NCBI RefSeq assembly: GCF_014203225.1
Contig: NZ_JACHIO010000007.1
Location: 62,001 to 126,000, forward strand
Reading direction: 5' to 3'
Source: Granulicella mallensis
Lineage (GTDB): Bacteria > Acidobacteriota > Terriglobia > Terriglobales > Acidobacteriaceae
DNA length: 64,000 bases
The notes under the pieces are model-generated. The model saw nothing but the letters and a program-made list of their open reading frames with translations. It ran no database searches and was not told the DNA's origin. Position numbers and translations under genes: made by a program. Position 1 is the first letter of the stretch. The number at the start of each line of letters is the position of its first letter. Shown in pieces: positions 1 to 64,000 of the stretch.

Positions 1-650
1 TGTTCTGTGGTGGAGGCGTCCGCGATCTGAAGGAGTTCGTCCTCATTGGGCAGTAGGATGTCTACCTTATCCAGTAGCAGATCAAGAACGCCATGCCAGG
101 CGCCAGTCGGGTCGTCGTTCGTATCGAGCGACACGGTTAACCCAGCGGATCTAAGGTCGTCGAAGAGTTGAGGCAGGCCGGGATGGAGGCCAGTCTGTAG
201 AAACAGGGACGAGAGATGAAAGTGGCGGGCCGAGGTCAGATAGGCGAAGTCGAGATCCTCTACCCTCAGTTCCGACATAACCCCAGGATAGGTCAGAATG
301 TGACGCTTTTTCCCATGGGGAAGCAGCAGGGTGACCCCCGTCTTCGCCCCAGCTTTCTGCCGGAAGTGTGAGAGGTCAACGCCGCTTCCTTTCAGGTAGC
401 CCTGGGCGATGTCTCCCATAGCGTCGTTCCCGACGTCGCTGACAAATCCCACCTGAGTGCCAAGGACGGCTAGATTGTGCGTCAGAATCGAAGAGGACCC
501 CCCTAAGGTCATTTCGAACCCGCTGCCAAGGAGCTCCCGCTCGACGGGCATCTCCTCCGGGAGTCCATAAAGGACCAGATCCAGATTGGTTTCTCCCACG
601 ATGCAAATATCTAACGGTTTTTGATGGCTGTTCCTGGAGTTTGCGTTCAT
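1..650 (-). CDS. PfkB-family sugar kinase, partial (3' part beyond window)
   Basis: The reading frame runs off the left edge, so only about 216 N-terminal residues are visible. The start is well marked: it begins with a beta strand and the ribokinase/PfkB entry motif GETNLDLV, followed by a GGSSSILTHNLAVLG stretch, which is the N-terminal sugar-binding glycine signature of the family (GG-x-x-x-N-x-A). An AGAGG precedes the ATG at 650; an in-frame ATG at 692 is a possible alternative. The ATP-binding GAGD signature lies outside the window. The gene is divergent from agaS, so it likely phosphorylates a sugar or sugar phosphate of the same pathway, for example tagatose-6-phosphate or the incoming amino sugar. 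The family assignment is firm; the substrate is inferred. Confidence 0.85.
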   Translation of the reverse strand, partial: MNANSRNSHQKPLDICIVGETNLDLVLYGLPEEMPVERELLGSGFEMTLGGSSSILTHNLAVLGTQVGFVSDVGNDAMGDIAQGYLKGSGVDLSHFRQKAGAKTGVTLLLPHGKKRHILTYPGVMSELRVEDLDFAYLTSARHFHLSSLFLQTGLHPGLPQLFDDLRSAGLTVSLDTNDDPTGAWHGVLDLLLDKVDILLPNEDELLQIADASTTE

Positions 651-757
651 TTCGACCTCTATTGTTTCGATGTTCTCATTTGATTCTTGCATGTTATTAT
701 TACTTAGTTTAAGTTTCGATTTCGCCCCTTTGGGTGTTTTATTGTGAGGTTCTGATT

Positions 758-1939
758 TTGACCGCTCTCTCGAGCTTTGTCGATCTACCGTTTGAACAGA
801 AGGAAGCTCTGGGCCTGCTCTTCACTCCTGCCGAAATCGCCCAGCAGCCAAACACGTGGCGAACGACACTGAGCATCTTCGAACAGCACCAGGCGCAGAT
901 TGCCGCCTTCCTGGATGGAGCTGGTGTGAGTGCCTCGGTTGAAGATCGTCCTTCAGTCGTGCTCATCGGCGCTGGTACCTCGGACTATGTCGCTCAGGCC
1001 CTCGAATCTCTCCTGCGCTCCAAGTGGGGCTGCGAAGTCTCTGCAGTGGCGAGCACAGACCTGTTGCCAAACCTGGATGAGTATATTGTTCGCGGCCGTA
1101 AATACCTCTGGATATCGTTTTCGCGCTCAGGGGATTCGCCCGAGGGGGTGGCGGTTCTGGAGCAAGTGCTTCAGCGCTACCCGAGTATCTCGCACATCGT
1201 CGTTACCTGCCATGCAGAGGCGCGTATGGCAGCTCTGTGCGAGGGCGTGGATCACGCTTATGTCATCGTTCTGGATGACGCGGTGAACGATCGTAGTCTT
1301 GCGATGACGAGTTCCTTTACGAACATGATCGTTATGGGGCAGTGCCTTGCCAACGCGTGGTCGATCGCAAGCTATAAGCCGCTGCTTGAGCAATTGGTGC
1401 TTGCCGGCGACGACCTTCTGTCGAGTGCGGCACGGCAGGCGGAAGCAATTGCTAAGCATCACTTTGCGCGTATCTGTTTTGTCGGTGGCGGGTCCCTCGC
1501 GAGCGTTGCGAAGGAGTCGGCACTGAAGGTGCTGGAGATGACCGCAGGGCAGATCAAGACGATGTCGGAGACAGTGCTCGGTCTGCGTCACGGTCCCATG
1601 GCCGCTTTGGACAAAGAAACACTGTTCGTTTGTTTTGTGTCTGGAGATACGCGTCGGGCGCAATATGCTCGCGACCTGCTGCGGGAGATTGGCGCAAAGA
1701 GCCTCGTTGCCCAGCGCATCGCTGTGGGTCCCTTGTCTGCCGAGGAGAATTTCTCTCCTGATTGTGAGTTCTATCTTCCGATCAGGGTTGACGTAGACGA
1801 TGCGTATCGGCCGGTCCTGGACGTGTTCTTCGGACAGCTTCTTGGCTTGTATTGCTCGATTGCCCATCAGCTGAAACCGGACTCACCGAGCGCTGGTGGT
1901 GTCATCAACCGTGTTGTTCAGAAATTTCGTATCTACTAG
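758..1939 (+). CDS. agaS: SIS-domain galactosamine-6-phosphate deaminase/isomerase, AgaS-like
   Basis: The protein has two SIS (sugar isomerase) domains. The first carries GAGTSDYVAQALE and the phosphate-binding ISFSRSGDSPE; the second contains GGGSLASVAKESALKVLEMT and GLRHGP. AgaS converts galactosamine-6-phosphate to tagatose-6-phosphate with release of ammonia in bacterial GalNAc pathways. The frame is open from a GTG at 734, but the TTG at 758 is preferred: it has GAGG nine bases upstream and gives 393 residues, exactly the length of the paralogue at 13713-14894, which aligns from this point. The gatZ-like gene follows nine bases after the stop, so the two are one operon. Family is secure; the exact amino-sugar substrate is inferred from context. 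Confidence 0.9.
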   Translation: MTALSSFVDLPFEQKEALGLLFTPAEIAQQPNTWRTTLSIFEQHQAQIAAFLDGAGVSASVEDRPSVVLIGAGTSDYVAQALESLLRSKWGCEVSAVASTDLLPNLDEYIVRGRKYLWISFSRSGDSPEGVAVLEQVLQRYPSISHIVVTCHAEARMAALCEGVDHAYVIVLDDAVNDRSLAMTSSFTNMIVMGQCLANAWSIASYKPLLEQLVLAGDDLLSSAARQAEAIAKHHFARICFVGGGSLASVAKESALKVLEMTAGQIKTMSETVLGLRHGPMAALDKETLFVCFVSGDTRRAQYARDLLREIGAKSLVAQRIAVGPLSAEENFSPDCEFYLPIRVDVDDAYRPVLDVFFGQLLGLYCSIAHQLKPDSPSAGGVINRVVQKFRIY

Positions 1940-1948
1940 GGGGCTTTT

Positions 1949-3223
1949 ATGTCTCGTGTTCTTCACCAGCATCTTCTGAAGCAGCGCAGCGGCGTTCCCT
2001 CTGGAATCTATTCGGTATGTTCCGTACATCCCTGGGTTATTCGTGCGGCCGCAGAGCAGGCAGCCCACGACGACTCGCTTTTGTTGGTGGAAGCGACGAG
2101 CAACCAGGTGAACCAGTTTGGCGGTTACAGCGGGATGCGCCCCGCTGCGTTCCGCGATTTTGTATTGGACCATGTAAGGGCCGCTGGATTTGACGAAACG
2201 AAGCTTGTTCTCGGTGGAGATCATCTGGGGCCTAACCCCTGGCGCAAACTGCCAGCGGCAGAGGCCATGGCTCATGCCGAGACAATGGTGGCCGAGTACG
2301 TAGCGGCGGGGTTCACAAAAATTCATCTCGACGCCAGTATGGCTTGTAAAGACGACCCTGGCCCGCCATCAGATGAACTGGTTGCACACCGTGCCGCCGC
2401 GCTATGCAAGGCGGCTGAGTCTGCCTATGTCGCGGGAGATCATCCTGTGTACGTCATCGGTACGGAGGTTCCTGTCCCGGGCGGGGCTACGCACTCTGTT
2501 CATGATCTCCCCGCAACATCGACCGAGGCAGCCTCCCACACTCTCGCAGTCCATAAACAGATCTTTGAGCGGGAACTTCCGGGTGTGTGGGAGCGCGTCA
2601 TCGCTCTTGTAGTACAGCCGGGGGTAGAGTTCGATCACGATGCTGTGGTGAACTATGACTCCGCAAAGGCTGCGCAGCTCACTGCATGGCTGCGCACTCA
2701 GCCGGAATCTATCGTCTTTGAGGCGCATTCAACGGACTATCAGCTCCCTCCCGCTTACCCGAAGCTTGTCGATGACGGATTCGCCATACTCAAGGTGGGG
2801 CCCGGAGTGACGTTTGCAATGCGAGAGGCGCTTGAAGCGCTTGAAGATATTGAATGCCAGCTCATAAGCGAGTCGCGTCGATCACAACTGAGCGAAGCGA
2901 TCGAGCGCATCATGCTGAGCGAGCCGGACAACTGGCTGCCTTACTATGCGGGAACTCCCGAGCAGCAGAAATTGCTTCGCCGCTATAGCTATAGTGATCG
3001 CGTCCGTTACTACTGGGGATATCCTGAGATTGTGAACGCTGTCGACCGTCTCATGACGAATCTTGCCTCTGTGGAGATCCCTGAGAGTCTGTTGAGCCGT
3101 TATCTGCCCGCGCAGTATCTGCGCCTGAGGGAGAAACAAATTTCCGGAGATCCGGAGTCGCTCGTCCTTGACCATATCCGTGATGTACTGCGTTCCTATG
3201 CTGCAGCCTGTGCGATTCAGTAA
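1949..3223 (+). CDS. gatZ: GatZ/KbaZ/AgaZ-family protein (tagatose-bisphosphate aldolase subunit or tagatose-6-P kinase)
   Basis: A 424-residue protein of the usual family length. Characteristic stretches are GIYSVCSVHPWV near residue 20, VEATSNQVNQFGGY near 48, GGDHLGPNPW near 88, KIHLDASMACKDD near 124, and the C-terminal RYLPAQYLRLR. GatZ and KbaZ are described as non-catalytic partners of class II tagatose-1,6-bisphosphate aldolases; the Shewanella AgaZ homologue has been assigned as tagatose-6-phosphate kinase. No catalytic GatY/KbaY partner is visible in this window, so which role applies here is open. A GGGGG-rich ribosome site precedes the ATG. The gene forms an operon with agaS. A decayed second copy lies at 14900-15323. 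Confidence 0.88.
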   Translation: MSRVLHQHLLKQRSGVPSGIYSVCSVHPWVIRAAAEQAAHDDSLLLVEATSNQVNQFGGYSGMRPAAFRDFVLDHVRAAGFDETKLVLGGDHLGPNPWRKLPAAEAMAHAETMVAEYVAAGFTKIHLDASMACKDDPGPPSDELVAHRAAALCKAAESAYVAGDHPVYVIGTEVPVPGGATHSVHDLPATSTEAASHTLAVHKQIFERELPGVWERVIALVVQPGVEFDHDAVVNYDSAKAAQLTAWLRTQPESIVFEAHSTDYQLPPAYPKLVDDGFAILKVGPGVTFAMREALEALEDIECQLISESRRSQLSEAIERIMLSEPDNWLPYYAGTPEQQKLLRRYSYSDRVRYYWGYPEIVNAVDRLMTNLASVEIPESLLSRYLPAQYLRLREKQISGDPESLVLDHIRDVLRSYAAACAIQ

Positions 3224-3319
3224 TTTTTAGGAATATTTTCCTTCGAATTCCCTTTCCAATTGCAATTAGATAAGGTGGCATGTAGTCTTCGTTGAGCAAC
3301 AAGCAGGGTAGAGGCACAT

Positions 3320-4150
3320 ATGCCGTCAAAAAAATCATCCGTTGAGGCAAGATCCGTAATGCTTCCGGGGGCCGAACGTGGTTCCGAAATGCTTATCGAA
3401 GAGCGCCGTCAATATATCGTAGGGCTGGCCCAGAAGCACGGCCGCGTACTTGTCGAAGAGCTCTCAGACTCCCTCGGGATTTCGCGCATCACCATTCGCA
3501 AGGATCTCGACCATCTCCAGAGTCAGGGATTGCTGCAGCGCACTCACGGTGGCGCTCTACTCCCAAGTAACGGAGCCATCTCTGATCCTTCCTTGCGGGA
3601 GAAAGAAGGGCGTCATTCGCAGGAGAAGCTGCGTATCGCCACCGCCGCTGCCAACCTGGTTCAAGAGGGGCAGTGCATTCTGCTTGATTCCGGCACGACC
3701 ACGACGGCTGTCGCCAAGGCTCTCAGGCGCTTCTCGCATCTGACCATCATCACGAACGCAGTCAACGTTGCCAGCGAACTCCGTGATACCGACTTTGAGG
3801 TGCTGTTGACCGGCGGTTCGCTGCGTAAGAACTCGTTCTCCCTCGTCGGTCCTCTGGCAGAAGATATGCTGCACGAGATGTATGCCGATATCCTCTTCCT
3901 CGGTGTCGATGGCTTTGATCTTGAGGTTGGTCTTACGACACCAAATGTCATGGAGTCACGCGTCAATCGTGCCATGGTGAAGGCTGCCTCGCTGGTGGTG
4001 GCCGTATGTGACTCGACCAAGTTCAACCGGCGCAGCCTATCCAAAATCGTAGATGCCACGGCAATCCACCACATCATTACGGACTCCGGCTTGCCGTCTG
4101 CAACTGCTGATGCGCTCCGCTCGGCCGGGATCAATCTCACTCTTGTTTAG
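3320..4150 (+). CDS. agaR: DeoR/GlpR-family transcriptional regulator, AgaR-like
   Basis: A 276-residue DeoR-type regulator. The N-terminal winged helix (about residues 24-80) has the family signature RRQYIVGLAQKHGRV, followed by the helix-turn-helix ISRITIRKDLDHLQSQGLLQRTHGGAL. The C-terminal sugar-phosphate sensor has DSGTTTTAVAKAL and a GVDGFDLEVGLTTPN segment. It lies 97 bases after gatZ in the same direction, as expected for a local regulator of an aga-type cluster whose effector is a sugar phosphate. An AGAGG lies just before the ATG. A close paralogue is found at 28873-29667. The gene converges with the hydrolase at 4154 with only three bases between the stops. Confidence 0.88.
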   Translation: MPSKKSSVEARSVMLPGAERGSEMLIEERRQYIVGLAQKHGRVLVEELSDSLGISRITIRKDLDHLQSQGLLQRTHGGALLPSNGAISDPSLREKEGRHSQEKLRIATAAANLVQEGQCILLDSGTTTTAVAKALRRFSHLTIITNAVNVASELRDTDFEVLLTGGSLRKNSFSLVGPLAEDMLHEMYADILFLGVDGFDLEVGLTTPNVMESRVNRAMVKAASLVVAVCDSTKFNRRSLSKIVDATAIHHIITDSGLPSATADALRSAGINLTLV

Positions 4151-4153
4151 GCT

Positions 4154-6127
4154 CTAGCGAAGCGGATCAGCCTGAAGTGTCAGTACCTCGAACGGCGCCA
4201 GCTCAACATCCAGCAGTTTGCCGCTTTGTACTGTCCGCTGCTCTCCGAAGTGTGAGTTTCTGCCGGAACTCCACGCGTTGTGTAGCTTGTAGGTAGTCTT
4301 GCTCTTATTGGGCAGCTCAAAGGTATCCGCAAGGTTCAGGCTGTAGTGCTGGGGCTTCGTGGAGGGGTTTCGTAGCGTCACGATACCTGCCTCCGGAGTC
4401 CACGCCGCCCATCCGTAGACCTCCAGTTTGTCCGGATCGCCACCAATCCAATGCGTATCTTTCAGTGTCTGCGAGTGCGCCCGGCTCCAGCGCGCACCCT
4501 CGGCAAGTGTGTTCCAGTTGGCCTCGGTGAGCAGCTCAGGCGTAATGTACATCTCCTGAAGTTGCGTACCGCTTCCAAAGTAAGAGTGAACCTCGTCGGC
4601 AAAGTCATTGCCCGGATCGGTCGTCAGGTCTTTCGCCTGTTTGGCATAGATGATGCCATGCAGCATCAGCGAGTTCAGTGGGAAGAGCGGTCCCTTGACT
4701 ACGATGTTCTTGTACGTTTGCGCATCGCGGTAGGTAATCCAGCGCTGGCGCGAATCACCCACTCCGGAGAAGTCATGATCCTCGCCGCCGCGCCATATTG
4801 AGTCTGCATAGAACAACCAGAACGGTGAGGCGGTCGTTCCTGTCGTCAGGTTGACGAACAACTCCGGCTCCTCCTTTCGCAGCCGTTCGATGAGATGAAT
4901 CGCTGCGTCGAAGTCGCTGTCGAACGCGCTGCCCGGAAACACACCATCGGCATTTCCCGTACCGTCGAACTTGAACTGGTTGACGTGGTACTTGTCCACC
5001 ATCTCCAGGCATATCTGCTCAAAGCGGTCGAAGTACTTCGGTCCAGAGAGCGCGTAGCCGTCGTTCTGAATTTCGAAGCCGTGGGATCGGCCATAGGCAG
5101 TGCGTTCGCGCTTCTGCTCTGCATAACCACCCCACGGGGAAAGCCATACGCCAATGCCTGCGTTGTATTTCGCAGCCGTCTCACCGGTCTTCTTGAAGCC
5201 GTCCGGAAAACCCGAATTGAACCCCCACAGCGTCTTCGGATCGTCCCACCCATCGTCGAAGAGGAAGGAGTCGAGCTTCACGTGTCGTTCCACCACCAGA
5301 TGCTGGCCAAATTCGTTTACGCGGTCCATAGCTCCCGCCTCATCAAAGCGGTTCTCATATCCCAGATCAAACCACGAGTTGTAGTGCAGAAACGGTTCAT
5401 ACGCCCGTGGCCGTTCGTTCTCCAGGTAAGCCAGGAACGCACGTCGCATCTGTCCCGGCTGCGAGGTTCCGACGACCGCCGAGTAGGTAATCGCCTGTCC
5501 TGCACGGAGCGGGAGATCACGGAACAGAGAGGTCCTTACAACGCCACCGTCAATCGCACTGACCGACAGCGGATGCTCGAACCCAAAGAACAGATTGCCA
5601 TCCACAACAGGCGAACCCTTCACCGAGCCGTCAACCTTGGCACCCGCATCGGCAAACTGCAGCAGACGCACTTCGGCGATTGGCAGGTCTGTATTGCCTG
5701 CTGAGATTCGCAGTAACTCACGAAAATAGTTGCTGCCCGGGCGAACATTCAGGCACCAGGCAAAGCTGCCTGACGACGCGGTCGAGGTGAACTGCCAGCA
5801 CGCCTCCGTCCTGGCGACCTTGTCCGAAGTCCTGCGCAGCGCCAGGTGAGGGTCGGCCACGCTGGCAGCTTCCGGGATGCGTGAGACCTGCATCTCTGTT
5901 GATCGTAGCTCCGTCCTGTCCTTCATCACGAGGACGAACGCCTCCTTCATGGAGAAGCTTCGTCCGGAGGTGGTGTCGGTTACGGACACACCATCGAAGC
6001 GTCCGTTATGCACGGCAACTCTGGTCCGCAACATGCCAGCTTCAACGTCATACGTTTGCGGCAACATAGCTGGAGCGGTGGCGATCGCCAGGAGCACAGC
6101 AGCACAGGAGTAATCGAAGCGGATCAT
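4154..6127 (-). CDS. Secreted clan-D glycoside hydrolase (alpha-galactosidase / alpha-N-acetylgalactosaminidase-like)
   Basis: The preferred start is the ATG at 6127, which opens directly with a signal peptide (MIRFDYSCAAVLLAIATAPA); the frame is open seven codons further to 6148. After an N-terminal beta domain comes a TIM barrel. Counting from the longer start, FLFDDGWDD is near residue 295, FKFDGTGN near 392 (Asp395 as the likely nucleophile, as in the K-x-D motif of GH36/GH27), and WRGGEDHDF near 452 (an Asp there as the likely acid/base). A C-terminal beta domain ends the protein. These features place it in clan GH-D. Its setting among AgaS and GatZ genes suggests that it frees galactose or GalNAc in the periplasm. 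The exact GH family is uncertain; similar proteins are sometimes mis-annotated as enterotoxin. Confidence 0.75.
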   Translation of the reverse strand: MIRFDYSCAAVLLAIATAPAMLPQTYDVEAGMLRTRVAVHNGRFDGVSVTDTTSGRSFSMKEAFVLVMKDRTELRSTEMQVSRIPEAASVADPHLALRRTSDKVARTEACWQFTSTASSGSFAWCLNVRPGSNYFRELLRISAGNTDLPIAEVRLLQFADAGAKVDGSVKGSPVVDGNLFFGFEHPLSVSAIDGGVVRTSLFRDLPLRAGQAITYSAVVGTSQPGQMRRAFLAYLENERPRAYEPFLHYNSWFDLGYENRFDEAGAMDRVNEFGQHLVVERHVKLDSFLFDDGWDDPKTLWGFNSGFPDGFKKTGETAAKYNAGIGVWLSPWGGYAEQKRERTAYGRSHGFEIQNDGYALSGPKYFDRFEQICLEMVDKYHVNQFKFDGTGNADGVFPGSAFDSDFDAAIHLIERLRKEEPELFVNLTTGTTASPFWLFYADSIWRGGEDHDFSGVGDSRQRWITYRDAQTYKNIVVKGPLFPLNSLMLHGIIYAKQAKDLTTDPGNDFADEVHSYFGSGTQLQEMYITPELLTEANWNTLAEGARWSRAHSQTLKDTHWIGGDPDKLEVYGWAAWTPEAGIVTLRNPSTKPQHYSLNLADTFELPNKSKTTYKLHNAWSSGRNSHFGEQRTVQSGKLLDVELAPFEVLTLQADPLR

Positions 6128-6172
6128 AGAGTAACGCCTCACCTTCACGAACTTTTAGAGTGTTCATAATAA

Positions 6173-6206
6173 AACGAAATATATAGAAATGTCTTTATAT
6201 TTCGTT
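6173..6206. promoter_or_regulatory. Inverted repeat, candidate operator between divergent genes
   Basis: An exact 11-base inverted repeat (AACGAAATATA at 6173-6183, TATATTTCGTT at 6196-6206) with a 12-base spacer lies between the divergent hydrolase and amidohydrolase genes. The half-site contains TTTCG, a core seen in DeoR-family operators such as those of GlpR and AgaR. It may be bound by one of the two DeoR-type regulators encoded in this locus. The structure is seen directly; the function is inferred. Confidence 0.5.
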
Positions 6207-6299
6207 CTACAATTCAATTCTGCATTTGAAGCGCTGCAAGAAGAAGCTTGGCGGTCAGGGAAATGGCTCCTGGTTCCCAGGGGATTTGAGGAGACAAGC

Positions 6300-7370
6300 A
6301 TGTCAGAATCGAATGCGCAGGACAAATTTATCGCGATGGTCTCGGCTAAGGCGGATGTATCGCTGCCCATCAGCGAATTTCACCCGCGCAGCATGTTGCA
6401 CAACGTCGTGCATGAAGTTCATCACCCCCGCTGTTCTGTCATCGATTACCACAATCATCTCGACGCGCAAGATCCGGCAGAGGTCTTGAAGATTATGGAT
6501 GCCTGTGACATCGAACACATCGTTAACATCACGATGAAGGTCGGCGACGAAGCCGTAGAGCAGATCGAACGTTATCGCACCGCCGATGCGAAACGGTTCT
6601 CTACGATTGGCTGGATGGATTGGAACGGTGCGGATTCACCGGATTTCTCAGGCTTTATCAAGCTTACGATGGAGCGTATCGACCGGCTTGTGGCGCACGG
6701 TATCGTTGGCTTCAAATTCTGGAAGGACCTTGGACTGACAGTGCGTGACGCCAGTGGGGAACTGATTCGCATCGACGATGAACGCCTCGCACCTGTCTTT
6801 GAGCGGCTTGGTTCTCTCGGCATTCCCGTCATGGTTCACCTCGGCGATCCTGAGGCGTTCTTCCTGCCAATCGATGCCAACAACGAGAGGTATGAGGAAC
6901 TCGCCGCTCATCCAGACTGGGGATTCTACGGCGCGCAGTACAGCAAAGATGCTTTGCTGCAACAACGGGATCGCGTCTTCCAGAGGCATCCGAACACAAC
7001 CTTCGTCGGCGCTCACATTGCCGAGAACAGCGAAGATCTGCAACGAGTTTCAGCCATGCTGGACTCCTGCCCCAATGTGCTCGTCGATATCAGCGCACGC
7101 GCCTCCGAACTCGGGCGTCAGCCCTACTCGTCAAGAAAGTTCTTCCTACGCTACGCCGACCGTATTCTCTTTGGCGCAGATCTTGTGCCGGAGATCGAGA
7201 TGTATCGGCTCTACTACCGATTTTTTGAAACGGACGATGAGTATTTTGAATATCCCACGCACGCCTCGCGCCAGGGCCGCTGGAATATCTATGGGCTCTA
7301 TCTGCCGGAGGATGTTCTACGAAAGGTCTATCGCGAAAACGCTCTGAAACTTCTTCCGCAGCTTCGTTGA
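6300..7370 (+). CDS. Amidohydrolase family protein (COG2159-type TIM barrel)
   Basis: The preferred start is the ATG at 6300, preceded by GAGGAGA seven bases upstream; the frame itself is open from 6189, but that stretch overlaps the inverted repeat and looks non-coding. The 356-residue product has metal-binding signatures of the amidohydrolase superfamily: DYHNHLDAQ (H-x-H), GFKFWKDLGL, MVHLGDPEAF, FVGAHIAEN and LFGADLVPE. It is cytoplasmic, with no signal peptide. It is clearly related to the exported protein at 20928-22130, which has the same motif order. The substrate is unknown. It could act as a deacetylase, lactonase or decarboxylase on a pathway intermediate, but it is not a canonical NagA/AgaA deacetylase. 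Confidence 0.8.
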   Translation: MSESNAQDKFIAMVSAKADVSLPISEFHPRSMLHNVVHEVHHPRCSVIDYHNHLDAQDPAEVLKIMDACDIEHIVNITMKVGDEAVEQIERYRTADAKRFSTIGWMDWNGADSPDFSGFIKLTMERIDRLVAHGIVGFKFWKDLGLTVRDASGELIRIDDERLAPVFERLGSLGIPVMVHLGDPEAFFLPIDANNERYEELAAHPDWGFYGAQYSKDALLQQRDRVFQRHPNTTFVGAHIAENSEDLQRVSAMLDSCPNVLVDISARASELGRQPYSSRKFFLRYADRILFGADLVPEIEMYRLYYRFFETDDEYFEYPTHASRQGRWNIYGLYLPEDVLRKVYRENALKLLPQLR

Positions 7371-7465
7371 GGCGTTCTCAACCCGGCGGCGAGAGCTTCA
7401 CGGCGCCGGGCGGGAACCCTCTGTCCATTCTTTAACCTTGTATCTACGATCAACTGGAGCCCACC

Positions 7466-8917
7466 ATGATTAAGGTCATTGTCGCCGTCGCCATGATTGC
7501 CTCGTCCGCTATCCCTGCCGCTGCCCAACAAGTCGTGACCGGCCAGGCGGCCTTTGCCGATTGGAACCAGCAGCAACCTGGCGTGCGCCGTAAAATTACC
7601 GCTGCCGATCTCCCCGCACCCGCTCCTAAAGAAGCCGTAGATAATGGTCCGCACCTCATCCCCCGGCCGAAAGACGCGTGGCCTATAGCACCTGCCGGCT
7701 TCAAAGTTACCCTCTATGCCGGCGGCGATTTCACGCCGACTGCGGCCTCCTCTTCGCAGGATCACAAGCCAGCCGCTGTTCCTGTTGCGCGTAGCACCTT
7801 CCGTGAGCCAAGACTGCTCCGCACCGCTCCCAATGGCGACATCTTCCTGTCCGATTCGCATGGCGATAAAATCTTCGTTCTCCGTGGAGTTGGCCCCGAT
7901 GGGAAAGCCAAAACCATTTCTACCTTCGCGACCGGCCTGAACTTGCCTTTCGGGATAAACTTCTACCCCGCTGGACCTAACCCCAAATGGGTCTATGTCG
8001 GCAATACCGATTCCGTCGTTCGCTTCCCCTACAAGTCTGGTGACCTCGTTGCTACCGGCCCGGCGAAAACGGTCATCGCTCAGCTCCCCGGCTTCGCCCA
8101 GCTCCGCGGCGGTGGCCACTGGACCCGCGATATCGTCTTCACTCCTGATGGGAGCAAGATGCTCGTCTCCGTAGGATCTGCCTCAAATATTGATAACCCC
8201 GATACCTCTTCCAAGGAGTTTCACCGCGCCGACGTTCTAGAGTTCACCCCTGAAGGCAAATTCCTCAAAGTTTACGCATCGGGCATACGCAACTGCGTTG
8301 GCGAGGCCATTAACCCGACTACCGGCCAGCTCTGGTGCTCGACCAACGAGCGCGATAATCTTGGCAACCACCTGGTCCCGGACTATGTTACTTCCGTGAA
8401 AGAAGACGGCTTTTACGGATGGCCCTGGTACTACATCGGTTCCCATTCCGACCCGCGGCTCCCCGCACCCTGTGCCGACGGCATTGCTGCCAAACAGCAG
8501 GCTGCCGCAATCTCACCTGACGGTGGTTCCTGCAAGCGCGTAGACCTTTCCAGCAAAGTCATCGTCCCGGATGTCCTCGTACAGCCTCATATGGCCTCTT
8601 TAGAGATGATTTTCTACACCAACCCCTCAGGCTTTTCGCGGGAGTATTTCGGCGATGCTTTCGCGGCTGAGCATGGAAGCTGGAACCGTGCCAATCGCGC
8701 GGGCTATGAAGTCATTCGCATCCCCATGCACAATGGCAAGGCCGACGGCACCTACGAAGATTTCCTTACCGGATTCGTCACGAAGGACGGTGGGGTCTGG
8801 GGGCGGCCTGTAGGCATCACGATCGCTCAGGATGGCAGCATGTTCGTTACGGACGATGGCTCCCGCTCCGTCTGGCACGTCACCTACATAGGCAACAACA
8901 CTCAAGAATCGCACTGA
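7466..8917 (+). CDS. Exported sorbosone dehydrogenase-like / PQQ-type glucose dehydrogenase beta-propeller
   Basis: 483 residues with a signal peptide (MIKVIVAVAMIASSAIPAAAQ) and a GGAG ribosome site before the ATG. The body is a beta-propeller of the glucose/sorbosone dehydrogenase family: PRLLRTAPNGDIFLSDS, LPFGINFYPAGPNPKWVYVGN, a histidine in RGGGHWTRDIVFTPDG, GIRNCVGEAINP, and the C-terminal AEHGSWNR and PVGITIAQDGSMFVTDD. Family members oxidise sugars in the periplasm, often with PQQ. The gene follows the amidohydrolase by 95 bases. No cytochrome domain is attached. The substrate here is unknown, but context suggests a released sugar. Confidence 0.82.
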   Translation: MIKVIVAVAMIASSAIPAAAQQVVTGQAAFADWNQQQPGVRRKITAADLPAPAPKEAVDNGPHLIPRPKDAWPIAPAGFKVTLYAGGDFTPTAASSSQDHKPAAVPVARSTFREPRLLRTAPNGDIFLSDSHGDKIFVLRGVGPDGKAKTISTFATGLNLPFGINFYPAGPNPKWVYVGNTDSVVRFPYKSGDLVATGPAKTVIAQLPGFAQLRGGGHWTRDIVFTPDGSKMLVSVGSASNIDNPDTSSKEFHRADVLEFTPEGKFLKVYASGIRNCVGEAINPTTGQLWCSTNERDNLGNHLVPDYVTSVKEDGFYGWPWYYIGSHSDPRLPAPCADGIAAKQQAAAISPDGGSCKRVDLSSKVIVPDVLVQPHMASLEMIFYTNPSGFSREYFGDAFAAEHGSWNRANRAGYEVIRIPMHNGKADGTYEDFLTGFVTKDGGVWGRPVGITIAQDGSMFVTDDGSRSVWHVTYIGNNTQESH

Positions 8918-8983
8918 CATGAGTGAAGGTTGTGATTGCGGGCTGGGTTAGCAACCAACTGCTGCATTCGTCCTCATTGGTTT

Positions 8984-9025
8984 CGATTGCCTTCTGGCCT
9001 TCATCTGAAGGCCAGAAGGCAATCG
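8984..9025. terminator. Perfect 19-bp hairpin between convergent genes
   Basis: An exact 19-base inverted repeat (8984-9002 and 9007-9025) with a four-base ATCT loop lies between the convergent genes ending at 8917 and 9071. The stem is unusually long and perfect. No clear T-tract follows on either strand, so it may be a bidirectional terminator, an mRNA-stabilising hairpin or a repetitive extragenic element. Confidence 0.6.
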
Positions 9026-9070
9026 AGCTAGGAAATGAAACAGAGCACCCTGAAAAGAGGGATGTTTAGC

Positions 9071-10270
9071 CTATATGCGAACAAAGATCTTCTTTCGGAA
9101 CATCCAGAACAGAAGTATCCAATAGGTACCGAGCGTAAGTGCGCCGAGCAGGATCGGTTGCAGATTGCTCCCGAATATATTCAGCACGGACTCCCCAAGG
9201 TTGATGCGGAAACTGTTTTGGATGAAGTTATCGGCTAAGTAGGACATCAAATAGGCGGCGATTGAATTCGTCCCCACGACGATCAACGGAAATGCAAGGC
9301 GGTACTGTTTCTTCGCATCGACAACCCATGAAAAGGCGGCGAGAAAGAGGAAGCACATGCCACCACTGAAGAGAGTCCACGAAGGTGTCCAGATGCGCTT
9401 CACGATAGGACAGATTCCGGCGAAGTGAAATAGAAGACCGCTGCCGAGTAACACCGCGGCCGCAAGCAAAAGTTTTTTAAACGGAATCTTGGGGGTAGCG
9501 TCAAGAAGCCAGCGCCCTGCGGCAAGACCCAGAAGCATGGTTCCAAGCGTGGGGATGAAGTTAAGTGTTAGATATCCACCGTCGTTGAACACAAAGGGAG
9601 TGGGGCGGGGAAAAAGATTGAGAAACCATACATCGAAGGCTTGTCCGAGGTTACTGTTTTTATTCCAGTGCGACATGAAGCCTGTGAAGAGGTGTTGATG
9701 CCATTCAGGCGGGACTCCAACGGAGTTATATGGGAAATTGGGGCCGGGGACTGGGTATAAAGCCCAGGCTAGCCAGTAGCCGAAGAGAACTGTTCCTAGC
9801 GTAATCCATAGCCAGCGAGCAGGGCGCAGCGCCACTAAAAAAGCGAAGGTATAGCCCAGTCCGATCTGGGTCAACGTATCTTCGAAGGTGAAGTTCGTCG
9901 CCGTGCTGTGAATGGAACGAAGAAAGATACCAAGTGCGACGAGTAGAAAGCTCCGCCAAATGGTATGACCCAGCATGTATTTAAAGCTTTCTCCTTTGCG
10001 TTGCCGGCTGCGCAGTGAATAGGGCAGCGCAACCCCCACGAGAAAGGTGAAGGACGGCTGGATCATGTCATGCAGACTCATGCCCGTCCACTCGACATGC
10101 GATTGGTTGTAAGCCAGGATATGCAGCAACAAGTTATCGGGGAAGGACTTCGCGACAAAGGCAAAGCGAAAGACTTCAGCGAGCATAAGTGCCATCACAA
10201 AACCGCGATATGCATCGACCGCAGAATTACGCTGTTGCGGTCCTGTTGCAGGTGTGCCCAATTCACTCAT
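9071..10270 (-). CDS. Heparan-alpha-glucosaminide N-acetyltransferase-like membrane protein (DUF5009-type)
   Basis: 399 residues with about ten hydrophobic segments. The N-terminal AVDAYRGFVMALMLAEVF and the following FTFLVGVALPYSLRSR are typical of the HGSNAT/DUF5009 acyltransferase superfamily. Human HGSNAT passes acetyl groups across a membrane to terminal glucosamine; the bacterial relatives are mostly uncharacterised. AGAGG precedes the ATG by five bases. A second, more distant member (DUF1624-type) is encoded at 45977-47254. In an amino-sugar locus an acetyl-transfer role on hexosamines is attractive, but this is inference only. Confidence 0.75.
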   Translation of the reverse strand: MSELGTPATGPQQRNSAVDAYRGFVMALMLAEVFRFAFVAKSFPDNLLLHILAYNQSHVEWTGMSLHDMIQPSFTFLVGVALPYSLRSRQRKGESFKYMLGHTIWRSFLLVALGIFLRSIHSTATNFTFEDTLTQIGLGYTFAFLVALRPARWLWITLGTVLFGYWLAWALYPVPGPNFPYNSVGVPPEWHQHLFTGFMSHWNKNSNLGQAFDVWFLNLFPRPTPFVFNDGGYLTLNFIPTLGTMLLGLAAGRWLLDATPKIPFKKLLLAAAVLLGSGLLFHFAGICPIVKRIWTPSWTLFSGGMCFLFLAAFSWVVDAKKQYRLAFPLIVVGTNSIAAYLMSYLADNFIQNSFRINLGESVLNIFGSNLQPILLGALTLGTYWILLFWMFRKKIFVRI

Positions 10271-10431
10271 GCTTGCCTCTTGTTCGGATCAAAAAATCAA
10301 ACAGTTGTGGAAGATCACTTCCGGAAACTTTGTATCCAAATCCCGGCAGAGTTTTCTGCGGATACCAGAAAGGTAATATAAGGCAGGCATAATGGGCAAT
10401 GTTTTAAGTCGATTTCAATCATTTTATTTCG

Positions 10432-10446
10432 TTTTTCGTCGAAAAA
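10432..10446. promoter_or_regulatory. Short palindrome, candidate DeoR operator, next to promoter
   Basis: TTTTTCG and CGAAAAA form a seven-base inverted repeat around one central base, immediately upstream of the TTGACA at 10449. Another TTTCG lies at 10427-10431. Its position next to the -35 box and its half-site, similar to the repeat at 6173-6206, suggest a regulator site for the GH109-like gene. Confidence 0.4.
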
Positions 10447-10448
10447 TC

Positions 10449-10477
10449 TTGACAGTGCCGATTCTGCCCACTAAGCT
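10449..10477 (+). promoter_or_regulatory. Putative sigma-70 promoter for GH109-like gene
   Basis: A consensus -35 TTGACA (10449-10454) is followed after 17 bases by TAAGCT (10472-10477), a weak -10. It lies about 135 bases upstream of the preferred start at 10612. Confidence 0.4.
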
Positions 10478-10611
10478 GTCGTTCATGGCAGAGGGGTATG
10501 AGCTTCTGTGATGGCTAGCCTTTGAAGCCTGCTTTCGATTCGCCAACATACTTATCCCCGTGTTTCCGATCAAGAGTAAAGACGCACAATCTACAGATCG
10601 AGGAATTTCAA

Positions 10612-11970
10612 ATGACTATGGATGAACCGACTCTCGAATCATGGACGCGGCGCAGATTCGTCCAGATAGCCGCGGCGAGCGCGGCGAGCATCAGCGTGGC
10701 ACCCCTTGCACACGCTGAAAGCGAGACCGAGCATCGCACCATGATCGATGTTCCCTTTGAGAAGCGAAACCCTCGCATCGCATTGATCGGTTTGGGCGGG
10801 CGCGGAACTTCCTTGTTGGGGAACCTGCTTGCAGCAGATGGGCAAGTCGTTGCTTTATGCGATATTGTTCCGGCAAAGGCGGAGCATGCTGCCTCGCTGG
10901 TCGCTACAGCAGGGCAGCCGAAGCCCAGACTTTATACCCATGGGCCTCATGACTACGAGAGCATGCTCACGGGCAATGACATCGATCTCGTATTGGTTGC
11001 AACGCCTTGGAGTTGGCACGCTGAGCAGGCGATCTTTGCCATGAAACACGGCAAGGACGTCGCTATTGAAGTTCCTGGAGTAGATACGATCGAGGATTGC
11101 TGGAGGATCGTCCGCACTTCGGAAGAGACGCGCAAGCATTGCATGATGCTTGAAAACTGCTGCTATGGCTACAACGAGACGCTCGTGTTGCGCATGGCTC
11201 ATGACGGTGTGTTCGGTGACCTTCTATATGGGGAGGGTGCTTATTTACACGACCTTCGCCAGATACTTTTCTCCGATGAAGGCGAAGGCTTGTGGCGGCG
11301 CGCCGAACACACCAAGCGCAATGGGAATTTGTATCCTACGCATGGATTGGGCCCGGTCGCGAACTACATGGGAATCCAGCGTGGAGACCGGTTTGGCTAT
11401 ATTGTCTCGATGAGCAGCAGGGAAAGATCATTCGATGAATATCGCAAAGAACATTTACAGCCAGGCGATCCGCGTATGGCAGAACGCTATGTGACCGGTG
11501 ATATGAATACTTCTCTGATCAAGACGGCGAATGGGCTGACCATCACAGTTAAACATACTGTCTCGACACCGCATCCCTATGATCGGGTCAATATGATTGC
11601 CGGCACCAAAGGCATATTTCAAGATTATCCTGCGCGTATCTACTTCGATGGCCAAAACAGCGATGAGTCCTGGGGATCCATTGATGCATGGAAGAAGTAT
11701 GCGCATCCTCTCTGGCAGCGGGAGGGAGGAACAGCCACAAAAATCGGGGGCCATGGTGGCATGGATTACATCATGCTCTATCGCTTGCTGCAATGTGTCA
11801 AAGAGGGCTTGCCCCCGGATATGGATGTGTACGATGCCGCGGCCTGGTCGGCTGTGGCTCCGCTTAGTGTCTCCTCAGTAAGTCGCGGCAGCCAACCGGA
11901 AGATTTTCCAGACTTTACGCGAGGGAAGTGGCAGCAGAGGAAGGTCTCCGCCATCGCGCTGCAAGCGTAG
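10612..11970 (+). CDS. GH109-type alpha-N-acetylgalactosaminidase-like protein, Tat-exported (Gfo/Idh/MocA fold)
   Basis: The start is the ATG at 10612, with GAGGA upstream; the frame is open from 10522. The N-terminus has a Tat signal (TRRRFVQIAAASAASISVAP). A Rossmann NAD site follows (IALIGLGGRGTSLL), then VALCDI and a long C-terminal domain with MLENCCYGYNET and NLYPTHGLGPVANYMGI. These are hallmarks of GH109, whose members hydrolyse alpha-linked GalNAc by an NAD-dependent oxidation/elimination mechanism. Its position between AgaS operons fits release of GalNAc outside the cytoplasm. The family call is strong; activity is not provable from sequence. Confidence 0.83.
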   Translation: MTMDEPTLESWTRRRFVQIAAASAASISVAPLAHAESETEHRTMIDVPFEKRNPRIALIGLGGRGTSLLGNLLAADGQVVALCDIVPAKAEHAASLVATAGQPKPRLYTHGPHDYESMLTGNDIDLVLVATPWSWHAEQAIFAMKHGKDVAIEVPGVDTIEDCWRIVRTSEETRKHCMMLENCCYGYNETLVLRMAHDGVFGDLLYGEGAYLHDLRQILFSDEGEGLWRRAEHTKRNGNLYPTHGLGPVANYMGIQRGDRFGYIVSMSSRERSFDEYRKEHLQPGDPRMAERYVTGDMNTSLIKTANGLTITVKHTVSTPHPYDRVNMIAGTKGIFQDYPARIYFDGQNSDESWGSIDAWKKYAHPLWQREGGTATKIGGHGGMDYIMLYRLLQCVKEGLPPDMDVYDAAAWSAVAPLSVSSVSRGSQPEDFPDFTRGKWQQRKVSAIALQA

Positions 11971-12088
11971 AGTTTCCCCTTTTGAGGTTGCGCTGCTGGT
12001 TCGAGATGCTCCCGGCGTCTGGGAACTTGTAAAGTTTTCGGTACGCGTTCGTTTGCTGTCGGTCTCCGAAAGATTGGTGGAGTTATCG

Positions 12089-13507
12089 ATGAGAGGCTTG
12101 CAGAGCTCGAAAAGAAGACCGCTTTGGGAGGTCGCTGCGGTGCTCCTCGTGGCATTTGCAGCTAACTCCTTTGTTGGTTTTACACAGGAAGTTACAACTG
12201 TTGTAAGGCCGGTAGAGACTCATGAGATCCTGATCAATCCTGGTATGGGGATTCAGACCTTTCAGAGATACAACGGCGATTCGTTGAATCCTGGTGTGAC
12301 CTGGTCCGAGGAAGGGCCTGTGGGTCCTCTGAAATCCGAGGCGAAAAAACCGGATTTTCCTGGCGCCTCTGTTGCATACGTGCGGTGGCATTGGGCAACG
12401 CTTGAACCGGCGCAAGGCAAAGTTCGCTGGGAGATCATCGATCTTGCACTTGCTGAAGCTAGACGGCACGGACAGCGGCTCGCGATTCGTCTCATGCCAT
12501 ATGATCCAAAACACCCATTGCCAAAGTGGTATCGCGAGTCGGGTGCGCGGCGCGCGAACTCGAACGATGGAAATATATGGGAGCCTGATTTTAGTGATCC
12601 GTTGTATTTCAAATATTGGAGTGCTTTGATCAACGAGGCCGGTCGACGTTATGATGGCCACCCTGATCTGGAGAGTGTGGATATCTCAACGGTGGGTTAT
12701 TGGGGCGAAGGATGGAGTAGCTACATGCCCGAATTTCCGATTCAGAAAAAATTGATCGACATCTACTTCAAAGCGTTTCATAAGACTCAACTCTTGATGA
12801 ACTTTGATGAGCCTGAAGCCCTGGTGTATGGAACTTCCCATGGGGCAGGCTGGCGCTTCGACTGTCTCGGTGACATGAAGGAACATGAGCCGGAGATGCT
12901 GGATCAATATCCCGAAGAGATTGCGGAGACAGGCATTCAGGATGTGTGGAGATCGGCACCTATTTCGATGGAGACCTGTGGTGTGCCTGAGTCGTGGTTT
13001 CGGAACGGTTGGGACGCGCACTATATCCTCAGCGAAGCATTGCGCTGGCACGTGAGTACGATCAATGTGAAATCCAGCGCCATTCCACAATTGTGGCGAA
13101 AAGAATTCGAGGACCTCGAACGAAAAATGGGGTATCGCTTTGTCTTGAGGCGAGGAGAGTGGCAGACACAAGCTCGAGCCGGTGAGGCGCTTCATTTAAA
13201 AACATGGTGGGTCAATGAAGGGGTCGCCCCGGTCTACCGGCCATTTGTATTGGCGTTTCGGCTGAGCTCGCCAAACCAATCGAGAGTGATCCGGACCGAT
13301 GCGGAAGTGCGCAAGTGGATTCCTGGGGATGCGGTATTTGAAGACCCTGTCTTCGTACCAAGCGATCTACCAGCCGGAGAATATCAAATAAGCGTCGCAC
13401 TCCTGGATCCTGTGACGTTCTTGCCCGCGATACAGTTGGCAATCGAGGGCCGCGGAATAGATGGCTGGTACAGCTTAGGGAAAATTCGTATCAGTGACGG
13501 CTATTAG
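12089..13507 (+). CDS. Exported DUF4832-type protein with glycosidase-like barrel
   Basis: The likely start is the ATG at 12089 with GGTGGAG upstream. A hydrophobic segment (WEVAAVLLVAFAANSFVG) serves as signal or anchor. The domain begins with ILINPGMGIQTFQRYN, then VAYVRWHWATLEPAQGKVRWEI, which recalls the start of GH42/GH5-type barrels, then STVGYWGEGW with a possible catalytic Glu. The C-terminal part resembles a beta domain (WWVNEGVAPVYRPFVLAFRL) typical of DUF4832. The function of DUF4832 is unknown; a role on glycans is likely given the barrel and the locus. No close paralogue is present in the window. Confidence 0.65.
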   Translation: MRGLQSSKRRPLWEVAAVLLVAFAANSFVGFTQEVTTVVRPVETHEILINPGMGIQTFQRYNGDSLNPGVTWSEEGPVGPLKSEAKKPDFPGASVAYVRWHWATLEPAQGKVRWEIIDLALAEARRHGQRLAIRLMPYDPKHPLPKWYRESGARRANSNDGNIWEPDFSDPLYFKYWSALINEAGRRYDGHPDLESVDISTVGYWGEGWSSYMPEFPIQKKLIDIYFKAFHKTQLLMNFDEPEALVYGTSHGAGWRFDCLGDMKEHEPEMLDQYPEEIAETGIQDVWRSAPISMETCGVPESWFRNGWDAHYILSEALRWHVSTINVKSSAIPQLWRKEFEDLERKMGYRFVLRRGEWQTQARAGEALHLKTWWVNEGVAPVYRPFVLAFRLSSPNQSRVIRTDAEVRKWIPGDAVFEDPVFVPSDLPAGEYQISVALLDPVTFLPAIQLAIEGRGIDGWYSLGKIRISDGY

Positions 13508-13676
13508 TGGAAGGAGCTTTCACGCAATAAGATCGATGCGATCACATGCCTTTTGATAGCGCCCATTTTGGGGCGCGTCTCCGAATGAGTAGCAAACATA
13601 ATAGATCTATCATTAGTTGCAATTGCCTTCGGACCTTTTGTGTTACTATTCGTTGTGTTTTGTTTCTATTTGTCGA

Positions 13677-13692
13677 GTTTCGTGTGCGAAAC
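13677..13692. promoter_or_regulatory. GTTTCG-N4-CGAAAC inverted repeat upstream of second agaS
   Basis: A six-base perfect inverted repeat with a TTTCG core ends 20 bases before the GTG start of the second agaS. It is another candidate site for the DeoR-type regulators, and would block translation initiation or early transcription. Confidence 0.35.
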
Positions 13693-13712
13693 GTGCGGTG
13701 TAGAGGATTAGC

Positions 13713-14894
13713 GTGACATCTCTTTTAGATTTTGTTGATTTACCGGTAGATGAGCAGAAAGCTCGCGGGCTACTTTATACTCCCCGTGAGATTGCCCAGC
13801 AGCCTAATACGTGGAAGAAAACGTTACAGATATTCAAAGAGCATCAGACGCGGATTTGCAGCTTTTTAGAGAAAGCTGGACTGCGAGATGAGTTAGAACT
13901 GCGACCGGTTATCGTGCTGGCCGGAGCCGGAACTTCGGATTACATTGGTCAGGCATTAGAACTGCTGCTGCGTCAGCAGTGGAGTTGCGAGGTGTTGGTG
14001 TGTGCGAGCACGGAACTGCTGCCCAACCTCGACGACTACATTGTTTCAGGGCGCAGATATCTCTTCATTTCGTTCTCCAGGTCAGGGGATTCGCCGGAGG
14101 CTGTGGCCGTTGTAGAGCAGACTGTCCGATTGCATCCGCGGATTGCCCACCTGATTGTGACTTGCAATGCTCAAGCCCGGCTGATTGAAGTTTGTGAAGC
14201 TGCCGAACTGTCGTGCGTGGTGGTGTTGGACGACGAAGTAAATGATCGCAGTCTGGCGATGACAAGCTCTTTTACGAACATGATCGTGATGGGGCAATGC
14301 CTGGGACATGCGTGGTCGATCGAGGAATACTCGGAGATTGTCGAGCGGTTAGTGGCTGCTGGTCAGAGCTTTTTGTCGCGCGCCGAAGAAGAGGCAGAAC
14401 GCACTTCGTTACTTGGATTCTCTCGCGTCTGCATGGTTGGCATCGGATCGCTTGCCAGCATTGCTCGGGAGTCCGCATTGAAGGTATTGGAAATGACGGC
14501 GGGCCAGGTAAAGACAATGTCGCAGACTGTGCTTGGGCTTCGGCATGGACCTATGGCGGCGTTAGACTCAGAGACGCTTTTTGTATGCTTTGTCTCCGGT
14601 GAGGCTCGTAAAGTTGGGTACGCGAGAGATTTGCTGCGAGAGATCGGAGAAAAGGGGATTGCTGCGGAGCGAATCGCAGTGGGAGTTCCTTCGACGCATG
14701 CTGAAATCGAGCCTTACTGCGAGTCTTATCTTTCCGTAGAAGCTGATGTCGCTGATGCGTACCGGCCGATTTTGGACGTGATGTTTGGCCAACTCCTTGG
14801 TCTGTACTGTTCGGTGGCTCGTGATTTGAAGCCAGACTCGCCCAGCCCGGGTGGTGTGATTAATCGAGTCGTACAAAAGTTCAGGATCTATTAG
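13713..14894 (+). CDS. agaS: Second AgaS-like SIS-domain isomerase/deaminase
   Basis: 393 residues, starting at a GTG preceded by AGAGGA. It aligns end to end without obvious gaps with the protein at 758-1939 and keeps the same key motifs: GAGTSDYIGQALE, ISFSRSGDSPE, VNDRSLAMTSSFTNM, SALKVLEMTAGQ and GLRHGPMAAL, ending in the same VINRVVQKFRIY. The gene therefore appears intact and functional as galactosamine-6-phosphate deaminase/isomerase. It is directly followed, five bases after its stop, by the remains of a gatZ gene, showing that the whole agaS-gatZ unit was duplicated and that one half decayed. Confidence 0.9.
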   Translation: MTSLLDFVDLPVDEQKARGLLYTPREIAQQPNTWKKTLQIFKEHQTRICSFLEKAGLRDELELRPVIVLAGAGTSDYIGQALELLLRQQWSCEVLVCASTELLPNLDDYIVSGRRYLFISFSRSGDSPEAVAVVEQTVRLHPRIAHLIVTCNAQARLIEVCEAAELSCVVVLDDEVNDRSLAMTSSFTNMIVMGQCLGHAWSIEEYSEIVERLVAAGQSFLSRAEEEAERTSLLGFSRVCMVGIGSLASIARESALKVLEMTAGQVKTMSQTVLGLRHGPMAALDSETLFVCFVSGEARKVGYARDLLREIGEKGIAAERIAVGVPSTHAEIEPYCESYLSVEADVADAYRPILDVMFGQLLGLYCSVARDLKPDSPSPGGVINRVVQKFRIY

Positions 14895-14899
14895 AGACC

Positions 14900-15323
14900 G
14901 TGTCTTCTTTGCTTCAGTTGCGCTTTGCCTAACGAAAGGGTGGCATTCTAGCCGCCATCTATTGGGCCTGTTCTGCGTACATGCACACAGGGGGCGACTC
15001 GTGTGGCGATTGAACAAGCAGTAGATTGCAGGATTGTTGGTATTGGTTAAAGCGACCAACGGCCAGGTAAATCGGCTTGGCGGCTATCCAGAATGCAGCC
15101 TGCAATCTTTCGTGAATAAAGATTCCTGAGAGCATGTCCAGTTCGTTACCTGCCAATACAGTACTGGCGGCTGGGCAAGCAGGAGATTGCGAGCGATCGA
15201 GTTTCTTTGATCGTTAATCTTATCGGAGATATAACAAATGCCTATGCTTCGGCTTGCAGCCAAGGCATAGACATTCCGAAGCTGCTCAAAGCAACGGGTG
15301 TGTCAAACTCGCATAGCTTGTAG
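14900..15323 (+). pseudogene. gatZ: Decayed gatZ copy: N-terminus fused to C-terminus with large internal deletion
   Basis: No open frame covers this stretch, but the translated pieces match the intact gatZ at 1949-3223. A GTG at 14900 begins a frame with a stop at 14930 that aligns codon for codon with the gatZ start (residues 1-27, including IYWACSAY for IYSVCSVH). A shifted frame gives RVAIEQAV for IRAAAEQA, and another gives VKATNGQVNRLGGYP for VEATSNQVNQFGGYS. Then IPESMSS, and after a further shift RYLPIQYWRLG through ITNAYASACS, aligns without gaps to the C-terminal 40 residues. About 300 codons are missing between residue 66 and residue 371. This gene is clearly dead. The frame then reads through to a TAG at 15321-15323. 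Confidence 0.85.
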
Positions 15324-15759
15324 CAAGTCGAAGACAGGTTCCAATTCCATGCATTGTTTCCAGGCTGCCGTGGCGATCTCTGCTGAGATTGCGCCAGCAG
15401 CTAAGAGGGGACCTCGAAGAACCTCTCACTCCAGCCATTTTGCCTGTCTAGTCCGATCAAAATCGACTTGCCATGCTGATAAGACCATTAGGCTCTTCGC
15501 TGCGCTTAAAAAGCGACTCTAAAATTCAACGAAAAACTGGCTCGCCAAATCAAAGTCGCGGTTGCGGAGCAAGAAATTTCTACCGAAAAGAGCTTATTGT
15601 CTTCATCTCCTCTTGACATTGGAAGGTAAAACGATCATAAATGACTATCAACGATATTAAACGTAATTGCAGGGGCAGGAAAAGCTAATGCTCAACCTGA
15701 GTTAAGGTCTCAACCAAAAATCTAGCAGCCGCAAAAAATAAGCTCGGTGAGGGAACGCA
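15324..15759. other. Leader region upstream of TonB receptor
   Basis: About 436 bases without a convincing gene. All frames are interrupted. It holds a promoter-like element near 15613 and a GAGGG ribosome site just before 15760. The part from 15324 to 15540 may contain more decayed coding sequence, but I cannot match it to a family. Confidence 0.5.
15613..15641 (+). promoter_or_regulatory. Putative sigma-70 promoter for TonB receptor
   Basis: Consensus TTGACA (15613-15618), a 17-base spacer and CATAAA (15636-15641), lying about 120 bases before the receptor start. The region is notably AT-richer than its neighbours. Confidence 0.5.
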
Positions 15760-18700
15760 ATGAAATTAGAAACCAGCGGAATGGTAAGCAGATTTCAAAA
15801 TTTGAGGAGGGTGCCGTCACAATCCCTTCTCGTGCTTTCGCTCTTCCTAGCGATATCGTTGCTGTTCACGAGATCATTGTCGGCTCAGTATACGACTGCG
15901 CGACTTGCTGGAAACGCAGTCGATAATTCGGGAGCCGCAGTTGCAGGGGCGACGGTGACCGTCAAGCAAGTCACAACCGACTACAAGCTGACGGTGAAAA
16001 CCGGAACTTCGGGCGAGTATGTGTTTCCAAGCCTCCCTGTCGGTAGTTATGAGCTTACAGTTCAGATGGCCGGCTTTGACACGTACGTTCAACACGGCAT
16101 TGTTCTGACGGTAGGTCAATCGGCTAACCAAAATATTACGTTACGAGTCGGAACAGTCACTCAAGATGTGACTGTCAATGAGAATTCATCTCTGGTTACG
16201 ACTTCAGATGCCGCAGTCGGACAGTTGATCAATCAGAAGAGCATGGAAAGCTTGCCCATGAATGGCCGCGAGGCTCAACAGCTCGTATTCCTGGTGCCGG
16301 GCGCTGTGAATGTTTCGACCCAAAATTGCGGTGCAGACTGCGAAGGCGGCGTTCTCCCAGGCGAGCAATATGCCAAGGTCAACGGTGGCGGCGCCAATGG
16401 CGTCTACTATCTGCTAGATGGCGTCGACTACAACGATACCTACATCAACACAAACCTTCCGTTCCCCAGTCCTGACGCGCTTCAGGAATTCAATGTTCAG
16501 ACCAATAACCTTAGCGCTGCTTATGGAAATGCGACAGGCGGAGTGGTCAACATTCTGACTAAGTCGGGGACCGATCAGATACATGGAGATGTTTTTGAAT
16601 ATCTCCGCAACTACGCAATGGATGCGAAGAACTATTTCGCTACTTCACCAAATCCTTTGAAGCAAAATCAATTTGGAGCAACGATCGGGGGGCCGATCCT
16701 CAAAGGAAAGCTATTTTACTTTGGATCCTATCAAGGAACGCGGACCAACACGGCCAACAATGGACAGATCGCGTTTGTGCCGACTATGGCCGAGCGGACA
16801 GGAGATTTTTCAGATCTCCTGCCTGGCACCCAGTTGATGAACCCGGCCACGGGAGCGCCGTACAACAATAATCAGGTTCCGGTCGACACGGTCGCGTCCT
16901 ATCTTCTTCAACATATCCCAGCTCCCAATGGCCCCGGCCGCCAACTGACCTACAATGGTGCGCCCCTCGTTCAAGACACTGATGAGTTCCTGATCAAGGC
17001 TGACTACAACACAGGTAAGCACCACTTGAGCGGGCACTATTTTCAGTTGAATTACCGGATTCCCGTTATCTTGCCGCCGACGACTAACATCCTGGCTGGA
17101 AACACGGAAACGCCGCAAAATCTCGCACTTAAACACATTAGTGTAGTGGACATCTATACGATTTCCAGCAACGTTTTGCTGAATAGCTATTTCGGATATA
17201 CAAGTCAAACAGGCACAACATTGTCACCCGCACCATTTAGTATTGCGGACGCGGGTGCCGAGATCGCACAGCCGACCAACTTCAAGCCAACATTAAATAT
17301 TGATATCAGCGGTAATTTTTCGATTGGCCAACAGCCTGCAACTGGAACGTGGAACCGTGGAGACCAATCGCTTCGCGAAATACTCACGGTCATAAGGGGC
17401 AACAATCAGATCGAGATTGGTGGCGAAGCCGTACGGGTTCGTGCACCGATGGGAAACTCCTATCAAGCAGATGGTAATTACACCTTCGACAACAGTCTCA
17501 CGGGCGATAACGTGGCCGACTTCGTTTCGGGTAATGTATCCAGCTTCACTCAGGGAGGTGGCCTGTATCTCAACTTCACCGGAATCAACTGGAGCGCATT
17601 CGTTCAAGACGATTGGCGCGTAAGCCCGCGCCTCACCTTGAGTGCTGGCCTGCGTTGGGATCCCTTCATCCCCTACAAGGATAGCGAAGGGCGAGTGGGA
17701 TGTTTTCTGCCAGGAGCGCAATCGGTGCGCTTTCCGAATGCGCCTACAGGCCTTATCTTTGGAGGAAGCGATCATGATGCGGGTTGTCCGCAGTCCTCTA
17801 TCTATAACAACCTCGGTAATGTGGGACCACGCTTCGGATTTGCTTCTCAACTTACGGCAGACGGGAAGACCAGTCTCCGGGGCGGAGTTGGATACTACTA
17901 TCAGTCTCCCAACCTCGTTGCCTTTGAAGATGTCGTTGGGATTCCGCCCTTCGCACCTATCGTCAATCTGACGGCAGTGAACTTTACTAACCCCTATGGA
18001 AGCGCGGGAGTTGCAAATCCATTTCCCGGACAATTTGGACCTTCCAATCCTGGTCCCACTGCCACATTCCCGCAAAATATATCCTTTACTCAAATTTTCT
18101 CGAGTCACTATAGACTTCCGCAGATTCTCATGACGAACCTGACGCTCGAAAGAGGATTAGGTGCAAGTTGGCTGGCACGTGTGGCCTATATGGGCGTGAA
18201 GGGGACTCATCTTGGTGGAACCGGCGACCAGGAGGCAGGACTTCTTCAGCTAAATCCGGCGATTTACATTCCAGGTCAATCCACCGAAGCAAATGTCCAA
18301 CAACGTCGGCTGTATCCATCCTTTGGATTTGTCGATTCGATTAACTCCGGAGTGAACAGCAACTACAACGCATTGCAGTTATCTTTGGAAAAGCGCGTCA
18401 GCAAGGGCCTCTCTTTCCTCGCGAATTTCACCTGGTCCCGAGCGCTCGACGATTTCGGTCCTAATGGAGAGCCCGGCGGACTGGCGACGAACACTTGTAG
18501 CTGTGGGCGCTACTTTGACTATGGCCCCGATGCAGGCGATGCCAATAAAGTGTTCAAATTTTCCGGAAATTACGACTTTCCTGCGATACCTGTGAAGGGG
18601 CTCGTTTCAAATGTAATCAATGGTTGGAATTTGTCGGCAATTGCAACTTGGCAATCAGGATTTCCATTCACAGTCTTCAGTGATGACGACAATTCCTTCA

Positions 18701-19080
18701 GTTCGGTTGGAGCTGATCGAGCAGATCTAACTGTCTCAAGTATCAAAAAGGCCGTATTGAGCAACGGCCGTTCACACTCGCAACTGATCAATGAATGGTT
18801 TGATACATCTGCGTTCGCGCCTAACCAAATTGGTACTTTTGGCGATACAGGTAAAAACGCACTGCGCGGACCGAGGTATTTCGATCTGGATCTGGCACTG
18901 CTCAAAACCTTCAAAGTCAATCAACGATATTCAGCGCAATTCCGAGCCGAATTCTATAACTCTCTAAATAATGTGAACTTCGGTATGCCTGATGGCGGTT
19001 TGACAGACAGTAGCTTCGGCCAAATTACGTCGGCCCAAGATCCTCGCATTCTTCAAATGGCCCTGAAGATCATGTTTTGA
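15760..19080 (+). CDS. Oar-like TonB-dependent receptor with carboxypeptidase-regulatory domain (1)
   Basis: 1106 residues. A long signal peptide with a hydrophobic core (LLVLSLFLAISLLFT) ends near residue 43 before QYTTARLAGNAVDNSG. Residues 45-130 are a carboxypeptidase-regulatory-like beta sandwich (GAAVAGATVTVKQ, GEYVFPSLPVGSYELTVQ). The plug follows (MESLPMNGREAQQLVFLVPGA, YYLLDGVDYND, GGVVNILTKSGTDQIHGDVFEYLRN), then a roughly 800-residue beta barrel ending in the aromatic-type terminus ILQMALKIMF. Oar-like receptors are abundant in Acidobacteriota and are thought to import oligosaccharides. Its place inside the amino-sugar locus suggests uptake of a GalNAc- or galactose-containing glycan. 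A strong terminator follows. Confidence 0.9.
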   Translation: MKLETSGMVSRFQNLRRVPSQSLLVLSLFLAISLLFTRSLSAQYTTARLAGNAVDNSGAAVAGATVTVKQVTTDYKLTVKTGTSGEYVFPSLPVGSYELTVQMAGFDTYVQHGIVLTVGQSANQNITLRVGTVTQDVTVNENSSLVTTSDAAVGQLINQKSMESLPMNGREAQQLVFLVPGAVNVSTQNCGADCEGGVLPGEQYAKVNGGGANGVYYLLDGVDYNDTYINTNLPFPSPDALQEFNVQTNNLSAAYGNATGGVVNILTKSGTDQIHGDVFEYLRNYAMDAKNYFATSPNPLKQNQFGATIGGPILKGKLFYFGSYQGTRTNTANNGQIAFVPTMAERTGDFSDLLPGTQLMNPATGAPYNNNQVPVDTVASYLLQHIPAPNGPGRQLTYNGAPLVQDTDEFLIKADYNTGKHHLSGHYFQLNYRIPVILPPTTNILAGNTETPQNLALKHISVVDIYTISSNVLLNSYFGYTSQTGTTLSPAPFSIADAGAEIAQPTNFKPTLNIDISGNFSIGQQPATGTWNRGDQSLREILTVIRGNNQIEIGGEAVRVRAPMGNSYQADGNYTFDNSLTGDNVADFVSGNVSSFTQGGGLYLNFTGINWSAFVQDDWRVSPRLTLSAGLRWDPFIPYKDSEGRVGCFLPGAQSVRFPNAPTGLIFGGSDHDAGCPQSSIYNNLGNVGPRFGFASQLTADGKTSLRGGVGYYYQSPNLVAFEDVVGIPPFAPIVNLTAVNFTNPYGSAGVANPFPGQFGPSNPGPTATFPQNISFTQIFSSHYRLPQILMTNLTLERGLGASWLARVAYMGVKGTHLGGTGDQEAGLLQLNPAIYIPGQSTEANVQQRRLYPSFGFVDSINSGVNSNYNALQLSLEKRVSKGLSFLANFTWSRALDDFGPNGEPGGLATNTCSCGRYFDYGPDAGDANKVFKFSGNYDFPAIPVKGLVSNVINGWNLSAIATWQSGFPFTVFSDDDNSFSSVGADRADLTVSSIKKAVLSNGRSHSQLINEWFDTSAFAPNQIGTFGDTGKNALRGPRYFDLDLALLKTFKVNQRYSAQFRAEFYNSLNNVNFGMPDGGLTDSSFGQITSAQDPRILQMALKIMF

Positions 19081-19094
19081 GCCAATATCCTGAG

Positions 19095-19120
19095 GCCCCT
19101 GGGAGACTCCCAGGGGCTTT
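19095..19120 (+). terminator. Rho-independent terminator after TonB receptor 1
   Basis: A perfect 10-base GC-rich stem (19095-19104 with 19108-19117), a three-base loop and a short TTT run. It lies 14 bases after the receptor stop. Confidence 0.75.
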
Positions 19121-19184
19121 GATTCTAATTAACTAAAACCATTGCATGTTTCAAGATGCAATCCAGCCGGGTAAAGGATCGTTT

Positions 19185-20606
19185 GTGACAGACAAATTAT
19201 TTCCGCTAGTAGACAGACGAACGTTTGTTAAACAAGCTGGGGTAGCGATTGCCTCGGCTGGCATGACTGCAAGCTCATATGCGCGAGTCATTGGTTCGAA
19301 CGATAAAATCAGAATCGCTCAGTTGGGCTGTGGAGACCGCAGCGAGGGACATGTCAACATGGTCCGATTGGCTTCGAAAGGAATGCCGGTCGAAACTGTG
19401 GCAGTGTGTGACATCTGGAGTCTGGCGCGCGAGCGGCGCGCTGCACAGGTCAAAAAGGCCTTCAATCTGGAGCCGCAATCTTTTAAGTACTCCGAAGACA
19501 TGCTTAATCGCAAAGATATTGACGGGGTCATGATCGCTACAGGCGACTTTCAGCACGCCAAACTTTGTGTAGAGGTCGTAAAAGCGGGCAAAGATTGTTA
19601 TGTCGAAAAGCCATTTGCCAATGTACTTTCGGAGGCTAAAGAGGCGAGAGACACCGTAAAGGCTTCCAAGCAGGTGGTCCAGGTAGGATCACAGCACAGA
19701 AGCGAGCCGTATCAACTGGCCGTTCGCGACATTATTCGCTCCGGCCGTATCGGAAGTATCGTTCACATTGAACAGGAGTGGAATGTCAATGAGGAACGGT
19801 GGCGCTTTGTCCCTATGGATACGGGAAGATCCGCTGAGATGGAACAAGACAGAAACATGGAGTGGCGCAAGTGGATGTTCGATCGAAAGTCGAAGCTCCG
19901 GGAGGAGGACACAGACTGGAAACGATGGCTATTAGGTAAACCTTACCGGCCCTTTGATCCGCACACCTATTTAGAGTTCCGTCTCTATAAGGACTTTTCT
20001 TCGGGAATATTCGACCAGTGGATGAGCCACGGCAGCGACTTGGTACACCTTTGGACGGACGAAACGTATCCGGAGAGCGTCGTAGCAAATGGTGGAGTCT
20101 TCGCATGGAAAGACGGTCGGGAGAATGCGGACACCTGTGTAGCGGCCGTCACTTACCCAAAAGGCTTTCTTTATACCTACAAGACAGTATTTGGAAACAG
20201 CTTCCGTAGCTTTTCTCGAATACAAGGGCGCGATGGCACAATCGTGAACTACGGAGGAGAAGGGGCCTCGCTATTTTCGGTAAGTCGCGAAGGTGGTAGA
20301 GACGAATATGCGGGATCTGTAAAAGCAGACAGGTTGCCGATCGTTGCTCCTATTTCCGATAAAGAGGAAATAGTACGGGTCGCCGGTGCACAACCTGCAG
20401 ATACCGAAGGACCGGGAGACGATAGCGTGGTTCATGTTACGAATTGGTTCAAAGCGATGCAGGCGAGAACTGAGCCCAACTCAAATGTCAATCACGGATT
20501 TTCTCATGCAATCGTGGTCATTATGGCCGCACAATCTTATTGGAGTGGAAAAAAGCTTTACTGGAATCCGAAAACTGAAGAAATAGCTGACCAGCCCGTT
20601 AGTTAG
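19185..20606 (+). CDS. Tat-exported Gfo/Idh/MocA-family oxidoreductase
   Basis: The preferred start is the GTG at 19185 with AAAGGA upstream; an ATG at 19146 is possible but has no ribosome site. The N-terminus carries a Tat-like signal (VDRRTFVKQAGVAIASAG). The Rossmann fold has IRIAQLGCGDRSEGHVN, VAVCDIW, and the catalytic-type YVEKPFA (E-K-P) motif at about residue 155, then VQVGSQHRSEPY. The large C-terminal domain is typical of the family. It differs from the GH109-type protein at 10612 by keeping the classic EKP. Exported members in Acidobacteriota and Planctomycetota are thought to act on sugars or sugar acids. The substrate is unknown. Confidence 0.8.
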   Translation: MTDKLFPLVDRRTFVKQAGVAIASAGMTASSYARVIGSNDKIRIAQLGCGDRSEGHVNMVRLASKGMPVETVAVCDIWSLARERRAAQVKKAFNLEPQSFKYSEDMLNRKDIDGVMIATGDFQHAKLCVEVVKAGKDCYVEKPFANVLSEAKEARDTVKASKQVVQVGSQHRSEPYQLAVRDIIRSGRIGSIVHIEQEWNVNEERWRFVPMDTGRSAEMEQDRNMEWRKWMFDRKSKLREEDTDWKRWLLGKPYRPFDPHTYLEFRLYKDFSSGIFDQWMSHGSDLVHLWTDETYPESVVANGGVFAWKDGRENADTCVAAVTYPKGFLYTYKTVFGNSFRSFSRIQGRDGTIVNYGGEGASLFSVSREGGRDEYAGSVKADRLPIVAPISDKEEIVRVAGAQPADTEGPGDDSVVHVTNWFKAMQARTEPNSNVNHGFSHAIVVIMAAQSYWSGKKLYWNPKTEEIADQPVS

Positions 20607-20927
20607 AGACTGATCCACCGTCTCAGCCGTAATAAGGTAATGCACTAACGGATTAGAGCGATAGTTTGAAGTGCGGTAATGATTGCTGCTACTCCCGAAT
20701 TGGGTTCTGTGTTCCGCTCATCATTCACGTTTGTCTGACCAAGAAGACAAGTTATAAGTTGGTAGCTTCAGAGATCTTCATAAGTTTCAGGTTGACACTT
20801 GGATTTTAAAAAATCTAAAAAGATACAAACAGAACATCAAGTAGGTCTCAATACGGGCTTGGAACTTGTAAGTATTTGTGTAGATCGCAATCGATACAGA
20901 ACGAGCAAAGATGCCCATGGAGGAATC
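20607..20927. other. Intergenic region upstream of second amidohydrolase
   Basis: About 320 bases. An open frame in phase with the next gene begins at 20799, but this stretch has weak coding character and the better start is downstream. I see no clear promoter, terminator or RNA gene. Confidence 0.4.
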
Positions 20928-22130
20928 GTGCGCTGTAGATCGCTTTTCTTCCCGCTCTTAGTTCTTGCCCTGAGCACTTCTCCTTCCTTTGCACGGCTCC
21001 CATCAGCCAGTATCTCCGGAAAGGTTACGGGCGCATCCCAATCGGCTATTCCCAGCACATCACGACCCGATCTGCATACACAGGTGGAGCCTGATCCAGC
21101 TAAGGCAGTGAATCGTGATTTTAGCGAAGTCGAGCTTCTGCGATTTACTGCACTTGAACCGATCGATATACACACTCATATCTACAAGAGCGATCCGCTG
21201 TTATTCGAGATGTTGCGCAAGCTTCACCTGCATACTCTCGATATTGTGGACGTTTCAGACAACGGCAACGCTGAACGGAAAGATCTGACAAAAGAAAATA
21301 ATGATGTGCTTGAGGTGGCGAGAGAAAGTAGCGGGCATGTGTCGGTTTGCACCACATTTGACCCCTATTTGATTAGCGAACCTGGCTTTACAGAAGCTGC
21401 CATCCATCAACTCAACGAAAGTTTTGCTCGAGGTGCAATTGCGGTAAAGGTTTGGAAGAACGTTGGGATGGAGGTCAAAGATTCGAAAGGGAACTATATC
21501 CTCCCTGACAATTCATTATTGGAGCCGATCTACAGAGATATAGAGTCTCACCACAAGACCTTGGTCACACACGTTGGAGACCCCAATACGGCCTGGGCCG
21601 CGCCAAATCCGAGTGCACCTGATTTTTCATACTTCAAAAACAATCCGCAGTGGTATATGTACAACATCAAGGATGCACCGCCGAAACAGAAAATACTCGA
21701 TGCGCGTGATCATCTCCTCGAGATGAACTCTGATCTGCGGGTGGTCGGGGCTCATCTCGGTAGCATGGAAGCAGATATCGATCAGGTGGCCCAGCATTTT
21801 GACCGCTACCCAAATTTCACAGTGGATCTTGCGGGCCGAATGCCCTATCTAATGCTGCTACCCCGCGAAAAAGCAATTGCTTTTATAACCAAATATCAAG
21901 ATCGGCTGCTGTATGGCACAGATAATACAATCTACCCGGAAACGGAAGTCGGTACGTGGGTGTCCAGGGCCGAGGTTTCCTATGCCAACGATTGGAGATT
22001 TCTGGCAACTGATCAAACAGTCGAATATGGCGGTCGCCGATTGAAGGGACTGGCTTTACCGAATTCAGTCGTCAAAAAAATCTACCACGGCAATGCAGTT
22101 AAATGGATTCCCGGTATTGCAGACCAATAA
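20928..22130 (+). CDS. Exported amidohydrolase-family protein, paralogue of the cytoplasmic one
   Basis: The GTG at 20928, with GGAGG just upstream, opens a signal peptide (VRCRSLFFPLLVLALSTSPSFA). After a linker the catalytic barrel shows IDIHTHIYKSDP (H-x-H), AVKVWKNVGMEVKDSKGNYI, TLVTHVGDP, VVGAHLGSME and LLYGTDNTIYPETE, matching in order the motifs of the protein at 6300-7370. The two are paralogues acting on different sides of the inner membrane. The substrate is unknown; the shared locus suggests a common chemistry on amino sugars, sugar lactones or aromatic aglycones. It precedes the GH36-PKD hydrolase, in the same direction. Confidence 0.78.
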   Translation: MRCRSLFFPLLVLALSTSPSFARLPSASISGKVTGASQSAIPSTSRPDLHTQVEPDPAKAVNRDFSEVELLRFTALEPIDIHTHIYKSDPLLFEMLRKLHLHTLDIVDVSDNGNAERKDLTKENNDVLEVARESSGHVSVCTTFDPYLISEPGFTEAAIHQLNESFARGAIAVKVWKNVGMEVKDSKGNYILPDNSLLEPIYRDIESHHKTLVTHVGDPNTAWAAPNPSAPDFSYFKNNPQWYMYNIKDAPPKQKILDARDHLLEMNSDLRVVGAHLGSMEADIDQVAQHFDRYPNFTVDLAGRMPYLMLLPREKAIAFITKYQDRLLYGTDNTIYPETEVGTWVSRAEVSYANDWRFLATDQTVEYGGRRLKGLALPNSVVKKIYHGNAVKWIPGIADQ

Positions 22131-22307
22131 CCGATCAGCGCAGGTTGGCCAGATGGTTATCCGATGTGGTCTCAAAGGTTCAATTTCTTGTATAACGCGT
22201 GTCGATAATTCAGTCTTATGTTGCATTTTTCAAGAGGTTGAAGATCCCGTCAAAAGACATCATCACTATCAGATCATCACTGGTCTCTCAAACGAAACGA
22301 GTGTCAA

Positions 22308-24800
22308 ATGAAGCAGGCAAATCTTTATCGCATCTTAGGTCTAACTCTCGCCATTCCTTTCGCATTCACAGCAAGCGCGCAACAGCAGGCCGTGTCGCTA
22401 CAGTTGAAACCGGATGCAACCGATGGCAGTTATTCCATCAGTGCGCCAGGTATCTCGGTGCCTATTCTTCGGGCGACGGCTGCGGCGAAGGTCAATGGAA
22501 AATGGCTTCATGCCGCAGATTATCCAAAACACTTTGTCAGTACTAAGATTGCAAATGGTGAACTCGGCGCCGGCAGGCTAGTCACCATTCAATACACTGG
22601 GCGCACTGATGCTCCAGATCTTTTGCTATCGCTCCGGACTTATGATGCTTCGCCTTTCGGCGACATGCAGCTCACGGCGCACAATACGACAGGTCATGCG
22701 ATCGAAGTTCAAGATTTACGTGTTCTCGAATCGGAACAGGGTAAAGAAGGTGGTCTAAAAGGAGACCTCATCACTCTTGGTGGGTCGGCCTCAGCCGATC
22801 GCGTCTTAAACGATAGCTTCAGTGAAGACCGCCCCGCTATGCAGCTTCACGATCTCAGTGACGCTAAGGCAAATGTCCACCGTGCGGTTGGTGTCCAACT
22901 TCTCTATAACCAGCAGAGCAAGCAGAGCTGGTTTATCGGTGCTCTTACCTCCAATAAGTTCCTCAGCGTTCTTCGACTTCACATGGCCCCGGCTGGTGTC
23001 ATGAATGCCTACGAGGTCGATTCCACGGGAACGACCGAGCTTCTCATTGAAAACTCCCTGCACCGTTCTTCTGAAAAGGACCGTGTGGAGCTCAGTCTTA
23101 GTGTGCCTCAAGGTGGTGAGCTCTCGTCAGAGCGGATGCTTTTCGGAGTTAGCACGGATTATCATGGCCAGCTTGAAACCTATGCTCATCTGATCCGTGA
23201 CATCCATCATGCGCTTGTGACCGCACCCACGCCTATCGGCTGGTGGAGTTGGACTGCCTACTATTTTGGGCTGGACCAGGGGACTGCATTGACCAATGCG
23301 CAGTGGCTTTCTCAACACCTTAAGCCTCTGGGTTATGACTTCTTTCACATCGACGAGGGCTATCAGTTTGCGCGCGGAGAATACGCTACGCCGGATGCAT
23401 CACTGTTCCCTGAAGGTATGGGCTCCCTGGAGCATAAGGTCATCAATGAGGGACTCACCCCAGGCATTTGGACGGCTCCCTTCGAAGTATCGGAGCGCTC
23501 CTGGGTTTATACCCATCATCCAGAGTGGCTTGTTCACAATGCACAAGGTGAGCCGATCCATATTGGTTTCGTTACCAATAGTCTCGATCATCTCTATGCC
23601 CTGGACACAACCCACTTAGGGGCGCAGGCCTATCTTCACTCGACTTATTCCAAGCTGACAAGGGAGTGGGGTCTCCGCTACATCAAATTGGACTTCATGG
23701 AAGACAGCGCTATTGAGGGTTTTTATCACGTTCCCCAGACCACTGCACTAGAGGCTCAACGCATCGGCATCCAGACAATTCGCGATGCTGTCGGCCCCAA
23801 TGTGCTGCTTGATAAGGATGGTTGCGAACTCCTCAACCCCGTTGGCCTGGTTGATACCGGCCGCATTTCACAGGACACCGGGCATACCTTTTCCTCCAGT
23901 AAAGACGCGGCTACTGGTATAGCTGCGCGTTACTATATGAATCGTAACTATTTCCTTGCTGATCCTGATGCTTTCTCCGTCTCGACACAGACTGTTGATG
24001 ATCAGCACTGGCATGGTGGGACGAAGCAACTCACGCTCGATGAAGCGAAGATCTCGATCGTGCTCTCTGCTGTGTCTGGTGGATTGTACGAGATTGGCGA
24101 CGATCTCCCGACGCTAGGCGAAGCTCCGGATCGTCTGGCATTGGTAGAAAACCGTGATCTGCTCGACATGGCGCGCCTGGGTCGTGCGTCTGTGCCTTTG
24201 GACCTCATGACGTACGATCCTCTAGATCTGCAACCCAGCATTTTTGAGCTGCAGCAAACACGCCATCAGTCTATCGTTACCGTGTTCAACTGGTCGGAGA
24301 TCTCCCGGTCACATAGCCTTACGCGAGCCGCTCTTGGGCTCGATCCGAAGGCGAATTACACAGTCTCCGAAGTTCTGACTACGCCGAGCGATTCTACGTC
24401 TCTCTCTGCTTCGCTCGATGTAAAACAGCCAGCTCACTCGGTTCGTGTCTTCAAAATCATCAATACAGATATTCCGGCAGAGGCCCCTATGGTCAACGCA
24501 ACAGTAGCGCCTTCGGGGAAGACCGGGGAGCCTATGAGCTTTAGCGCGGTCGCCAAAGACGCGGGCAACCCGATCCTAAATTGTTCTTGGAGCTTTGGTG
24601 ATGGCATCACTGTAGCCGGAGTGAAGACAACCCATAGCTATACGCATGCGGGGAGTTATACAGTAGGTCTGCGGTGCTCGGGTTTTGCACCTCAACCGGA
24701 TGTCCAGACATTTACGGTGAAGACGACTGGGTCTGTCGCGACCAAATTTGTACCGGCACGTCAACGGCGTTTTGAGGAAGAGGCAGAACCAAAGCAATAG
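22308..24800 (+). CDS. Secreted GH36-like alpha-galactosidase with C-terminal PKD domain
   Basis: 830 residues with signal peptide (LGLTLAIPFAFTASAQ). After an N-terminal beta supersandwich, the barrel carries PIGWWSWTAYYFGLD near residue 310, FFHIDEGYQ near 345, the nucleophile motif RYIKLDFMED (Asp462) and the acid/base region DTGRISQDTG (Asp523), a clan GH-D arrangement. A beta domain follows, then a PKD domain at about 725-800 (CSWSFGDGITV, THSYTHAGSYTVGLRCSG). PKD domains commonly bind carbohydrate or protein, so the fusion may hold the enzyme on a glycan. CAAACGAAACGAG lies just upstream of the start and resembles the TTTCG-type half-sites of this locus. GH36 also contains alpha-N-acetylgalactosaminidases. 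Confidence 0.85.
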   Translation: MKQANLYRILGLTLAIPFAFTASAQQQAVSLQLKPDATDGSYSISAPGISVPILRATAAAKVNGKWLHAADYPKHFVSTKIANGELGAGRLVTIQYTGRTDAPDLLLSLRTYDASPFGDMQLTAHNTTGHAIEVQDLRVLESEQGKEGGLKGDLITLGGSASADRVLNDSFSEDRPAMQLHDLSDAKANVHRAVGVQLLYNQQSKQSWFIGALTSNKFLSVLRLHMAPAGVMNAYEVDSTGTTELLIENSLHRSSEKDRVELSLSVPQGGELSSERMLFGVSTDYHGQLETYAHLIRDIHHALVTAPTPIGWWSWTAYYFGLDQGTALTNAQWLSQHLKPLGYDFFHIDEGYQFARGEYATPDASLFPEGMGSLEHKVINEGLTPGIWTAPFEVSERSWVYTHHPEWLVHNAQGEPIHIGFVTNSLDHLYALDTTHLGAQAYLHSTYSKLTREWGLRYIKLDFMEDSAIEGFYHVPQTTALEAQRIGIQTIRDAVGPNVLLDKDGCELLNPVGLVDTGRISQDTGHTFSSSKDAATGIAARYYMNRNYFLADPDAFSVSTQTVDDQHWHGGTKQLTLDEAKISIVLSAVSGGLYEIGDDLPTLGEAPDRLALVENRDLLDMARLGRASVPLDLMTYDPLDLQPSIFELQQTRHQSIVTVFNWSEISRSHSLTRAALGLDPKANYTVSEVLTTPSDSTSLSASLDVKQPAHSVRVFKIINTDIPAEAPMVNATVAPSGKTGEPMSFSAVAKDAGNPILNCSWSFGDGITVAGVKTTHSYTHAGSYTVGLRCSGFAPQPDVQTFTVKTTGSVATKFVPARQRRFEEEAEPKQ

Positions 24801-24928
24801 TGATTTGTTCAACTTCTCCGGCTTGATAGACGCCTCATTCGATTATTCGAGGGAATGCTTCTGTAAGCACAATTGAAACTGTTTTACGCAAAGAAGTATT
24901 TTATCTTCATGTCCTGAAAGCGATCACG

Positions 24929-26275
24929 ATGCAAACCCTCGAAGCCGATGTGCCGGCCCCTCAACTGAAGCGATCGCTTAAGCTCTGGCATCTCATCGTG
25001 TATGGGATTGTCATTATTCAACCCACTGCACCCATGGGGATCTACGGAGTTGTCAACAACGTAGCGCGCGGGCATGTGGTTACGACAATCCTTATCGCGA
25101 TGGTCGCCATGCTCTTCACGGCCGTCAGTTATGGCCGTATGGCGCGCATCTATCCCAGTGCAGGTTCAGCCTATACCTATGTAGGACGGGAGATTAACTC
25201 TCTTGCCGGCTATGTGGTGGGCTGGTCCATGTTGATGGACTATCTTCTGAATCCAATCATCTGCGCCATCTGGTGTAGCGCTGCGGCTGCTAATGTTCTA
25301 CCTAATATTCCTTACGCTGCCTGGGCTGTCGCTTTTGTATTGCTGTTTACATTACTCAATCTGCGTGGCGTTAAGGCTTCAGGACAAGTGAATGCCATCC
25401 TCGCCATCGGCATGAGCCTTGTTGTTGTGGTCTTTTTTGCGTATGCCATCCGCTACCTTGCCCTTATTGCCCGTCCAATTGGCGGTCAATGGCTGACACC
25501 TTTCTACGATCCAACCGCTTTTTCTCCGTCACTCCTTCTTCGCGGAACGTCCATTGCTGTTCTGACTTACATCGGCTTTGACGGAATCTCTACCATGTCC
25601 GAGGAAGTTGAGAATCCACGCCGTAACATCATGCTCGCAACTGTTTTTACCTGCCTGATTATTGGCGTTCTCTCGGCCGGGGAGGTCTACGTAGCTCAAC
25701 TCGCATGGCCGTACCACGGGCCTTTCCCCGATGCGCAGGTGGATACTGCCTACGTTCACGTCGCGCGCCGCATAGGTGGCAGTTTTCTTTTTCAGCTACT
25801 CAATGCAACTCTCTTAATTGCCAATCTAGGCTCAGGAGTCGCCGCTCAGTTCGGAGCCGCACGTCTTCTTTACGGAATGGGGCGTGGTGGTGCTCTGCCA
25901 CAACGGTTCTTCTGTGCACTCAATCCAAAAAACTCGATTCCGCGCAACAATGTGCTCTTAGTGGGAGCCGTTACTCTTATTGGAGTTTTTGTGCTTACCT
26001 ACGAGCGCGGCGCCGAGTTGCTTAATTTCGGTGCCTTTATTGCCTTCATGGGTGTCAATGCCGCTGCCCTCATCCACTATCGCTTCCGTTCGACAGAGAA
26101 AGTCCTGCTCCGAACGACCATACCGCTTGCAGGCCTTATTGTGAGTGCCTTCATCTGGCTCAGCCTGGGTAGAAATGCCCAGATTCTGGGCTTCACGTGG
26201 ATCGCCCTCGGACTTGGACTTTATTGGCTTCGCCGGAATGGCAGAACTGATGCAGCTACACCTACTTTCGAATAG
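24929..26275 (+). CDS. APC-superfamily amino acid/amine permease
   Basis: 448 residues with about twelve membrane segments. The start of the first pair, LWHLIVYGIVIIQPTAPMGIYG, and the following SYGRMARIYPSAGSAYTYVGR are the classic TM1-TM3 signature of APC permeases; GFDGISTMSEEVENPRRNI is the conserved loop after TM6. APC proteins usually carry amino acids or polyamines by cation symport or exchange. Its place directly before the deaminase gene suggests a role in the same pathway, but the family is not known for sugar transport and the substrate cannot be read from sequence. Confidence 0.82.
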   Translation: MQTLEADVPAPQLKRSLKLWHLIVYGIVIIQPTAPMGIYGVVNNVARGHVVTTILIAMVAMLFTAVSYGRMARIYPSAGSAYTYVGREINSLAGYVVGWSMLMDYLLNPIICAIWCSAAAANVLPNIPYAAWAVAFVLLFTLLNLRGVKASGQVNAILAIGMSLVVVVFFAYAIRYLALIARPIGGQWLTPFYDPTAFSPSLLLRGTSIAVLTYIGFDGISTMSEEVENPRRNIMLATVFTCLIIGVLSAGEVYVAQLAWPYHGPFPDAQVDTAYVHVARRIGGSFLFQLLNATLLIANLGSGVAAQFGAARLLYGMGRGGALPQRFFCALNPKNSIPRNNVLLVGAVTLIGVFVLTYERGAELLNFGAFIAFMGVNAAALIHYRFRSTEKVLLRTTIPLAGLIVSAFIWLSLGRNAQILGFTWIALGLGLYWLRRNGRTDAATPTFE

Positions 26276-26335
26276 TTGACCTGTCACGGGTTGAGCTTTC
26301 AACCCCATTCCGTCACATCCAGAGGAGTTTAAAGA

Positions 26336-27142
26336 GTGAGTACTCAAGCCCGTATCGATACAATCAGACGCTTTAAGGTTGGAACCATGAATGTGGAGGT
26401 TTACCCGTCGCGTGAGTCGATGGGTGCGGCTGCTGCCCATGCCACTGCGGAGGCAATGAAGCAACTCGCACTATTTCAAGACGTCATGGGGGTCATCTTC
26501 GCTACGGGTGCCTCGCAACTTGCAACACTCGACGCACTAACGAAAATCGACGGATTGCCCTGGAGTAAAGTTTCCGGCTTCCACCTCGATGAGTACGTCG
26601 CACTTCCTATAGAGCATCTGGCTTCCTTTCGTGGCTATCTACGTAAAAATCTGACCGATAAGGTGCCTATTGGAAAGTTCAATGAGGTCGATGGGACCGC
26701 TGTTGACCTGGACGAGGTTTGCCGTTCCTACACTGAAAAACTTCGAGCTGCGAATCCACAACTTTGTCTGCTGGGCATCGGAGAGAATGGGCACCTCGCG
26801 TTCAACGATCCTCCTGTTGCAGATTTCAATGACCCTCTGGATGTGAAGGTCGTGAAGCTGGATGAGGCGTGCCGTATCCAGCAAACGGCAGAGGGCTGGT
26901 TCAAGACGGCCAACGACGTTCCAGAACGGGCCGTTACACTGACGATTCCAACCATGCTTCGCGTTCCCAAATTGATCGTTTCGGTGCCGGGCACCCGGAA
27001 GGCAAGCATCATGCGGCGCTCGCTGACAGAAGAGATTTCGACCGCATGTCCCGCTACCATTCTTCGCACACATCCTGACGTGACAATCTACCTAGATAAC
27101 GACTCCGCCTCTGAATTGACCGACTTTTTGCCCTCTTGCTGA
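26336..27142 (+). CDS. nagB: Glucosamine/galactosamine-6-phosphate deaminase, NagB-family
   Basis: 268 residues. The start is a GTG with AGGAG eight bases upstream. It has the family phosphate-binding FATGASQLATLDAL, the active-site segment FHLDEYV and the highly conserved LGIGENGHLAFNDPP, whose His is catalytic, as well as an RAVTLTIPTML segment. NagB turns glucosamine-6-phosphate into fructose-6-phosphate and ammonia; relatives in aga clusters act on galactosamine-6-phosphate. Since AgaS is present twice, this may supply GlcNAc capacity to the locus or be an alternative deaminase. A small hairpin (GGGTTGA, loop, TCAACCC) sits 30 bases upstream. Confidence 0.9.
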   Translation: MSTQARIDTIRRFKVGTMNVEVYPSRESMGAAAAHATAEAMKQLALFQDVMGVIFATGASQLATLDALTKIDGLPWSKVSGFHLDEYVALPIEHLASFRGYLRKNLTDKVPIGKFNEVDGTAVDLDEVCRSYTEKLRAANPQLCLLGIGENGHLAFNDPPVADFNDPLDVKVVKLDEACRIQQTAEGWFKTANDVPERAVTLTIPTMLRVPKLIVSVPGTRKASIMRRSLTEEISTACPATILRTHPDVTIYLDNDSASELTDFLPSC

Positions 27143-27272
27143 GAAGATCAAGTGGTAAAAACTAATGCCAACAAGCGAATCTTGTCGTGAATATTTGCCG
27201 CTCATGTAGACGGTGGAGTTAGGACAGAAAGGACAACACACAGACCTGTTCTTCTGTGTTGAGGATCGCCTG

Positions 27273-28586
27273 ATGACGGCATGGATCAAACAGCACTCAG
27301 TACCGGAGCCGAGAAAGACACGTGCTGTCGGGCGGACGAGATGGTGGATCGTCTGGACACTTTTCTTTTCCACGGCAATCAACTACATCAGCCGTCAAAC
27401 CTTTTCGGTACTGTCTCCTGTTATTGCGGCGCAATACCATCTCAGCCACACTGATCTTGCGAAGATCATTGGAGCGTTTCAGATCTCTTATGCTCTTACC
27501 TGGCTCGTTGGCGGCATTTTTCTGGATGCGGTTGGCACACGTATTGGCTTGATTGTCGCGGTGATTTGGTGGTCTCTCGTCAATATGATGATGGGCTTCG
27601 CCGGTTCTGTTTTCAGTTTTATGGCTCTGCGTTTTATGCTCGGGATCGGCGAGGGATTGAACTGGCCGGGTGCGAGCAAGACGGTAGCAGAATGGTTTCC
27701 AAGCCAGGAACGCAGTGTCGCAGTCGCCATCTTTGATAGCGGGTCCAGCGTGGGAGGAGCGCTGGCGGCGATGGTCATACCATGGATCGCAATTGAATTC
27801 GGTTGGAGATGGTCTTTCATCTTCTCAGGACTGCTTGGATTCCTGTGGCTCATTGCGTGGCTTCTTGTCTATCATCCACTGGATCGTCACCCCAGGGTTG
27901 GACAGCCGGAGCTTGATCTCATCCGGGCTGGGCAAGAGATGCCTTCGAAATCTCAGGAACTGGGACTGCAACGTTGGCTTCGTCTGGCGAAGAATCGAAA
28001 CGTCTGGGCTATCGTTCTCGGGCGCGCGCTGACCGATCCTATCTGGTGGTTCTATGTATTCTGGCTGCCGCAATATTTAAGTGATGTGCGCGGATTTAGC
28101 CTGAAACAAATTGCCTATTTTGCATGGCTGCCATTCGTTGCTGCGGACCTCGGTAATTTCACCGGTGGTTTCTTATCGGGATACTGTATTCGTCGTGGCC
28201 TCTCGATTGTGCGCGCCAGGACTGCGGTTTGTTTGGTAAGCTGCCTGCCTATTCTCGCCGGTATACCCGCAGCAAGGGCTCATAATCCCTACGTTGCCTT
28301 GGCACTGATTTGCGTAGCTCTTTGGGGATATGCGGCGTGGGCCACGATGGGGCTTACACTGCCCTCGGATCTCTTTCCCCAGGACATCGTCGCAACTGTC
28401 ACAGGACTAAGTGGTTTAGCGGCGGGTATCGCTGGTGTCGGCTTCACGGCTATTGTGGGGCTCACGATCGACCGATTCTCCTATACGCCAGCATTCTTCA
28501 TAGCGGGTCTGCTGCCGTTAGTTGCTACTGCGTGCCTTCTCTTACTACTTCGTTCTCCCGCTTCAGAAATCTCGGTTCAGAGCTGA
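27273..28586 (+). CDS. MFS transporter, anion:cation symporter (ExuT-like) type
   Basis: The ATG at 27273 is chosen for its GAGG ribosome site eight bases upstream; the frame is open to 27213. The 437-residue protein has twelve membrane segments. The stretch WWIVWTLFFSTAINYISRQTFSVLSPVI and the loop GGIFLDAVGTRIGL are typical of the ACS family (hexuronate, glucarate and related sugar-acid transporters), and ALRFMLGIGEGLNWPGASKTVAEWFP is a diagnostic ACS segment. It is the best candidate in the window for carrying the freed amino sugar into the cytoplasm. Substrate inferred only. Confidence 0.85.
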   Translation: MTAWIKQHSVPEPRKTRAVGRTRWWIVWTLFFSTAINYISRQTFSVLSPVIAAQYHLSHTDLAKIIGAFQISYALTWLVGGIFLDAVGTRIGLIVAVIWWSLVNMMMGFAGSVFSFMALRFMLGIGEGLNWPGASKTVAEWFPSQERSVAVAIFDSGSSVGGALAAMVIPWIAIEFGWRWSFIFSGLLGFLWLIAWLLVYHPLDRHPRVGQPELDLIRAGQEMPSKSQELGLQRWLRLAKNRNVWAIVLGRALTDPIWWFYVFWLPQYLSDVRGFSLKQIAYFAWLPFVAADLGNFTGGFLSGYCIRRGLSIVRARTAVCLVSCLPILAGIPAARAHNPYVALALICVALWGYAAWATMGLTLPSDLFPQDIVATVTGLSGLAAGIAGVGFTAIVGLTIDRFSYTPAFFIAGLLPLVATACLLLLLRSPASEISVQS

Positions 28587-28872
28587 GGTAAATCTCAATG
28601 TTCTCTGACTGGAAGCTGTTGGGATTGGATACCGATTCAGACACTTAGATTCAGCCAAGGATGAATTGTTCGTACTTGCTCATATATAAGTGTCTTCAAG
28701 AGGCAAGCGGTGCATTGATTTCCACCGCAGGCGGCTCCGTAGTCTTTGATAAAGTGCTCAATTTACCCATCAGTTTGCTACACTTCTCGCAATACGAATC
28801 GGCTAGAGCAATCGCGTTATATCTTCTTTCGTTGAGAGCTATAGCATTTCGAATCAGAGTGCCGATTAGAAA

Positions 28873-29667
28873 TTGATGATGATGAAGAAAAAAGCGAAAG
28901 CGCCCATGCTCATCGAGGAGCGCCGGCAGCATATCCTTTCCTTGATCCAAAGCGAGGGTCGCGTGCTTGTCGAGGAGTTGTCGAACGATCTTGATATTTC
29001 GAAGATCACGATTCGGAAAGACCTCGACTATCTCGAAGCGAAGGAATTGTTGATCAGAACTCACGGCGGAGCCTTGCCGTCCCACGCTGGAGCCTTATCC
29101 GATCCAACGATTCAGGAAAAAGAAGAGCTTTACCACGATGAAAAGGTGAAGATTGCGAAGGCCGCAGCGGCGATGGTTTCCGAAGGCCAGTGCATCATTC
29201 TTGATTCAGGGACAACCACTACGGAGATAGCTCGTTCACTCTCTTCGCTGAGGCACCTTACGGTAATTACCAATGCATTGAATATCGCTGCGGACCTGGC
29301 CAGGAGTGACTTCGAAATCATCATGATTGGTGGCACATTGCGTAAGAATTCCTTATCGGTCGTAGGTCCTCTTGCGGACGACGTCCTGAAGGAAATGCAT
29401 GCAGACATTGTGTTTCTCGGTGTTGACGGCTTCGACTTAAAGACCGGCCTCACGACGCCGAACGTTCTTGAGGCCCGTGTCAACCGTGCCATGGTGACGG
29501 CTGCGGAGAAGGTCGTGGTGGTCTGTGACTCCAGCAAGTTTAACCGGAGAAGCCTCTCCTTGATCGTGGCGGCTTCCGAGATCGATCACATTATTACCGA
29601 CAGTCAGCTTCCGGAAAGAGATGCAAGAGCGATTCGTGAAGCAGGTATCGAACTCACGATTGTGTAA
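28873..29667 (+). CDS. agaR: Second DeoR/GlpR-family regulator, AgaR-like paralogue
   Basis: 264 residues, strongly similar over its length to the regulator at 3320-4150. The winged helix has PMLIEERRQHILSLIQ and ISKITIRKDLDYLEAKELLIRTHGGAL; the sensor has DSGTTTTEIARSL and GVDGFDLKTGLTTPN. Two such close paralogues bracket a 26-kb amino-sugar region, each downstream of pathway genes, suggesting that they control the two gene blocks or respond to different sugar phosphates. The start has four ATG/Met codons in series; 28873 is the first. Confidence 0.87.
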   Translation: MMMMKKKAKAPMLIEERRQHILSLIQSEGRVLVEELSNDLDISKITIRKDLDYLEAKELLIRTHGGALPSHAGALSDPTIQEKEELYHDEKVKIAKAAAAMVSEGQCIILDSGTTTTEIARSLSSLRHLTVITNALNIAADLARSDFEIIMIGGTLRKNSLSVVGPLADDVLKEMHADIVFLGVDGFDLKTGLTTPNVLEARVNRAMVTAAEKVVVVCDSSKFNRRSLSLIVAASEIDHIITDSQLPERDARAIREAGIELTIV

Positions 29668-29684
29668 TCCCACCCGCCATAAAA

Positions 29685-29714
29685 TTTCCGCCTGATGCGC
29701 TGAAGAGGCGGAAA
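29685..29714 (+). terminator. Hairpin after second DeoR gene
   Basis: A nine-base perfect stem (29685-29693 with 29706-29714) around a 12-base loop lies 17 bases after the stop. No T-run follows, so this is a weak terminator call. Confidence 0.45.
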
Positions 29715-29933
29715 CGTGGATCACGCTCCCCGGTTTCCAGATCAATCTGAACTGCACCGGAACTGCGCTTCTCAAACATTACTTCATCGTATCTGCCTCA
29801 GAACAAACGTCGCGAAGCTATCGTTCCCGGCGCGCCTCTGCCGTCTCCAGAAAGATAGGGAAGGGTGCGGATCTTGAGGAGCATCCTTAATGCACGCGCT
29901 CCACGGCCTCTGTGCTGCAACCGAGGAAATGCG

Positions 29934-29962
29934 TTGACTTTCTGTTAACAACTTCGTACAGT
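29934..29962 (+). promoter_or_regulatory. Putative sigma-70 promoter for TonB receptor 2
   Basis: TTGACT (29934-29939), a 17-base spacer and TACAGT (29957-29962). It lies 77 bases before the receptor start and directly upstream of a tandem repeat. Confidence 0.5.
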
Positions 29963-29966
29963 CGAA

Positions 29967-29998
29967 CCTTCACTATATCGAGCCTTCAATATATCGCA
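29967..29998 (+). repeat. Two tandem 16-base repeats in receptor leader
   Basis: CCTTCACTATATCGAG and CCTTCAATATATCGCA follow one another directly and agree at 13 of 16 bases. They start five bases after the proposed -10 box, so a protein bound here could block transcription. Function is inferred. Confidence 0.45.
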
Positions 29999-30038
29999 GT
30001 CACTCCACCTCAACCGAGGCGCCTCAGGGGGTTAGACC

Positions 30039-33000
30039 ATGAAGCATATGAAGTTTTCGGCAGAGTGTTCCCAATCGGTAGAAGCCGCTGCCGGCACAAA
30101 GATTCGCAAAGCCTTTTTCCTCCTTATCCTCTGCTTCATCGTGCTGATGAGCTCGTTACCGTTATACGGTCAGGCCGCTGGAAGTTTCTCCGGGAATGTT
30201 CTCGACAAATCCGGATCGAGTGTTCCCGGGGCTGACGTCACCGTGGTTTCTCAGGCTATCGGCCTCACTCGTGTGAGCAAGACGGACAGTGCCGGACACT
30301 ATCTGATCCCACTGCTCCCCGTCGGGGGCTATACCGTACGCGTTGACGCGGCAGGCTTTCAAAGCGCTGTCTCCAAAGAGCTACAGCTCCAGGTCCAGGA
30401 AGCCCGCGAACTGGATTTTTCGCTCTCACCCGCCACGGTGAACACCACGGTGGTCGTCAGCGGTGACGCGGTCGTTGTCGAGACCGGCAATTCCTCTCTC
30501 GGTCAGGTCATCACCTCGCAGGAGGTGTCGCAGCTTCCCTTGAATGGCCGCAATTTTGTTCAATTGGCCACACTCACCTCAGGCGCTACGGCAGAAACGA
30601 ACCCCAACAGCTTCTTCGTGTCTGGTGCTGACAGTGAAGTGGCGGCACGCGGCCCCCTCTCTTTATCGGTGGGTGGCTCGCGCCCCAACAGCACCGACTG
30701 GATACTGGATGGTGTCGACAATAATGAGCTCACCTCAGGCGGTATCGGCATCTACTCCTCGATCGACGACATTCAGGAGTTCAAGGTTCTGACCTACACC
30801 TACTCAGCCGAATACGGCACCCGCGCAGGCCCGACCGTACTGGTCACCACGAAGTCCGGTACCAATGACATTCACGGGTCGCTCTTCGAATTTGTGCGCA
30901 ATACCGACCTCGACGCCAGGAACTACTTTGCAACCACTCCCACTAAGTTCAACCTGAACCAATTCGGCGGCTCAGTCGGTGGCCCCATTCGCAAGGACAA
31001 GACCTTTCTCTTCGTGGATGGCGAACAAAAATATCAACGGGAGGGCATTACCTTTACAGGCCTGGTGCCTTCGCTGGCTATGCGCTCCGGTGATTTCTCC
31101 AACGACGCTTATGGCCGTCCCGCCACCGTCAACATAGCCGGGGTACCACAAGCGGTCCCTGGAATCGTCAACCCGAATATGATAGGCGCGTCCACGAATC
31201 CGGCCATATACCCCAACGTTTATTTCCAGTGCAACGCGTCTGGGGCTCCGTTACCTGTCAATCCCGATGGAAGCCAGGCCCAAGGCATCCCCTGCGGCAA
31301 GATTCCAACCGGCCTGATCAACAATATCGGGCAGGCGATGATCAACCTGTACCCCATACCGAATGCCAATAATCCCGGTCAGAACTACAACTATGTCAAC
31401 GAGCCCGTGCGCAGCCTGAACGAAACCAAGTTCGATACGCGTCTGGACCAGACGTTTTCGAGCAAAGATACGGCTTTCGCTCGTTTCAGCTACGATCAGG
31501 CCACGTCCTATGTGCCGGGTGGCGCTCCGGGATTTGCTGAAGCCAACCCCTTCGGCAGCAATCAGCGGATCGCCAACCACGCACGTAACGTCGCCCTCAG
31601 CGAAACCCACGTGTTCTCGCCTAAGATGCTCAACCAGGCTAGTTTTGGTTACAACCGCATCTTCGACTACATTTTGTCGCAAGGCACGGGGACGTGTGCT
31701 TCAAACACGATCGTTCCCGGTGGGATTCCTGGTGCCAATCTCGGATGTGGCAGCGGCTCTACCTGCGCTGCCGGCGCTTACAGCTGCGGGCTGACCTCGA
31801 CAGAATTTACAAACGGCGGCTATTGGGCCCTCGGCGACCGCGGCTTCTCTCCGTTCCAGGGTGGAACGAACATCTACTCTTTCAAAGATTCATTTGATCT
31901 CATCCTGCACAAACATGACCTCAGAATGGGACTCGACTTCCGCGCCAATCAGATGAACGTGGGCTCGGAGGCCTTCGGAGATGGCTTCTGGCTTATCGGC
32001 AACGGCGGTAACTTCACCGCTACCACCGAGCCCTCAAGCCTATGTACTTCCTCGAGCGCTGCTAATTGTGCCATCCCCGGCAATTCGGAGGCCGATTTCC
32101 TGCTCGGCCTCACGGGTGGAGCCATTCATGACCAGACCTACGATGGAGCCGTCACCGGCCGCCGCTGGAAGATCTATCGCCCCTTTATCGCGGACGATTG
32201 GAGGGTTGTGCCCTCTCTCACGCTCAACCTTAGCCTGGCCTGGGACATGACCACTCCGATTACTGAAGAGCATGGGCGTATGGCCGACTACATTGCGCCT
32301 ACTGGTCAACTGCTCGTTGCTAATCAAAATGGCGTGGGCCCGTCGGCGGGCATCAACATGGACTGGACAGCCCTCGAGCCCCGCATCGGTGCTGCCTGGA
32401 AGGTTTTGGGCAGCGAGAAGACGGTGCTCCGCGCCGGCTACTCGCTCTATCACGACTCTGCCTGGAGCCAGGGCGCACAAGGCCTGTGGCAGAACCCGCC
32501 CTTCCTGGGCGAATCCGACAACTTCACCGGCGCCGGCTGCGCCTTTGCAACCTCCTACTGCGCCTCTGTGGCAGGAGGAAGCCAAACGCCGTCCGGCATC
32601 AGTCTCTCCAGTGGGTTTCAACTTCTTCCAACGCCGCCCACTGTCTCTACCTATCAGGGTGCGTTCACCTATGAACCCACCAACCTCAAACTGGGCCGGG
32701 TCCAGCAATTCAACGTGAACGTCGAACGCCAGTTGTTCGGCAACCTTGTGCTGACCGCCGGCTATGCCGGTTCCCGCGGTACCCACATCCTGATGCTCGG
32801 CAACGATCTCAACACAGCAAGTCCGTCCGGATGCGGCACGGTGACCGGCTACACGCTCGGTTGCCTTCCCAGCGGAGCACCTTACATACCGTCCTATGCC
32901 ACGGGGAATGCCATTTTGTTGATAGGCGATGTGGGTAAGGCCAACTATGACTCGCTTCAGATCAAGGCGGAGACCAAGACCCCGAAGTATGGCCTCTACG

Positions 33001-33737
33001 CCCTAGTGGCTTACACCTACTCCCGCACCTATGACAACGGGTTGAGCGACGGCCTGGGTTCTGAACTGAGTGCTCCCTACTTTCCTCTTCCGAACTGGCA
33101 AAACCTGGACTGGTCCCTATCGCAGATCAATCTCGATAACAGCTTTACGGCCAGTGTCATCTATGATCTGCCCTTCGGCCGTGGAAAGCAGTTCGGTAAC
33201 AATTGGAACAGCTTGACCAATACCTTTCTGGGCGGCATCCAGGTGACGCTTATCGAAAGAATCTCTTCGGGATTCCCCGTCCCCTTGATCGACACCTCGA
33301 ACAACTCAGGTGTTTTCTTCGACAATGGTGGTGATAGTAACAACTGGAACCGTCCTGACCAGGTGGCCGGTTGCGATCCCTACAAAGCAGATCACAGCAA
33401 GCATCAGTGGCTCAACCAGGCCTGCTTTACTTCTCCCGTTGCTGGCGAACTAGGGAATGCTGCACGAGTTCCGGTTGTAGGGCCGGATTTCGTCAACACG
33501 GACTTCTCCCTCATCAAGCAGTTCGCGCTGCCTCGTAAGAACATGGGTTTGAACTTCCGAGCCGAGTTCTTCAATCTCTTCAACCATCCGCAGTATGGAA
33601 TGCCCGTAAACGATATCAGCGCTGGTTCGGCTTTAGCCGCTGGTGCTTCGATACCCAATACTTCTCCGTTCGGCGCGGTCAACTCCACCGTCAACAATCC
33701 TCGCCTTGTGCAACTAGCTCTCAAACTATCCTTCTAG
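30039..33737 (+). CDS. Oar-like TonB-dependent receptor with carboxypeptidase-regulatory domain (2)
   Basis: 1232 residues, the largest of the four receptors. It has a signal peptide with the core FFLLILCFIVLMSSLPL, a carboxypeptidase-regulatory domain (SGSSVPGADVTVVSQ, GHYLIPLLPVGGYTVRVD), a plug with QLPLNGRNFVQLATLTSGA, DWILDGVDNNEL and TKSGTNDIHGSLFEFVRN, and a barrel ending NPRLVQLALKLSF. Several cysteine pairs in the barrel loops (for example around residues 550-590) suggest disulphide-braced surface loops. It is followed by a rho-independent terminator. The substrate is unknown; probably an oligosaccharide or peptide. Confidence 0.9.
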   Translation: MKHMKFSAECSQSVEAAAGTKIRKAFFLLILCFIVLMSSLPLYGQAAGSFSGNVLDKSGSSVPGADVTVVSQAIGLTRVSKTDSAGHYLIPLLPVGGYTVRVDAAGFQSAVSKELQLQVQEARELDFSLSPATVNTTVVVSGDAVVVETGNSSLGQVITSQEVSQLPLNGRNFVQLATLTSGATAETNPNSFFVSGADSEVAARGPLSLSVGGSRPNSTDWILDGVDNNELTSGGIGIYSSIDDIQEFKVLTYTYSAEYGTRAGPTVLVTTKSGTNDIHGSLFEFVRNTDLDARNYFATTPTKFNLNQFGGSVGGPIRKDKTFLFVDGEQKYQREGITFTGLVPSLAMRSGDFSNDAYGRPATVNIAGVPQAVPGIVNPNMIGASTNPAIYPNVYFQCNASGAPLPVNPDGSQAQGIPCGKIPTGLINNIGQAMINLYPIPNANNPGQNYNYVNEPVRSLNETKFDTRLDQTFSSKDTAFARFSYDQATSYVPGGAPGFAEANPFGSNQRIANHARNVALSETHVFSPKMLNQASFGYNRIFDYILSQGTGTCASNTIVPGGIPGANLGCGSGSTCAAGAYSCGLTSTEFTNGGYWALGDRGFSPFQGGTNIYSFKDSFDLILHKHDLRMGLDFRANQMNVGSEAFGDGFWLIGNGGNFTATTEPSSLCTSSSAANCAIPGNSEADFLLGLTGGAIHDQTYDGAVTGRRWKIYRPFIADDWRVVPSLTLNLSLAWDMTTPITEEHGRMADYIAPTGQLLVANQNGVGPSAGINMDWTALEPRIGAAWKVLGSEKTVLRAGYSLYHDSAWSQGAQGLWQNPPFLGESDNFTGAGCAFATSYCASVAGGSQTPSGISLSSGFQLLPTPPTVSTYQGAFTYEPTNLKLGRVQQFNVNVERQLFGNLVLTAGYAGSRGTHILMLGNDLNTASPSGCGTVTGYTLGCLPSGAPYIPSYATGNAILLIGDVGKANYDSLQIKAETKTPKYGLYALVAYTYSRTYDNGLSDGLGSELSAPYFPLPNWQNLDWSLSQINLDNSFTASVIYDLPFGRGKQFGNNWNSLTNTFLGGIQVTLIERISSGFPVPLIDTSNNSGVFFDNGGDSNNWNRPDQVAGCDPYKADHSKHQWLNQACFTSPVAGELGNAARVPVVGPDFVNTDFSLIKQFALPRKNMGLNFRAEFFNLFNHPQYGMPVNDISAGSALAAGASIPNTSPFGAVNSTVNNPRLVQLALKLSF

Positions 33738-33775
33738 AGCGCACAAGCCAGCCAAAACACATCGTGCCGGAAGAT

Positions 33776-33813
33776 CGGGGAGGTCTGCGAAATGGCAGCC
33801 TCTCCGTTTTTTT
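33776..33813 (+). terminator. Rho-independent terminator after TonB receptor 2
   Basis: An eight-base stem (33776-33783 with 33799-33806, one G-T pair) followed at once by seven T's. This is a classic terminator and shows that the long open frame from 33792 cannot be coding at its beginning. Confidence 0.75.
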
Positions 33814-33998
33814 GCCCGCATCGAACACTTGCGCCCTGCAGCCATGTGAGCCAGTTCGCTGACATGCAATTGTCGTATCGCAGTTGGTCCAATGGAGCTG
33901 GATGTACTTCGCTCTCCCGGCTGCAAAATAATGGCAGGGTTACTCTAAACGGCCCTTTCTGTCGTCGCTTCGTTCAACTTGGTCTACCGGTAGAATGG

Positions 33999-35072
33999 AT
34001 GAAGGAATGGCCACCAGAACTCATGTCTAATCCAGCTCGTGCCGTGCTTCTCGGCCCCCTCCTGAAAGGTGTTTCGCGATCTTTCTACATCACCCTGCGC
34101 GTGCTTCCTGCAGGGATGCGTGATCCGATTGGCCTTGCGTATCTCCTGGCACGAGCCGCGGACACCATCGCCGATACCTCACTGATTTCTCCGGGACAGC
34201 GAATGGAGCTACTCTTGTCCCTTCGCAATCAAGTGAACGGAGTGCCCGATGAAGCAGCGCTTGAGCGCATGTCGGCGGAGGTTGGCTCTCAACAGGCAGA
34301 TTCAGACGAAAAGGTCCTGCTCGAATCACTTGGAGCAGCACTGACGGTGCTCTCTCAATTGAGTCCGTCCGATCGAGAAGCCGTGCGCGATATCGTCACC
34401 ACTCTTACGAAGGGGATGGAGTTCGACCTGCGTACCTTTCCTGATGAGGCGTCAGGGCGGATCGTCGCACTTCGGGAGTTCTCCGAACTGGATCAATACA
34501 CCTATATGGTGGCCGGATGTGTGGGGGAGTTCTGGACGAAGATGACCTTTGTGCATGTGCCTGGCACGTTTGCCGGCAACCCTGAGGCCGTGTTGAGCCG
34601 TGGGATTCGTTTCGGAAAAGCGCTACAGATGACGAATGTCCTCAGAGACTGCGGCAAAGATCTGCGGATCGGACGCTGCTACCTGCCATCCACAATGCTC
34701 GATCGATTCGGCTTAAGTCCGCAAGATCTTCTGTTACCGGAAACATCCCTGCCCGCACGGCCGCTCTTATTCGAGCTCGTGGAAAAGGCCCTCGAGAACT
34801 TTCGAGAAGCAATCGAATACACGCTCTGTCTTCCAGCATTCGCGGTACGGCTACGGTTGGCCTGTTTGTGGCCAATCCTTATTGGGTTAGAGACCCTGTT
34901 GCTGCTTGTGTCCAACGATCACTGGCTGGACCCGGCAAAGGTTTCAAAGATCCGGCGGGGCGACGTGTACCGAATCATGGCGGCCTCGGTGCCTTTGGTG
35001 GCATCCAACCGGCTCCTGCGTCTCTGGATGGAACGACGGATAGGGAGCATCGAAGCCCGGATGAAAGGCTGA
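33999..35072 (+). CDS. Squalene/phytoene synthase family protein
   Basis: The frame is open from 33792, but that part overlaps a terminator; the ATG at 33999 gives 357 residues, the normal family length. Both aspartate-rich substrate motifs are present: DTIAD (Asp55, Asp59) and RDCGKD (Asp216, Asp220) in ALQMTNVLRDCGKDLRIGRCYLP. The N-terminal SRSFYITLRVLP is also diagnostic. Such enzymes join two farnesyl or geranylgeranyl diphosphates head to head; the R-x-G-R-C-Y-L-P form is closer to squalene synthases than to phytoene synthases. A hydrophobic stretch near residue 280 (LRLACLWPILIGLETLLLLV) fits a membrane-associated enzyme. It has no hopanoid or carotenoid partner genes here, which is unusual. 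Confidence 0.85.
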   Translation: MKEWPPELMSNPARAVLLGPLLKGVSRSFYITLRVLPAGMRDPIGLAYLLARAADTIADTSLISPGQRMELLLSLRNQVNGVPDEAALERMSAEVGSQQADSDEKVLLESLGAALTVLSQLSPSDREAVRDIVTTLTKGMEFDLRTFPDEASGRIVALREFSELDQYTYMVAGCVGEFWTKMTFVHVPGTFAGNPEAVLSRGIRFGKALQMTNVLRDCGKDLRIGRCYLPSTMLDRFGLSPQDLLLPETSLPARPLLFELVEKALENFREAIEYTLCLPAFAVRLRLACLWPILIGLETLLLLVSNDHWLDPAKVSKIRRGDVYRIMAASVPLVASNRLLRLWMERRIGSIEARMKG

Positions 35073-35358
35073 AACATTCGTTGCCGCCAGATTTGATTGC
35101 TGGTGTGCCAGAGCGGACGCAATCCACTCGTAGCGCCTGGGCGGTTTTCGGATGGTCATCGAGTTTTCACAAACGCATAAACTCTTGAGCCAACTGAACT
35201 AATTCCTAAAGTGAAACATTCGGCACGTTAATATACGGTGTCTTGCACAGGTGTCGAACTCTGGATGACTTAGGGTGGGATCATCGCCGGTCCCGCAGGG
35301 CAATCGCCCTGCCCTATCAATGTAGCTATCCAGCCCACCACCTATAGGTTAGTGCTCG

Positions 35359-38300
35359 ATGATCGCTTCACGATTCCGCTCTTGCGCGTTTGCTTTTTGT
35401 CTTTTATCACTCCCTCTCAAGATGTTTTCACAGGCAGGCGTAGCGTCTCTCTCGGGGCGGGTCACGGATCCTTCCGGGGCAATCGTGGCCGGCGCAGAGG
35501 TCACGGAAACCAACATCGATACACAGGTATCTCGTACCAAAGCGACGGACCGTTCGGGTTACTACACCTTTGTGGGGCTTCCGGTAGGCCATTATCGAGT
35601 TTCTGCGAATCAATCGGGATTTCAGCAGCAGGAAGTTTCACTGCTGCTTGACCCTTCGGAAGACGGCCGGCAGGACTTTCGTCTTAAAGTATCGGGCGGA
35701 ACGACCCAGTTGGATGTCACCGTGGAAGAGCCGCAGCTATCTCGCGATGATGCTTCGATCGGTACGGTTATCGATAACCAGACGATCGTGGGGACTCCGC
35801 TTTATCAACGTAACTGGGATGACTTGATTCGTCTGATGCCAGGCGTCCAGATGCAGCGTTTCACTCAGCAGAGCGGGAGCAGCGTATCGGGTAGCACCGG
35901 TCTCTTCGTTATCCATGGCATCGGGGATGAGCAGAACGATTACATCCTCGACGGCATCGACAACAATACGTTCTCCGAGAATCTGCAGGAACTTTCTGCA
36001 TCGGCGGCACGTCCTTCGGTGGACGTAATCAGTGAGTTCAAGCTCATCAGCAACGCCTATACGGCGGTCTACGGTCGCAGCCCCGGCGGCCAGGTGGACG
36101 TATCCACCAAGGGTGGAACGAACCAATATCATGGCCTCCTCTTCGAATATCTGCGCAACAAGATCTTCGATTCGAACGACTACTTCAGCCATCAGGAAAA
36201 TATCGCAAAGCCTGAACTGGACCAGAACCAGTTCGGCGGGTCCCTCGGTGCACCCATCATCAAGGACAAGCTCTTCGGGTTCTTCAATTACGAAGGAACC
36301 CGCATCGCCCAGGGTGTGAATCGCATCTCCACCGTTCCGCTGGCGAATGAGCGCGCCGGCGTCTTCACCAGCGCGGCTGCCGCGGCGGCCGGTGCTCCCA
36401 ACGTCACCTATGCGACTTTGTACAATCCTTCCACCGGCAAACCCTTCCTGAATAACACGATTCCATCCGCGGCCTTCGATCCTTTCGGGGCAAAGATCCT
36501 CAATGCTTTCCCGCTCCCGAATCTGCCTGGTGATTTCAATAACTATGCGCGAACGGCTCCGATCATCGATAACACGGATAGCTATGACGCGCGAGTGGAC
36601 TGGAACCCGAGCAGCAAGGACCTTGTTTTCGTCCGCTACACGGGTTCCAACCGAATCCGCGATGTCGGTGGAGATTTTGGCGGTATCGCAGATGGCAGCT
36701 CCACCTCTTCGTGGGGCAACTCCACTTTGAAGTCGTGGTCGATAGCGCTGGGTTGGACCCGCACCCTCAGTCCCGCGCTTACTAACGATTTCCGTTTCGG
36801 ATTCGTCCGGAACTTCTCTCAAGACAGGCAGCAGCCCTTCGGACTCAACAGCCCTGACGAGTATATTCCGGGAGTTCCAAACAATCCGGCTACCGCAGGC
36901 GGTATTGGCATCACCGAATACGTTTCTGACAATAATGCCACTATCGGGTCTCCAGCTTATCTGCCCAAGCAGCAGGTCCCGCAGCAATTTCAGTACACAG
37001 ACACTGTCTCCTGGACCAAAGGGAAGCATTTCTTCCGCTTCGGTGGAGACCTGCGCGCGCCCATGCGCAACATCTATCAGGATGAGGATTACATGAACGG
37101 AGGCCTGGCCTTCGCTGGCATCTTCTCAGCCGAAAGCGCTACTCCAAAAAACGGTTCGGCCTATGCCGACGGGCTGCTTGGACTGGTCTACGAAGGCGGT
37201 CTCTCGAATGTCTACTTCGTCGATCAGCGTCTCTGGATGATTTCGGGTTTCGCTCAGGACGATTGGAAGGTCACGCCGAAACTGACGGTCAACCTTGGCC
37301 TGCGCTATGACTTCGCCACACCGCCCTATTCGGCGAAAAACCAGTTAGCTAACTTCGACCCCGCAGGTGCCGGGTCGCTGCTCTTCGCTTCCGCTGGGTC
37401 TCTGTCGCAACGCTCATTGGTTCAGGTAAACAATCACGACTTCGCTCCGCGTCTCGGCGTAGCCTATTCTCCTGACGATAAGACCGTGATTCGCGGCGGA
37501 TACGGCCTCTACTATCTCCTGTTCAAACGTGCCGGCAGTGAAGACCAACTGGCTCTCAACCCGCCGGATCTCATCGAATCAACCGCGTACCCAAATTTGA
37601 CCGCGTTCCAGCCGGCTTTCCTCCTCCAGCAGGGATTTCCTGCCGACACTCTCAGTCCGGCCAATCTGAACTATTCGCAGCTCCATATCCATGCGATGGA
37701 GCAAGCTTCACCCACCCCTTATTCCCAGGAGTGGAGCTTCGGCTTCCAGCGTCAACTGCCTGGAAAGGTGGTATTGACTACCGATTACGTGGGTACCAAA
37801 TCGTCACACCTCGATGTGATCCAGGACCTAAACCAATACATCCGCGGGACAACCACCTTGCCGTATCCGAACTTCGGCTATCTGGAATATTCTCGGGCGA
37901 ATGGAGTCGGGAATTACAACGGCCTCGAGGTCTCCGCGCAGCGGCGCTACTCGAGTGGCTTGTCGCTTGAAGTGGCCTATACCTGGTCGAAGAACACAGG
38001 CACCACCTACGAGCAGACATTCACGAATGCGTTGAGCGGTTCCGATGTGCCGCAGCGTCTTGTCGCGTCTTACCTCTATGAGTTGCCCTTTGGTCACGGT
38101 AAGCCGTTCCTTTCACGTGGTGTGGGATCTCAACTGCTTGGAGGCTGGAAGACGTCCGGTATCTATACCTATTCAGCAGGTCTTCCTTTTACCGTCACCT
38201 CGGGGGGAAATCTCTCTGATCTCGTTGACACGAATGGCAATGCGACGTCGCTTCCAAATCTCATCGGCAAACCGAAGATCGTTGGAAGCCCGAATTGCTG

Positions 38301-38628
38301 GTTCTACACTCCGACTGCGGCCTGCCAGGCGCTCTCTCCGAACACCTCCCCGGCATGGTCGTTACCCTCAAGCTCCGACCCCTACGGCGATGGAGGCACG
38401 AATACTTTACGTGGACCCCATACGAACGTCTTTGATTTCTCTCTGACGCGCGATTTCACTCTCTATCGAGAGACGAAGCTCCAGTTCCGTTGGGAGGTCT
38501 TCAATCTCACGAACAGCGTGTTGTTCTCGCAACCTGATTCCGCCTTAACCGACAGTGGCGTTGGCACGATTACATCGCTTGCAGGCGATCCACGCTTCAT
38601 GCAGTTCGCTCTGCGGTTGTCCTTCTAG
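35359..38628 (+). CDS. Oar-like TonB-dependent receptor with carboxypeptidase-regulatory domain (3)
   Basis: 1089 residues. The signal peptide (FAFCLLSLPLKMFSQA) is followed by a regulatory domain (SGAIVAGAEVTETN, GYYTFVGLPVGHYRVSAN), a plug (LIRLMPGVQMQRF, DYILDGIDNNTF, STKGGTNQYHGLLFEYLRN) and a barrel ending DPRFMQFALRLSF. The ribosome site is weak. The 286 bases before it hold no evident gene. The product probably imports a glycan or peptide; no dedicated SusD-like partner exists, as is normal for Oar-like receptors. Confidence 0.9.
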   Translation: MIASRFRSCAFAFCLLSLPLKMFSQAGVASLSGRVTDPSGAIVAGAEVTETNIDTQVSRTKATDRSGYYTFVGLPVGHYRVSANQSGFQQQEVSLLLDPSEDGRQDFRLKVSGGTTQLDVTVEEPQLSRDDASIGTVIDNQTIVGTPLYQRNWDDLIRLMPGVQMQRFTQQSGSSVSGSTGLFVIHGIGDEQNDYILDGIDNNTFSENLQELSASAARPSVDVISEFKLISNAYTAVYGRSPGGQVDVSTKGGTNQYHGLLFEYLRNKIFDSNDYFSHQENIAKPELDQNQFGGSLGAPIIKDKLFGFFNYEGTRIAQGVNRISTVPLANERAGVFTSAAAAAAGAPNVTYATLYNPSTGKPFLNNTIPSAAFDPFGAKILNAFPLPNLPGDFNNYARTAPIIDNTDSYDARVDWNPSSKDLVFVRYTGSNRIRDVGGDFGGIADGSSTSSWGNSTLKSWSIALGWTRTLSPALTNDFRFGFVRNFSQDRQQPFGLNSPDEYIPGVPNNPATAGGIGITEYVSDNNATIGSPAYLPKQQVPQQFQYTDTVSWTKGKHFFRFGGDLRAPMRNIYQDEDYMNGGLAFAGIFSAESATPKNGSAYADGLLGLVYEGGLSNVYFVDQRLWMISGFAQDDWKVTPKLTVNLGLRYDFATPPYSAKNQLANFDPAGAGSLLFASAGSLSQRSLVQVNNHDFAPRLGVAYSPDDKTVIRGGYGLYYLLFKRAGSEDQLALNPPDLIESTAYPNLTAFQPAFLLQQGFPADTLSPANLNYSQLHIHAMEQASPTPYSQEWSFGFQRQLPGKVVLTTDYVGTKSSHLDVIQDLNQYIRGTTTLPYPNFGYLEYSRANGVGNYNGLEVSAQRRYSSGLSLEVAYTWSKNTGTTYEQTFTNALSGSDVPQRLVASYLYELPFGHGKPFLSRGVGSQLLGGWKTSGIYTYSAGLPFTVTSGGNLSDLVDTNGNATSLPNLIGKPKIVGSPNCWFYTPTAACQALSPNTSPAWSLPSSSDPYGDGGTNTLRGPHTNVFDFSLTRDFTLYRETKLQFRWEVFNLTNSVLFSQPDSALTDSGVGTITSLAGDPRFMQFALRLSF

Positions 38629-38738
38629 CAAAGGGCCAATCAGCGTTACTTTACACACTGGCACCGTTGTTTTTTGCAGAATCGGTTAGAGACATAGCCA
38701 GCTTAGGATGCCAGTTCATGGCAGAAAAGGGTTTTACG

Positions 38739-39809
38739 ATGTCACTCAGAAAATACCTGTGTTTCTTTGCGTGGATAGGAATGGCTGCTACTTTATCGAC
38801 GGCGGTTGCGCAGGGCCCTGATCTGGACTTTCTGAATCACAACCGGCCGATACTGGATGCGCATAACTGCTATCCCTATGAGGGGCATTGGAGCGACCGG
38901 GTACAGCGTGCGTTGCGATCGGGATTTCCGGTTTCTATCGAGCAGGACCTGGCATGGTATGTAGATCCAGCGACGGGGAAAGGCCGCGTCGTCGTCTCGC
39001 ATACGCCCAAGCCCACCGGCCAGGAGCCAACCTTACGCGAATATTTCTTTGAGCAGGTTCGGCCTGTCATCGAGAAGGCAATTGCTCAGAATAAAAAGAA
39101 GGAGTGGCCGCTCGTTGTCCTGCACTTCGATTTCAAGGATAACCAGCCGGCGATTCTGAATGCCGTCTGGCAGTTGCTGGGCGAATACGAGCCGTGGCTT
39201 TCCACCGCCGTCAAGACGGATGATCCTCACCAGCTCTCTCCGATTGAGCGGAGGCCTATTCTGGCGATTACCGAAGCCTCCGACGATCAACAGAAGGTGT
39301 TCTACGACCAGGTGCCGGTCGGCGCTAAGCTGCGCATCTTCGGCTCGGCACATGATCCTGTAAACCCCAAAAGCATGCCGATGCAGGAGCTGATGCACTG
39401 GGCCGTTATGACCCCTCCTGAACAGCTACTTACGGAGCGCCCCACCAACTACCGGCGATGGGTGAACAGCTCCTGGTATCCCGTCGAAGAGGGGGGACAG
39501 AATCATGCGGGGGATTGGACGCAGGCAGATGACGCGCGCCTGCGCGCTCTCGTCGATCACGCTCACCAACTCGGTTACTGGACCCGCTTCTATACTCTCG
39601 ATGGCTTCAAATCTGGGGACGACCAGGGGTGGGGAGGGTATTACAACTTTGGCTCGAAGGAAGCTGTCATCCTGAGATGGAAGGCTGCTATCGCCGCAGG
39701 AGTGAACTTTATCGCTACCGATCAGTATGAGGATTTGTCCCCCTATCTGAAGCAGTACGAGAAGGATCTTCGTCCGGCCGCACCAGCGGCGTCGGCTCCG
39801 AGCCACTGA
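38739..39809 (+). CDS. Exported PLC-like phosphodiesterase (TIM-barrel)
   Basis: The ATG at 38739 starts a clean signal peptide (MSLRKYLCFFAWIGMAATLSTAVAQ); AAGGG lies about eight bases upstream. The mature protein resembles the PI-PLC/glycerophosphodiesterase barrel: LDAHNCYPYEG with the first histidine, a region with PVSIEQDLAWYV (acidic metal ligands) and VVSHTPKP with the second histidine, then a barrel strand with LVVLHFDFKD and a late WTRFYTLDGF. These are consistent with acid-base cleavage of a phosphodiester in a lipid or teichoic-type polymer. The exact substrate is unknown. The gene lies 38 bases after the receptor 3 stop in the longest frame and may be co-transcribed. Confidence 0.7.
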   Translation: MSLRKYLCFFAWIGMAATLSTAVAQGPDLDFLNHNRPILDAHNCYPYEGHWSDRVQRALRSGFPVSIEQDLAWYVDPATGKGRVVVSHTPKPTGQEPTLREYFFEQVRPVIEKAIAQNKKKEWPLVVLHFDFKDNQPAILNAVWQLLGEYEPWLSTAVKTDDPHQLSPIERRPILAITEASDDQQKVFYDQVPVGAKLRIFGSAHDPVNPKSMPMQELMHWAVMTPPEQLLTERPTNYRRWVNSSWYPVEEGGQNHAGDWTQADDARLRALVDHAHQLGYWTRFYTLDGFKSGDDQGWGGYYNFGSKEAVILRWKAAIAAGVNFIATDQYEDLSPYLKQYEKDLRPAAPAASAPSH

Positions 39810-40079
39810 GAGGTTATGTCGCGGATGTTTCCAGCTTTACCTTGTCTGCAGAAGCTCCGTCCGAATTTTTGTCTCTGGACCGATATCAAAAGCCAAGCGA
39901 GCAGCTTGATTCTGTTTGCCTTTCTATTTTTTTTCACCCAGCATGGGCACAGAAGAGTACTGCGACGAACGAGGACCAGATACAGGCAGTGATTGTGTTG
40001 GCGAGGCATGTGATTCCGGATGGTTCCGGGCTTGTAACACCTGAAAGGGATGGACATTTCACAGGCGGGAAAACAATTG

Positions 40080-41333
40080 CTATGGGTCAAGTGGATCCAT
40101 AGGGTTCTGTTCCAGCGACTCAACCTTTGGCAGGAAGATAATGCTGGTATCCGAGGACCGTGTGATGATTTGATACGGCACATAGCCTAATTCGGAGCGA
40201 CAACGATCAGCGAATGATTGACTCTGGATATAGGTGATTTGTAAGGGATCGCTGACGACAAGGGCTTGCTTGTCCATCGGGATGTCGTATCGGTAGATTT
40301 CACGCGCGGCATTGCGCATATTCGTCGTAGTGTGCCGAGCATGCGGATCTACAAGAATCGCTTCTTCTGGCACATGATAGTCGCTCAGAAGAGCTTTCTT
40401 CATCTCTATAGCCTCTGAGAAGCGTGTCTGAGATGGATGAACGTAGCCCCCCGAGACAAGGATGAAAGGGGCTTTGCCCGCGTGATACGCCTCGGCGGCC
40501 AAAGCAGTCCGCTTACGGCCAATCTCAGCGAGGGGAACGTTTGGATCTTCCGGTCCTTCGCCGGGTACGACAATGACCGAGTAGGCGTACTTGTCCCAGT
40601 GAATCGACCGGAGAGCCTGCACCGCCGCTCGATTGACGCTTTCTTCCATAGGTTCAAAACGGCCTGCCTCATCGCGATGGTTCATCGCGAGCAATTGCAG
40701 TCCAGCCGTGAGAGAGGACTCAAAGAAGAGCTCCGGCGTTTCGTTCGATAACTGCTCTGTTAGCGAGGCTGTGCGCTGCTGGAAATCAGCCGAGTGTATA
40801 TCAAAGGAGAGGGAATCGATTCTTGGATAACGAGGGCGAACGCCTTCCCCATAAACGGTGAGCACCTCATTGAGCCCACGGGCACAGAGTTCCCATGCAC
40901 TCGCAACAAGGCCTTCTCCATCTTGTGCCTGGTAGTGTTCATAGGCACCGCTCGCTCGTAGTTCTTCGTCAAGAATCTTCCGGACCTGCCGGTTGCTGCG
41001 ATCAATCTGAGCAAGAGCCAGTGAAACGGTGTGAATTTCTTCGTCGGTCCAGACAAGAGCCTGGAACGTACACTCTGGCTTCTGTTGGCACGTTTGCAGC
41101 GCCTGTCTGAGACGCTGCTGTCGCGTCGAATTGATCTGGCTGAGCGTCTTGTCTGACGCTAATGCGCCGCGAAGTCTCGGGTTCGCCTGAAAAAGTGACA
41201 GAAGGTAGAAGTTCTTGTCCTGGATGGCGGCATGCAGAGTTAACGGCTTTCTCGTTGGAGAGCCTTCCGCGAAGCTGTGGGGAGTGAAAATCGCCAGGGC
41301 GAGAAAACAAATCTGAAGATGACGCAGATGCAT
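40080..41333 (-). CDS. Exported YdcF/SanA-type DUF218 protein
   Basis: The ATG at 41333 opens a signal peptide (HLRHLQICFLALAIFTPHSFA) and has GGAGGAG upstream; the frame extends to an ATG at 41360. An N-terminal helical region of about 200 residues is followed by a DUF218 domain: YSVIVVPGEGPEDPNVPLAEIG, ILVSGGYVHPSQ, ILVDPHARHTTTNMRNA and ALVVSDPLQITY, in the order seen in YdcF, SanA and ElyC. These proteins influence envelope integrity, and YdcF binds S-adenosylmethionine. The long helical N-terminal extension is not typical of the small enteric members. Function unknown. Confidence 0.75.
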   Translation of the reverse strand: MHLRHLQICFLALAIFTPHSFAEGSPTRKPLTLHAAIQDKNFYLLSLFQANPRLRGALASDKTLSQINSTRQQRLRQALQTCQQKPECTFQALVWTDEEIHTVSLALAQIDRSNRQVRKILDEELRASGAYEHYQAQDGEGLVASAWELCARGLNEVLTVYGEGVRPRYPRIDSLSFDIHSADFQQRTASLTEQLSNETPELFFESSLTAGLQLLAMNHRDEAGRFEPMEESVNRAAVQALRSIHWDKYAYSVIVVPGEGPEDPNVPLAEIGRKRTALAAEAYHAGKAPFILVSGGYVHPSQTRFSEAIEMKKALLSDYHVPEEAILVDPHARHTTTNMRNAAREIYRYDIPMDKQALVVSDPLQITYIQSQSFADRCRSELGYVPYQIITRSSDTSIIFLPKVESLEQNPMDPLDP

Positions 41334-41373
41334 GGGCCGCTGAAGTCTCCTCCGAATCATCGGAACGAAATGG

Positions 41374-41413
41374 AGCGTGGAGGCTACCGAGTTGCCAGGG
41401 TAGCCTCCACGCT
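41374..41413 (-). terminator. Long hairpin after TonB receptor 4
   Basis: A perfect 15-base inverted repeat (41374-41388 and 41399-41413) with a ten-base loop starts four bases beyond the receptor's stop codon on the minus strand. No T-tract follows clearly. It probably ends or attenuates transcription between the receptor and the YdcF-type gene. Confidence 0.6.
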
Positions 41414-41416
41414 ACT

Positions 41417-44281
41417 TTAGAATTTAATGCTTGCCCCTAGTTGAACATTGCGGGAGGTGCCCGCAGCCGTCTCTCGAAACAAGTCGCTTGAGTTCGCTGT
41501 ACTGATTACGGCACCAGTACAGCCGGTGGTCGTATTGCAGTTCAGATTGTTGGTGTTCAGCAGGTTCTCTGCTCCGATGAACGCGGACATATGAATGCGC
41601 TCTCCGATATCGAAGTAACGTTTGATCTGTGCGCTCACCTGAGAGAATCCCCGGCCATAGACGCTGTTGCGGCTCTCAAAGAGTGGCCGGTCATTGACGA
41701 CTCCATCGTTGTTAAGATCTGTGCCTGCGGTCACGTTGATAGGGAAGCCGGAGTTTATATAGGTAATCGTTGAAAGCTCAAAACCGTTGAGCCAGTGCAG
41801 AGAGGGGGCGGCCAATTTGGGCTGATACAGTCCCTGGATTACGAGGTTGTGGCGTATATCGCTGTCGGCATTGCCATAGTCGCGACGGAGATTGGTAGGA
41901 TCGCTGATGCTTCCACCCTCTCCGATATTGTCGTCAAGAGCATGCGAGTACATGTAGTTGACGGTGAACTCAAGGCCGTTTGAAAGCCGCTTCTGCAGGG
42001 TAAGGAAGCCCCCGTTGAAGTTGGAGGTCGTCCCGGAGTGGATCAGGTTGATGGCGCCAAAGTTGGGGTTCGGGCGCTTGGCAGTGCCGGCAAAGATCGG
42101 TCGTCCATCTGCCAGTGTCTGTCCGGTCTCAGTAAGGTTCGTATCCGCATAGTAGAGCCCGTGGCGCAAACCTGCGAATTGATAGCCGATCGTGAGCTGA
42201 AAGTTGGCGCCAAGCTCCTGTTGGATCTGCAGATTGGCCTGCTGCTGGTAGGCGTTGTGGAAGTCCTGATCGAAGGCCGTAATGCTGGGAGGGACCTCAA
42301 ATGCGCCGCCGTTGAATTGTGGAACATTCGGAAACGTCGGCGACCCCGGGGTGCTGCCAGTCACGAGATAGTTGAGCAGGCGATGGCCGTTGACCTGCGC
42401 GGCATTGTAGAAAGTTCCTAAGCCGGGCACGTCGTAGTACATGCCATAGGCCGCGTGCACCGTGGTCTTATGGCTGCCGAACGGAGACCAGGTGAGGCCG
42501 AACCGCGGCGCAATATCTTTGTAGTCGTTGGGGACGCTACGCGAAAGCGGATAAGGCGCAAGAGCATCAAAGGTAGGAAAGAGGATTACTTCGTAGCGTG
42601 CGCCCACGTTGATATTCAGGTTAGGAGTAATGCGAATCTCATCCTGCACGAATCCATTCACAAAGTTGAATGCGATCCGAATCTCTGGATTGCCAGAGTA
42701 AGAGGTGAGGTTGGTATAGGTGTAGGGTAAGCCTGTCGCCGGATCGACTGCACCGGCAACGGTGTTGAGATATTGGTTGAGTGCGCTTACAGCAGGGCGC
42801 CCGTTCTGTGCGGCCAGACCACTGAAGGTAAAAGTGGGAGCAGTCCCAGAGAGGTTGGCAAAGAGTTCGTGATCGAACTCACCACCAAACTTCAACGTCT
42901 GCCGTCCGTGCGTCCACGTCAGGTTGTCGAGCGCGCTGGTGCTGCGCTCGGTGGTGGTGGTTGTAGTCAGTGGGCTGAACCCAATGTTCGCAACGCTCGA
43001 AATGTTGATCAGAACATTCCCCGCAGGGGAGTTGTTGACTACTGGAAAATCTCCAGTATCGCGCTGGATGGTGCCGAAGCGCAGCTCATTGAGGAGGCTG
43101 CTGGAAAGAACGGTAGCGAGTTGGACACCGCCACCATTCTGGTGGTCAACATAATAGGAGCCACGGTCGACGATGGCGAGGCCGCTGTCGTTATTTGGCT
43201 GATGATTCGTGAAACGAGCATAGCGGACATAGCCACTATTCTTCGAGTTCAGGGTGTAGTCCACCTTGCCAACGAGCGTACGGTAGGTCTCTCCGAAAGG
43301 AGCAGTACCAATCTCGTTGCTGGGCAAAGCGAGTGCGGCGGCACTGGCCGGAGTGATCGTGATCGCGTTCGGAAGGGTATAGGGGTTGTTCTCGAACTGC
43401 CCAAAGAAGAAGAGCTTGTCTTTGACGATGGGGCCGCCCAGGGTAAAGGCTTCGTCATACCAGCTACGGTTGGGCTGGACGGTGGCGAGCGTGGGGATCG
43501 CCTGCAGGTCGGTGGGACGCCATTGCCCGAGTGCCGAGCCGTGAAACTGATTGGTGCCGGACTTCAAGAGGACGTTAACCTGACCTCCGGCAGCTCTGCC
43601 GAACTCGGCAGAATAGCCGTTGGCCAGTGTTTGTGTCTGCGCGATCGCCTCCGGAGTGACGATGATGAGGCGAATCTGCCTGTTCCCGCCATGCTGGGTG
43701 TCATCGAGACCATCGAGGTTCCACTGCGAGCGCTCCGTTCCGCCGAAGGTGAACTGGGTCGTCGAAAACGTGCTGGTCGGCATGCCAATAACGCCGGGAG
43801 AGAGGAGCAGGAAGTTGTAAGCCTGGCGGGAGAGAATCGGCAGGTTCTCGATCTCCTTCCGATCGAGCACGGCACCTACCGTTGAGGTTCCGGTGTCAAG
43901 GATGTCTGCTCCGGCCTCAACCTGGACCGTCTGCGAGGTGCTTCCAACAACAAGGGGGATATCCAGCCGGGCCTCCTGGCCTACACTCAGGACAATGCCT
44001 TCCAGCGTATGCGTCTGAAATCCGTCAGCGACGGTGACCAGGCGATAGACTCCTACCGGCACGAGGGGAAAGCGATAATAGCCCTTTTCGTCGGTCGTCA
44101 CCGCTTGAGAGATACCGGTGCTGACGTTGGTGAGCGTATTATGGGCGCCGGAGATCGCGCTCTTTGAGGGATCTAAGACGTAGCCGTTTACGGCGGCGTC
44201 CACAGCATTTGCCTGTGCGAAAGACGCAACAGGAAATACTGCGAACAAGAATAGAAGCTGGAAGCAAAGATTACGGATCAC
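41417..44281 (-). CDS. Oar-like TonB-dependent receptor with carboxypeptidase-regulatory domain (4)
   Basis: 954 residues, the shortest of the four. It has a signal peptide (NLCFQLLFLFAVFPVASFAQ), a regulatory domain (DPSKSAISGAHNTLTN, GYYRFPLVPVGVYRLVTV), a plug (NLPILSRQAYNFLLLSPGV, WNLDGLDDTQHGGN, LKSGTNQFHGSALGQW) and a barrel whose end is NVQLGASIKF. GGAGAG precedes the ATG. It is divergent from a membrane-bound winged-helix protein (44619-45935) with 337 bases between, a pairing that suggests that the neighbour controls it. Confidence 0.9.
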   Translation of the reverse strand: MIRNLCFQLLFLFAVFPVASFAQANAVDAAVNGYVLDPSKSAISGAHNTLTNVSTGISQAVTTDEKGYYRFPLVPVGVYRLVTVADGFQTHTLEGIVLSVGQEARLDIPLVVGSTSQTVQVEAGADILDTGTSTVGAVLDRKEIENLPILSRQAYNFLLLSPGVIGMPTSTFSTTQFTFGGTERSQWNLDGLDDTQHGGNRQIRLIIVTPEAIAQTQTLANGYSAEFGRAAGGQVNVLLKSGTNQFHGSALGQWRPTDLQAIPTLATVQPNRSWYDEAFTLGGPIVKDKLFFFGQFENNPYTLPNAITITPASAAALALPSNEIGTAPFGETYRTLVGKVDYTLNSKNSGYVRYARFTNHQPNNDSGLAIVDRGSYYVDHQNGGGVQLATVLSSSLLNELRFGTIQRDTGDFPVVNNSPAGNVLINISSVANIGFSPLTTTTTTERSTSALDNLTWTHGRQTLKFGGEFDHELFANLSGTAPTFTFSGLAAQNGRPAVSALNQYLNTVAGAVDPATGLPYTYTNLTSYSGNPEIRIAFNFVNGFVQDEIRITPNLNINVGARYEVILFPTFDALAPYPLSRSVPNDYKDIAPRFGLTWSPFGSHKTTVHAAYGMYYDVPGLGTFYNAAQVNGHRLLNYLVTGSTPGSPTFPNVPQFNGGAFEVPPSITAFDQDFHNAYQQQANLQIQQELGANFQLTIGYQFAGLRHGLYYADTNLTETGQTLADGRPIFAGTAKRPNPNFGAINLIHSGTTSNFNGGFLTLQKRLSNGLEFTVNYMYSHALDDNIGEGGSISDPTNLRRDYGNADSDIRHNLVIQGLYQPKLAAPSLHWLNGFELSTITYINSGFPINVTAGTDLNNDGVVNDRPLFESRNSVYGRGFSQVSAQIKRYFDIGERIHMSAFIGAENLLNTNNLNCNTTTGCTGAVISTANSSDLFRETAAGTSRNVQLGASIKF

Positions 44282-44618
44282 GTCACTCTCTCCTAAAGCA
44301 TGGTTGGTGGGAATTCCGGATGTACCAATTCGGTCAGTCTGCTACCTGTTGGCTCCGCGTCTGATGCGAGATCAATTCCTGCAAGATGTCTCAACTCGTC
44401 AGCTCGCATAGGATTAGCACCATCGTTCGCACCTACCAAAGCAAATCACTGCAACTCGCCGGGAAATCACTGCAACACCCCCGATACAGGACATAACACG
44501 CTGAAAATGCGAAGGTTGGTTCCGGCATGGATGTAACCGATACAGTGAATAGACTGTTTCAATCCTGTTTACGCGGGGTTTACATGAGCCTGCTTAACTA
44601 CAATTTCTGTAGGTTGCC
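44282..44618. other. Divergent intergenic region between receptor 4 and winged-helix regulator
   Basis: 337 bases with no gene. It contains the AAATCACTGCAAC direct repeat at 44443-44476 and must hold the promoters of both genes. No consensus -35/-10 pair stands out. Confidence 0.5.
44443..44476. promoter_or_regulatory. Direct repeat spaced two helical turns, candidate operator
   Basis: AAATCACTGCAAC occurs exactly at 44443-44455 and 44464-44476, that is, 21 bases apart, on the same face of the helix. It lies between the divergent receptor and winged-helix genes. Tandem sites at this spacing are typical for OmpR/CadC-type winged-helix proteins, so the neighbouring regulator is the natural candidate to bind it. 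The repeats are seen; the binding is inferred. Confidence 0.5.
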
Positions 44619-45935
44619 ATGATTCTCGCTGATAAAGAGGAAACTCACTCCGGGGCTTCAGAGACGGATTCTCGCCGTGAGCTGGTCGGCCGTGTCGTTG
44701 CGTCCGCGCCCTTCTCGAAGACCGAACGTCTTTCGAGTCTGCTTCTATATGTCTGCGATGTTGCACTGGACGGCAGGGCGGATGAACTCAGCGAGCAGAA
44801 TGTTGGCGAGGCTGTCTTCGGCAGGGCGCGTGATTACGACTCCGCGAACGATGGCATCGTAAGAGCACAGGTGAGCCGCCTTCGGCAGAGACTCGACCTC
44901 TACTTCGACGGCGAGGGAGCAGCTGAGCCGATCAGGATCGTGATTCCCAGAGGTGGCTATGTCCCCTTCTTCGAACCGCGGCTCCAAAAAGAGGTAGTTG
45001 TTCCTGCTCCGACGCCCATGCCAGATCCGGTGATCTCGTTCGCAGAGCCGGTGCGAATCGAAAAACGACGTATCGGAAGCGCTGGACTGATGTGGGGCCT
45101 GATCGTTGTGCTTGCAATAACAGTTCTGGCGCTGCTGCTTAAGATGACAATTGCTCCCAGGGAGGTGCAACCGATTCACTCGGCCGGTCACCCATTCTGG
45201 AGCCTGATGTTTGCCGGAGACCAGCCAACGACTCTGGTCCTGGCTGATAGCAATTTGGTGGTCTGGCAAGGATTAATGAAGCGAGACGTTGGCCTGGCGG
45301 AGTATCTTAGCGGCGACTACAGGACGACGATCCCACCAACCGCCACACCACTTCAGATAGAGGCGCTGGGGATAGCTCGCGGACGGTATACATCGATGAT
45401 CGACGTCGAAATGGTCCAGTATTTCTCTCAAATCTCGCAAAGCGAGCGGAGCAAACTCGGGGTACGATACACGCGCGATCTAAGGCCCAATGACTTGAAG
45501 CTGGGCAATATCATTCTCAGCGGAGCACCGGAAGCCAATCCCTGGGTCCAGCTCTTTGAGCGCGACATGAACTTTGTCTACTCTTATGATCGGGCGAATA
45601 AAAAGACGTCAGTGCTCAATCGGTCGCCCAAGGGAGATGAGCCCAGGCAATGGGACTCGTTTCAGACTGACAAGCAGCACCAGGTTTACGGCGTTGTCGC
45701 TTATTTGCCCAACCTGAGCGGTAACGGCAACGTCCTGATCCTTGAAGGCACAACGATTGCTGGCACAGAATCTGCCTTGGATTTTGTATCTGATGACGCC
45801 CAACTCCTGCTGTTCTTGAAACAGATACGTCAATCAGATGGCAAAATTCCGCACTTCGAAGTGCTTCTCGGAACGAATAACATGAGCGGTAGCGCGGTGA
45901 AAAACAGCATTCTCGCATCGCGCATAAAAAACTAG
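44619..45935 (+). CDS. Membrane-anchored winged-helix (CadC-like) regulator
   Basis: 438 residues. Residues 20-115 match a DNA-binding-like domain that is frequent in Acidobacteriota: FSKTERLSSLLLYVCDVAL, ELSEQNVGEAVFGRARDYDS, DGIVRAQVSRLRQRLDLYF and the wing-like IRIVIPRGGYVPFFE. A single membrane helix follows at about 150-175 (LMWGLIVVLAITVLALLLK). The remaining 260 residues would be periplasmic and resemble no domain I can name. The layout, DNA-binding domain inside and sensor outside, is that of CadC/ToxR-type regulators. It faces the TonB receptor 4 gene and could sense its substrate. Confidence 0.65.
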   Translation: MILADKEETHSGASETDSRRELVGRVVASAPFSKTERLSSLLLYVCDVALDGRADELSEQNVGEAVFGRARDYDSANDGIVRAQVSRLRQRLDLYFDGEGAAEPIRIVIPRGGYVPFFEPRLQKEVVVPAPTPMPDPVISFAEPVRIEKRRIGSAGLMWGLIVVLAITVLALLLKMTIAPREVQPIHSAGHPFWSLMFAGDQPTTLVLADSNLVVWQGLMKRDVGLAEYLSGDYRTTIPPTATPLQIEALGIARGRYTSMIDVEMVQYFSQISQSERSKLGVRYTRDLRPNDLKLGNIILSGAPEANPWVQLFERDMNFVYSYDRANKKTSVLNRSPKGDEPRQWDSFQTDKQHQVYGVVAYLPNLSGNGNVLILEGTTIAGTESALDFVSDDAQLLLFLKQIRQSDGKIPHFEVLLGTNNMSGSAVKNSILASRIKN

Positions 45936-45976
45936 ATGGCTGTGAACCCTGCTTCCAAGAGCAGTATGCGAAACCC

Positions 45977-47254
45977 TTAAAGGTAAGCTAACCACCAACT
46001 ACGCTTCCGATCCTTAAGGCGGCTAAACCAGGCGCACAGGGGATAGAGCGCTAACACCACCGACATCCAGATGAAATAGACAACCGGCAAAGAGTAACCC
46101 CAACCGTCGAAGTGGCGCGTAAAGACGGCATCCGGTGTAATCCAGAAACGCCAGTTGGGGTTCGTAATGCGTGCCACAACGAGTGCGAGAGCATGAATGA
46201 CAAAGATGTGGGCGATGTAAAAGAAAAACGGAACCCGGCCGTAGACATTCAGGAACGCACGGAAGCGGTCCAACCGGCCGGCAAGGACCACTTTGTCAAA
46301 CAGAGCGAAAAGCACCAGCACCACTCCGAGTGTCGCCAACAGGTAGTGGAGCGAGGGTGGATACTTCTGTACCGAGAGGAATGACATCACGGTGTGGCCC
46401 GGCGTTCCAAGGTGCTCAAAAACTGGCCCGGGATCACCATAGCCGTGAGTGAAGCGGAGGAGTGCGAAGAGCCCAAGACTCGCTGTTCCGGCCACGAGTG
46501 AAATACGCTGTCTTGCCTCTGGATTCTTCGCAACGATCGAGCCAAAGCTGTAACCGAGAGCCATCACTCCCACCCAGGGAATAATGGGATATCCATACAC
46601 TGCGACAGGATGCGCGTGAAAGGTCAACACTCCGCGCTCGTGGAGGAGGTGCCAGGCGTTTGACCAATGTCCCAGATTCTCGGCACGAACGGGATCGAGA
46701 AGATCATGGCCAAAGATCACGATCGCTCCGAATGCGCCAACCGCAGCTACAGGCAGCCATTGCAGCCCGGCCAGCGCGATCATGCTGACACCAATGACCC
46801 AGATGACCTGGAGAATCGGCAGTCCGAAACCGAACGACCAACCGAAACTTACTACTATGATTTCAAAAACAATCAACCATAGTCCGCGCAGAATGAGAGC
46901 GCGGGTGAGCGTTGCAGCGCTCTTGCGCTGACGCTGGAGATAAACACTGGTACCGGCAAGCAGAATGAAGCCAGGCGCGCAGATGTGGGTGATCCAGCGG
47001 GTAAAGAACAATGCAGGCCAGGAGTGGATCGGGTCGGCGGGGTCGATGGCCGCGTTCGAAAAATAGTCGCGTGTGTGATCGATCGCCATGAGCAGCATCA
47101 AGAGACCGCGAAGGACGTCAAGTGACTCGATGCGATAGCTGCGGCCCGAGGATCTTTCCTGGGATGGCTGTTGAATCATCTTCGAAGAAGACATAGCTGA
47201 TTCATGGATGTTTCCGTCGGAATCTGCAGACGTCGCTGATCGACTGTCGGTCAC
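45977..47254 (-). CDS. DUF1624-type heparan-alpha-glucosaminide N-acetyltransferase-like membrane protein
   Basis: 425 residues, start GTG with GGAG seven bases upstream. After a polar N-terminal tail of 45 residues the domain opens with RIESLDVLRGLLMLLMAIDHTRDYF, the diagnostic segment of DUF1624 with a conserved D-H-x-R-D, and about ten membrane helices follow (for example ICAPGFILLAGTSVYLQR). Relatives are linked to acetyl transfer onto amino sugars. It lies 21 bases downstream of the DUF4965 gene's stop on the same strand, so the two are probably co-transcribed. Confidence 0.8.
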   Translation of the reverse strand: MTDSRSATSADSDGNIHESAMSSSKMIQQPSQERSSGRSYRIESLDVLRGLLMLLMAIDHTRDYFSNAAIDPADPIHSWPALFFTRWITHICAPGFILLAGTSVYLQRQRKSAATLTRALILRGLWLIVFEIIVVSFGWSFGFGLPILQVIWVIGVSMIALAGLQWLPVAAVGAFGAIVIFGHDLLDPVRAENLGHWSNAWHLLHERGVLTFHAHPVAVYGYPIIPWVGVMALGYSFGSIVAKNPEARQRISLVAGTASLGLFALLRFTHGYGDPGPVFEHLGTPGHTVMSFLSVQKYPPSLHYLLATLGVVLVLFALFDKVVLAGRLDRFRAFLNVYGRVPFFFYIAHIFVIHALALVVARITNPNWRFWITPDAVFTRHFDGWGYSLPVVYFIWMSVVLALYPLCAWFSRLKDRKRSWWLAYL

Positions 47255-47275
47255 TCTTGTTCTCCAATTGGTTTA

Positions 47276-49384
47276 CTACTGCAGATGCGAGACAGATGCC
47301 CCAGACTGCGCGCGGTTACGCCACTTCTTTGCCAGCACATCGTCGCTCAGAGCCTTCATATAAACCCCGCCCACTACCGAGCGGGCCTGGAAGCCCTGCT
47401 GCTTTCCACTCAGTGTGTCATACCAGTCCGTCAGCGGAACTCGTGATGGCGTATCGTCCAGCCAAGCTGCGATAGGTGCGGTAAAACTCTCAAATTGCTG
47501 CGGGGAATCCGCCAGCGTTGCTGTCCATATCTCCCAATCCAGCTTGGTATAAGTCTTGCGGCTATCCAGAGGCAGCCCGTAGCGATTCATGTGCTTCGCG
47601 TAAAAGGCGAGCTCTGTCTCTCGCACCTTGGTTGGAAACAGATTTAGTCGCAGCACCTTGTCCCACACCAGATTGTACTTCTGGCTCCACGTACCGCTCG
47701 AATCGAAAGCCAGTTTGTAGTGGTCGCCTTCCTGCGCCATCGTTTCCCATTGTGCCGCCATTGTCTTTGCCAGGCCGGCATAAGCTTTTGCCTTATCTGT
47801 ATGGCCTAGTTCCTGAGCCATTTCGGCATAAGCGCCCAGTGCATCAATTGCTTTGATCGACAAGTTTGCATTGTGTGCCAGATGCCCGGCAAAGTCGTCC
47901 GTGCTCAACTGGTTCTCCGGGTCAAATCCCTTCTCCTTCAGGTACTCGGCCCACTTTGTCAGCAGCAGCCAATACGTTTTGGCAAAGTGCATATCGCCCT
48001 GGGCACGACCCATTGCGGCGATCATAATCAGCATATTGCCGCTCTCTTCGACGGGCATCTGATCCTCTTCTGTACGCTCGCCGCCACCGTACACCTGCCC
48101 ATCTGCCAGGGGATACTGCCCGAGATCATGTGGCGCAAAGGGCCACCGCCACCGTCCGCTCGCAGCATAGTCCATCACCGGTTTAAGCTGCGCTTCGAGT
48201 AATGCAGGATTGAAGAACAAAAAGAACGGCGCAGACGGATACAGCACATCTACGGTTGAGATGCAGCCATTGCTGAAGTTTTCCTTCGGAAACTGCAGTG
48301 GCCTGCCATCCACATCCGCAGCGAATCCATTTGCGGCCAGCGTCTGTCTGTAGGCCAGTGTTGTCAATCGCGCATAGTCTTTGCCGCCCACGCGCTCCAT
48401 GTCGGCAACCAGTTCTTTGTCGAACCTCACCGCTTTCGCATCCACGGCTGCATAGTCACGTTCGGATTCGGCCAACATCGTTCCGCTCGTCTTGCCATCT
48501 CTTGCCCAATACGGCCGCAGTCTGCGATTCAGGTACTCGATCGCATAATCCTGCGTAAAACTCAGTAGCACATGCCGTTCTACCGGATGCGTTCCGGATA
48601 CATTCATGGGGAAGGCAACTGCAAGCTGCACCGCGCCATCCGTCGGTACGCGTGGCATCCTCACATCGTCTTCCTCCGGTAAGGTGCCGTCATGGACAAA
48701 TGACCTCACCGCGTCGCTACTCATCGCGCTTGCTGCTTGCTCGTCCGTGGGTATAGCCAGGTGAAAATAGCCCCAGTCGGCACGCAGATTATCGCCGCTG
48801 CGATTCAATACACGCTGTTCCTGAGATCCAACGCTCATTACCTGCAATCCCTTCGCTGCGGATCGCCCCCAAACTACAAACTGGTCCTGTGAATTGACCG
48901 CAATTCGCGAGTCTACATCCAGGTACGCTTCCACTGTGTGCTTCGCACCATCCGTCGCAGATACTTCCCATGTGACATACGTTACCGGTCGTGCCATGAC
49001 ATCAAGCTCGTCTGGCAGTAATGGAGAGAGAAAGGTGAGCACGCATCGCACACCCGCACCTTCAAATGAATAACGGGTGTGGGTGGGCGTTATCTCCATC
49101 GCTGTCTGATTCATTGCGGGCACTTCACGCGGACTATCTCCCATCACGCGATAGGATTTTCCATCCACGCGCAGTAATCCACGCATGGGCTGTTCGGTGC
49201 CGGTCCAATGTCGCGTCGGGCCATCGGTAAGCTTGTCTGTCATCGACCACACGCTGAAGTACGGGTCATGCGTTACGAGCGGCACTGCTGGTTCGCGCTG
49301 CGCGGACGCGTTTACGGTGAGCAACGCAGCGCACATCAGTAATCCAGTCATCATCGTGCAACGGGAAACAACAGAAAAGTTCAA
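47276..49384 (-). CDS. Exported glutaminase A-like protein (DUF5127/DUF4965/DUF1793)
   Basis: 702 residues starting at a TTG after GGAGAGG, with a signal peptide (TMMTGLLMCAALLTVNASAQ). The three-part layout is that of fungal GtaA-like proteins: an N-terminal beta domain (VTHDPYFSVWSMTDKL, RHWTGTEQPMRGLLRVDG), a middle domain, and an alpha/alpha six-barrel with HDLGQYPLADGQVYGG and MPVEESGNMLIMIAAMGRA. Fungal relatives were described as glutaminases, but the barrel resembles glycosidases, and bacterial members often sit in polysaccharide loci. A glycosidase function is as likely as amide hydrolysis here. Confidence 0.8.
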   Translation of the reverse strand: MNFSVVSRCTMMTGLLMCAALLTVNASAQREPAVPLVTHDPYFSVWSMTDKLTDGPTRHWTGTEQPMRGLLRVDGKSYRVMGDSPREVPAMNQTAMEITPTHTRYSFEGAGVRCVLTFLSPLLPDELDVMARPVTYVTWEVSATDGAKHTVEAYLDVDSRIAVNSQDQFVVWGRSAAKGLQVMSVGSQEQRVLNRSGDNLRADWGYFHLAIPTDEQAASAMSSDAVRSFVHDGTLPEEDDVRMPRVPTDGAVQLAVAFPMNVSGTHPVERHVLLSFTQDYAIEYLNRRLRPYWARDGKTSGTMLAESERDYAAVDAKAVRFDKELVADMERVGGKDYARLTTLAYRQTLAANGFAADVDGRPLQFPKENFSNGCISTVDVLYPSAPFFLFFNPALLEAQLKPVMDYAASGRWRWPFAPHDLGQYPLADGQVYGGGERTEEDQMPVEESGNMLIMIAAMGRAQGDMHFAKTYWLLLTKWAEYLKEKGFDPENQLSTDDFAGHLAHNANLSIKAIDALGAYAEMAQELGHTDKAKAYAGLAKTMAAQWETMAQEGDHYKLAFDSSGTWSQKYNLVWDKVLRLNLFPTKVRETELAFYAKHMNRYGLPLDSRKTYTKLDWEIWTATLADSPQQFESFTAPIAAWLDDTPSRVPLTDWYDTLSGKQQGFQARSVVGGVYMKALSDDVLAKKWRNRAQSGASVSHLQ

Positions 49385-49494
49385 GGGCCTCTCCAGAATT
49401 AAAACGGCGGTGTTCTATGTGGTACTGCAGGCGATGCCTCTTATGATCATCTTGCATATCCGTAGTTGAAGTGCCCAGTCAATATTAGCCATCT

Positions 49495-51015
49495 CTACGG
49501 AGCTAATTCGGAAGAGAATGTTGACGCCGGTAAATCGGCTGAGTTGTAGATATTCCCGTCCACCACACCGGACCATCCGAAACGAACATACATAGGTTGA
49601 AGGATTTCTGGCGCGTTTACAAGGACGGTCTCTCCATCGATACGTGCCGTTGCGGCGATGAAGTGGCGGTCAGGCCCCGCGAGTTCGAATGCGCTGAGTG
49701 GTTTTCCTTTGGACGTGAGTCCCTTCGAGTGATCGAACCAAACGCGCATGCTGAACGATCCATCTGGATTGCTCTCCCTGGTAGCTTCTCGAAAGAGCGG
49801 CCCGGTCGAGAGAATGGCTTCACCATACACCAGGTGCCTAGCAGTTAGAGCCAGACGTGCTCCAACCGTTTGTTTATCGCTGGGATGGACATTCTTTGCA
49901 TCGCCGATATCCAGCGTAACGGTCATGGCCGTGTTGGCGACATCGAGCGTCCGGCGCTGTGCATCGCGGACAGCACCCCAATCCTCTGATGGAGAATCAA
50001 AACTCGAAATCTGCACGTAGAGAAAAGGAAGATCACCTTGTGCAAAGTGACTCCGCCAGTCTCCGATCAACGCCGAAAACAGAGATTTGTAATAAGGAGC
50101 GCGATCATGTGCGGAGTTCGATTCGCCCTGATACCAGAGGAACCCCCTAATCGTCATCGGCGCGAGCGGGGAGATCATGCCGTTGTATATCCCTGCCGGC
50201 ACCCATGCTTCCTCAGCGGGATGCCATGGGTGCTTCGGAAGATGCTTGCCTGCGTGCTGAGCCGCTTCGTCTTCGGCCTTTTCCGAGGCAAGGATCGCGT
50301 TGAGGTCTCTTTGCTCGTCGGCAAAATGGGCTCTGCTAAGGAACGCAGGCAGAAGCTGAGCATTGGAGCCAAGCGTGTTCAGTGAAATCCAGGAGTCCGC
50401 GGGGGTTCCTCCCCAGGTCGTGTCTACCAATCCGATTGGAACGTTCTCTTGATGCGAGATATCGCGTCCGAAGAAATAAGCGATAGCGGAAAAATATCTC
50501 GCGGTGTCGGGCGTACAAAGCGTCCAGACGTTTTGTTGATCAGCGAGTGGAAAGTCATTGCTCTTATGCTCGAGCCGGAGCAGCCTCAACTTTGGCTGTG
50601 TGGCGGCAGCAATTTCGTTTTCCTGATTCTTCAGGGGCGTGTCTGGCCCGAACCCTTGCAGCGGAAATTCCATATTGCTTTGTCCGGACGCAATCCACAC
50701 ATCTCCGACCAGGAGATCGTGTACTGCCACATCCGCGCCGTCGCCTGTAATCGTTAGGACATACGGCCCTCCGGCGCTCTCAGAGCGCAGATAGAGACTC
50801 CATATCCCGCCGGCATCTGCAATCGACGCAACCTGTTGTTGATGGAAGTGAGCCACCAGGTGCGCACCGGGGGCCGACCAACCCCACACGTGGATCGGAC
50901 GATCGCGTTGCAGGACAGCATGATCGGAAAAGAGGTGTGGGAGGCGAACTTCGGCGTTAGCTTTCGCCCCCTGCGAAGTCAGGGCGAACAGAATTAATAG
51001 CTGAAGCCATTTCAA
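49495..51015 (-). CDS. Sialate O-acetylesterase (SASA family)
   Basis: A perfect GGAGG eight bases upstream supports the TTG at 51015 as start, giving a clean signal peptide (KWLQLLILFALTSQGAKANA); an ATG at 51030 lacks a ribosome site. The SGNH-type domain has the nucleophile motif WIASGQSNMEFPL near residue 110, VDTTWGGTPADSW, GFLWYQGESNS, and the catalytic His in NVHPSDKQTVGARLA near residue 385. Such enzymes remove O-acetyl groups from sialic acids or from other sugars such as xylans. With two acetyltransferase-like proteins nearby and GalNAc genes upstream, it may handle acetylated, mucin-like or bacterial glycans. Confidence 0.86.
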   Translation of the reverse strand: MKWLQLLILFALTSQGAKANAEVRLPHLFSDHAVLQRDRPIHVWGWSAPGAHLVAHFHQQQVASIADAGGIWSLYLRSESAGGPYVLTITGDGADVAVHDLLVGDVWIASGQSNMEFPLQGFGPDTPLKNQENEIAAATQPKLRLLRLEHKSNDFPLADQQNVWTLCTPDTARYFSAIAYFFGRDISHQENVPIGLVDTTWGGTPADSWISLNTLGSNAQLLPAFLSRAHFADEQRDLNAILASEKAEDEAAQHAGKHLPKHPWHPAEEAWVPAGIYNGMISPLAPMTIRGFLWYQGESNSAHDRAPYYKSLFSALIGDWRSHFAQGDLPFLYVQISSFDSPSEDWGAVRDAQRRTLDVANTAMTVTLDIGDAKNVHPSDKQTVGARLALTARHLVYGEAILSTGPLFREATRESNPDGSFSMRVWFDHSKGLTSKGKPLSAFELAGPDRHFIAATARIDGETVLVNAPEILQPMYVRFGWSGVVDGNIYNSADLPASTFSSELAP

Positions 51016-51030
51016 AGGTTGAACCTCCAT

Positions 51031-51353
51031 GCAATGTCGCGATTTTACCTGCCAGATTGGGAGATTGCTCGAGCGAATATCTTCTATGCATACTGGCCGA
51101 GAAAGACCGTTCGCTTGTACCTGCCGAATATTGATTCAGTATTCGGTGATCATTGGCACTCTTCGACTTCTTTTAGGTTGCCGCTCTACGCACTATGAAC
51201 CCTCGAATCTCCATCGCGCAAAGCGTCTACGCTATCTCGACAGAATCGCACAGGCTAAGCTTGCAGCACAGATATCTGCTCAAGTACAGGACGAACCGCA
51301 CGGCTTTGGGGGAGGGCCGTGCGGTTATTTACTTTTGTGGGGTGGGTATGGCT
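51031..51353. other. Intergenic region with terminator
   Basis: No credible gene. It holds the hairpin at 51294-51326 and the upstream region of the esterase gene. Confidence 0.5.
51294..51326. terminator. 11-bp hairpin downstream of the broken lipoprotein gene
   Basis: A perfect 11-base stem (51294-51304 with 51316-51326) and an 11-base loop. On the plus strand it is followed by a T-rich stretch; on the minus strand, where the neighbouring gene ends 28 bases earlier, no T-run is present. Confidence 0.55.
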
Positions 51354-52804
51354 TCAAGGAGTAACACCATCATTTACCTGCTTACAGTCCATACGTAACG
51401 TGCCATTGTCATTGAAGAGGAGTCCAGTGCAACGCAATGGGCTATTCAACGCCGGGGAAGATGTGTTAAGAAGAAGGGCATCGGGTGCGACGTAGGCTGT
51501 GACGAAGGATGGACCGCCCTCGATGGGAATCGGGTCAAGGGAACTCAGTGCCAAGGTGTAAACAGTAAAGTTTCCGGTGGAAGAAATAGAAACAATGCTG
51601 CCATCGATTGTTTGGGGCACGAGGGTAACGGTGCGGGCGGGGGTAAAGACGCCTGGTGCGGTAGAGAAGGTAGCGGTGCTGACGGCGACCTCCTGGCCCG
51701 GAATCAGGCTAGCGAGGCTGAAGCTGGCAGTGAAGGGAAGAGAGGAGACGTTTGTAATCTGCGGCGCAGTCTGAAAGGTTGCGTTGTTAAGTGTGAAGAC
51801 TGGAGGGCCGATTGGATTTGCGGAGAGATAGCTTCCTTGTTGTTCCAGGAGGTCGAGGCCGAAAAGAGGGGATGCACCAGCAGGAGGCGTAGGGGTGATG
51901 TTGGTGATAGCTCCGGTGGCCAGGTTCTGTGCAGGCAGATCGTAGGCCGTGACGCGCGTGGCGAGAAGCGTGCCGTCGGATTGGATGGCAGCGTCGAAGT
52001 TGATCAGTGAGCCCGCAGCAAGATCGGCGAGATTGGCGACGCCCTGGAAGATGGTGCTGCTGTTGGTGGCGACTGTAATCGGTGCATTGGTTGTGCTTTG
52101 CAGATACGAGGAGCCGATACCGCCGCTGGTGGGAATTGTCCCAGGTAACAACGTGGTGAAGGTAGTACCGGATAGCGCTGTGATGTCTCCGCTGAGATTG
52201 GAAAGTTTACCGTTTTGTGCGGAGATGGGAGAGCTTGCGATCGTGACAGCGGTTAGCTGAAAGGCGGGCGTTATGGTGTCGACGCCGGTTAGGGTTCCGT
52301 CGTAAGTGCCGGATTGAGCTGCCAACAGGTTGAGATCGAGCACCATGGTGTCGCCGGTAATTGTGATGGGTGCCTGGATAGCAACGGCGGGAGTTTCGAC
52401 CTGCCCCCCAAAGTGAAGGTTTCATCCACGATGCCGCCATCGGGATCGGGAGTTACAAATGAGAAATAAGGATTATCCAGGGTGATGGTTGCAGAGGTAT
52501 AGACGTCTTGAGGCACGGTGGCGATGAGAAGAGGGGCGGCTGTGCCATTGGAGCGGATAAATTCAGCTTGCTCCGCTGAACTGATGAGCGAGACTGATTT
52601 GCCGGACTTGTTTGTGAGCGTAAGGCTGCGGATCGTCATGCCGAAAGACGGGAAACGATCATTAGCGGTGCTGGAGACCAGAAGCGTGACGTTTGTATTT
52701 CCGGTGAGGCCGCCGGAGCCGGAAGGAGCGTTTGAACCGCAACCAGTGAGAAGAGGAAGGGCCAGCGTTCCAAGGAGAAACGGACGAGGTAAAAAACTAC
52801 GCAT
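51354..52804 (-). pseudogene. DUF5666-like lipoprotein, interrupted by a one-base frameshift
   Basis: The first part (52804 down to about 52410) starts with a lipoprotein signal ending LLTGCGS and continues through a beta-rich segment to DETFTLGG. At a run of six C's on the plus strand (52404-52409) the frame breaks; if one more base were present, translation would go on as GGQVETPAVAIQAPITITG into the second frame, which is open to 51354. The combined protein is about 480 residues with repeated beta-sandwich units, including LAAGSLINFDAAIQSDGTLLATRV, which resembles DUF5666. Either this is a true pseudogene, a phase-variable gene or a sequencing error in the homopolymer. Function unknown; surface-anchored. 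Confidence 0.7.
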
Positions 52805-53078
52805 GATTGGGCCACCTAAGGCTTAAAACCTGTCTAACTTAACACGTCAGAATAAGAAGAGTTGTCACAGATATCGATATTACTCACCTTCAGATGGGCA
52901 GCTTCAGTCCGCCATGTTCACAGCCGCCAAGGTACGGCGCAACCGCAACGCTTCTCGCCGATGACACAGTGCTCATCCCGGTGGAATAAACGAAGGAATA
53001 GACATAAGCAGCTTCAGCCAAGGAACCGATTTGAATACGGTTGAGACTTACACCCCGTCGGCTTGCTGGCTTAAGTCA
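52805..53078. other. Short intergenic region, nothing recognised
   Basis: No convincing gene, RNA or repeat seen. Confidence 0.4.
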
Positions 53079-54255
53079 TTACTTACATATACCCAGCACC
53101 GAACTGTCGTGACACTTCTCCAGCAAGCTAGCCAACCTCGGGTCTTTCTGTCTTTTGAGCGAAGGTATGGAATACTTCAGGAAATAGGCGTCAGCCACGG
53201 CCCTTATCTGGGATCTTTTTCCATCAGCAGTCCGTGCGGAGATCATAAAAAGCATTGATGCGGAGATAGCGACCGCATAAACGGTTTGCCTTTGCCTTGG
53301 AGGCCATCTTGCAAGGGACACTCCTGCGAGCACCATCCCCGCCGCAGCCACATAGGCAAAGTAAAGTCCGTCAGAGATGAAATAGAGAAAAAAGAAGGCC
53401 GCACCCGGCACAAGAAATACAGTCATACTGCGCGCAACAGGGTTCCGAATGAATGCGGCCATCCCGAGGCATACAAAAGGTAGTAGCACACCCCAGGTCA
53501 TGATCGTTCCGGCAAAAGCGTGGAACACATTGACGAGAGCATGTATGCCAAACTGCCCGCTCAACACACCCTGGGCCAGGCTATGTACCTGATCGCCAGA
53601 AGAGCTTAACGGTGAGACCAGGTTGCCGCGAATGCGCTCCATTGTCGGAATCCACCAGGCCGCGACAATAGGGATTGCGACCGAGATACCAATCAGCCGT
53701 TTTTTTCAAGGGAAACCGGAGAGCCTGGAGCACCATCCACGGAAGTACAAAGACACCATCGGAGGGACGAAATCCTGTCATCACGGCCCAGATCATGCAT
53801 CCCCAGATGAAAGCCTGCTCACACTCCACAACAAGAATAAGCAGAGGAGCAAAGAACGTCATGGTGGCGTAAGTGCTATGTATGTCGCTCGAGAACCAAA
53901 CGGTTGGCAGACAAACATACGCCAGAGCGAGCCAAAAAGGGGATGGAATGGCTAATCGTGACACAAGAAGGTAGAAGACCGCAGCTCCTGAAGCGCTTAA
54001 GGCTATGTTCAGGACTTGCAGCGCACTCCCAGGTGAGACATGCAGCAAGTGAGAGAGAAAGAAGCCTACTGCATTGAATAAAAAGTAGCCGGGAGCATGG
54101 ATGACAAGTACTCCGGATTCGATGGAGTGGATATGACGAAAGGCATCGACATAGTAGGGGCCTGATGCGCTTGCTATCCGAAGAATGAGTGTCAGCAGAA
54201 CCAGGACGCCACAGCGAAATACTCGTCCTTGCAAAAGCAAATCAAAATCCTTCAT
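53079..54255 (-). pseudogene. GT-C-like multi-pass membrane protein, interrupted by a one-base frameshift
   Basis: Two frames belong together. The first (54255 down to about 53700) has an early loop with PYYVDAFRHIHS and APGYFLFNAVGFFLSHLL and several membrane helices, as in membrane glycosyltransferases of the PMT/ArnT kind. At a run of seven T's on the plus strand (53700-53706) the frame breaks. With one base fewer, translation would continue LKKRLIGISVAIPIVAAWWI into the second frame, which contains further helices and ends at 53079. The full protein would be about 390 residues. An A7 run in the message could also allow slippage, so it may still be expressed. Family placement is tentative. 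Confidence 0.65.
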
Positions 54256-54681
54256 GCGAATTCAGGTTCCTCTAAACTTTCTGCCATCGCGTGTTTTCGC
54301 CACGTAAGGTCCTGGAACCGACGCGTTATCTAAGGAATTCGGCAATTGAATGTACTACAACAAGCTAAACGCAAACACTGGAGATGCTTGTCATTGCTTT
54401 GTCATCTTCTATAACGAGCCTGCTGGCAGTTGGCTACCACCCCATCGTCTTCTGAAGCGAACCAGGCAGCCCTCAGCAAATGATGGAGAGTTGGAATGAT
54501 CGCCCGCCTCCTCGCAGATGCTCCTCATCTGAGATGTTGTGTTCCTCAGCCCATTCGTAACCTGCTTGATGCCCGCTACCTCAATGGGAGTGCGCGCCAG
54601 GCGCCGGAGTTAGATCCTCGGATGCGGGCGATTACGGGTAGAGAGCGAGTGAGGTTTTTGAGGGGTTTTCACTAACTTTCC
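54256..54681. other. Intergenic region upstream of ParB fragment
   Basis: About 425 bases with no frame I trust. The last part probably includes degraded 5' sequence of the ParB-like gene, since the fragment's frame is blocked by a stop at 54673. Confidence 0.4.
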
Positions 54682-55008
54682 TTGCTTGTGGAATCTCCCA
54701 CGAACCCTCGCCAGCATTTTGACGAGGACGACTTGAAAGAACTCGCGGACACCGTTCGCAAATCCGGCATCTATCAGGCTATTCTTGCCCGACCGAAGGA
54801 AGAGCATTTGCAGATCGTCTTCGGAGCGCGGCGCTACTGTGCCTCTCTGCTGGCCGGGAAGGAAACCATTCCCGCACTCATCCGCGAGATGACCGACGCG
54901 GAAGTTCTGGAGGCGCAGCTTGTCGAAAACCTTCAGTGTCGCGACGTTCACCCGATGGAGGAGGCCGAAGGCTTCCCGAATCGCTTTTTCTGCGCTTCGA
55001 GTTCCTGA
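54682..55008 (+). pseudogene. Truncated ParB-family N-terminal domain
   Basis: The frame starts inside the domain: LVESPTNPRQHFDEDDLKEL is the ParB beta-strand and NPR segment, followed by SGIYQAILARP, the nucleotide-binding FGARRYCASLLAGKETIPALI (normally G-x-R-R) and VLEAQLVENLQCRDVHPMEEAEGF. At this point, where a full ParB continues into its helix-turn-helix, similarity ends and a stop follows. A stop codon also lies just upstream of the conserved part. So this is the remnant of a plasmid- or phage-type ParB/RepB gene, not the chromosomal parB. Confidence 0.75.
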
Positions 55009-55397
55009 ATACTCTTTGGATTCGACCGAGCCATGCGACTCAGCATACAATCGTAGCGAGCCGAGCGCAAACGCTTCGCGAGCGGTTTGATGGTTGGCGG
55101 AAGCAGTAGGTCGCGGGTAAAACTGAGCAACACTTAGAGATTCAAACGGGATCTCGCGACGTCCAGGACAAGCAGGAGAAACAGGAGTTGCAGCGGGCCG
55201 GCCGACTGGACCGGATAGAACAATACCTATCTGCGCAAGTCCAGCCGGTACCCGCAACTCCCGACCCGCATCCCTCCGCATAGCCGTCGCTCTTCGACTT
55301 GGCACGAACAAAGGACGCTTGTGCCGAGTGGGATGTACTCAGCACTAAAGGGATGGGTATCGTGTGGGAAGACTTTGAGGGTCGGACATATATTTGA
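55009..55397. other. Region of gene debris between ParB fragment and membrane protein
   Basis: Short coding-like pieces occur on both strands, but none is long enough or recognisable. A charged, helical piece on the plus strand (around 55140-55240, DVQDKQEKQELQRAGRLD) looks like part of a decayed gene. The region fits mobile-element debris. Confidence 0.35.
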
Positions 55398-56933
55398 ATG
55401 AAATTATTTCTCCGTAAATCGCAAGTGAAATATAGCCACATTGCGCTTCTCGCATTTGTCTTCATTGCCACTCGAACCTGGGTATGGATGTCCGGAATAA
55501 GATATCCGACGAACGAGGCAACTGGTCTCTGGCAACTGCTCGATCTGGATCTACTGCAGCATCATCTTCTACGCAGCCTTTACCTGCTGCATTCCCAACC
55601 TCCCGCGCTCAACATACTTGTCGGCTTGGCCGAGAAGGCTGCAGGATTACACTATGGGTACGTGATCGTTGGCGCGCAGTTGCTTCTTGCACTCGCTGCC
55701 ACTCTGGCAATCTATCTTGCTTTGATCGGCCTTGAGATATCTCCCCTCCTGGCTCTTTCTGTAGGTATTCTCTTGATCTTCAATCCAACTGAGATTACCT
55801 ATGAGTTCGACGCCCTTTACTCAGAGCTCTGCTACGCCCTGCTTTGTTTACTGACGCTTGCAATCGTCTGCTTTGTACGCAGCCGGTCTAGCCTCGCTCT
55901 TTGGTCGTTGGTAGGTCTAATGGTCTGCCTTACCCTAGTGCGTTCCACGTACCAATGGGTCTGGATGTTTGCTGTACTGGCCGTTCTCTGGTGGAACTTG
56001 AAGAACACCAGACCTCGCATCCTCAGTGCAGCTCTCATCGGCATCTGTCTTTCCCTACTCTGGCCGGTGAAAAACTACATCGTGTTTCACCACTTTACAT
56101 CCTCGACCTGGGCTCCTTTCAGCCTTGCCAAGCATTGGCAGAGCAACGACCCATCCCTCGAACGCTGGAGTCAAGAAGGGAAAATTTCTACCTTCCCATT
56201 GGCTATCGTTTCCGACCAGGATCTCGCAGCGTGGCTGCGCGATCGTTGGCAGGCAAAGCCAAGTAGCAGTCCACAGCTGGACGATATCGTGAAAAAGACT
56301 GGTGGAGACGTCAACTGGAACTCCCGTGCCATGTTGCGCATGCACGATGCTCAGGCACGCGACGTTTCCTTTCTCATCCGCCACCATCCGAAACCTTACT
56401 TCTTCGGTGTGGCCGTCGCTGTCTTCGACTACTTCAGACCATCCTCCGACTACTACTTAATTAACAGAAAAGATGACAATGCAGCTAAGTACGCTGCGGT
56501 GGTCAACTTGGATCACGCTACACGACGCCTCTGCTGCAACATCTTCGGTATTCCGCCAGAGGTGTACTCAATTCTTAGCGCGCCGCCGCCTCCGCGACAT
56601 GCGACTGTAAAGACGCGGCTGCAGAGCATATGTGTGGGAGCCATTGTCTCCTACTTCATCGTGCTCGCCGCTCTTCTCTCCCTGCGGCGTCAGACGATGT
56701 GGAGCAACAGCCCGCATCGCAAACTGATCATCATGGTGATGTCGGTGACCATTGGCTATGTCTTCCTGGTGAGCAATCTCTTGGAGGTGGGCGAGAACAT
56801 GCGCTTTCGTCTCGAGACCCAGCCTCTGGTCTTCGTGGTCTTGGCCATCTTCCTTCAGCAACTATGGGGTGAACGGTCACGCAGACGGCAGTCGAATAGC
56901 TCTGAGGCTGCCGAAAATCAACTCACCGGATAG
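55398..56933 (+). CDS. Multi-pass membrane protein, GT-C glycosyltransferase-like
   Basis: 511 residues with about ten hydrophobic helices. The layout, an early acidic/aromatic loop after the first helix (WMSGIRYPTNEATGLWQLLD, then HSQPPALNILVG), many helices, and a polar soluble stretch in the middle (residues 240-330), resembles ArnT/PMT-type lipid-linked sugar transferases, which use polyprenyl-phosphate sugars at the periplasmic face. I see no motif that proves catalysis. The ribosome site is weak. It could be functionally related to the broken membrane protein at 53079-54255, since both have similar design. Confidence 0.55.
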   Translation: MKLFLRKSQVKYSHIALLAFVFIATRTWVWMSGIRYPTNEATGLWQLLDLDLLQHHLLRSLYLLHSQPPALNILVGLAEKAAGLHYGYVIVGAQLLLALAATLAIYLALIGLEISPLLALSVGILLIFNPTEITYEFDALYSELCYALLCLLTLAIVCFVRSRSSLALWSLVGLMVCLTLVRSTYQWVWMFAVLAVLWWNLKNTRPRILSAALIGICLSLLWPVKNYIVFHHFTSSTWAPFSLAKHWQSNDPSLERWSQEGKISTFPLAIVSDQDLAAWLRDRWQAKPSSSPQLDDIVKKTGGDVNWNSRAMLRMHDAQARDVSFLIRHHPKPYFFGVAVAVFDYFRPSSDYYLINRKDDNAAKYAAVVNLDHATRRLCCNIFGIPPEVYSILSAPPPPRHATVKTRLQSICVGAIVSYFIVLAALLSLRRQTMWSNSPHRKLIIMVMSVTIGYVFLVSNLLEVGENMRFRLETQPLVFVVLAIFLQQLWGERSRRRQSNSSEAAENQLTG

Positions 56934-57138
56934 GCCAACTTTCTAACTGAAGGATATGTACTCACTGAAAGGGTCATTTCAGCAGCTCCCGTTGTGGGTG
57001 ATGTGTCACCCTACTCCCGATGCGAAGCAGCGTGCTCTTTCTCATGCTGGATCAGGAGAGGATTTCAGGGCTGCCACGGACGGCGGTGACGCGTCCACAG
57101 ACGCTGCAAGGCCGCCTCCGAAGAGATGGCCTATGGCT

Positions 57139-57369
57139 TCATTGAGCTTGGGATTCAGATTGCGCTGACTGCTTGAGCAACAGCCGCCTACAGAGATAGA
57201 TCGACCCGATGGCGAAGACAACAGCAAGCGCTTTCCATGCTTCCGCCCAACCGAAGAGCCAAGCAATTTTGTCCTGCCAAGCGATGCAGTAGAGTACGCC
57301 GAATATAAATCCAAGCGAGCACAACCAAACGGTTTTCATGCGACGAGTTGAACCGCCAACGATGCTCAT
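57139..57369 (-). CDS. Small membrane protein, unknown
   Basis: A 76-residue product starting at the ATG at 57369, which has AGAGG just upstream; the frame stays open further, to 57522, but without a ribosome site. Two membrane helices (TVWLCSLGFIFGVLYCIAW and LAVVFAIGSIYLCRRLLL) flank a short aromatic loop, and the C-terminus is polar. No family is recognised. Confidence 0.5.
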   Translation of the reverse strand: MSIVGGSTRRMKTVWLCSLGFIFGVLYCIAWQDKIAWLFGWAEAWKALAVVFAIGSIYLCRRLLLKQSAQSESQAQ

Positions 57370-57996
57370 AAAACCTCTAGACATAAAAGAGAAGAGGGCA
57401 CCTAAGACGGCAGGAACAATCAACCGCTCTCCATGGCGAGCGGTTGAGCAAGCTGGAACCGCAGTCAGAAAGGGAAGAGAGTGAGGTTGCGCAAAAGAAG
57501 ATAGGACGCTCAGCTTGAGCACGTGGTACCTAGTGGTCCCACGTGATATCGCAGATGTGTCCTCTATGTGTCTTGAACTAATATGGAGCCAAACCTGGCT
57601 TCCGCTAAGTCTTTTATAATGTGGTGGCCAGAGACGGGATCGAACCGCCGACGCCGGCCTTTTCAGGGCTGCTTGGCAAAGTATCTAAGCCTCTTAGAAC
57701 TAGCGTAAGTTGCTGAGCACGAGTAGCTTAGGGCGACGCGGGTGTAGGATCACTTAGGACGAAATCGGATCATTTCTACCTTACGACGTTCGGGTATTGT
57801 TCGGAGCCTTTTGGGGCAACGCGCCAATCTAATCATTGAAGATGGCTCGTACAGACCGCACTCTACGCCGCACTCTACGCCACTGGGAACACGAAAACGA
57901 GCCGCAACTGGACCACAATATGTGGTCCAAGCCTCCCGACAAGCGAATCATTGACGCTGTCGTCTTTACCTCTCGATAAGCTAGGATCAGAAAGAA
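57370..57996. other. Intergenic region with tRNA fragment at an island edge
   Basis: About 630 bases without a gene. It contains the tRNA-Phe 3' fragment (57622-57673) and a 12-base tandem repeat (57856-57879, unit CCGCACTCTACG). Confidence 0.5.
57622..57673 (-). tRNA. 3' fragment of a tRNA-Phe (GAA) gene, probable attachment site
   Basis: Read on the minus strand, the sequence gives an anticodon loop CTGAAAA (anticodon GAA), a variable region, a T-arm with GGCGG, TTCGATC and CCGTC, an acceptor strand TCTGGCC and the terminal ACCA. The D-arm and the 5' acceptor strand expected upstream are missing or unrecognisable, so this is the 3' half only. Tyrosine recombinases integrate into tRNA 3' ends and leave such duplicates. 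The retained 3' end faces the left, so the island would extend to the right, where a dead integrase, a toxin-antitoxin-like pair and an Argonaute system are found. Confidence 0.7.
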
Positions 57997-59190
57997 ATGG
58001 CACTTAATCCCCACATCCTGATATGGGCTCGCGAAGCGGCTGGTTTGTCAGTCGATGAGGCTGCTCACGCTCTCGGATTCAAGAACACTCAGGAACGGAC
58101 CGCGGCAGAGCGCTTGCAAGCCATGGAGGCGGGGACGGAGGAGCCGTCGCGTAGTGTTCTGCTGAACATGGCGCGGGTATATCACCGGTCGTTGCTCGTT
58201 TTTTATCTCAGCGAGCCGCCGCGTACAAGCGATCGGGGCCAGGACTTTCGGAGGGCTCCCGGTGCCAACCCCACTGAGTACGATCCTACGCTTGATGCCC
58301 TGATCCGTGACATTCGCGGGCGGCAAGGAATCATTAAGGACTTGCTCGATCAAGCAGATCCGAAGAGGGTTGATTATGTCTCATCGGTAACGATGGATAT
58401 TTCGCCCGTCGAGTTGGCGCGCCGCATGACAGTCAGGTTAGGTTTCTCACTCGACGAATTCAGAAGGCAGGCGAATGTGCCAGCGGCATTCGGCTACCTG
58501 CGCGAAAAGGTCGAGGCATCTGGTGCCTTCGTGTTGCTGCTCGGCAACCTGGGAAGCCATCACACGAACATTCCCAGCGGTGTTTTCAGAGGCTATGCCA
58601 TCGCGGACCCGGTCGCGCCTTTTATCGTCGTCAATGACCAAGACGCGTCGGTGGCATGGGCTTTTACAACACTGCACGAGTTGACGCATTTGTGGCTTGG
58701 GACGACGGGCGTGAGTGGCGGCAATACCGACACTCGAATCGAAGTTTATTGCAATAGTGTGGCCGGGGAGATGCTGTTGCCCGAGGCCGAAATGGCCGGC
58801 CTGCGCTTTCTGCGTCGTGCTTCTCTGGACGAGACTGTTGGGGCGATCGCACAGTTCGCCACTAGCCGGAAGATAAGCCGGGCGATGGTTGCCTACAAGC
58901 TTCTTCGCGTGGACATTATCACTCAGGTCAGATGGCGAGAGCTGGACAAACACTACGCGGACGAATGGAATGCGGCGCAGGCGCAGCCAGCGAGTAAAGA
59001 GAAAAAAGAGGGCGGCCCAAGCTACTACGTTGTGAAGAGACATCGGCTAGGGCATGCCGTAGTGGATCTTGTGAAGAACTCGCTTGCCGAGGGATTTCTC
59101 ACATACACAAGGGCGAGCCAGGTACTCGGTGTTAAGCCTCGCAATGTCGATCCCTTGATCTACACTGCCGGAACGCGGGGTGGTCGGTAA
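57997..59190 (+). CDS. XRE-HTH / ImmA-IrrE metallopeptidase fusion (antitoxin-like)
   Basis: 397 residues. The N-terminal 75 residues form a helix-turn-helix (LIWAREAAGLSVDEAAHALGF). The rest is an ImmA/IrrE (COG2856) domain with the zinc site LHELTHLWLG (His227, Glu228, His231) and a downstream acidic ligand region (EVYCNSVAGEMLLPEAEM). Such proteins are phage or island regulators that cleave a repressor, or antitoxin partners. The following DUF4411 gene starts at the very next base after this stop, a coupling typical of toxin-antitoxin modules of this HTH-ImmA plus PIN-like type. Confidence 0.85.
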   Translation: MALNPHILIWAREAAGLSVDEAAHALGFKNTQERTAAERLQAMEAGTEEPSRSVLLNMARVYHRSLLVFYLSEPPRTSDRGQDFRRAPGANPTEYDPTLDALIRDIRGRQGIIKDLLDQADPKRVDYVSSVTMDISPVELARRMTVRLGFSLDEFRRQANVPAAFGYLREKVEASGAFVLLLGNLGSHHTNIPSGVFRGYAIADPVAPFIVVNDQDASVAWAFTTLHELTHLWLGTTGVSGGNTDTRIEVYCNSVAGEMLLPEAEMAGLRFLRRASLDETVGAIAQFATSRKISRAMVAYKLLRVDIITQVRWRELDKHYADEWNAAQAQPASKEKKEGGPSYYVVKRHRLGHAVVDLVKNSLAEGFLTYTRASQVLGVKPRNVDPLIYTAGTRGGR

Positions 59191-59697
59191 GTGCTCTATC
59201 TCCTCGACGCGAACGTCCTGATTACCGCAAACAGCACCTATTATCCTCTTGATCAGGTTCCAGAATTCTGGAGTTGGGTACATCATCAGGCAGAGTCTAA
59301 CCGGCTAAAGATTCCGCGCGAAATCATGGAAGAGATAAAGGCAGGACGAAAGGATGATGATCCTCTGCTCGACTGGATCTGCATTCCTGAGATTGAGTCA
59401 GCTTTGTTGCTCGATGAACTCGTTGATGTTGCTCTGGTGCAGCATGTCGTCTCCACAGGCTACGCCGCTGACTTGAGCGACGACGAAGTTGAGAAGATCG
59501 GACGTGATCCCTTTCTGATTGCATATGCGCTGGCAGATCCCGCAAAACGAACGGTCGTTAGGACCGAAGTATCACGGCCATCGGCCCAGCGAGCCAATCG
59601 TAAGGTTCCCGACGTATGCCAAAACCTCGGAGCAATCAGCTGTGGTCCATTTGCGCTTAACAGAGCGCTCGGCTTTAGAACGGGATGGAGAACTTAG
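59191..59697 (+). CDS. DUF4411 family protein, PIN-like toxin candidate
   Basis: 168 residues starting at a GTG directly after the previous stop. The N-terminal LYLLDANVLITANSTYYPLDQ has the first PIN-like aspartate and DUF4411 signature, followed by FWSWVHHQAESNRLKIP, REIMEEIKAG and DPFLIAYALAD, where a second acidic site lies; a conserved VPDVCQNLG closes the domain. Family proteins are predicted ribonucleases paired with HTH-ImmA partners. Together with the gene before it, this is a likely type II module. The C-terminal tail ALGFRTGWRT may be altered, as the usual family end is a little shorter. Confidence 0.82.
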   Translation: MLYLLDANVLITANSTYYPLDQVPEFWSWVHHQAESNRLKIPREIMEEIKAGRKDDDPLLDWICIPEIESALLLDELVDVALVQHVVSTGYAADLSDDEVEKIGRDPFLIAYALADPAKRTVVRTEVSRPSAQRANRKVPDVCQNLGAISCGPFALNRALGFRTGWRT

Positions 59698-59910
59698 GAT
59701 TAGCCATTCCTCTGGTTATGGTGGGCACTAGATCAAACTGATGACCTCTTCTGTGCCATTTCGACAACGGCACGCAACTCATTGGAATTGAACGACACCA
59801 ACCGCGCTTTAACACGACAAAGTATATCGATTTTTCTCGTTACAGGACCCACTGGATCGTAAAACGCTTGGTCGTCCACCCGAGGCTGGCTTGCGAAAAA
59901 ACGACGATGA

Positions 59911-60264
59911 TCGGCGGTTCGAAGCCCCGAGCTGGCCACTCTAGAGGTTGAGACTATCCAGCTTAGGGAAGGCCGCTGGGTTCTGGCGGATCTTGAGGGG
60001 AGAGGAAGGCGCATTCGGACGGTCGCAGCCAATCAAAGAATCAATGCCTGGATGACTACGGGGGGAATCGAAGAAGGGAGACTGCTGCGGTCCATCTCCA
60101 AGGGCGGGAAGGTAGGAAAGAGTCTGAGCGACTGGTCGGTCTGTTCAGTGATCGAGCACTCAGCGAAAGAGATTGGGATTGAGCGGTTCGGAGCCCACGA
60201 TCTCCGCCGGACCTGCGCTAAGATTTGCTGAAAGAGCGGCGGTGATCTGCAGCAAATCAAGTTC
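59911..60264 (+). pseudogene. Tyrosine recombinase (phage integrase) remnant
   Basis: The frame gives AVRSPELATLEVETIQL (position of the first catalytic Arg), then RIRTVAA, and the highly typical FGAHDLRRTCAKIC, the box II H-x-x-R motif. An in-frame TGA at 60229-60231 stands where family members have an Arg, and coding similarity goes on as KSGGDLQQIKF before it breaks off. The C-terminal part with the catalytic tyrosine is absent, and a stop also precedes the first Arg. This is a dead integrase, probably the one that put the island in the tRNA-Phe gene or a later one. Confidence 0.8.
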
Positions 60265-60392
60265 CAGCGGAGGGCAGCTCGATTCAAACGACAGAAAGGT
60301 ATCTCGGATCCGAGCAGGAGGTTGCTGTAGCGGTAGATAACAATCTTGGGATGTGAACGCTTGTTCCACGCGGTATTCGGCTTGCGCTTCGT
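60265..60392. other. Short gap after integrase remnant
   Basis: No recognisable feature. Confidence 0.35.
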
Positions 60393-60784
60393 TTAATCCG
60401 GCCAAAACCAGGGATTGTCCTCGTAGTTGAGGATTGGGCCTTCTTCATCGGTGTAATAAGTGCTGCAGTATCGATCTCCAGAGATCGACTCATAAAACAC
60501 AATGATGTTCGCGTTCTCATCGTCTAATCCGTCGGGGCTTGACCGGATGTTCATAGTCTGACCCACGGGAAGAACGCTCGCGATCATCGGAAATCTAGAT
60601 GTAATTTCTCGGCCGTGCAAAGCGGTACGTTCGAAACGCGCAATCGTGAGAGTGCAGGCGGTTCCCGCTCCAACATTTTGCATTTGCATGGGGTGGTAAA
60701 TCGGAATCGAATGTTGAATTTTCGGCAAAGTCCCCCCGACGAATCAAGTCGCTGCTTAGCAGCTTCACTTCGCTGCGATATCAA
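60393..60784 (-). pseudogene. Unknown protein, apparently frameshifted at a G6 run
   Basis: The start is a TTG at 60784, overlapping the stop of the preceding gene. The N-terminal part ISQRSEAAKQRLDSSGG reaches a run of six C's on the plus strand (60730-60735). With one more base it would continue TLPKIQHSIPIYHPMQM and on through NVGAGTACTLTIARFER to the stop at 60393, about 130 residues in all. No family recognised. The second frame has protein-like features, such as SGDRYCSTYYTDEEGP and a tryptophan-rich end (NPWFWPD). It may belong to the preceding gene's operon. Confidence 0.45.
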
Positions 60785-61119
60785 TACACCGGATCATCTT
60801 CAACTGGGGTGCCCAGATCATGCCAGTCCAGTTCAACGGCCGGGTACTGGATACGCCGACGATTGTGACGTTGCAGGGCAAATTCCTCCTCATCGCCTTC
60901 ATGCAGTATGAAGCGGCAATGCTGCCTCATCGGCGTTGGGTCGAAGAGTTCACCAGACGGGTCTTGCACGACGCTGTGTGCGTTGAAGTAAGTAAAGCTG
61001 TCAAAATCTTCAATCAACCAGCCTCGAACTACTTGGAAGTCCACATGCTGTCGCACGTAGGCTTCTGCATTCTCGTGGCATTGATTGTGAGCGGCGCCTT
61101 CCACCGGATTCATGGGCAC
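60781..61119 (-). CDS. Conserved hypothetical protein with C-H-x-N motif
   Basis: 112 residues from a GTG at 61119; the frame is open up to about 61190. The core shows NQCHENAEAYVRQH, FQVVRGWLIEDF, and YFNAHSVVQDPSGELFDPTPM, a set of Cys, His, Asn and Asp that looks like an enzyme active site of an uncharacterised small family often found in scattered bacterial genomes. No assigned function. It begins about 75 bases after the short Argonaute stop and may be transcribed with it. Its role in that system, if any, is unknown. Confidence 0.6.
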   Translation of the reverse strand: MPMNPVEGAAHNQCHENAEAYVRQHVDFQVVRGWLIEDFDSFTYFNAHSVVQDPSGELFDPTPMRQHCRFILHEGDEEEFALQRHNRRRIQYPAVELDWHDLGTPVEDDPVY

Positions 61120-61194
61120 AAGAAAGCGCCTTGCTGCCTCCGGGCGTCCAACCTCGCGCCCAACTCCGCATCGGAAAGAGGGATAGTCATAGGA

Positions 61195-62664
61195 TTAGAT
61201 AAAGAAACGGAAGCTGGGCAGGATGATGCCATTCTCCGGAATGCACTTCAGAATATCTCCGACGCGGCGGGCTGCTCGTAACGTGATGGGCTCTCCTCCA
61301 TCGAACTGGGTGTTGTTCCAATTCAGCTTCGACAGCGACAACATTTCTCGCGCGATCTGTTCGACGCTCGTCTCAGCCTTTGTCACGGATAGTTCGAGCG
61401 GCCTTGGAACATACATCCCCGGATAGGTTTCAAAGAACTGAACGCTTCCACGCAGGTAGAGAAGACCACTGTTTTCTTGGAGCTTCAGGAAGCTGCCTCG
61501 CAGCGGAGGATACGTCCCTTCTCGATAAAGCCTAGTGAACGAAGGCTTGACACTAATCATTTCGACCGATTCGATGTCGTGTTCGTTCGCAGCACTGCGA
61601 AAGCCTTCCATCTCTCCAGCCGTCAGTCGCGATGTTTTGTGCACCACAAGCCGAGCCGGACTAGTGTGATGTTCCTTGCGATATACAGCGATCGCACTCT
61701 TTAGCAACGCTTTGGCATCTTCCTTCTTTAGATGGGGTTGCCGATCGTTCTTATCAAGTTCTGCCTGCGCTCCTTTGACGATCACACCTTCCCCCCGCTC
61801 ATTGAAGACCTGAGCGACGGACGTCATGATCCGGTCCCCGTCGAGACTCCGATAAAAGCTGATGCCTACAAAGCACGTCGTCAGTTCACTCGGATTGCGC
61901 AGCAATCTCCACGGAGCTCCCCCTGCTTTGTAGTAGAGTGCGGCGTGAATGTTCCATGCTCGTGTCGCCTCATCCTGCAAAGGCAAAGAGCTGGCCCTTG
62001 ATTTCGGGTTGCGCTTCGCCTGTCCGCCATAGGTAGAAGGACGGATCATCTGAATTGGCACGCCAACCCGCATGACTTCGGCCTTCAACAGGTCATGGAA
62101 AGCGGGGCTCGGAACGTCTGTTTCCGTCGCCTCCGCGCTTTCATCCAGATCCTGCTCCTGTGCGTCTACCTTACGCGAGACCCGTGCATCAACCGCATCG
62201 AGAACATCTTTGGGTGGCGCGCACACGATGACCATCGGCCCACCGCTTTCACGCACAGCATTCACGTGTTCAATGAAAAGCTTGACGAAGTCCTGTACGA
62301 GGGTAGGACTCCCAGGCGTCTGGAGCAGCGGGTCGATCTCCCGTTGACGAATCGTCGAAGTCCAGCGGTCGTGAAACATCAATTGCGAGCGGAACGCTGT
62401 ATCCTCGCGAAAACCCGGAAAAGGCGGAAAGAGATTCCCAAGACGGCTTTTCTTGGCGTCGATCCCGGCTTCACACTTTTCGAACCATGCCCGCACAGCG
62501 GCCACGCTCTCTGCCGTTCCGACAAGTCCCACGCGGATCTGCTGCGGTGCGGTCGCCTCGCCGAGATCCAATGGCCCGTGCTCTATGAGGCCATAGCGAA
62601 TGTCCACATGAGTGCCGCCATTGCCAAATTCGAGTTCAGGCTCATCGAAGAATTCGAATTTCAT
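61195..62664 (-). CDS. Short prokaryotic Argonaute (MID-PIWI), catalytically inactive
   Basis: 489 residues, without N-terminal, PAZ or APAZ domains. The MID region leads to WNIHAALYYKAGGAPWRLLR (about 237-256), the diagnostic guide-binding segment of prokaryotic Argonautes. The PIWI domain begins with TTCFVGISFYRS (about 262-273), goes through SPARLVVHKTS and TFPG-like FETYPGMYVPRPLEL, and ends with LNWNNTQFDGGEPITLRAARRVGD. The first catalytic Asp position of active PIWI domains (V-G-x-D) is Ser269 here, so slicing is not expected. It shares an ATGA overlap with the upstream DREN-APAZ gene, forming one operon. By analogy the pair detects foreign DNA by guide and unleashes the partner nuclease. 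Confidence 0.88.
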   Translation of the reverse strand: MKFEFFDEPELEFGNGGTHVDIRYGLIEHGPLDLGEATAPQQIRVGLVGTAESVAAVRAWFEKCEAGIDAKKSRLGNLFPPFPGFREDTAFRSQLMFHDRWTSTIRQREIDPLLQTPGSPTLVQDFVKLFIEHVNAVRESGGPMVIVCAPPKDVLDAVDARVSRKVDAQEQDLDESAEATETDVPSPAFHDLLKAEVMRVGVPIQMIRPSTYGGQAKRNPKSRASSLPLQDEATRAWNIHAALYYKAGGAPWRLLRNPSELTTCFVGISFYRSLDGDRIMTSVAQVFNERGEGVIVKGAQAELDKNDRQPHLKKEDAKALLKSAIAVYRKEHHTSPARLVVHKTSRLTAGEMEGFRSAANEHDIESVEMISVKPSFTRLYREGTYPPLRGSFLKLQENSGLLYLRGSVQFFETYPGMYVPRPLELSVTKAETSVEQIAREMLSLSKLNWNNTQFDGGEPITLRAARRVGDILKCIPENGIILPSFRFFI

Positions 62665-64000
62665 TTGGCCTCTCCCATCGGAATCTCCATCGGCAAGAGG
62701 CCCTGCAAGCTGCTCTGCTGGTCGAGCGCCGCCGTGTCTGGATCATTTTGCTGCCAGGACTTGTCCTCCACTCCGATGTTCACATTGATCGTTTTCAACT
62801 CGCCGAATATGATGGGCGGTTGAGGACCGGCGAAGAGTCCGTCCTCCGGCTGAAGGTGGTTTGCCCAGAAGAGCACGCAACTCAGCACGGCGCGATTTCC
62901 CTCGATCTCTTTGATCTTTTTCAATCGCGACTCGTGGAACATGTCACGTTTGAAACCGTCACTGGTGAAGCGGTAGGTCGGTGTGACCTCAAGAAACCAG
63001 GCACCGTCCAAAAAGCGAAATTGCCCGCGAAAGGCAAGGTGTCGACGATAGTGGAAGACCCTTCCATCCTTGGCCTTGCTGCTGAATGGGGAAACGACGC
63101 TCAGGCCACTCGTCCGCTTGAGCGATTTGTAGGATTGCTTTCGCTTTTCCCCAACCATCGCGAAGCAGTCGTCCTTCGGCCAAAACCGCAGACGGGCGTC
63201 AACCTGTGCGCGCAGCGTCTTGTTCAACAATTGGACGAAGAGGCGCGTCCGTTCGGGATCGTCAGACTCCGACCACTCCACGGTGTCGAACCCTTCGACC
63301 GTTCCAGGCTCGCAGATAGAGTCCCAATCCGAGTTCGATAGATCTTCGAAACTGACAAGCTTCTTCTCCCAAATAATCCATCCGGACGCGGGGTGAATCT
63401 TCTTCCGATTCAGAATCTCCCATATATCCGTGGGGTCCCGATACTGCGTCGCCGCCACATAGACCACAGCGGGCAATCCTTCAATCGCAAGTAGGTTGCT
63501 CCAAAGACGTTCGGCAGTGGGCCGTGGCGGAAGGTATAACCCTCCCTTCGGTGCGCCCACGCGCACGAGTTCCGACAGGGACGCCGTACTAAAGCGGTGT
63601 TGTTCTTTTCGATAAAGAATGGAGGTGCTGTCGCCGGGCTTCCAGTCCCGGAAAACCTCGGGAATGGAAACCCAGTAGCCCTGCTGCGTCTCTGGATCGG
63701 AAACGATCAGAATCACCGGAAGATTGGTTTTAAGCCAGTACTGCAAATCACTCGGATCGCAGGTATAACGGAATTCGTCGACGGCATCACGGATGGACGA
63801 GACAACTTTACTTTGTACGGCCAGATTCAGGCCCAAAGGGACTCGCTTAGCGGGGTCGAAGAGCTCGATGTAACCATCAATCCCCACTTCGTTCGGTCCG
63901 CTGGCCGTCCAGCGGGAGCCCATCTTCAAGAGAACCCCCTCGATGAAATTGACTCCCTGCTGGCCAGTTTGTCCCGTGGACGACAAGATTTTTGGCCGAA
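62661..64000 (-). CDS. DREN (PD-(D/E)XK, DUF4365)-APAZ effector of short Argonaute system, 5' end possibly beyond window
   Basis: A TTG at 63986 is the last possible start inside the window, but the frame stays open to the edge (PKILSSTGQ...), so the real start may lie outside. The N-terminal 180 residues form a PD-(D/E)XK nuclease fold of the DUF4365 type: an initial helix with NFIEGVLLKMG, then NEVGIDGYIEL (Asp37, counted from the TTG) and LGLNLAVQSK (Gln58-x-Lys60). The rest, from about 190, is an APAZ-like domain (AVVYVAATQYRDPTDIWEIL, LFVQLLNKTLRAQVDARLRFW), which binds the partner Argonaute. In SPARDA systems this nuclease degrades DNA and RNA in the cell after activation, causing cell death or dormancy. 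Confidence 0.83.
   Translation of the reverse strand, partial: RPKILSSTGQTGQQGVNFIEGVLLKMGSRWTASGPNEVGIDGYIELFDPAKRVPLGLNLAVQSKVVSSIRDAVDEFRYTCDPSDLQYWLKTNLPVILIVSDPETQQGYWVSIPEVFRDWKPGDSTSILYRKEQHRFSTASLSELVRVGAPKGGLYLPPRPTAERLWSNLLAIEGLPAVVYVAATQYRDPTDIWEILNRKKIHPASGWIIWEKKLVSFEDLSNSDWDSICEPGTVEGFDTVEWSESDDPERTRLFVQLLNKTLRAQVDARLRFWPKDDCFAMVGEKRKQSYKSLKRTSGLSVVSPFSSKAKDGRVFHYRRHLAFRGQFRFLDGAWFLEVTPTYRFTSDGFKRDMFHESRLKKIKEIEGNRAVLSCVLFWANHLQPEDGLFAGPQPPIIFGELKTINVNIGVEDKSWQQNDPDTAALDQQSSLQGLLPMEIPMGEAK

Follow-up and report, generated by a model that had tools for sequence, protein, structure and literature searches.

At this locus of Granulicella mallensis, a short piece of a tRNA-Phe gene separates variable DNA on its left from a 37.5-kb block of genes on its right, and the block ends at an intact tRNA-Phe gene. 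The window referred to below is the whole stretch of DNA that was analysed, 64,000 nt long, and corresponds to C7:62001-126000, where C7 is the contig that carries it in a genome of 6.47 Mb and 52 contigs. Features within the window are collected in Table 1. From the fragment rightwards the order is an HTH-ImmA/IrrE gene, a DUF4411 gene, a dead integrase, a SPARDA operon, a series of stress, transport and sugar genes, a Xis-like gene and a tyrosine integrase. The genomes used most for comparison are Granulicella sp. L60 (L60), the related genomes G192 and G007, and G002, the closest relative searched (one contig of 6,237,577 bp), which we take to be Granulicella mallensis MP5ACTX8.

Table 1. 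Features around the tRNA-Phe fragment (window positions unless given on contig C7).
Feature	Position	Strand	Evidence or remark
Variable DNA, read as remnant of an earlier element	51214..57601		G002 synteny ends at C7:113214; ~6.4 kb
ParB_N domain fragment in left remnant	54682..55008	+	Pfam PF02195, 2.2e-23
Outer flank, 20 nt, read as arm of the earlier element	57602..57621	-	Identical to the 20 nt after the intact tRNA-Phe of G002
tRNA-Phe(GAA) 3' fragment, nt 25-75 with CCA	57622..57672	-	50/51 nt identical to intact gene; read as displaced attR core
Inner arm, read as attR end of the 37.5-kb element, CTTAG-type motifs	57673..57806	-	88-92% over about 133-153 bp in L60 (two) and G192
HTH + ImmA/IrrE (Peptidase_M78) protein, 397 aa	57997..59190	+	Pfam PF06114, 8e-9
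DUF4411 protein, 168 aa	59191..59697	+	Pfam PF14367, 6e-28
Broken tyrosine-integrase remnant	59911..60258	+	PF00589, 31.8 bits, one internal stop; 106-aa piece 2.2e-6
SPARDA block shared with G007, 3,171 bp	C7:123070-126240; window part 61070..64000	-	96.0% DNA identity
Short Argonaute, 489 aa	61195..62664	-	PADLOC pAgo_I 1.4e-169; PDB 9qbp_B 9.4e-107
DUF4365/DREN-APAZ partner	62661..63986	-	Pfam PF14280 4.4e-22; PADLOC 3.1e-122; PDB 9qbq_A 3.8e-47; 9jsb_D DREN-APAZ 5.5e-41

The fragment departs from the intact gene only at tRNA nt 27 and has its CCA end at 57622. The preliminary description had reported a 52-base tRNA-Phe 3' end with CCA and without a 5' half, all of which stands except the length, as base 57673 is mismatched and 51 nt remain. 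It had also predicted a complete tRNA-Phe beyond 64000, and this gene was located at C7:157158-157232 on the minus strand, that is, on the same contig and strand and 37.5 kb to the right, with its 3' part duplicated as the fragment. The match between the two reaches E = 8e-25 across 78 bp within the same genome, which excludes a chance match. A scan for tRNA genes gave what is expected of a mere tRNA fragment: ARAGORN called none in the window, and the Rfam tRNA model scored the fragment at 18.6 bits, below its gathering score of 29. No ORF of at least 50 aa overlaps 57622-57672, and the missing 5' part of the tRNA is replaced by DNA that is also found inside the tRNA-Phe fragments of L60 and G192. 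The island had been forecast to lie to the right and to hold the ImmA/IrrE pair, the dead integrase and the Argonaute operon, and all of these, the pair being ImmA/IrrE with DUF4411, do lie between the fragment and the intact tRNA-Phe.

Several genes of the block point to an integrative element. The HTH_17/Xis-like (excisionase-like) gene and the tyrosine integrase (Phage_integrase) adjoin the intact tRNA-Phe and are directed towards it. This tRNA-proximal integrase is interrupted by an early stop and, at a later point, by a change of frame, in places where the L60 copy reads through. Both integrases of the element (two PF00589 matches) are broken, each with an internal stop, so the 37.5-kb block is probably immobile and excision driven by its own enzymes is probably not to be expected. 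When the integrase was compared with plasmids, no match was found at 1e-20, and among phages there was one match, at 31.5%. At the other end of the block, the DUF4411 protein is presumably the toxin partner of the ImmA/IrrE gene beside it. By Pfam, the middle cargo includes a D-2-hydroxyacid dehydrogenase, a GMC oxidoreductase, an aquaporin, a GH15 enzyme, a split BrkB and a sugar MFS transporter, as well as an iron permease, a Penicillinase_R/M56 pair, a trypsin-PDZ protease, a ClC channel, a Usp protein, a Na/H exchanger and an S9 peptidase. The Pfam scans took in 34 of the 42 listed ORFs (at least 70 aa) from the fragment to the tRNA, all but 8 short ones, and one ORF besides. In this set there is no relaxase or conjugation gene of the kind that an integrative conjugative element would carry, and no capsid, portal or terminase gene as in a prophage. 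The BrkB/YihY-type gene occupies two overlapping frames (C7:136520-136876 and C7:135960-136571) and so seems broken too. A stand-alone trypsin-like protein of the same island (C7:152637-153476) matches the PADLOC candidate PDC-S45 (1.2e-11). Direct repeats of ~440 bp, 80.6% identical, flank the 27-kb stress and sugar cargo at C7:126871-127307 and C7:154124-154566; the second ends at the start of the L60-like integrase module, and the proteins inside them have no Pfam match.

The Argonaute pair is, as judged from homology, a SPARDA operon. Its two genes overlap by 4 bp; the Argonaute is of the short kind without an N-terminal half (489 aa, aligning full-length to short Argonautes) and is accompanied in the same operon by a DREN (DUF4365)-APAZ partner. 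NbaSPARDA, in the excerpted account of that system (PMC12205087), likewise consists of a short Argonaute and a DUF4365/DREN-APAZ partner in one operon. SPARDA systems as described in that excerpt proceed from a guide RNA through DNA recognition to collateral nucleic-acid degradation (PMC12205087). By homology, the operon here would sense invading DNA via an RNA guide and would then mount a collateral nuclease response. Matches to the Argonaute occur in 8 of 41 genomes, its own included, the best being in G007 (98%) and the next best in G016 (40%). G007 belongs to another species and carries the counterpart of the shared block at G007:C1:3360016-3363176. The neighbouring DNA cannot be aligned, and the only other DNA in common with that stretch is an integrase (70.6%) and pieces of tRNA. 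The operon sits there between the split pieces of a tRNA-Phe fragment and the 70.6% integrase, 268 kb from the tRNA-Phe of G007, and adjoins HamA/HamB (Hachiman), a methyltransferase and a QueC-like gene in a defence-rich locus. Proteins beside the tRNA-Phe of G007 are only 62-91% identical to those here; set against the 96% of the SPARDA block, this makes a recent exchange of a defence system between two species visible. The split piece in G007 (G007:C1:3354007-3354249) consists of nt 19-55 of tRNA-Phe followed, after ~190 bp, by nt 60-75. The genome studied here also has a second, distant Argonaute-like gene (~30% identity) outside the island, at G000:C13:133607-135082.

The two ends of the 37.5-kb block can be followed in other genomes. 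The integrase end (C7:154568-157238, 2.7 kb) is 88% identical in L60, where the integrase at tRNA-Phe is 95% identical over 308 aa and its reading frame is open. At the fragment end (C7:119614-119806), identity to two L60 fragments, which lie 123 and 138 kb from the tRNA-Phe of L60, reaches 91% over 193 bp and 94% over 185 bp, and the inner arm in G192 is 88% identical over 153 bp. Between these conserved ends the only DNA in common with L60 is one 82-bp patch, and the rest of the cargo is unrelated. This conservation of ends whose cargo is unrelated is the best independent evidence for 57622-57806 as the terminus of an element.

Whether everything between those ends arrived together is a question on which we find the balance level. 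The block could be composite, with an Argonaute part (including the IrrE-DUF4411 pair and the dead integrase) and a middle cargo added later, only the ends being original. The 3.17-kb SPARDA block recurs in G007 without its surroundings, the second broken integrase adjoins it, and the ~440-bp direct repeats bracket the middle cargo; these repeats are old, however, and no empty inner junction has been seen. The position of the 82-bp patch, 87 bp inside the attR arm of L60 and 6.5 kb inside it here, just past SPARDA, would fit a later insertion; against this, the other copy of the patch (L191) has a different position with respect to its fragment. The patch was rejected for this reason as a means of dating the SPARDA insertion and is kept as weak support.

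Comparison with G002 shows how far the variable DNA extends. Synteny runs along the left flank until C7:113214 (window ~51214) and along the right flank from the tRNA on, with most proteins at 91-99% identity; between these points there are 44 kb here against ~2.2 kb in G002, which include a transporter gene and a stub of an integrase. Apart from the match to that stub, the ORFs between fragment and tRNA have no good match at the tRNA-Phe locus of G002, in agreement with an island to the right. Taking the fragment itself as the boundary of the island, as had been proposed, does not agree with this comparison: DNA absent from G002 extends ~6.4 kb further left, and the outer flank opens with an element-type arm. 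The identical 20 nt in G002 adjoin its integrase stub. Because the DNA absent from G002 reaches left to ~51214 and the 20-nt outer flank is the G002 arm, the fragment is better read as an internal joint between two stacked elements than as the outer edge of an island.

The following history can be put forward. An element of ~37.5 kb with a tyrosine recombinase would have entered the anticodon part of tRNA-Phe, leaving the fragment as its attR scar. Its attP, carrying the 3' part of the tRNA, would have restored the whole gene at C7:157158-157232, so that the old 3' part came to lie at 57622-57672. The element would have arrived next to one already present at this site, making an island from ~51214 to the tRNA, and the stacked island would no longer move by an enzyme of its own, both integrases being broken. 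Taken as a whole, we consider very probable a history in which a ~37.5-kb tRNA-Phe element left the fragment as its attR scar, was stacked beside an earlier element and is now immobile. The part of this history that can be read from the DNA itself is the integration, through the oriented direct repeat, the Xis-like and integrase genes, the termini in L60 and the absence of the block from G002. The older element draws on the 20-nt arm, the ParB_N piece and the absence of its DNA from relatives, where 8 of 24 have a match to the left remnant, in patches of at most 170 bp only.

An alternative that we regard as unlikely takes the fragment for the actual outer limit of a single island and 51214-57601 for ordinary chromosome, lost or replaced (by 2.2 kb) in G002. 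It would explain why the left end has no tRNA scar (no tRNA-Phe 10-mer was found in C7:112800-114200 or in the matching stretch of G002) and why the 6.4 kb hold no integrase (best E = 0.8 in window 51000-57660), and G002 has other DNA there, so it is no pristine reference. It does not account for the 20 nt outside the fragment, which are the arm beside the tRNA of G002, for the similar arms outside other fragments (12 of 21, below), or for 6.4 kb that contain a ParB_N piece and have no match of more than 170 bp in the 24 relatives. Two further comparisons suggested in the preliminary description gave little help in delimiting the island. No clean empty site was found in G002, whose tRNA-Phe locus holds the integrase stub and transporter gene, on the downstream sides of tRNA-Phe in 14 relatives, or in those 25 named loci, out of 29, in which the tRNA could be located; 4 of these 25 offer less than 200 nt downstream, and some of the named loci belong to the same genomes as the relatives. 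GC content was uninformative (0.556 in the island against a mean of 0.568, sd 0.021, at 28 tRNA loci of the same genome), and deviation in GC or tetranucleotides was discarded as island evidence; deviations are larger to the right of the tRNA (GC 0.60) and in parts of the left flank. Among the tRNA-Phe downstream regions compared, no gene occurs in all, and several contain integrases. Four loci (L103, L105, L106 and L119) have, directly after tRNA-Phe and on its strand, members of another reading-frame family with integrase-like C-terminal motifs, one of them with a weak Phage_int_SAM_5 match; the fragments of M8UP30 and M8US30 begin at nt 55.

The arm can be used as a search pattern. In many fragments the inner arm carries GATTC...CTTAG, which precedes the core by ~15 nt. 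The intact tRNA-Phe of this genome is followed by the arm CATTCTAAAGCACTTAGC, in which the same motif stands as a direct repeat. The pattern CTTAG-N(5-25)-GCCCTGAAAAGGCCGGCG occurs at 23 places in 20 of 300 genomes of the family, representing 7 of 79 genera, and its reversed form has 0 matches in the same 300 genomes. Arm counts omit two of the 23 matches (G007 and G150, spacing 6), where CTTAG resembles the D-arm of the tRNA. In all 21 retained matches the arm and core are 14-16 nt apart; 15 of them have GATTC at a constant position, against 1-4 of 21 in 25 other windows of comparison. An ACTTAC/ACTTAG outer arm is present no more than 36 nt beyond the fragment in 12 of the 21 (0-3 in 27 other windows of comparison), the outer flank of the remaining 9 having no such motif. 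A second type of outer flank, with TTAC...CACAC immediately beyond the tRNA end, was noted in S156, M8UP22, G022, G150, G311 and G007; it recurs across several genera and could be the arm of another element or an old chromosomal flank.

Placement of the fragments has the orientation expected of integration. Within 300 kb of the tRNA on its contig, 26 of 28 fragments are on the same strand and downstream, and two (G050 and G122) are on the opposite strand. The 28 are what is left of 59 pieces after removal of 8 that stop short of nt 72, 18 on another contig and 5 more than 300 kb away; weak 75-80% matches to other tRNAs and near-complete gene-side copies in G011 and G008 are not in the list, and the S156 piece is counted once. 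One of the three sets of results behind the list comes from 15 genomes preselected by a match to the arm pattern, and the frequency of fragments in these 15 is no sample of the family. Among the 26 fragments downstream of their own tRNA, the start falls at nt 25-28 in 18, at nt 55 in 5 and elsewhere in 3, resembling the anticodon and T-region crossover classes given in the excerpted Islander paper (PMC4383910). That the fragment at 57622 is a chance or pseudogene copy of tRNA-Phe unrelated to integration is very improbable: fragments do occur on other contigs, far from tRNA-Phe or, in the two nearby cases above, on the opposite strand. Against it stand the arm sequence that L60 and G192 have kept immediately inside the fragment, an integrase at the other end and the absence of the block from G002.

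The 37.5-kb block has much in common with the islands collected by Islander, as far as the excerpted paper describes them (PMC4383910). These comprise an intact tDNA and a same-strand 3' fragment downstream on the same replicon, as found here. They are 2-200 kb long with the fragment outside conserved coding sequence, as is the case for these 37.5 kb, and the crossover in the anticodon region corresponds to their subsite A (PMC4383910). An integrase between the two is also part of the Islander definition, and here it is represented by broken genes only, the two PF00589 matches having internal stops (PMC4383910). The locus further differs in that more variable DNA follows beyond the joint. For tandem islands the excerpt asks that each member have its own integrase and fragment, whereas window 51000-57660 contains no integrase (PMC4383910). 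Along with 3919 islands, 125 tandems of at least two and 4 of at least three are given there (PMC4383910). A composite island made of more than one element at a tRNA gene is also known from the tRNA-Trp gene of Shewanella putrefaciens CN-32, which, in the excerpted report, differs in the tRNA and the phylum (PMC8978831).

Arrays were also seen in other genomes. The tRNA-Phe of G170 has four fragments downstream on its own strand, 33, 44, 79 and 92 kb away, and beyond every one of them stands an outer arm of the ACTTAC/ACTTAG type. The arrays of G170 and L60 each contain one PF00589 match, there is none between the tRNA and the second fragment in G311, and a tblastn search of the G170 and G311 stretches, with six integrases from two families as queries, gave no match. 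One integrase per element was thereby ruled out for G170 and L60 (one each) and for G311 (none), and the arrays fall short of the one integrase per member that the Islander excerpt demands (PMC4383910). Entry at the intact tRNA and entry at an old scar would both give the same-strand, downstream picture that is observed.

In the openly licensed literature, we found no account of this tRNA-Phe element family, hotspot or arm motif and no paper containing both 'Granulicella' and 'tRNA-Phe'. Landing in a tRNA gene is a known kind of event; the tRNA-Phe element family is apparently new. Our broader proposal, to which we would give even credence, is that Granulicella, Edaphobacter and related acidobacteria harbour an undescribed family of tRNA-Phe elements with fixed ends, namely attP arms (repeat ATTCTAA...ACTTAG) and a Xis-Int module, which freely exchange their cargo, including SPARDA, and stack at the tRNA, so that the row of scars would give the order of arrival. 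The locus matters in several ways. The fragment gives an exact end point for an island bearing an Argonaute defence operon in the Granulicella mallensis genome, and the short arm-plus-core pattern finds similar elements in other acidobacteria irrespective of their cargo. If the tRNA-Phe arrays are chronological, they would preserve the order in which soil bacteria took up defence and metabolic genes. Edaphobacter aggregans DSM 19364 (G051) has three exact 51-nt fragments (nt 25-75) on contigs C46, C38 and C30, along with shorter ones; most are followed by an element arm, and they may be a long array broken by assembly.
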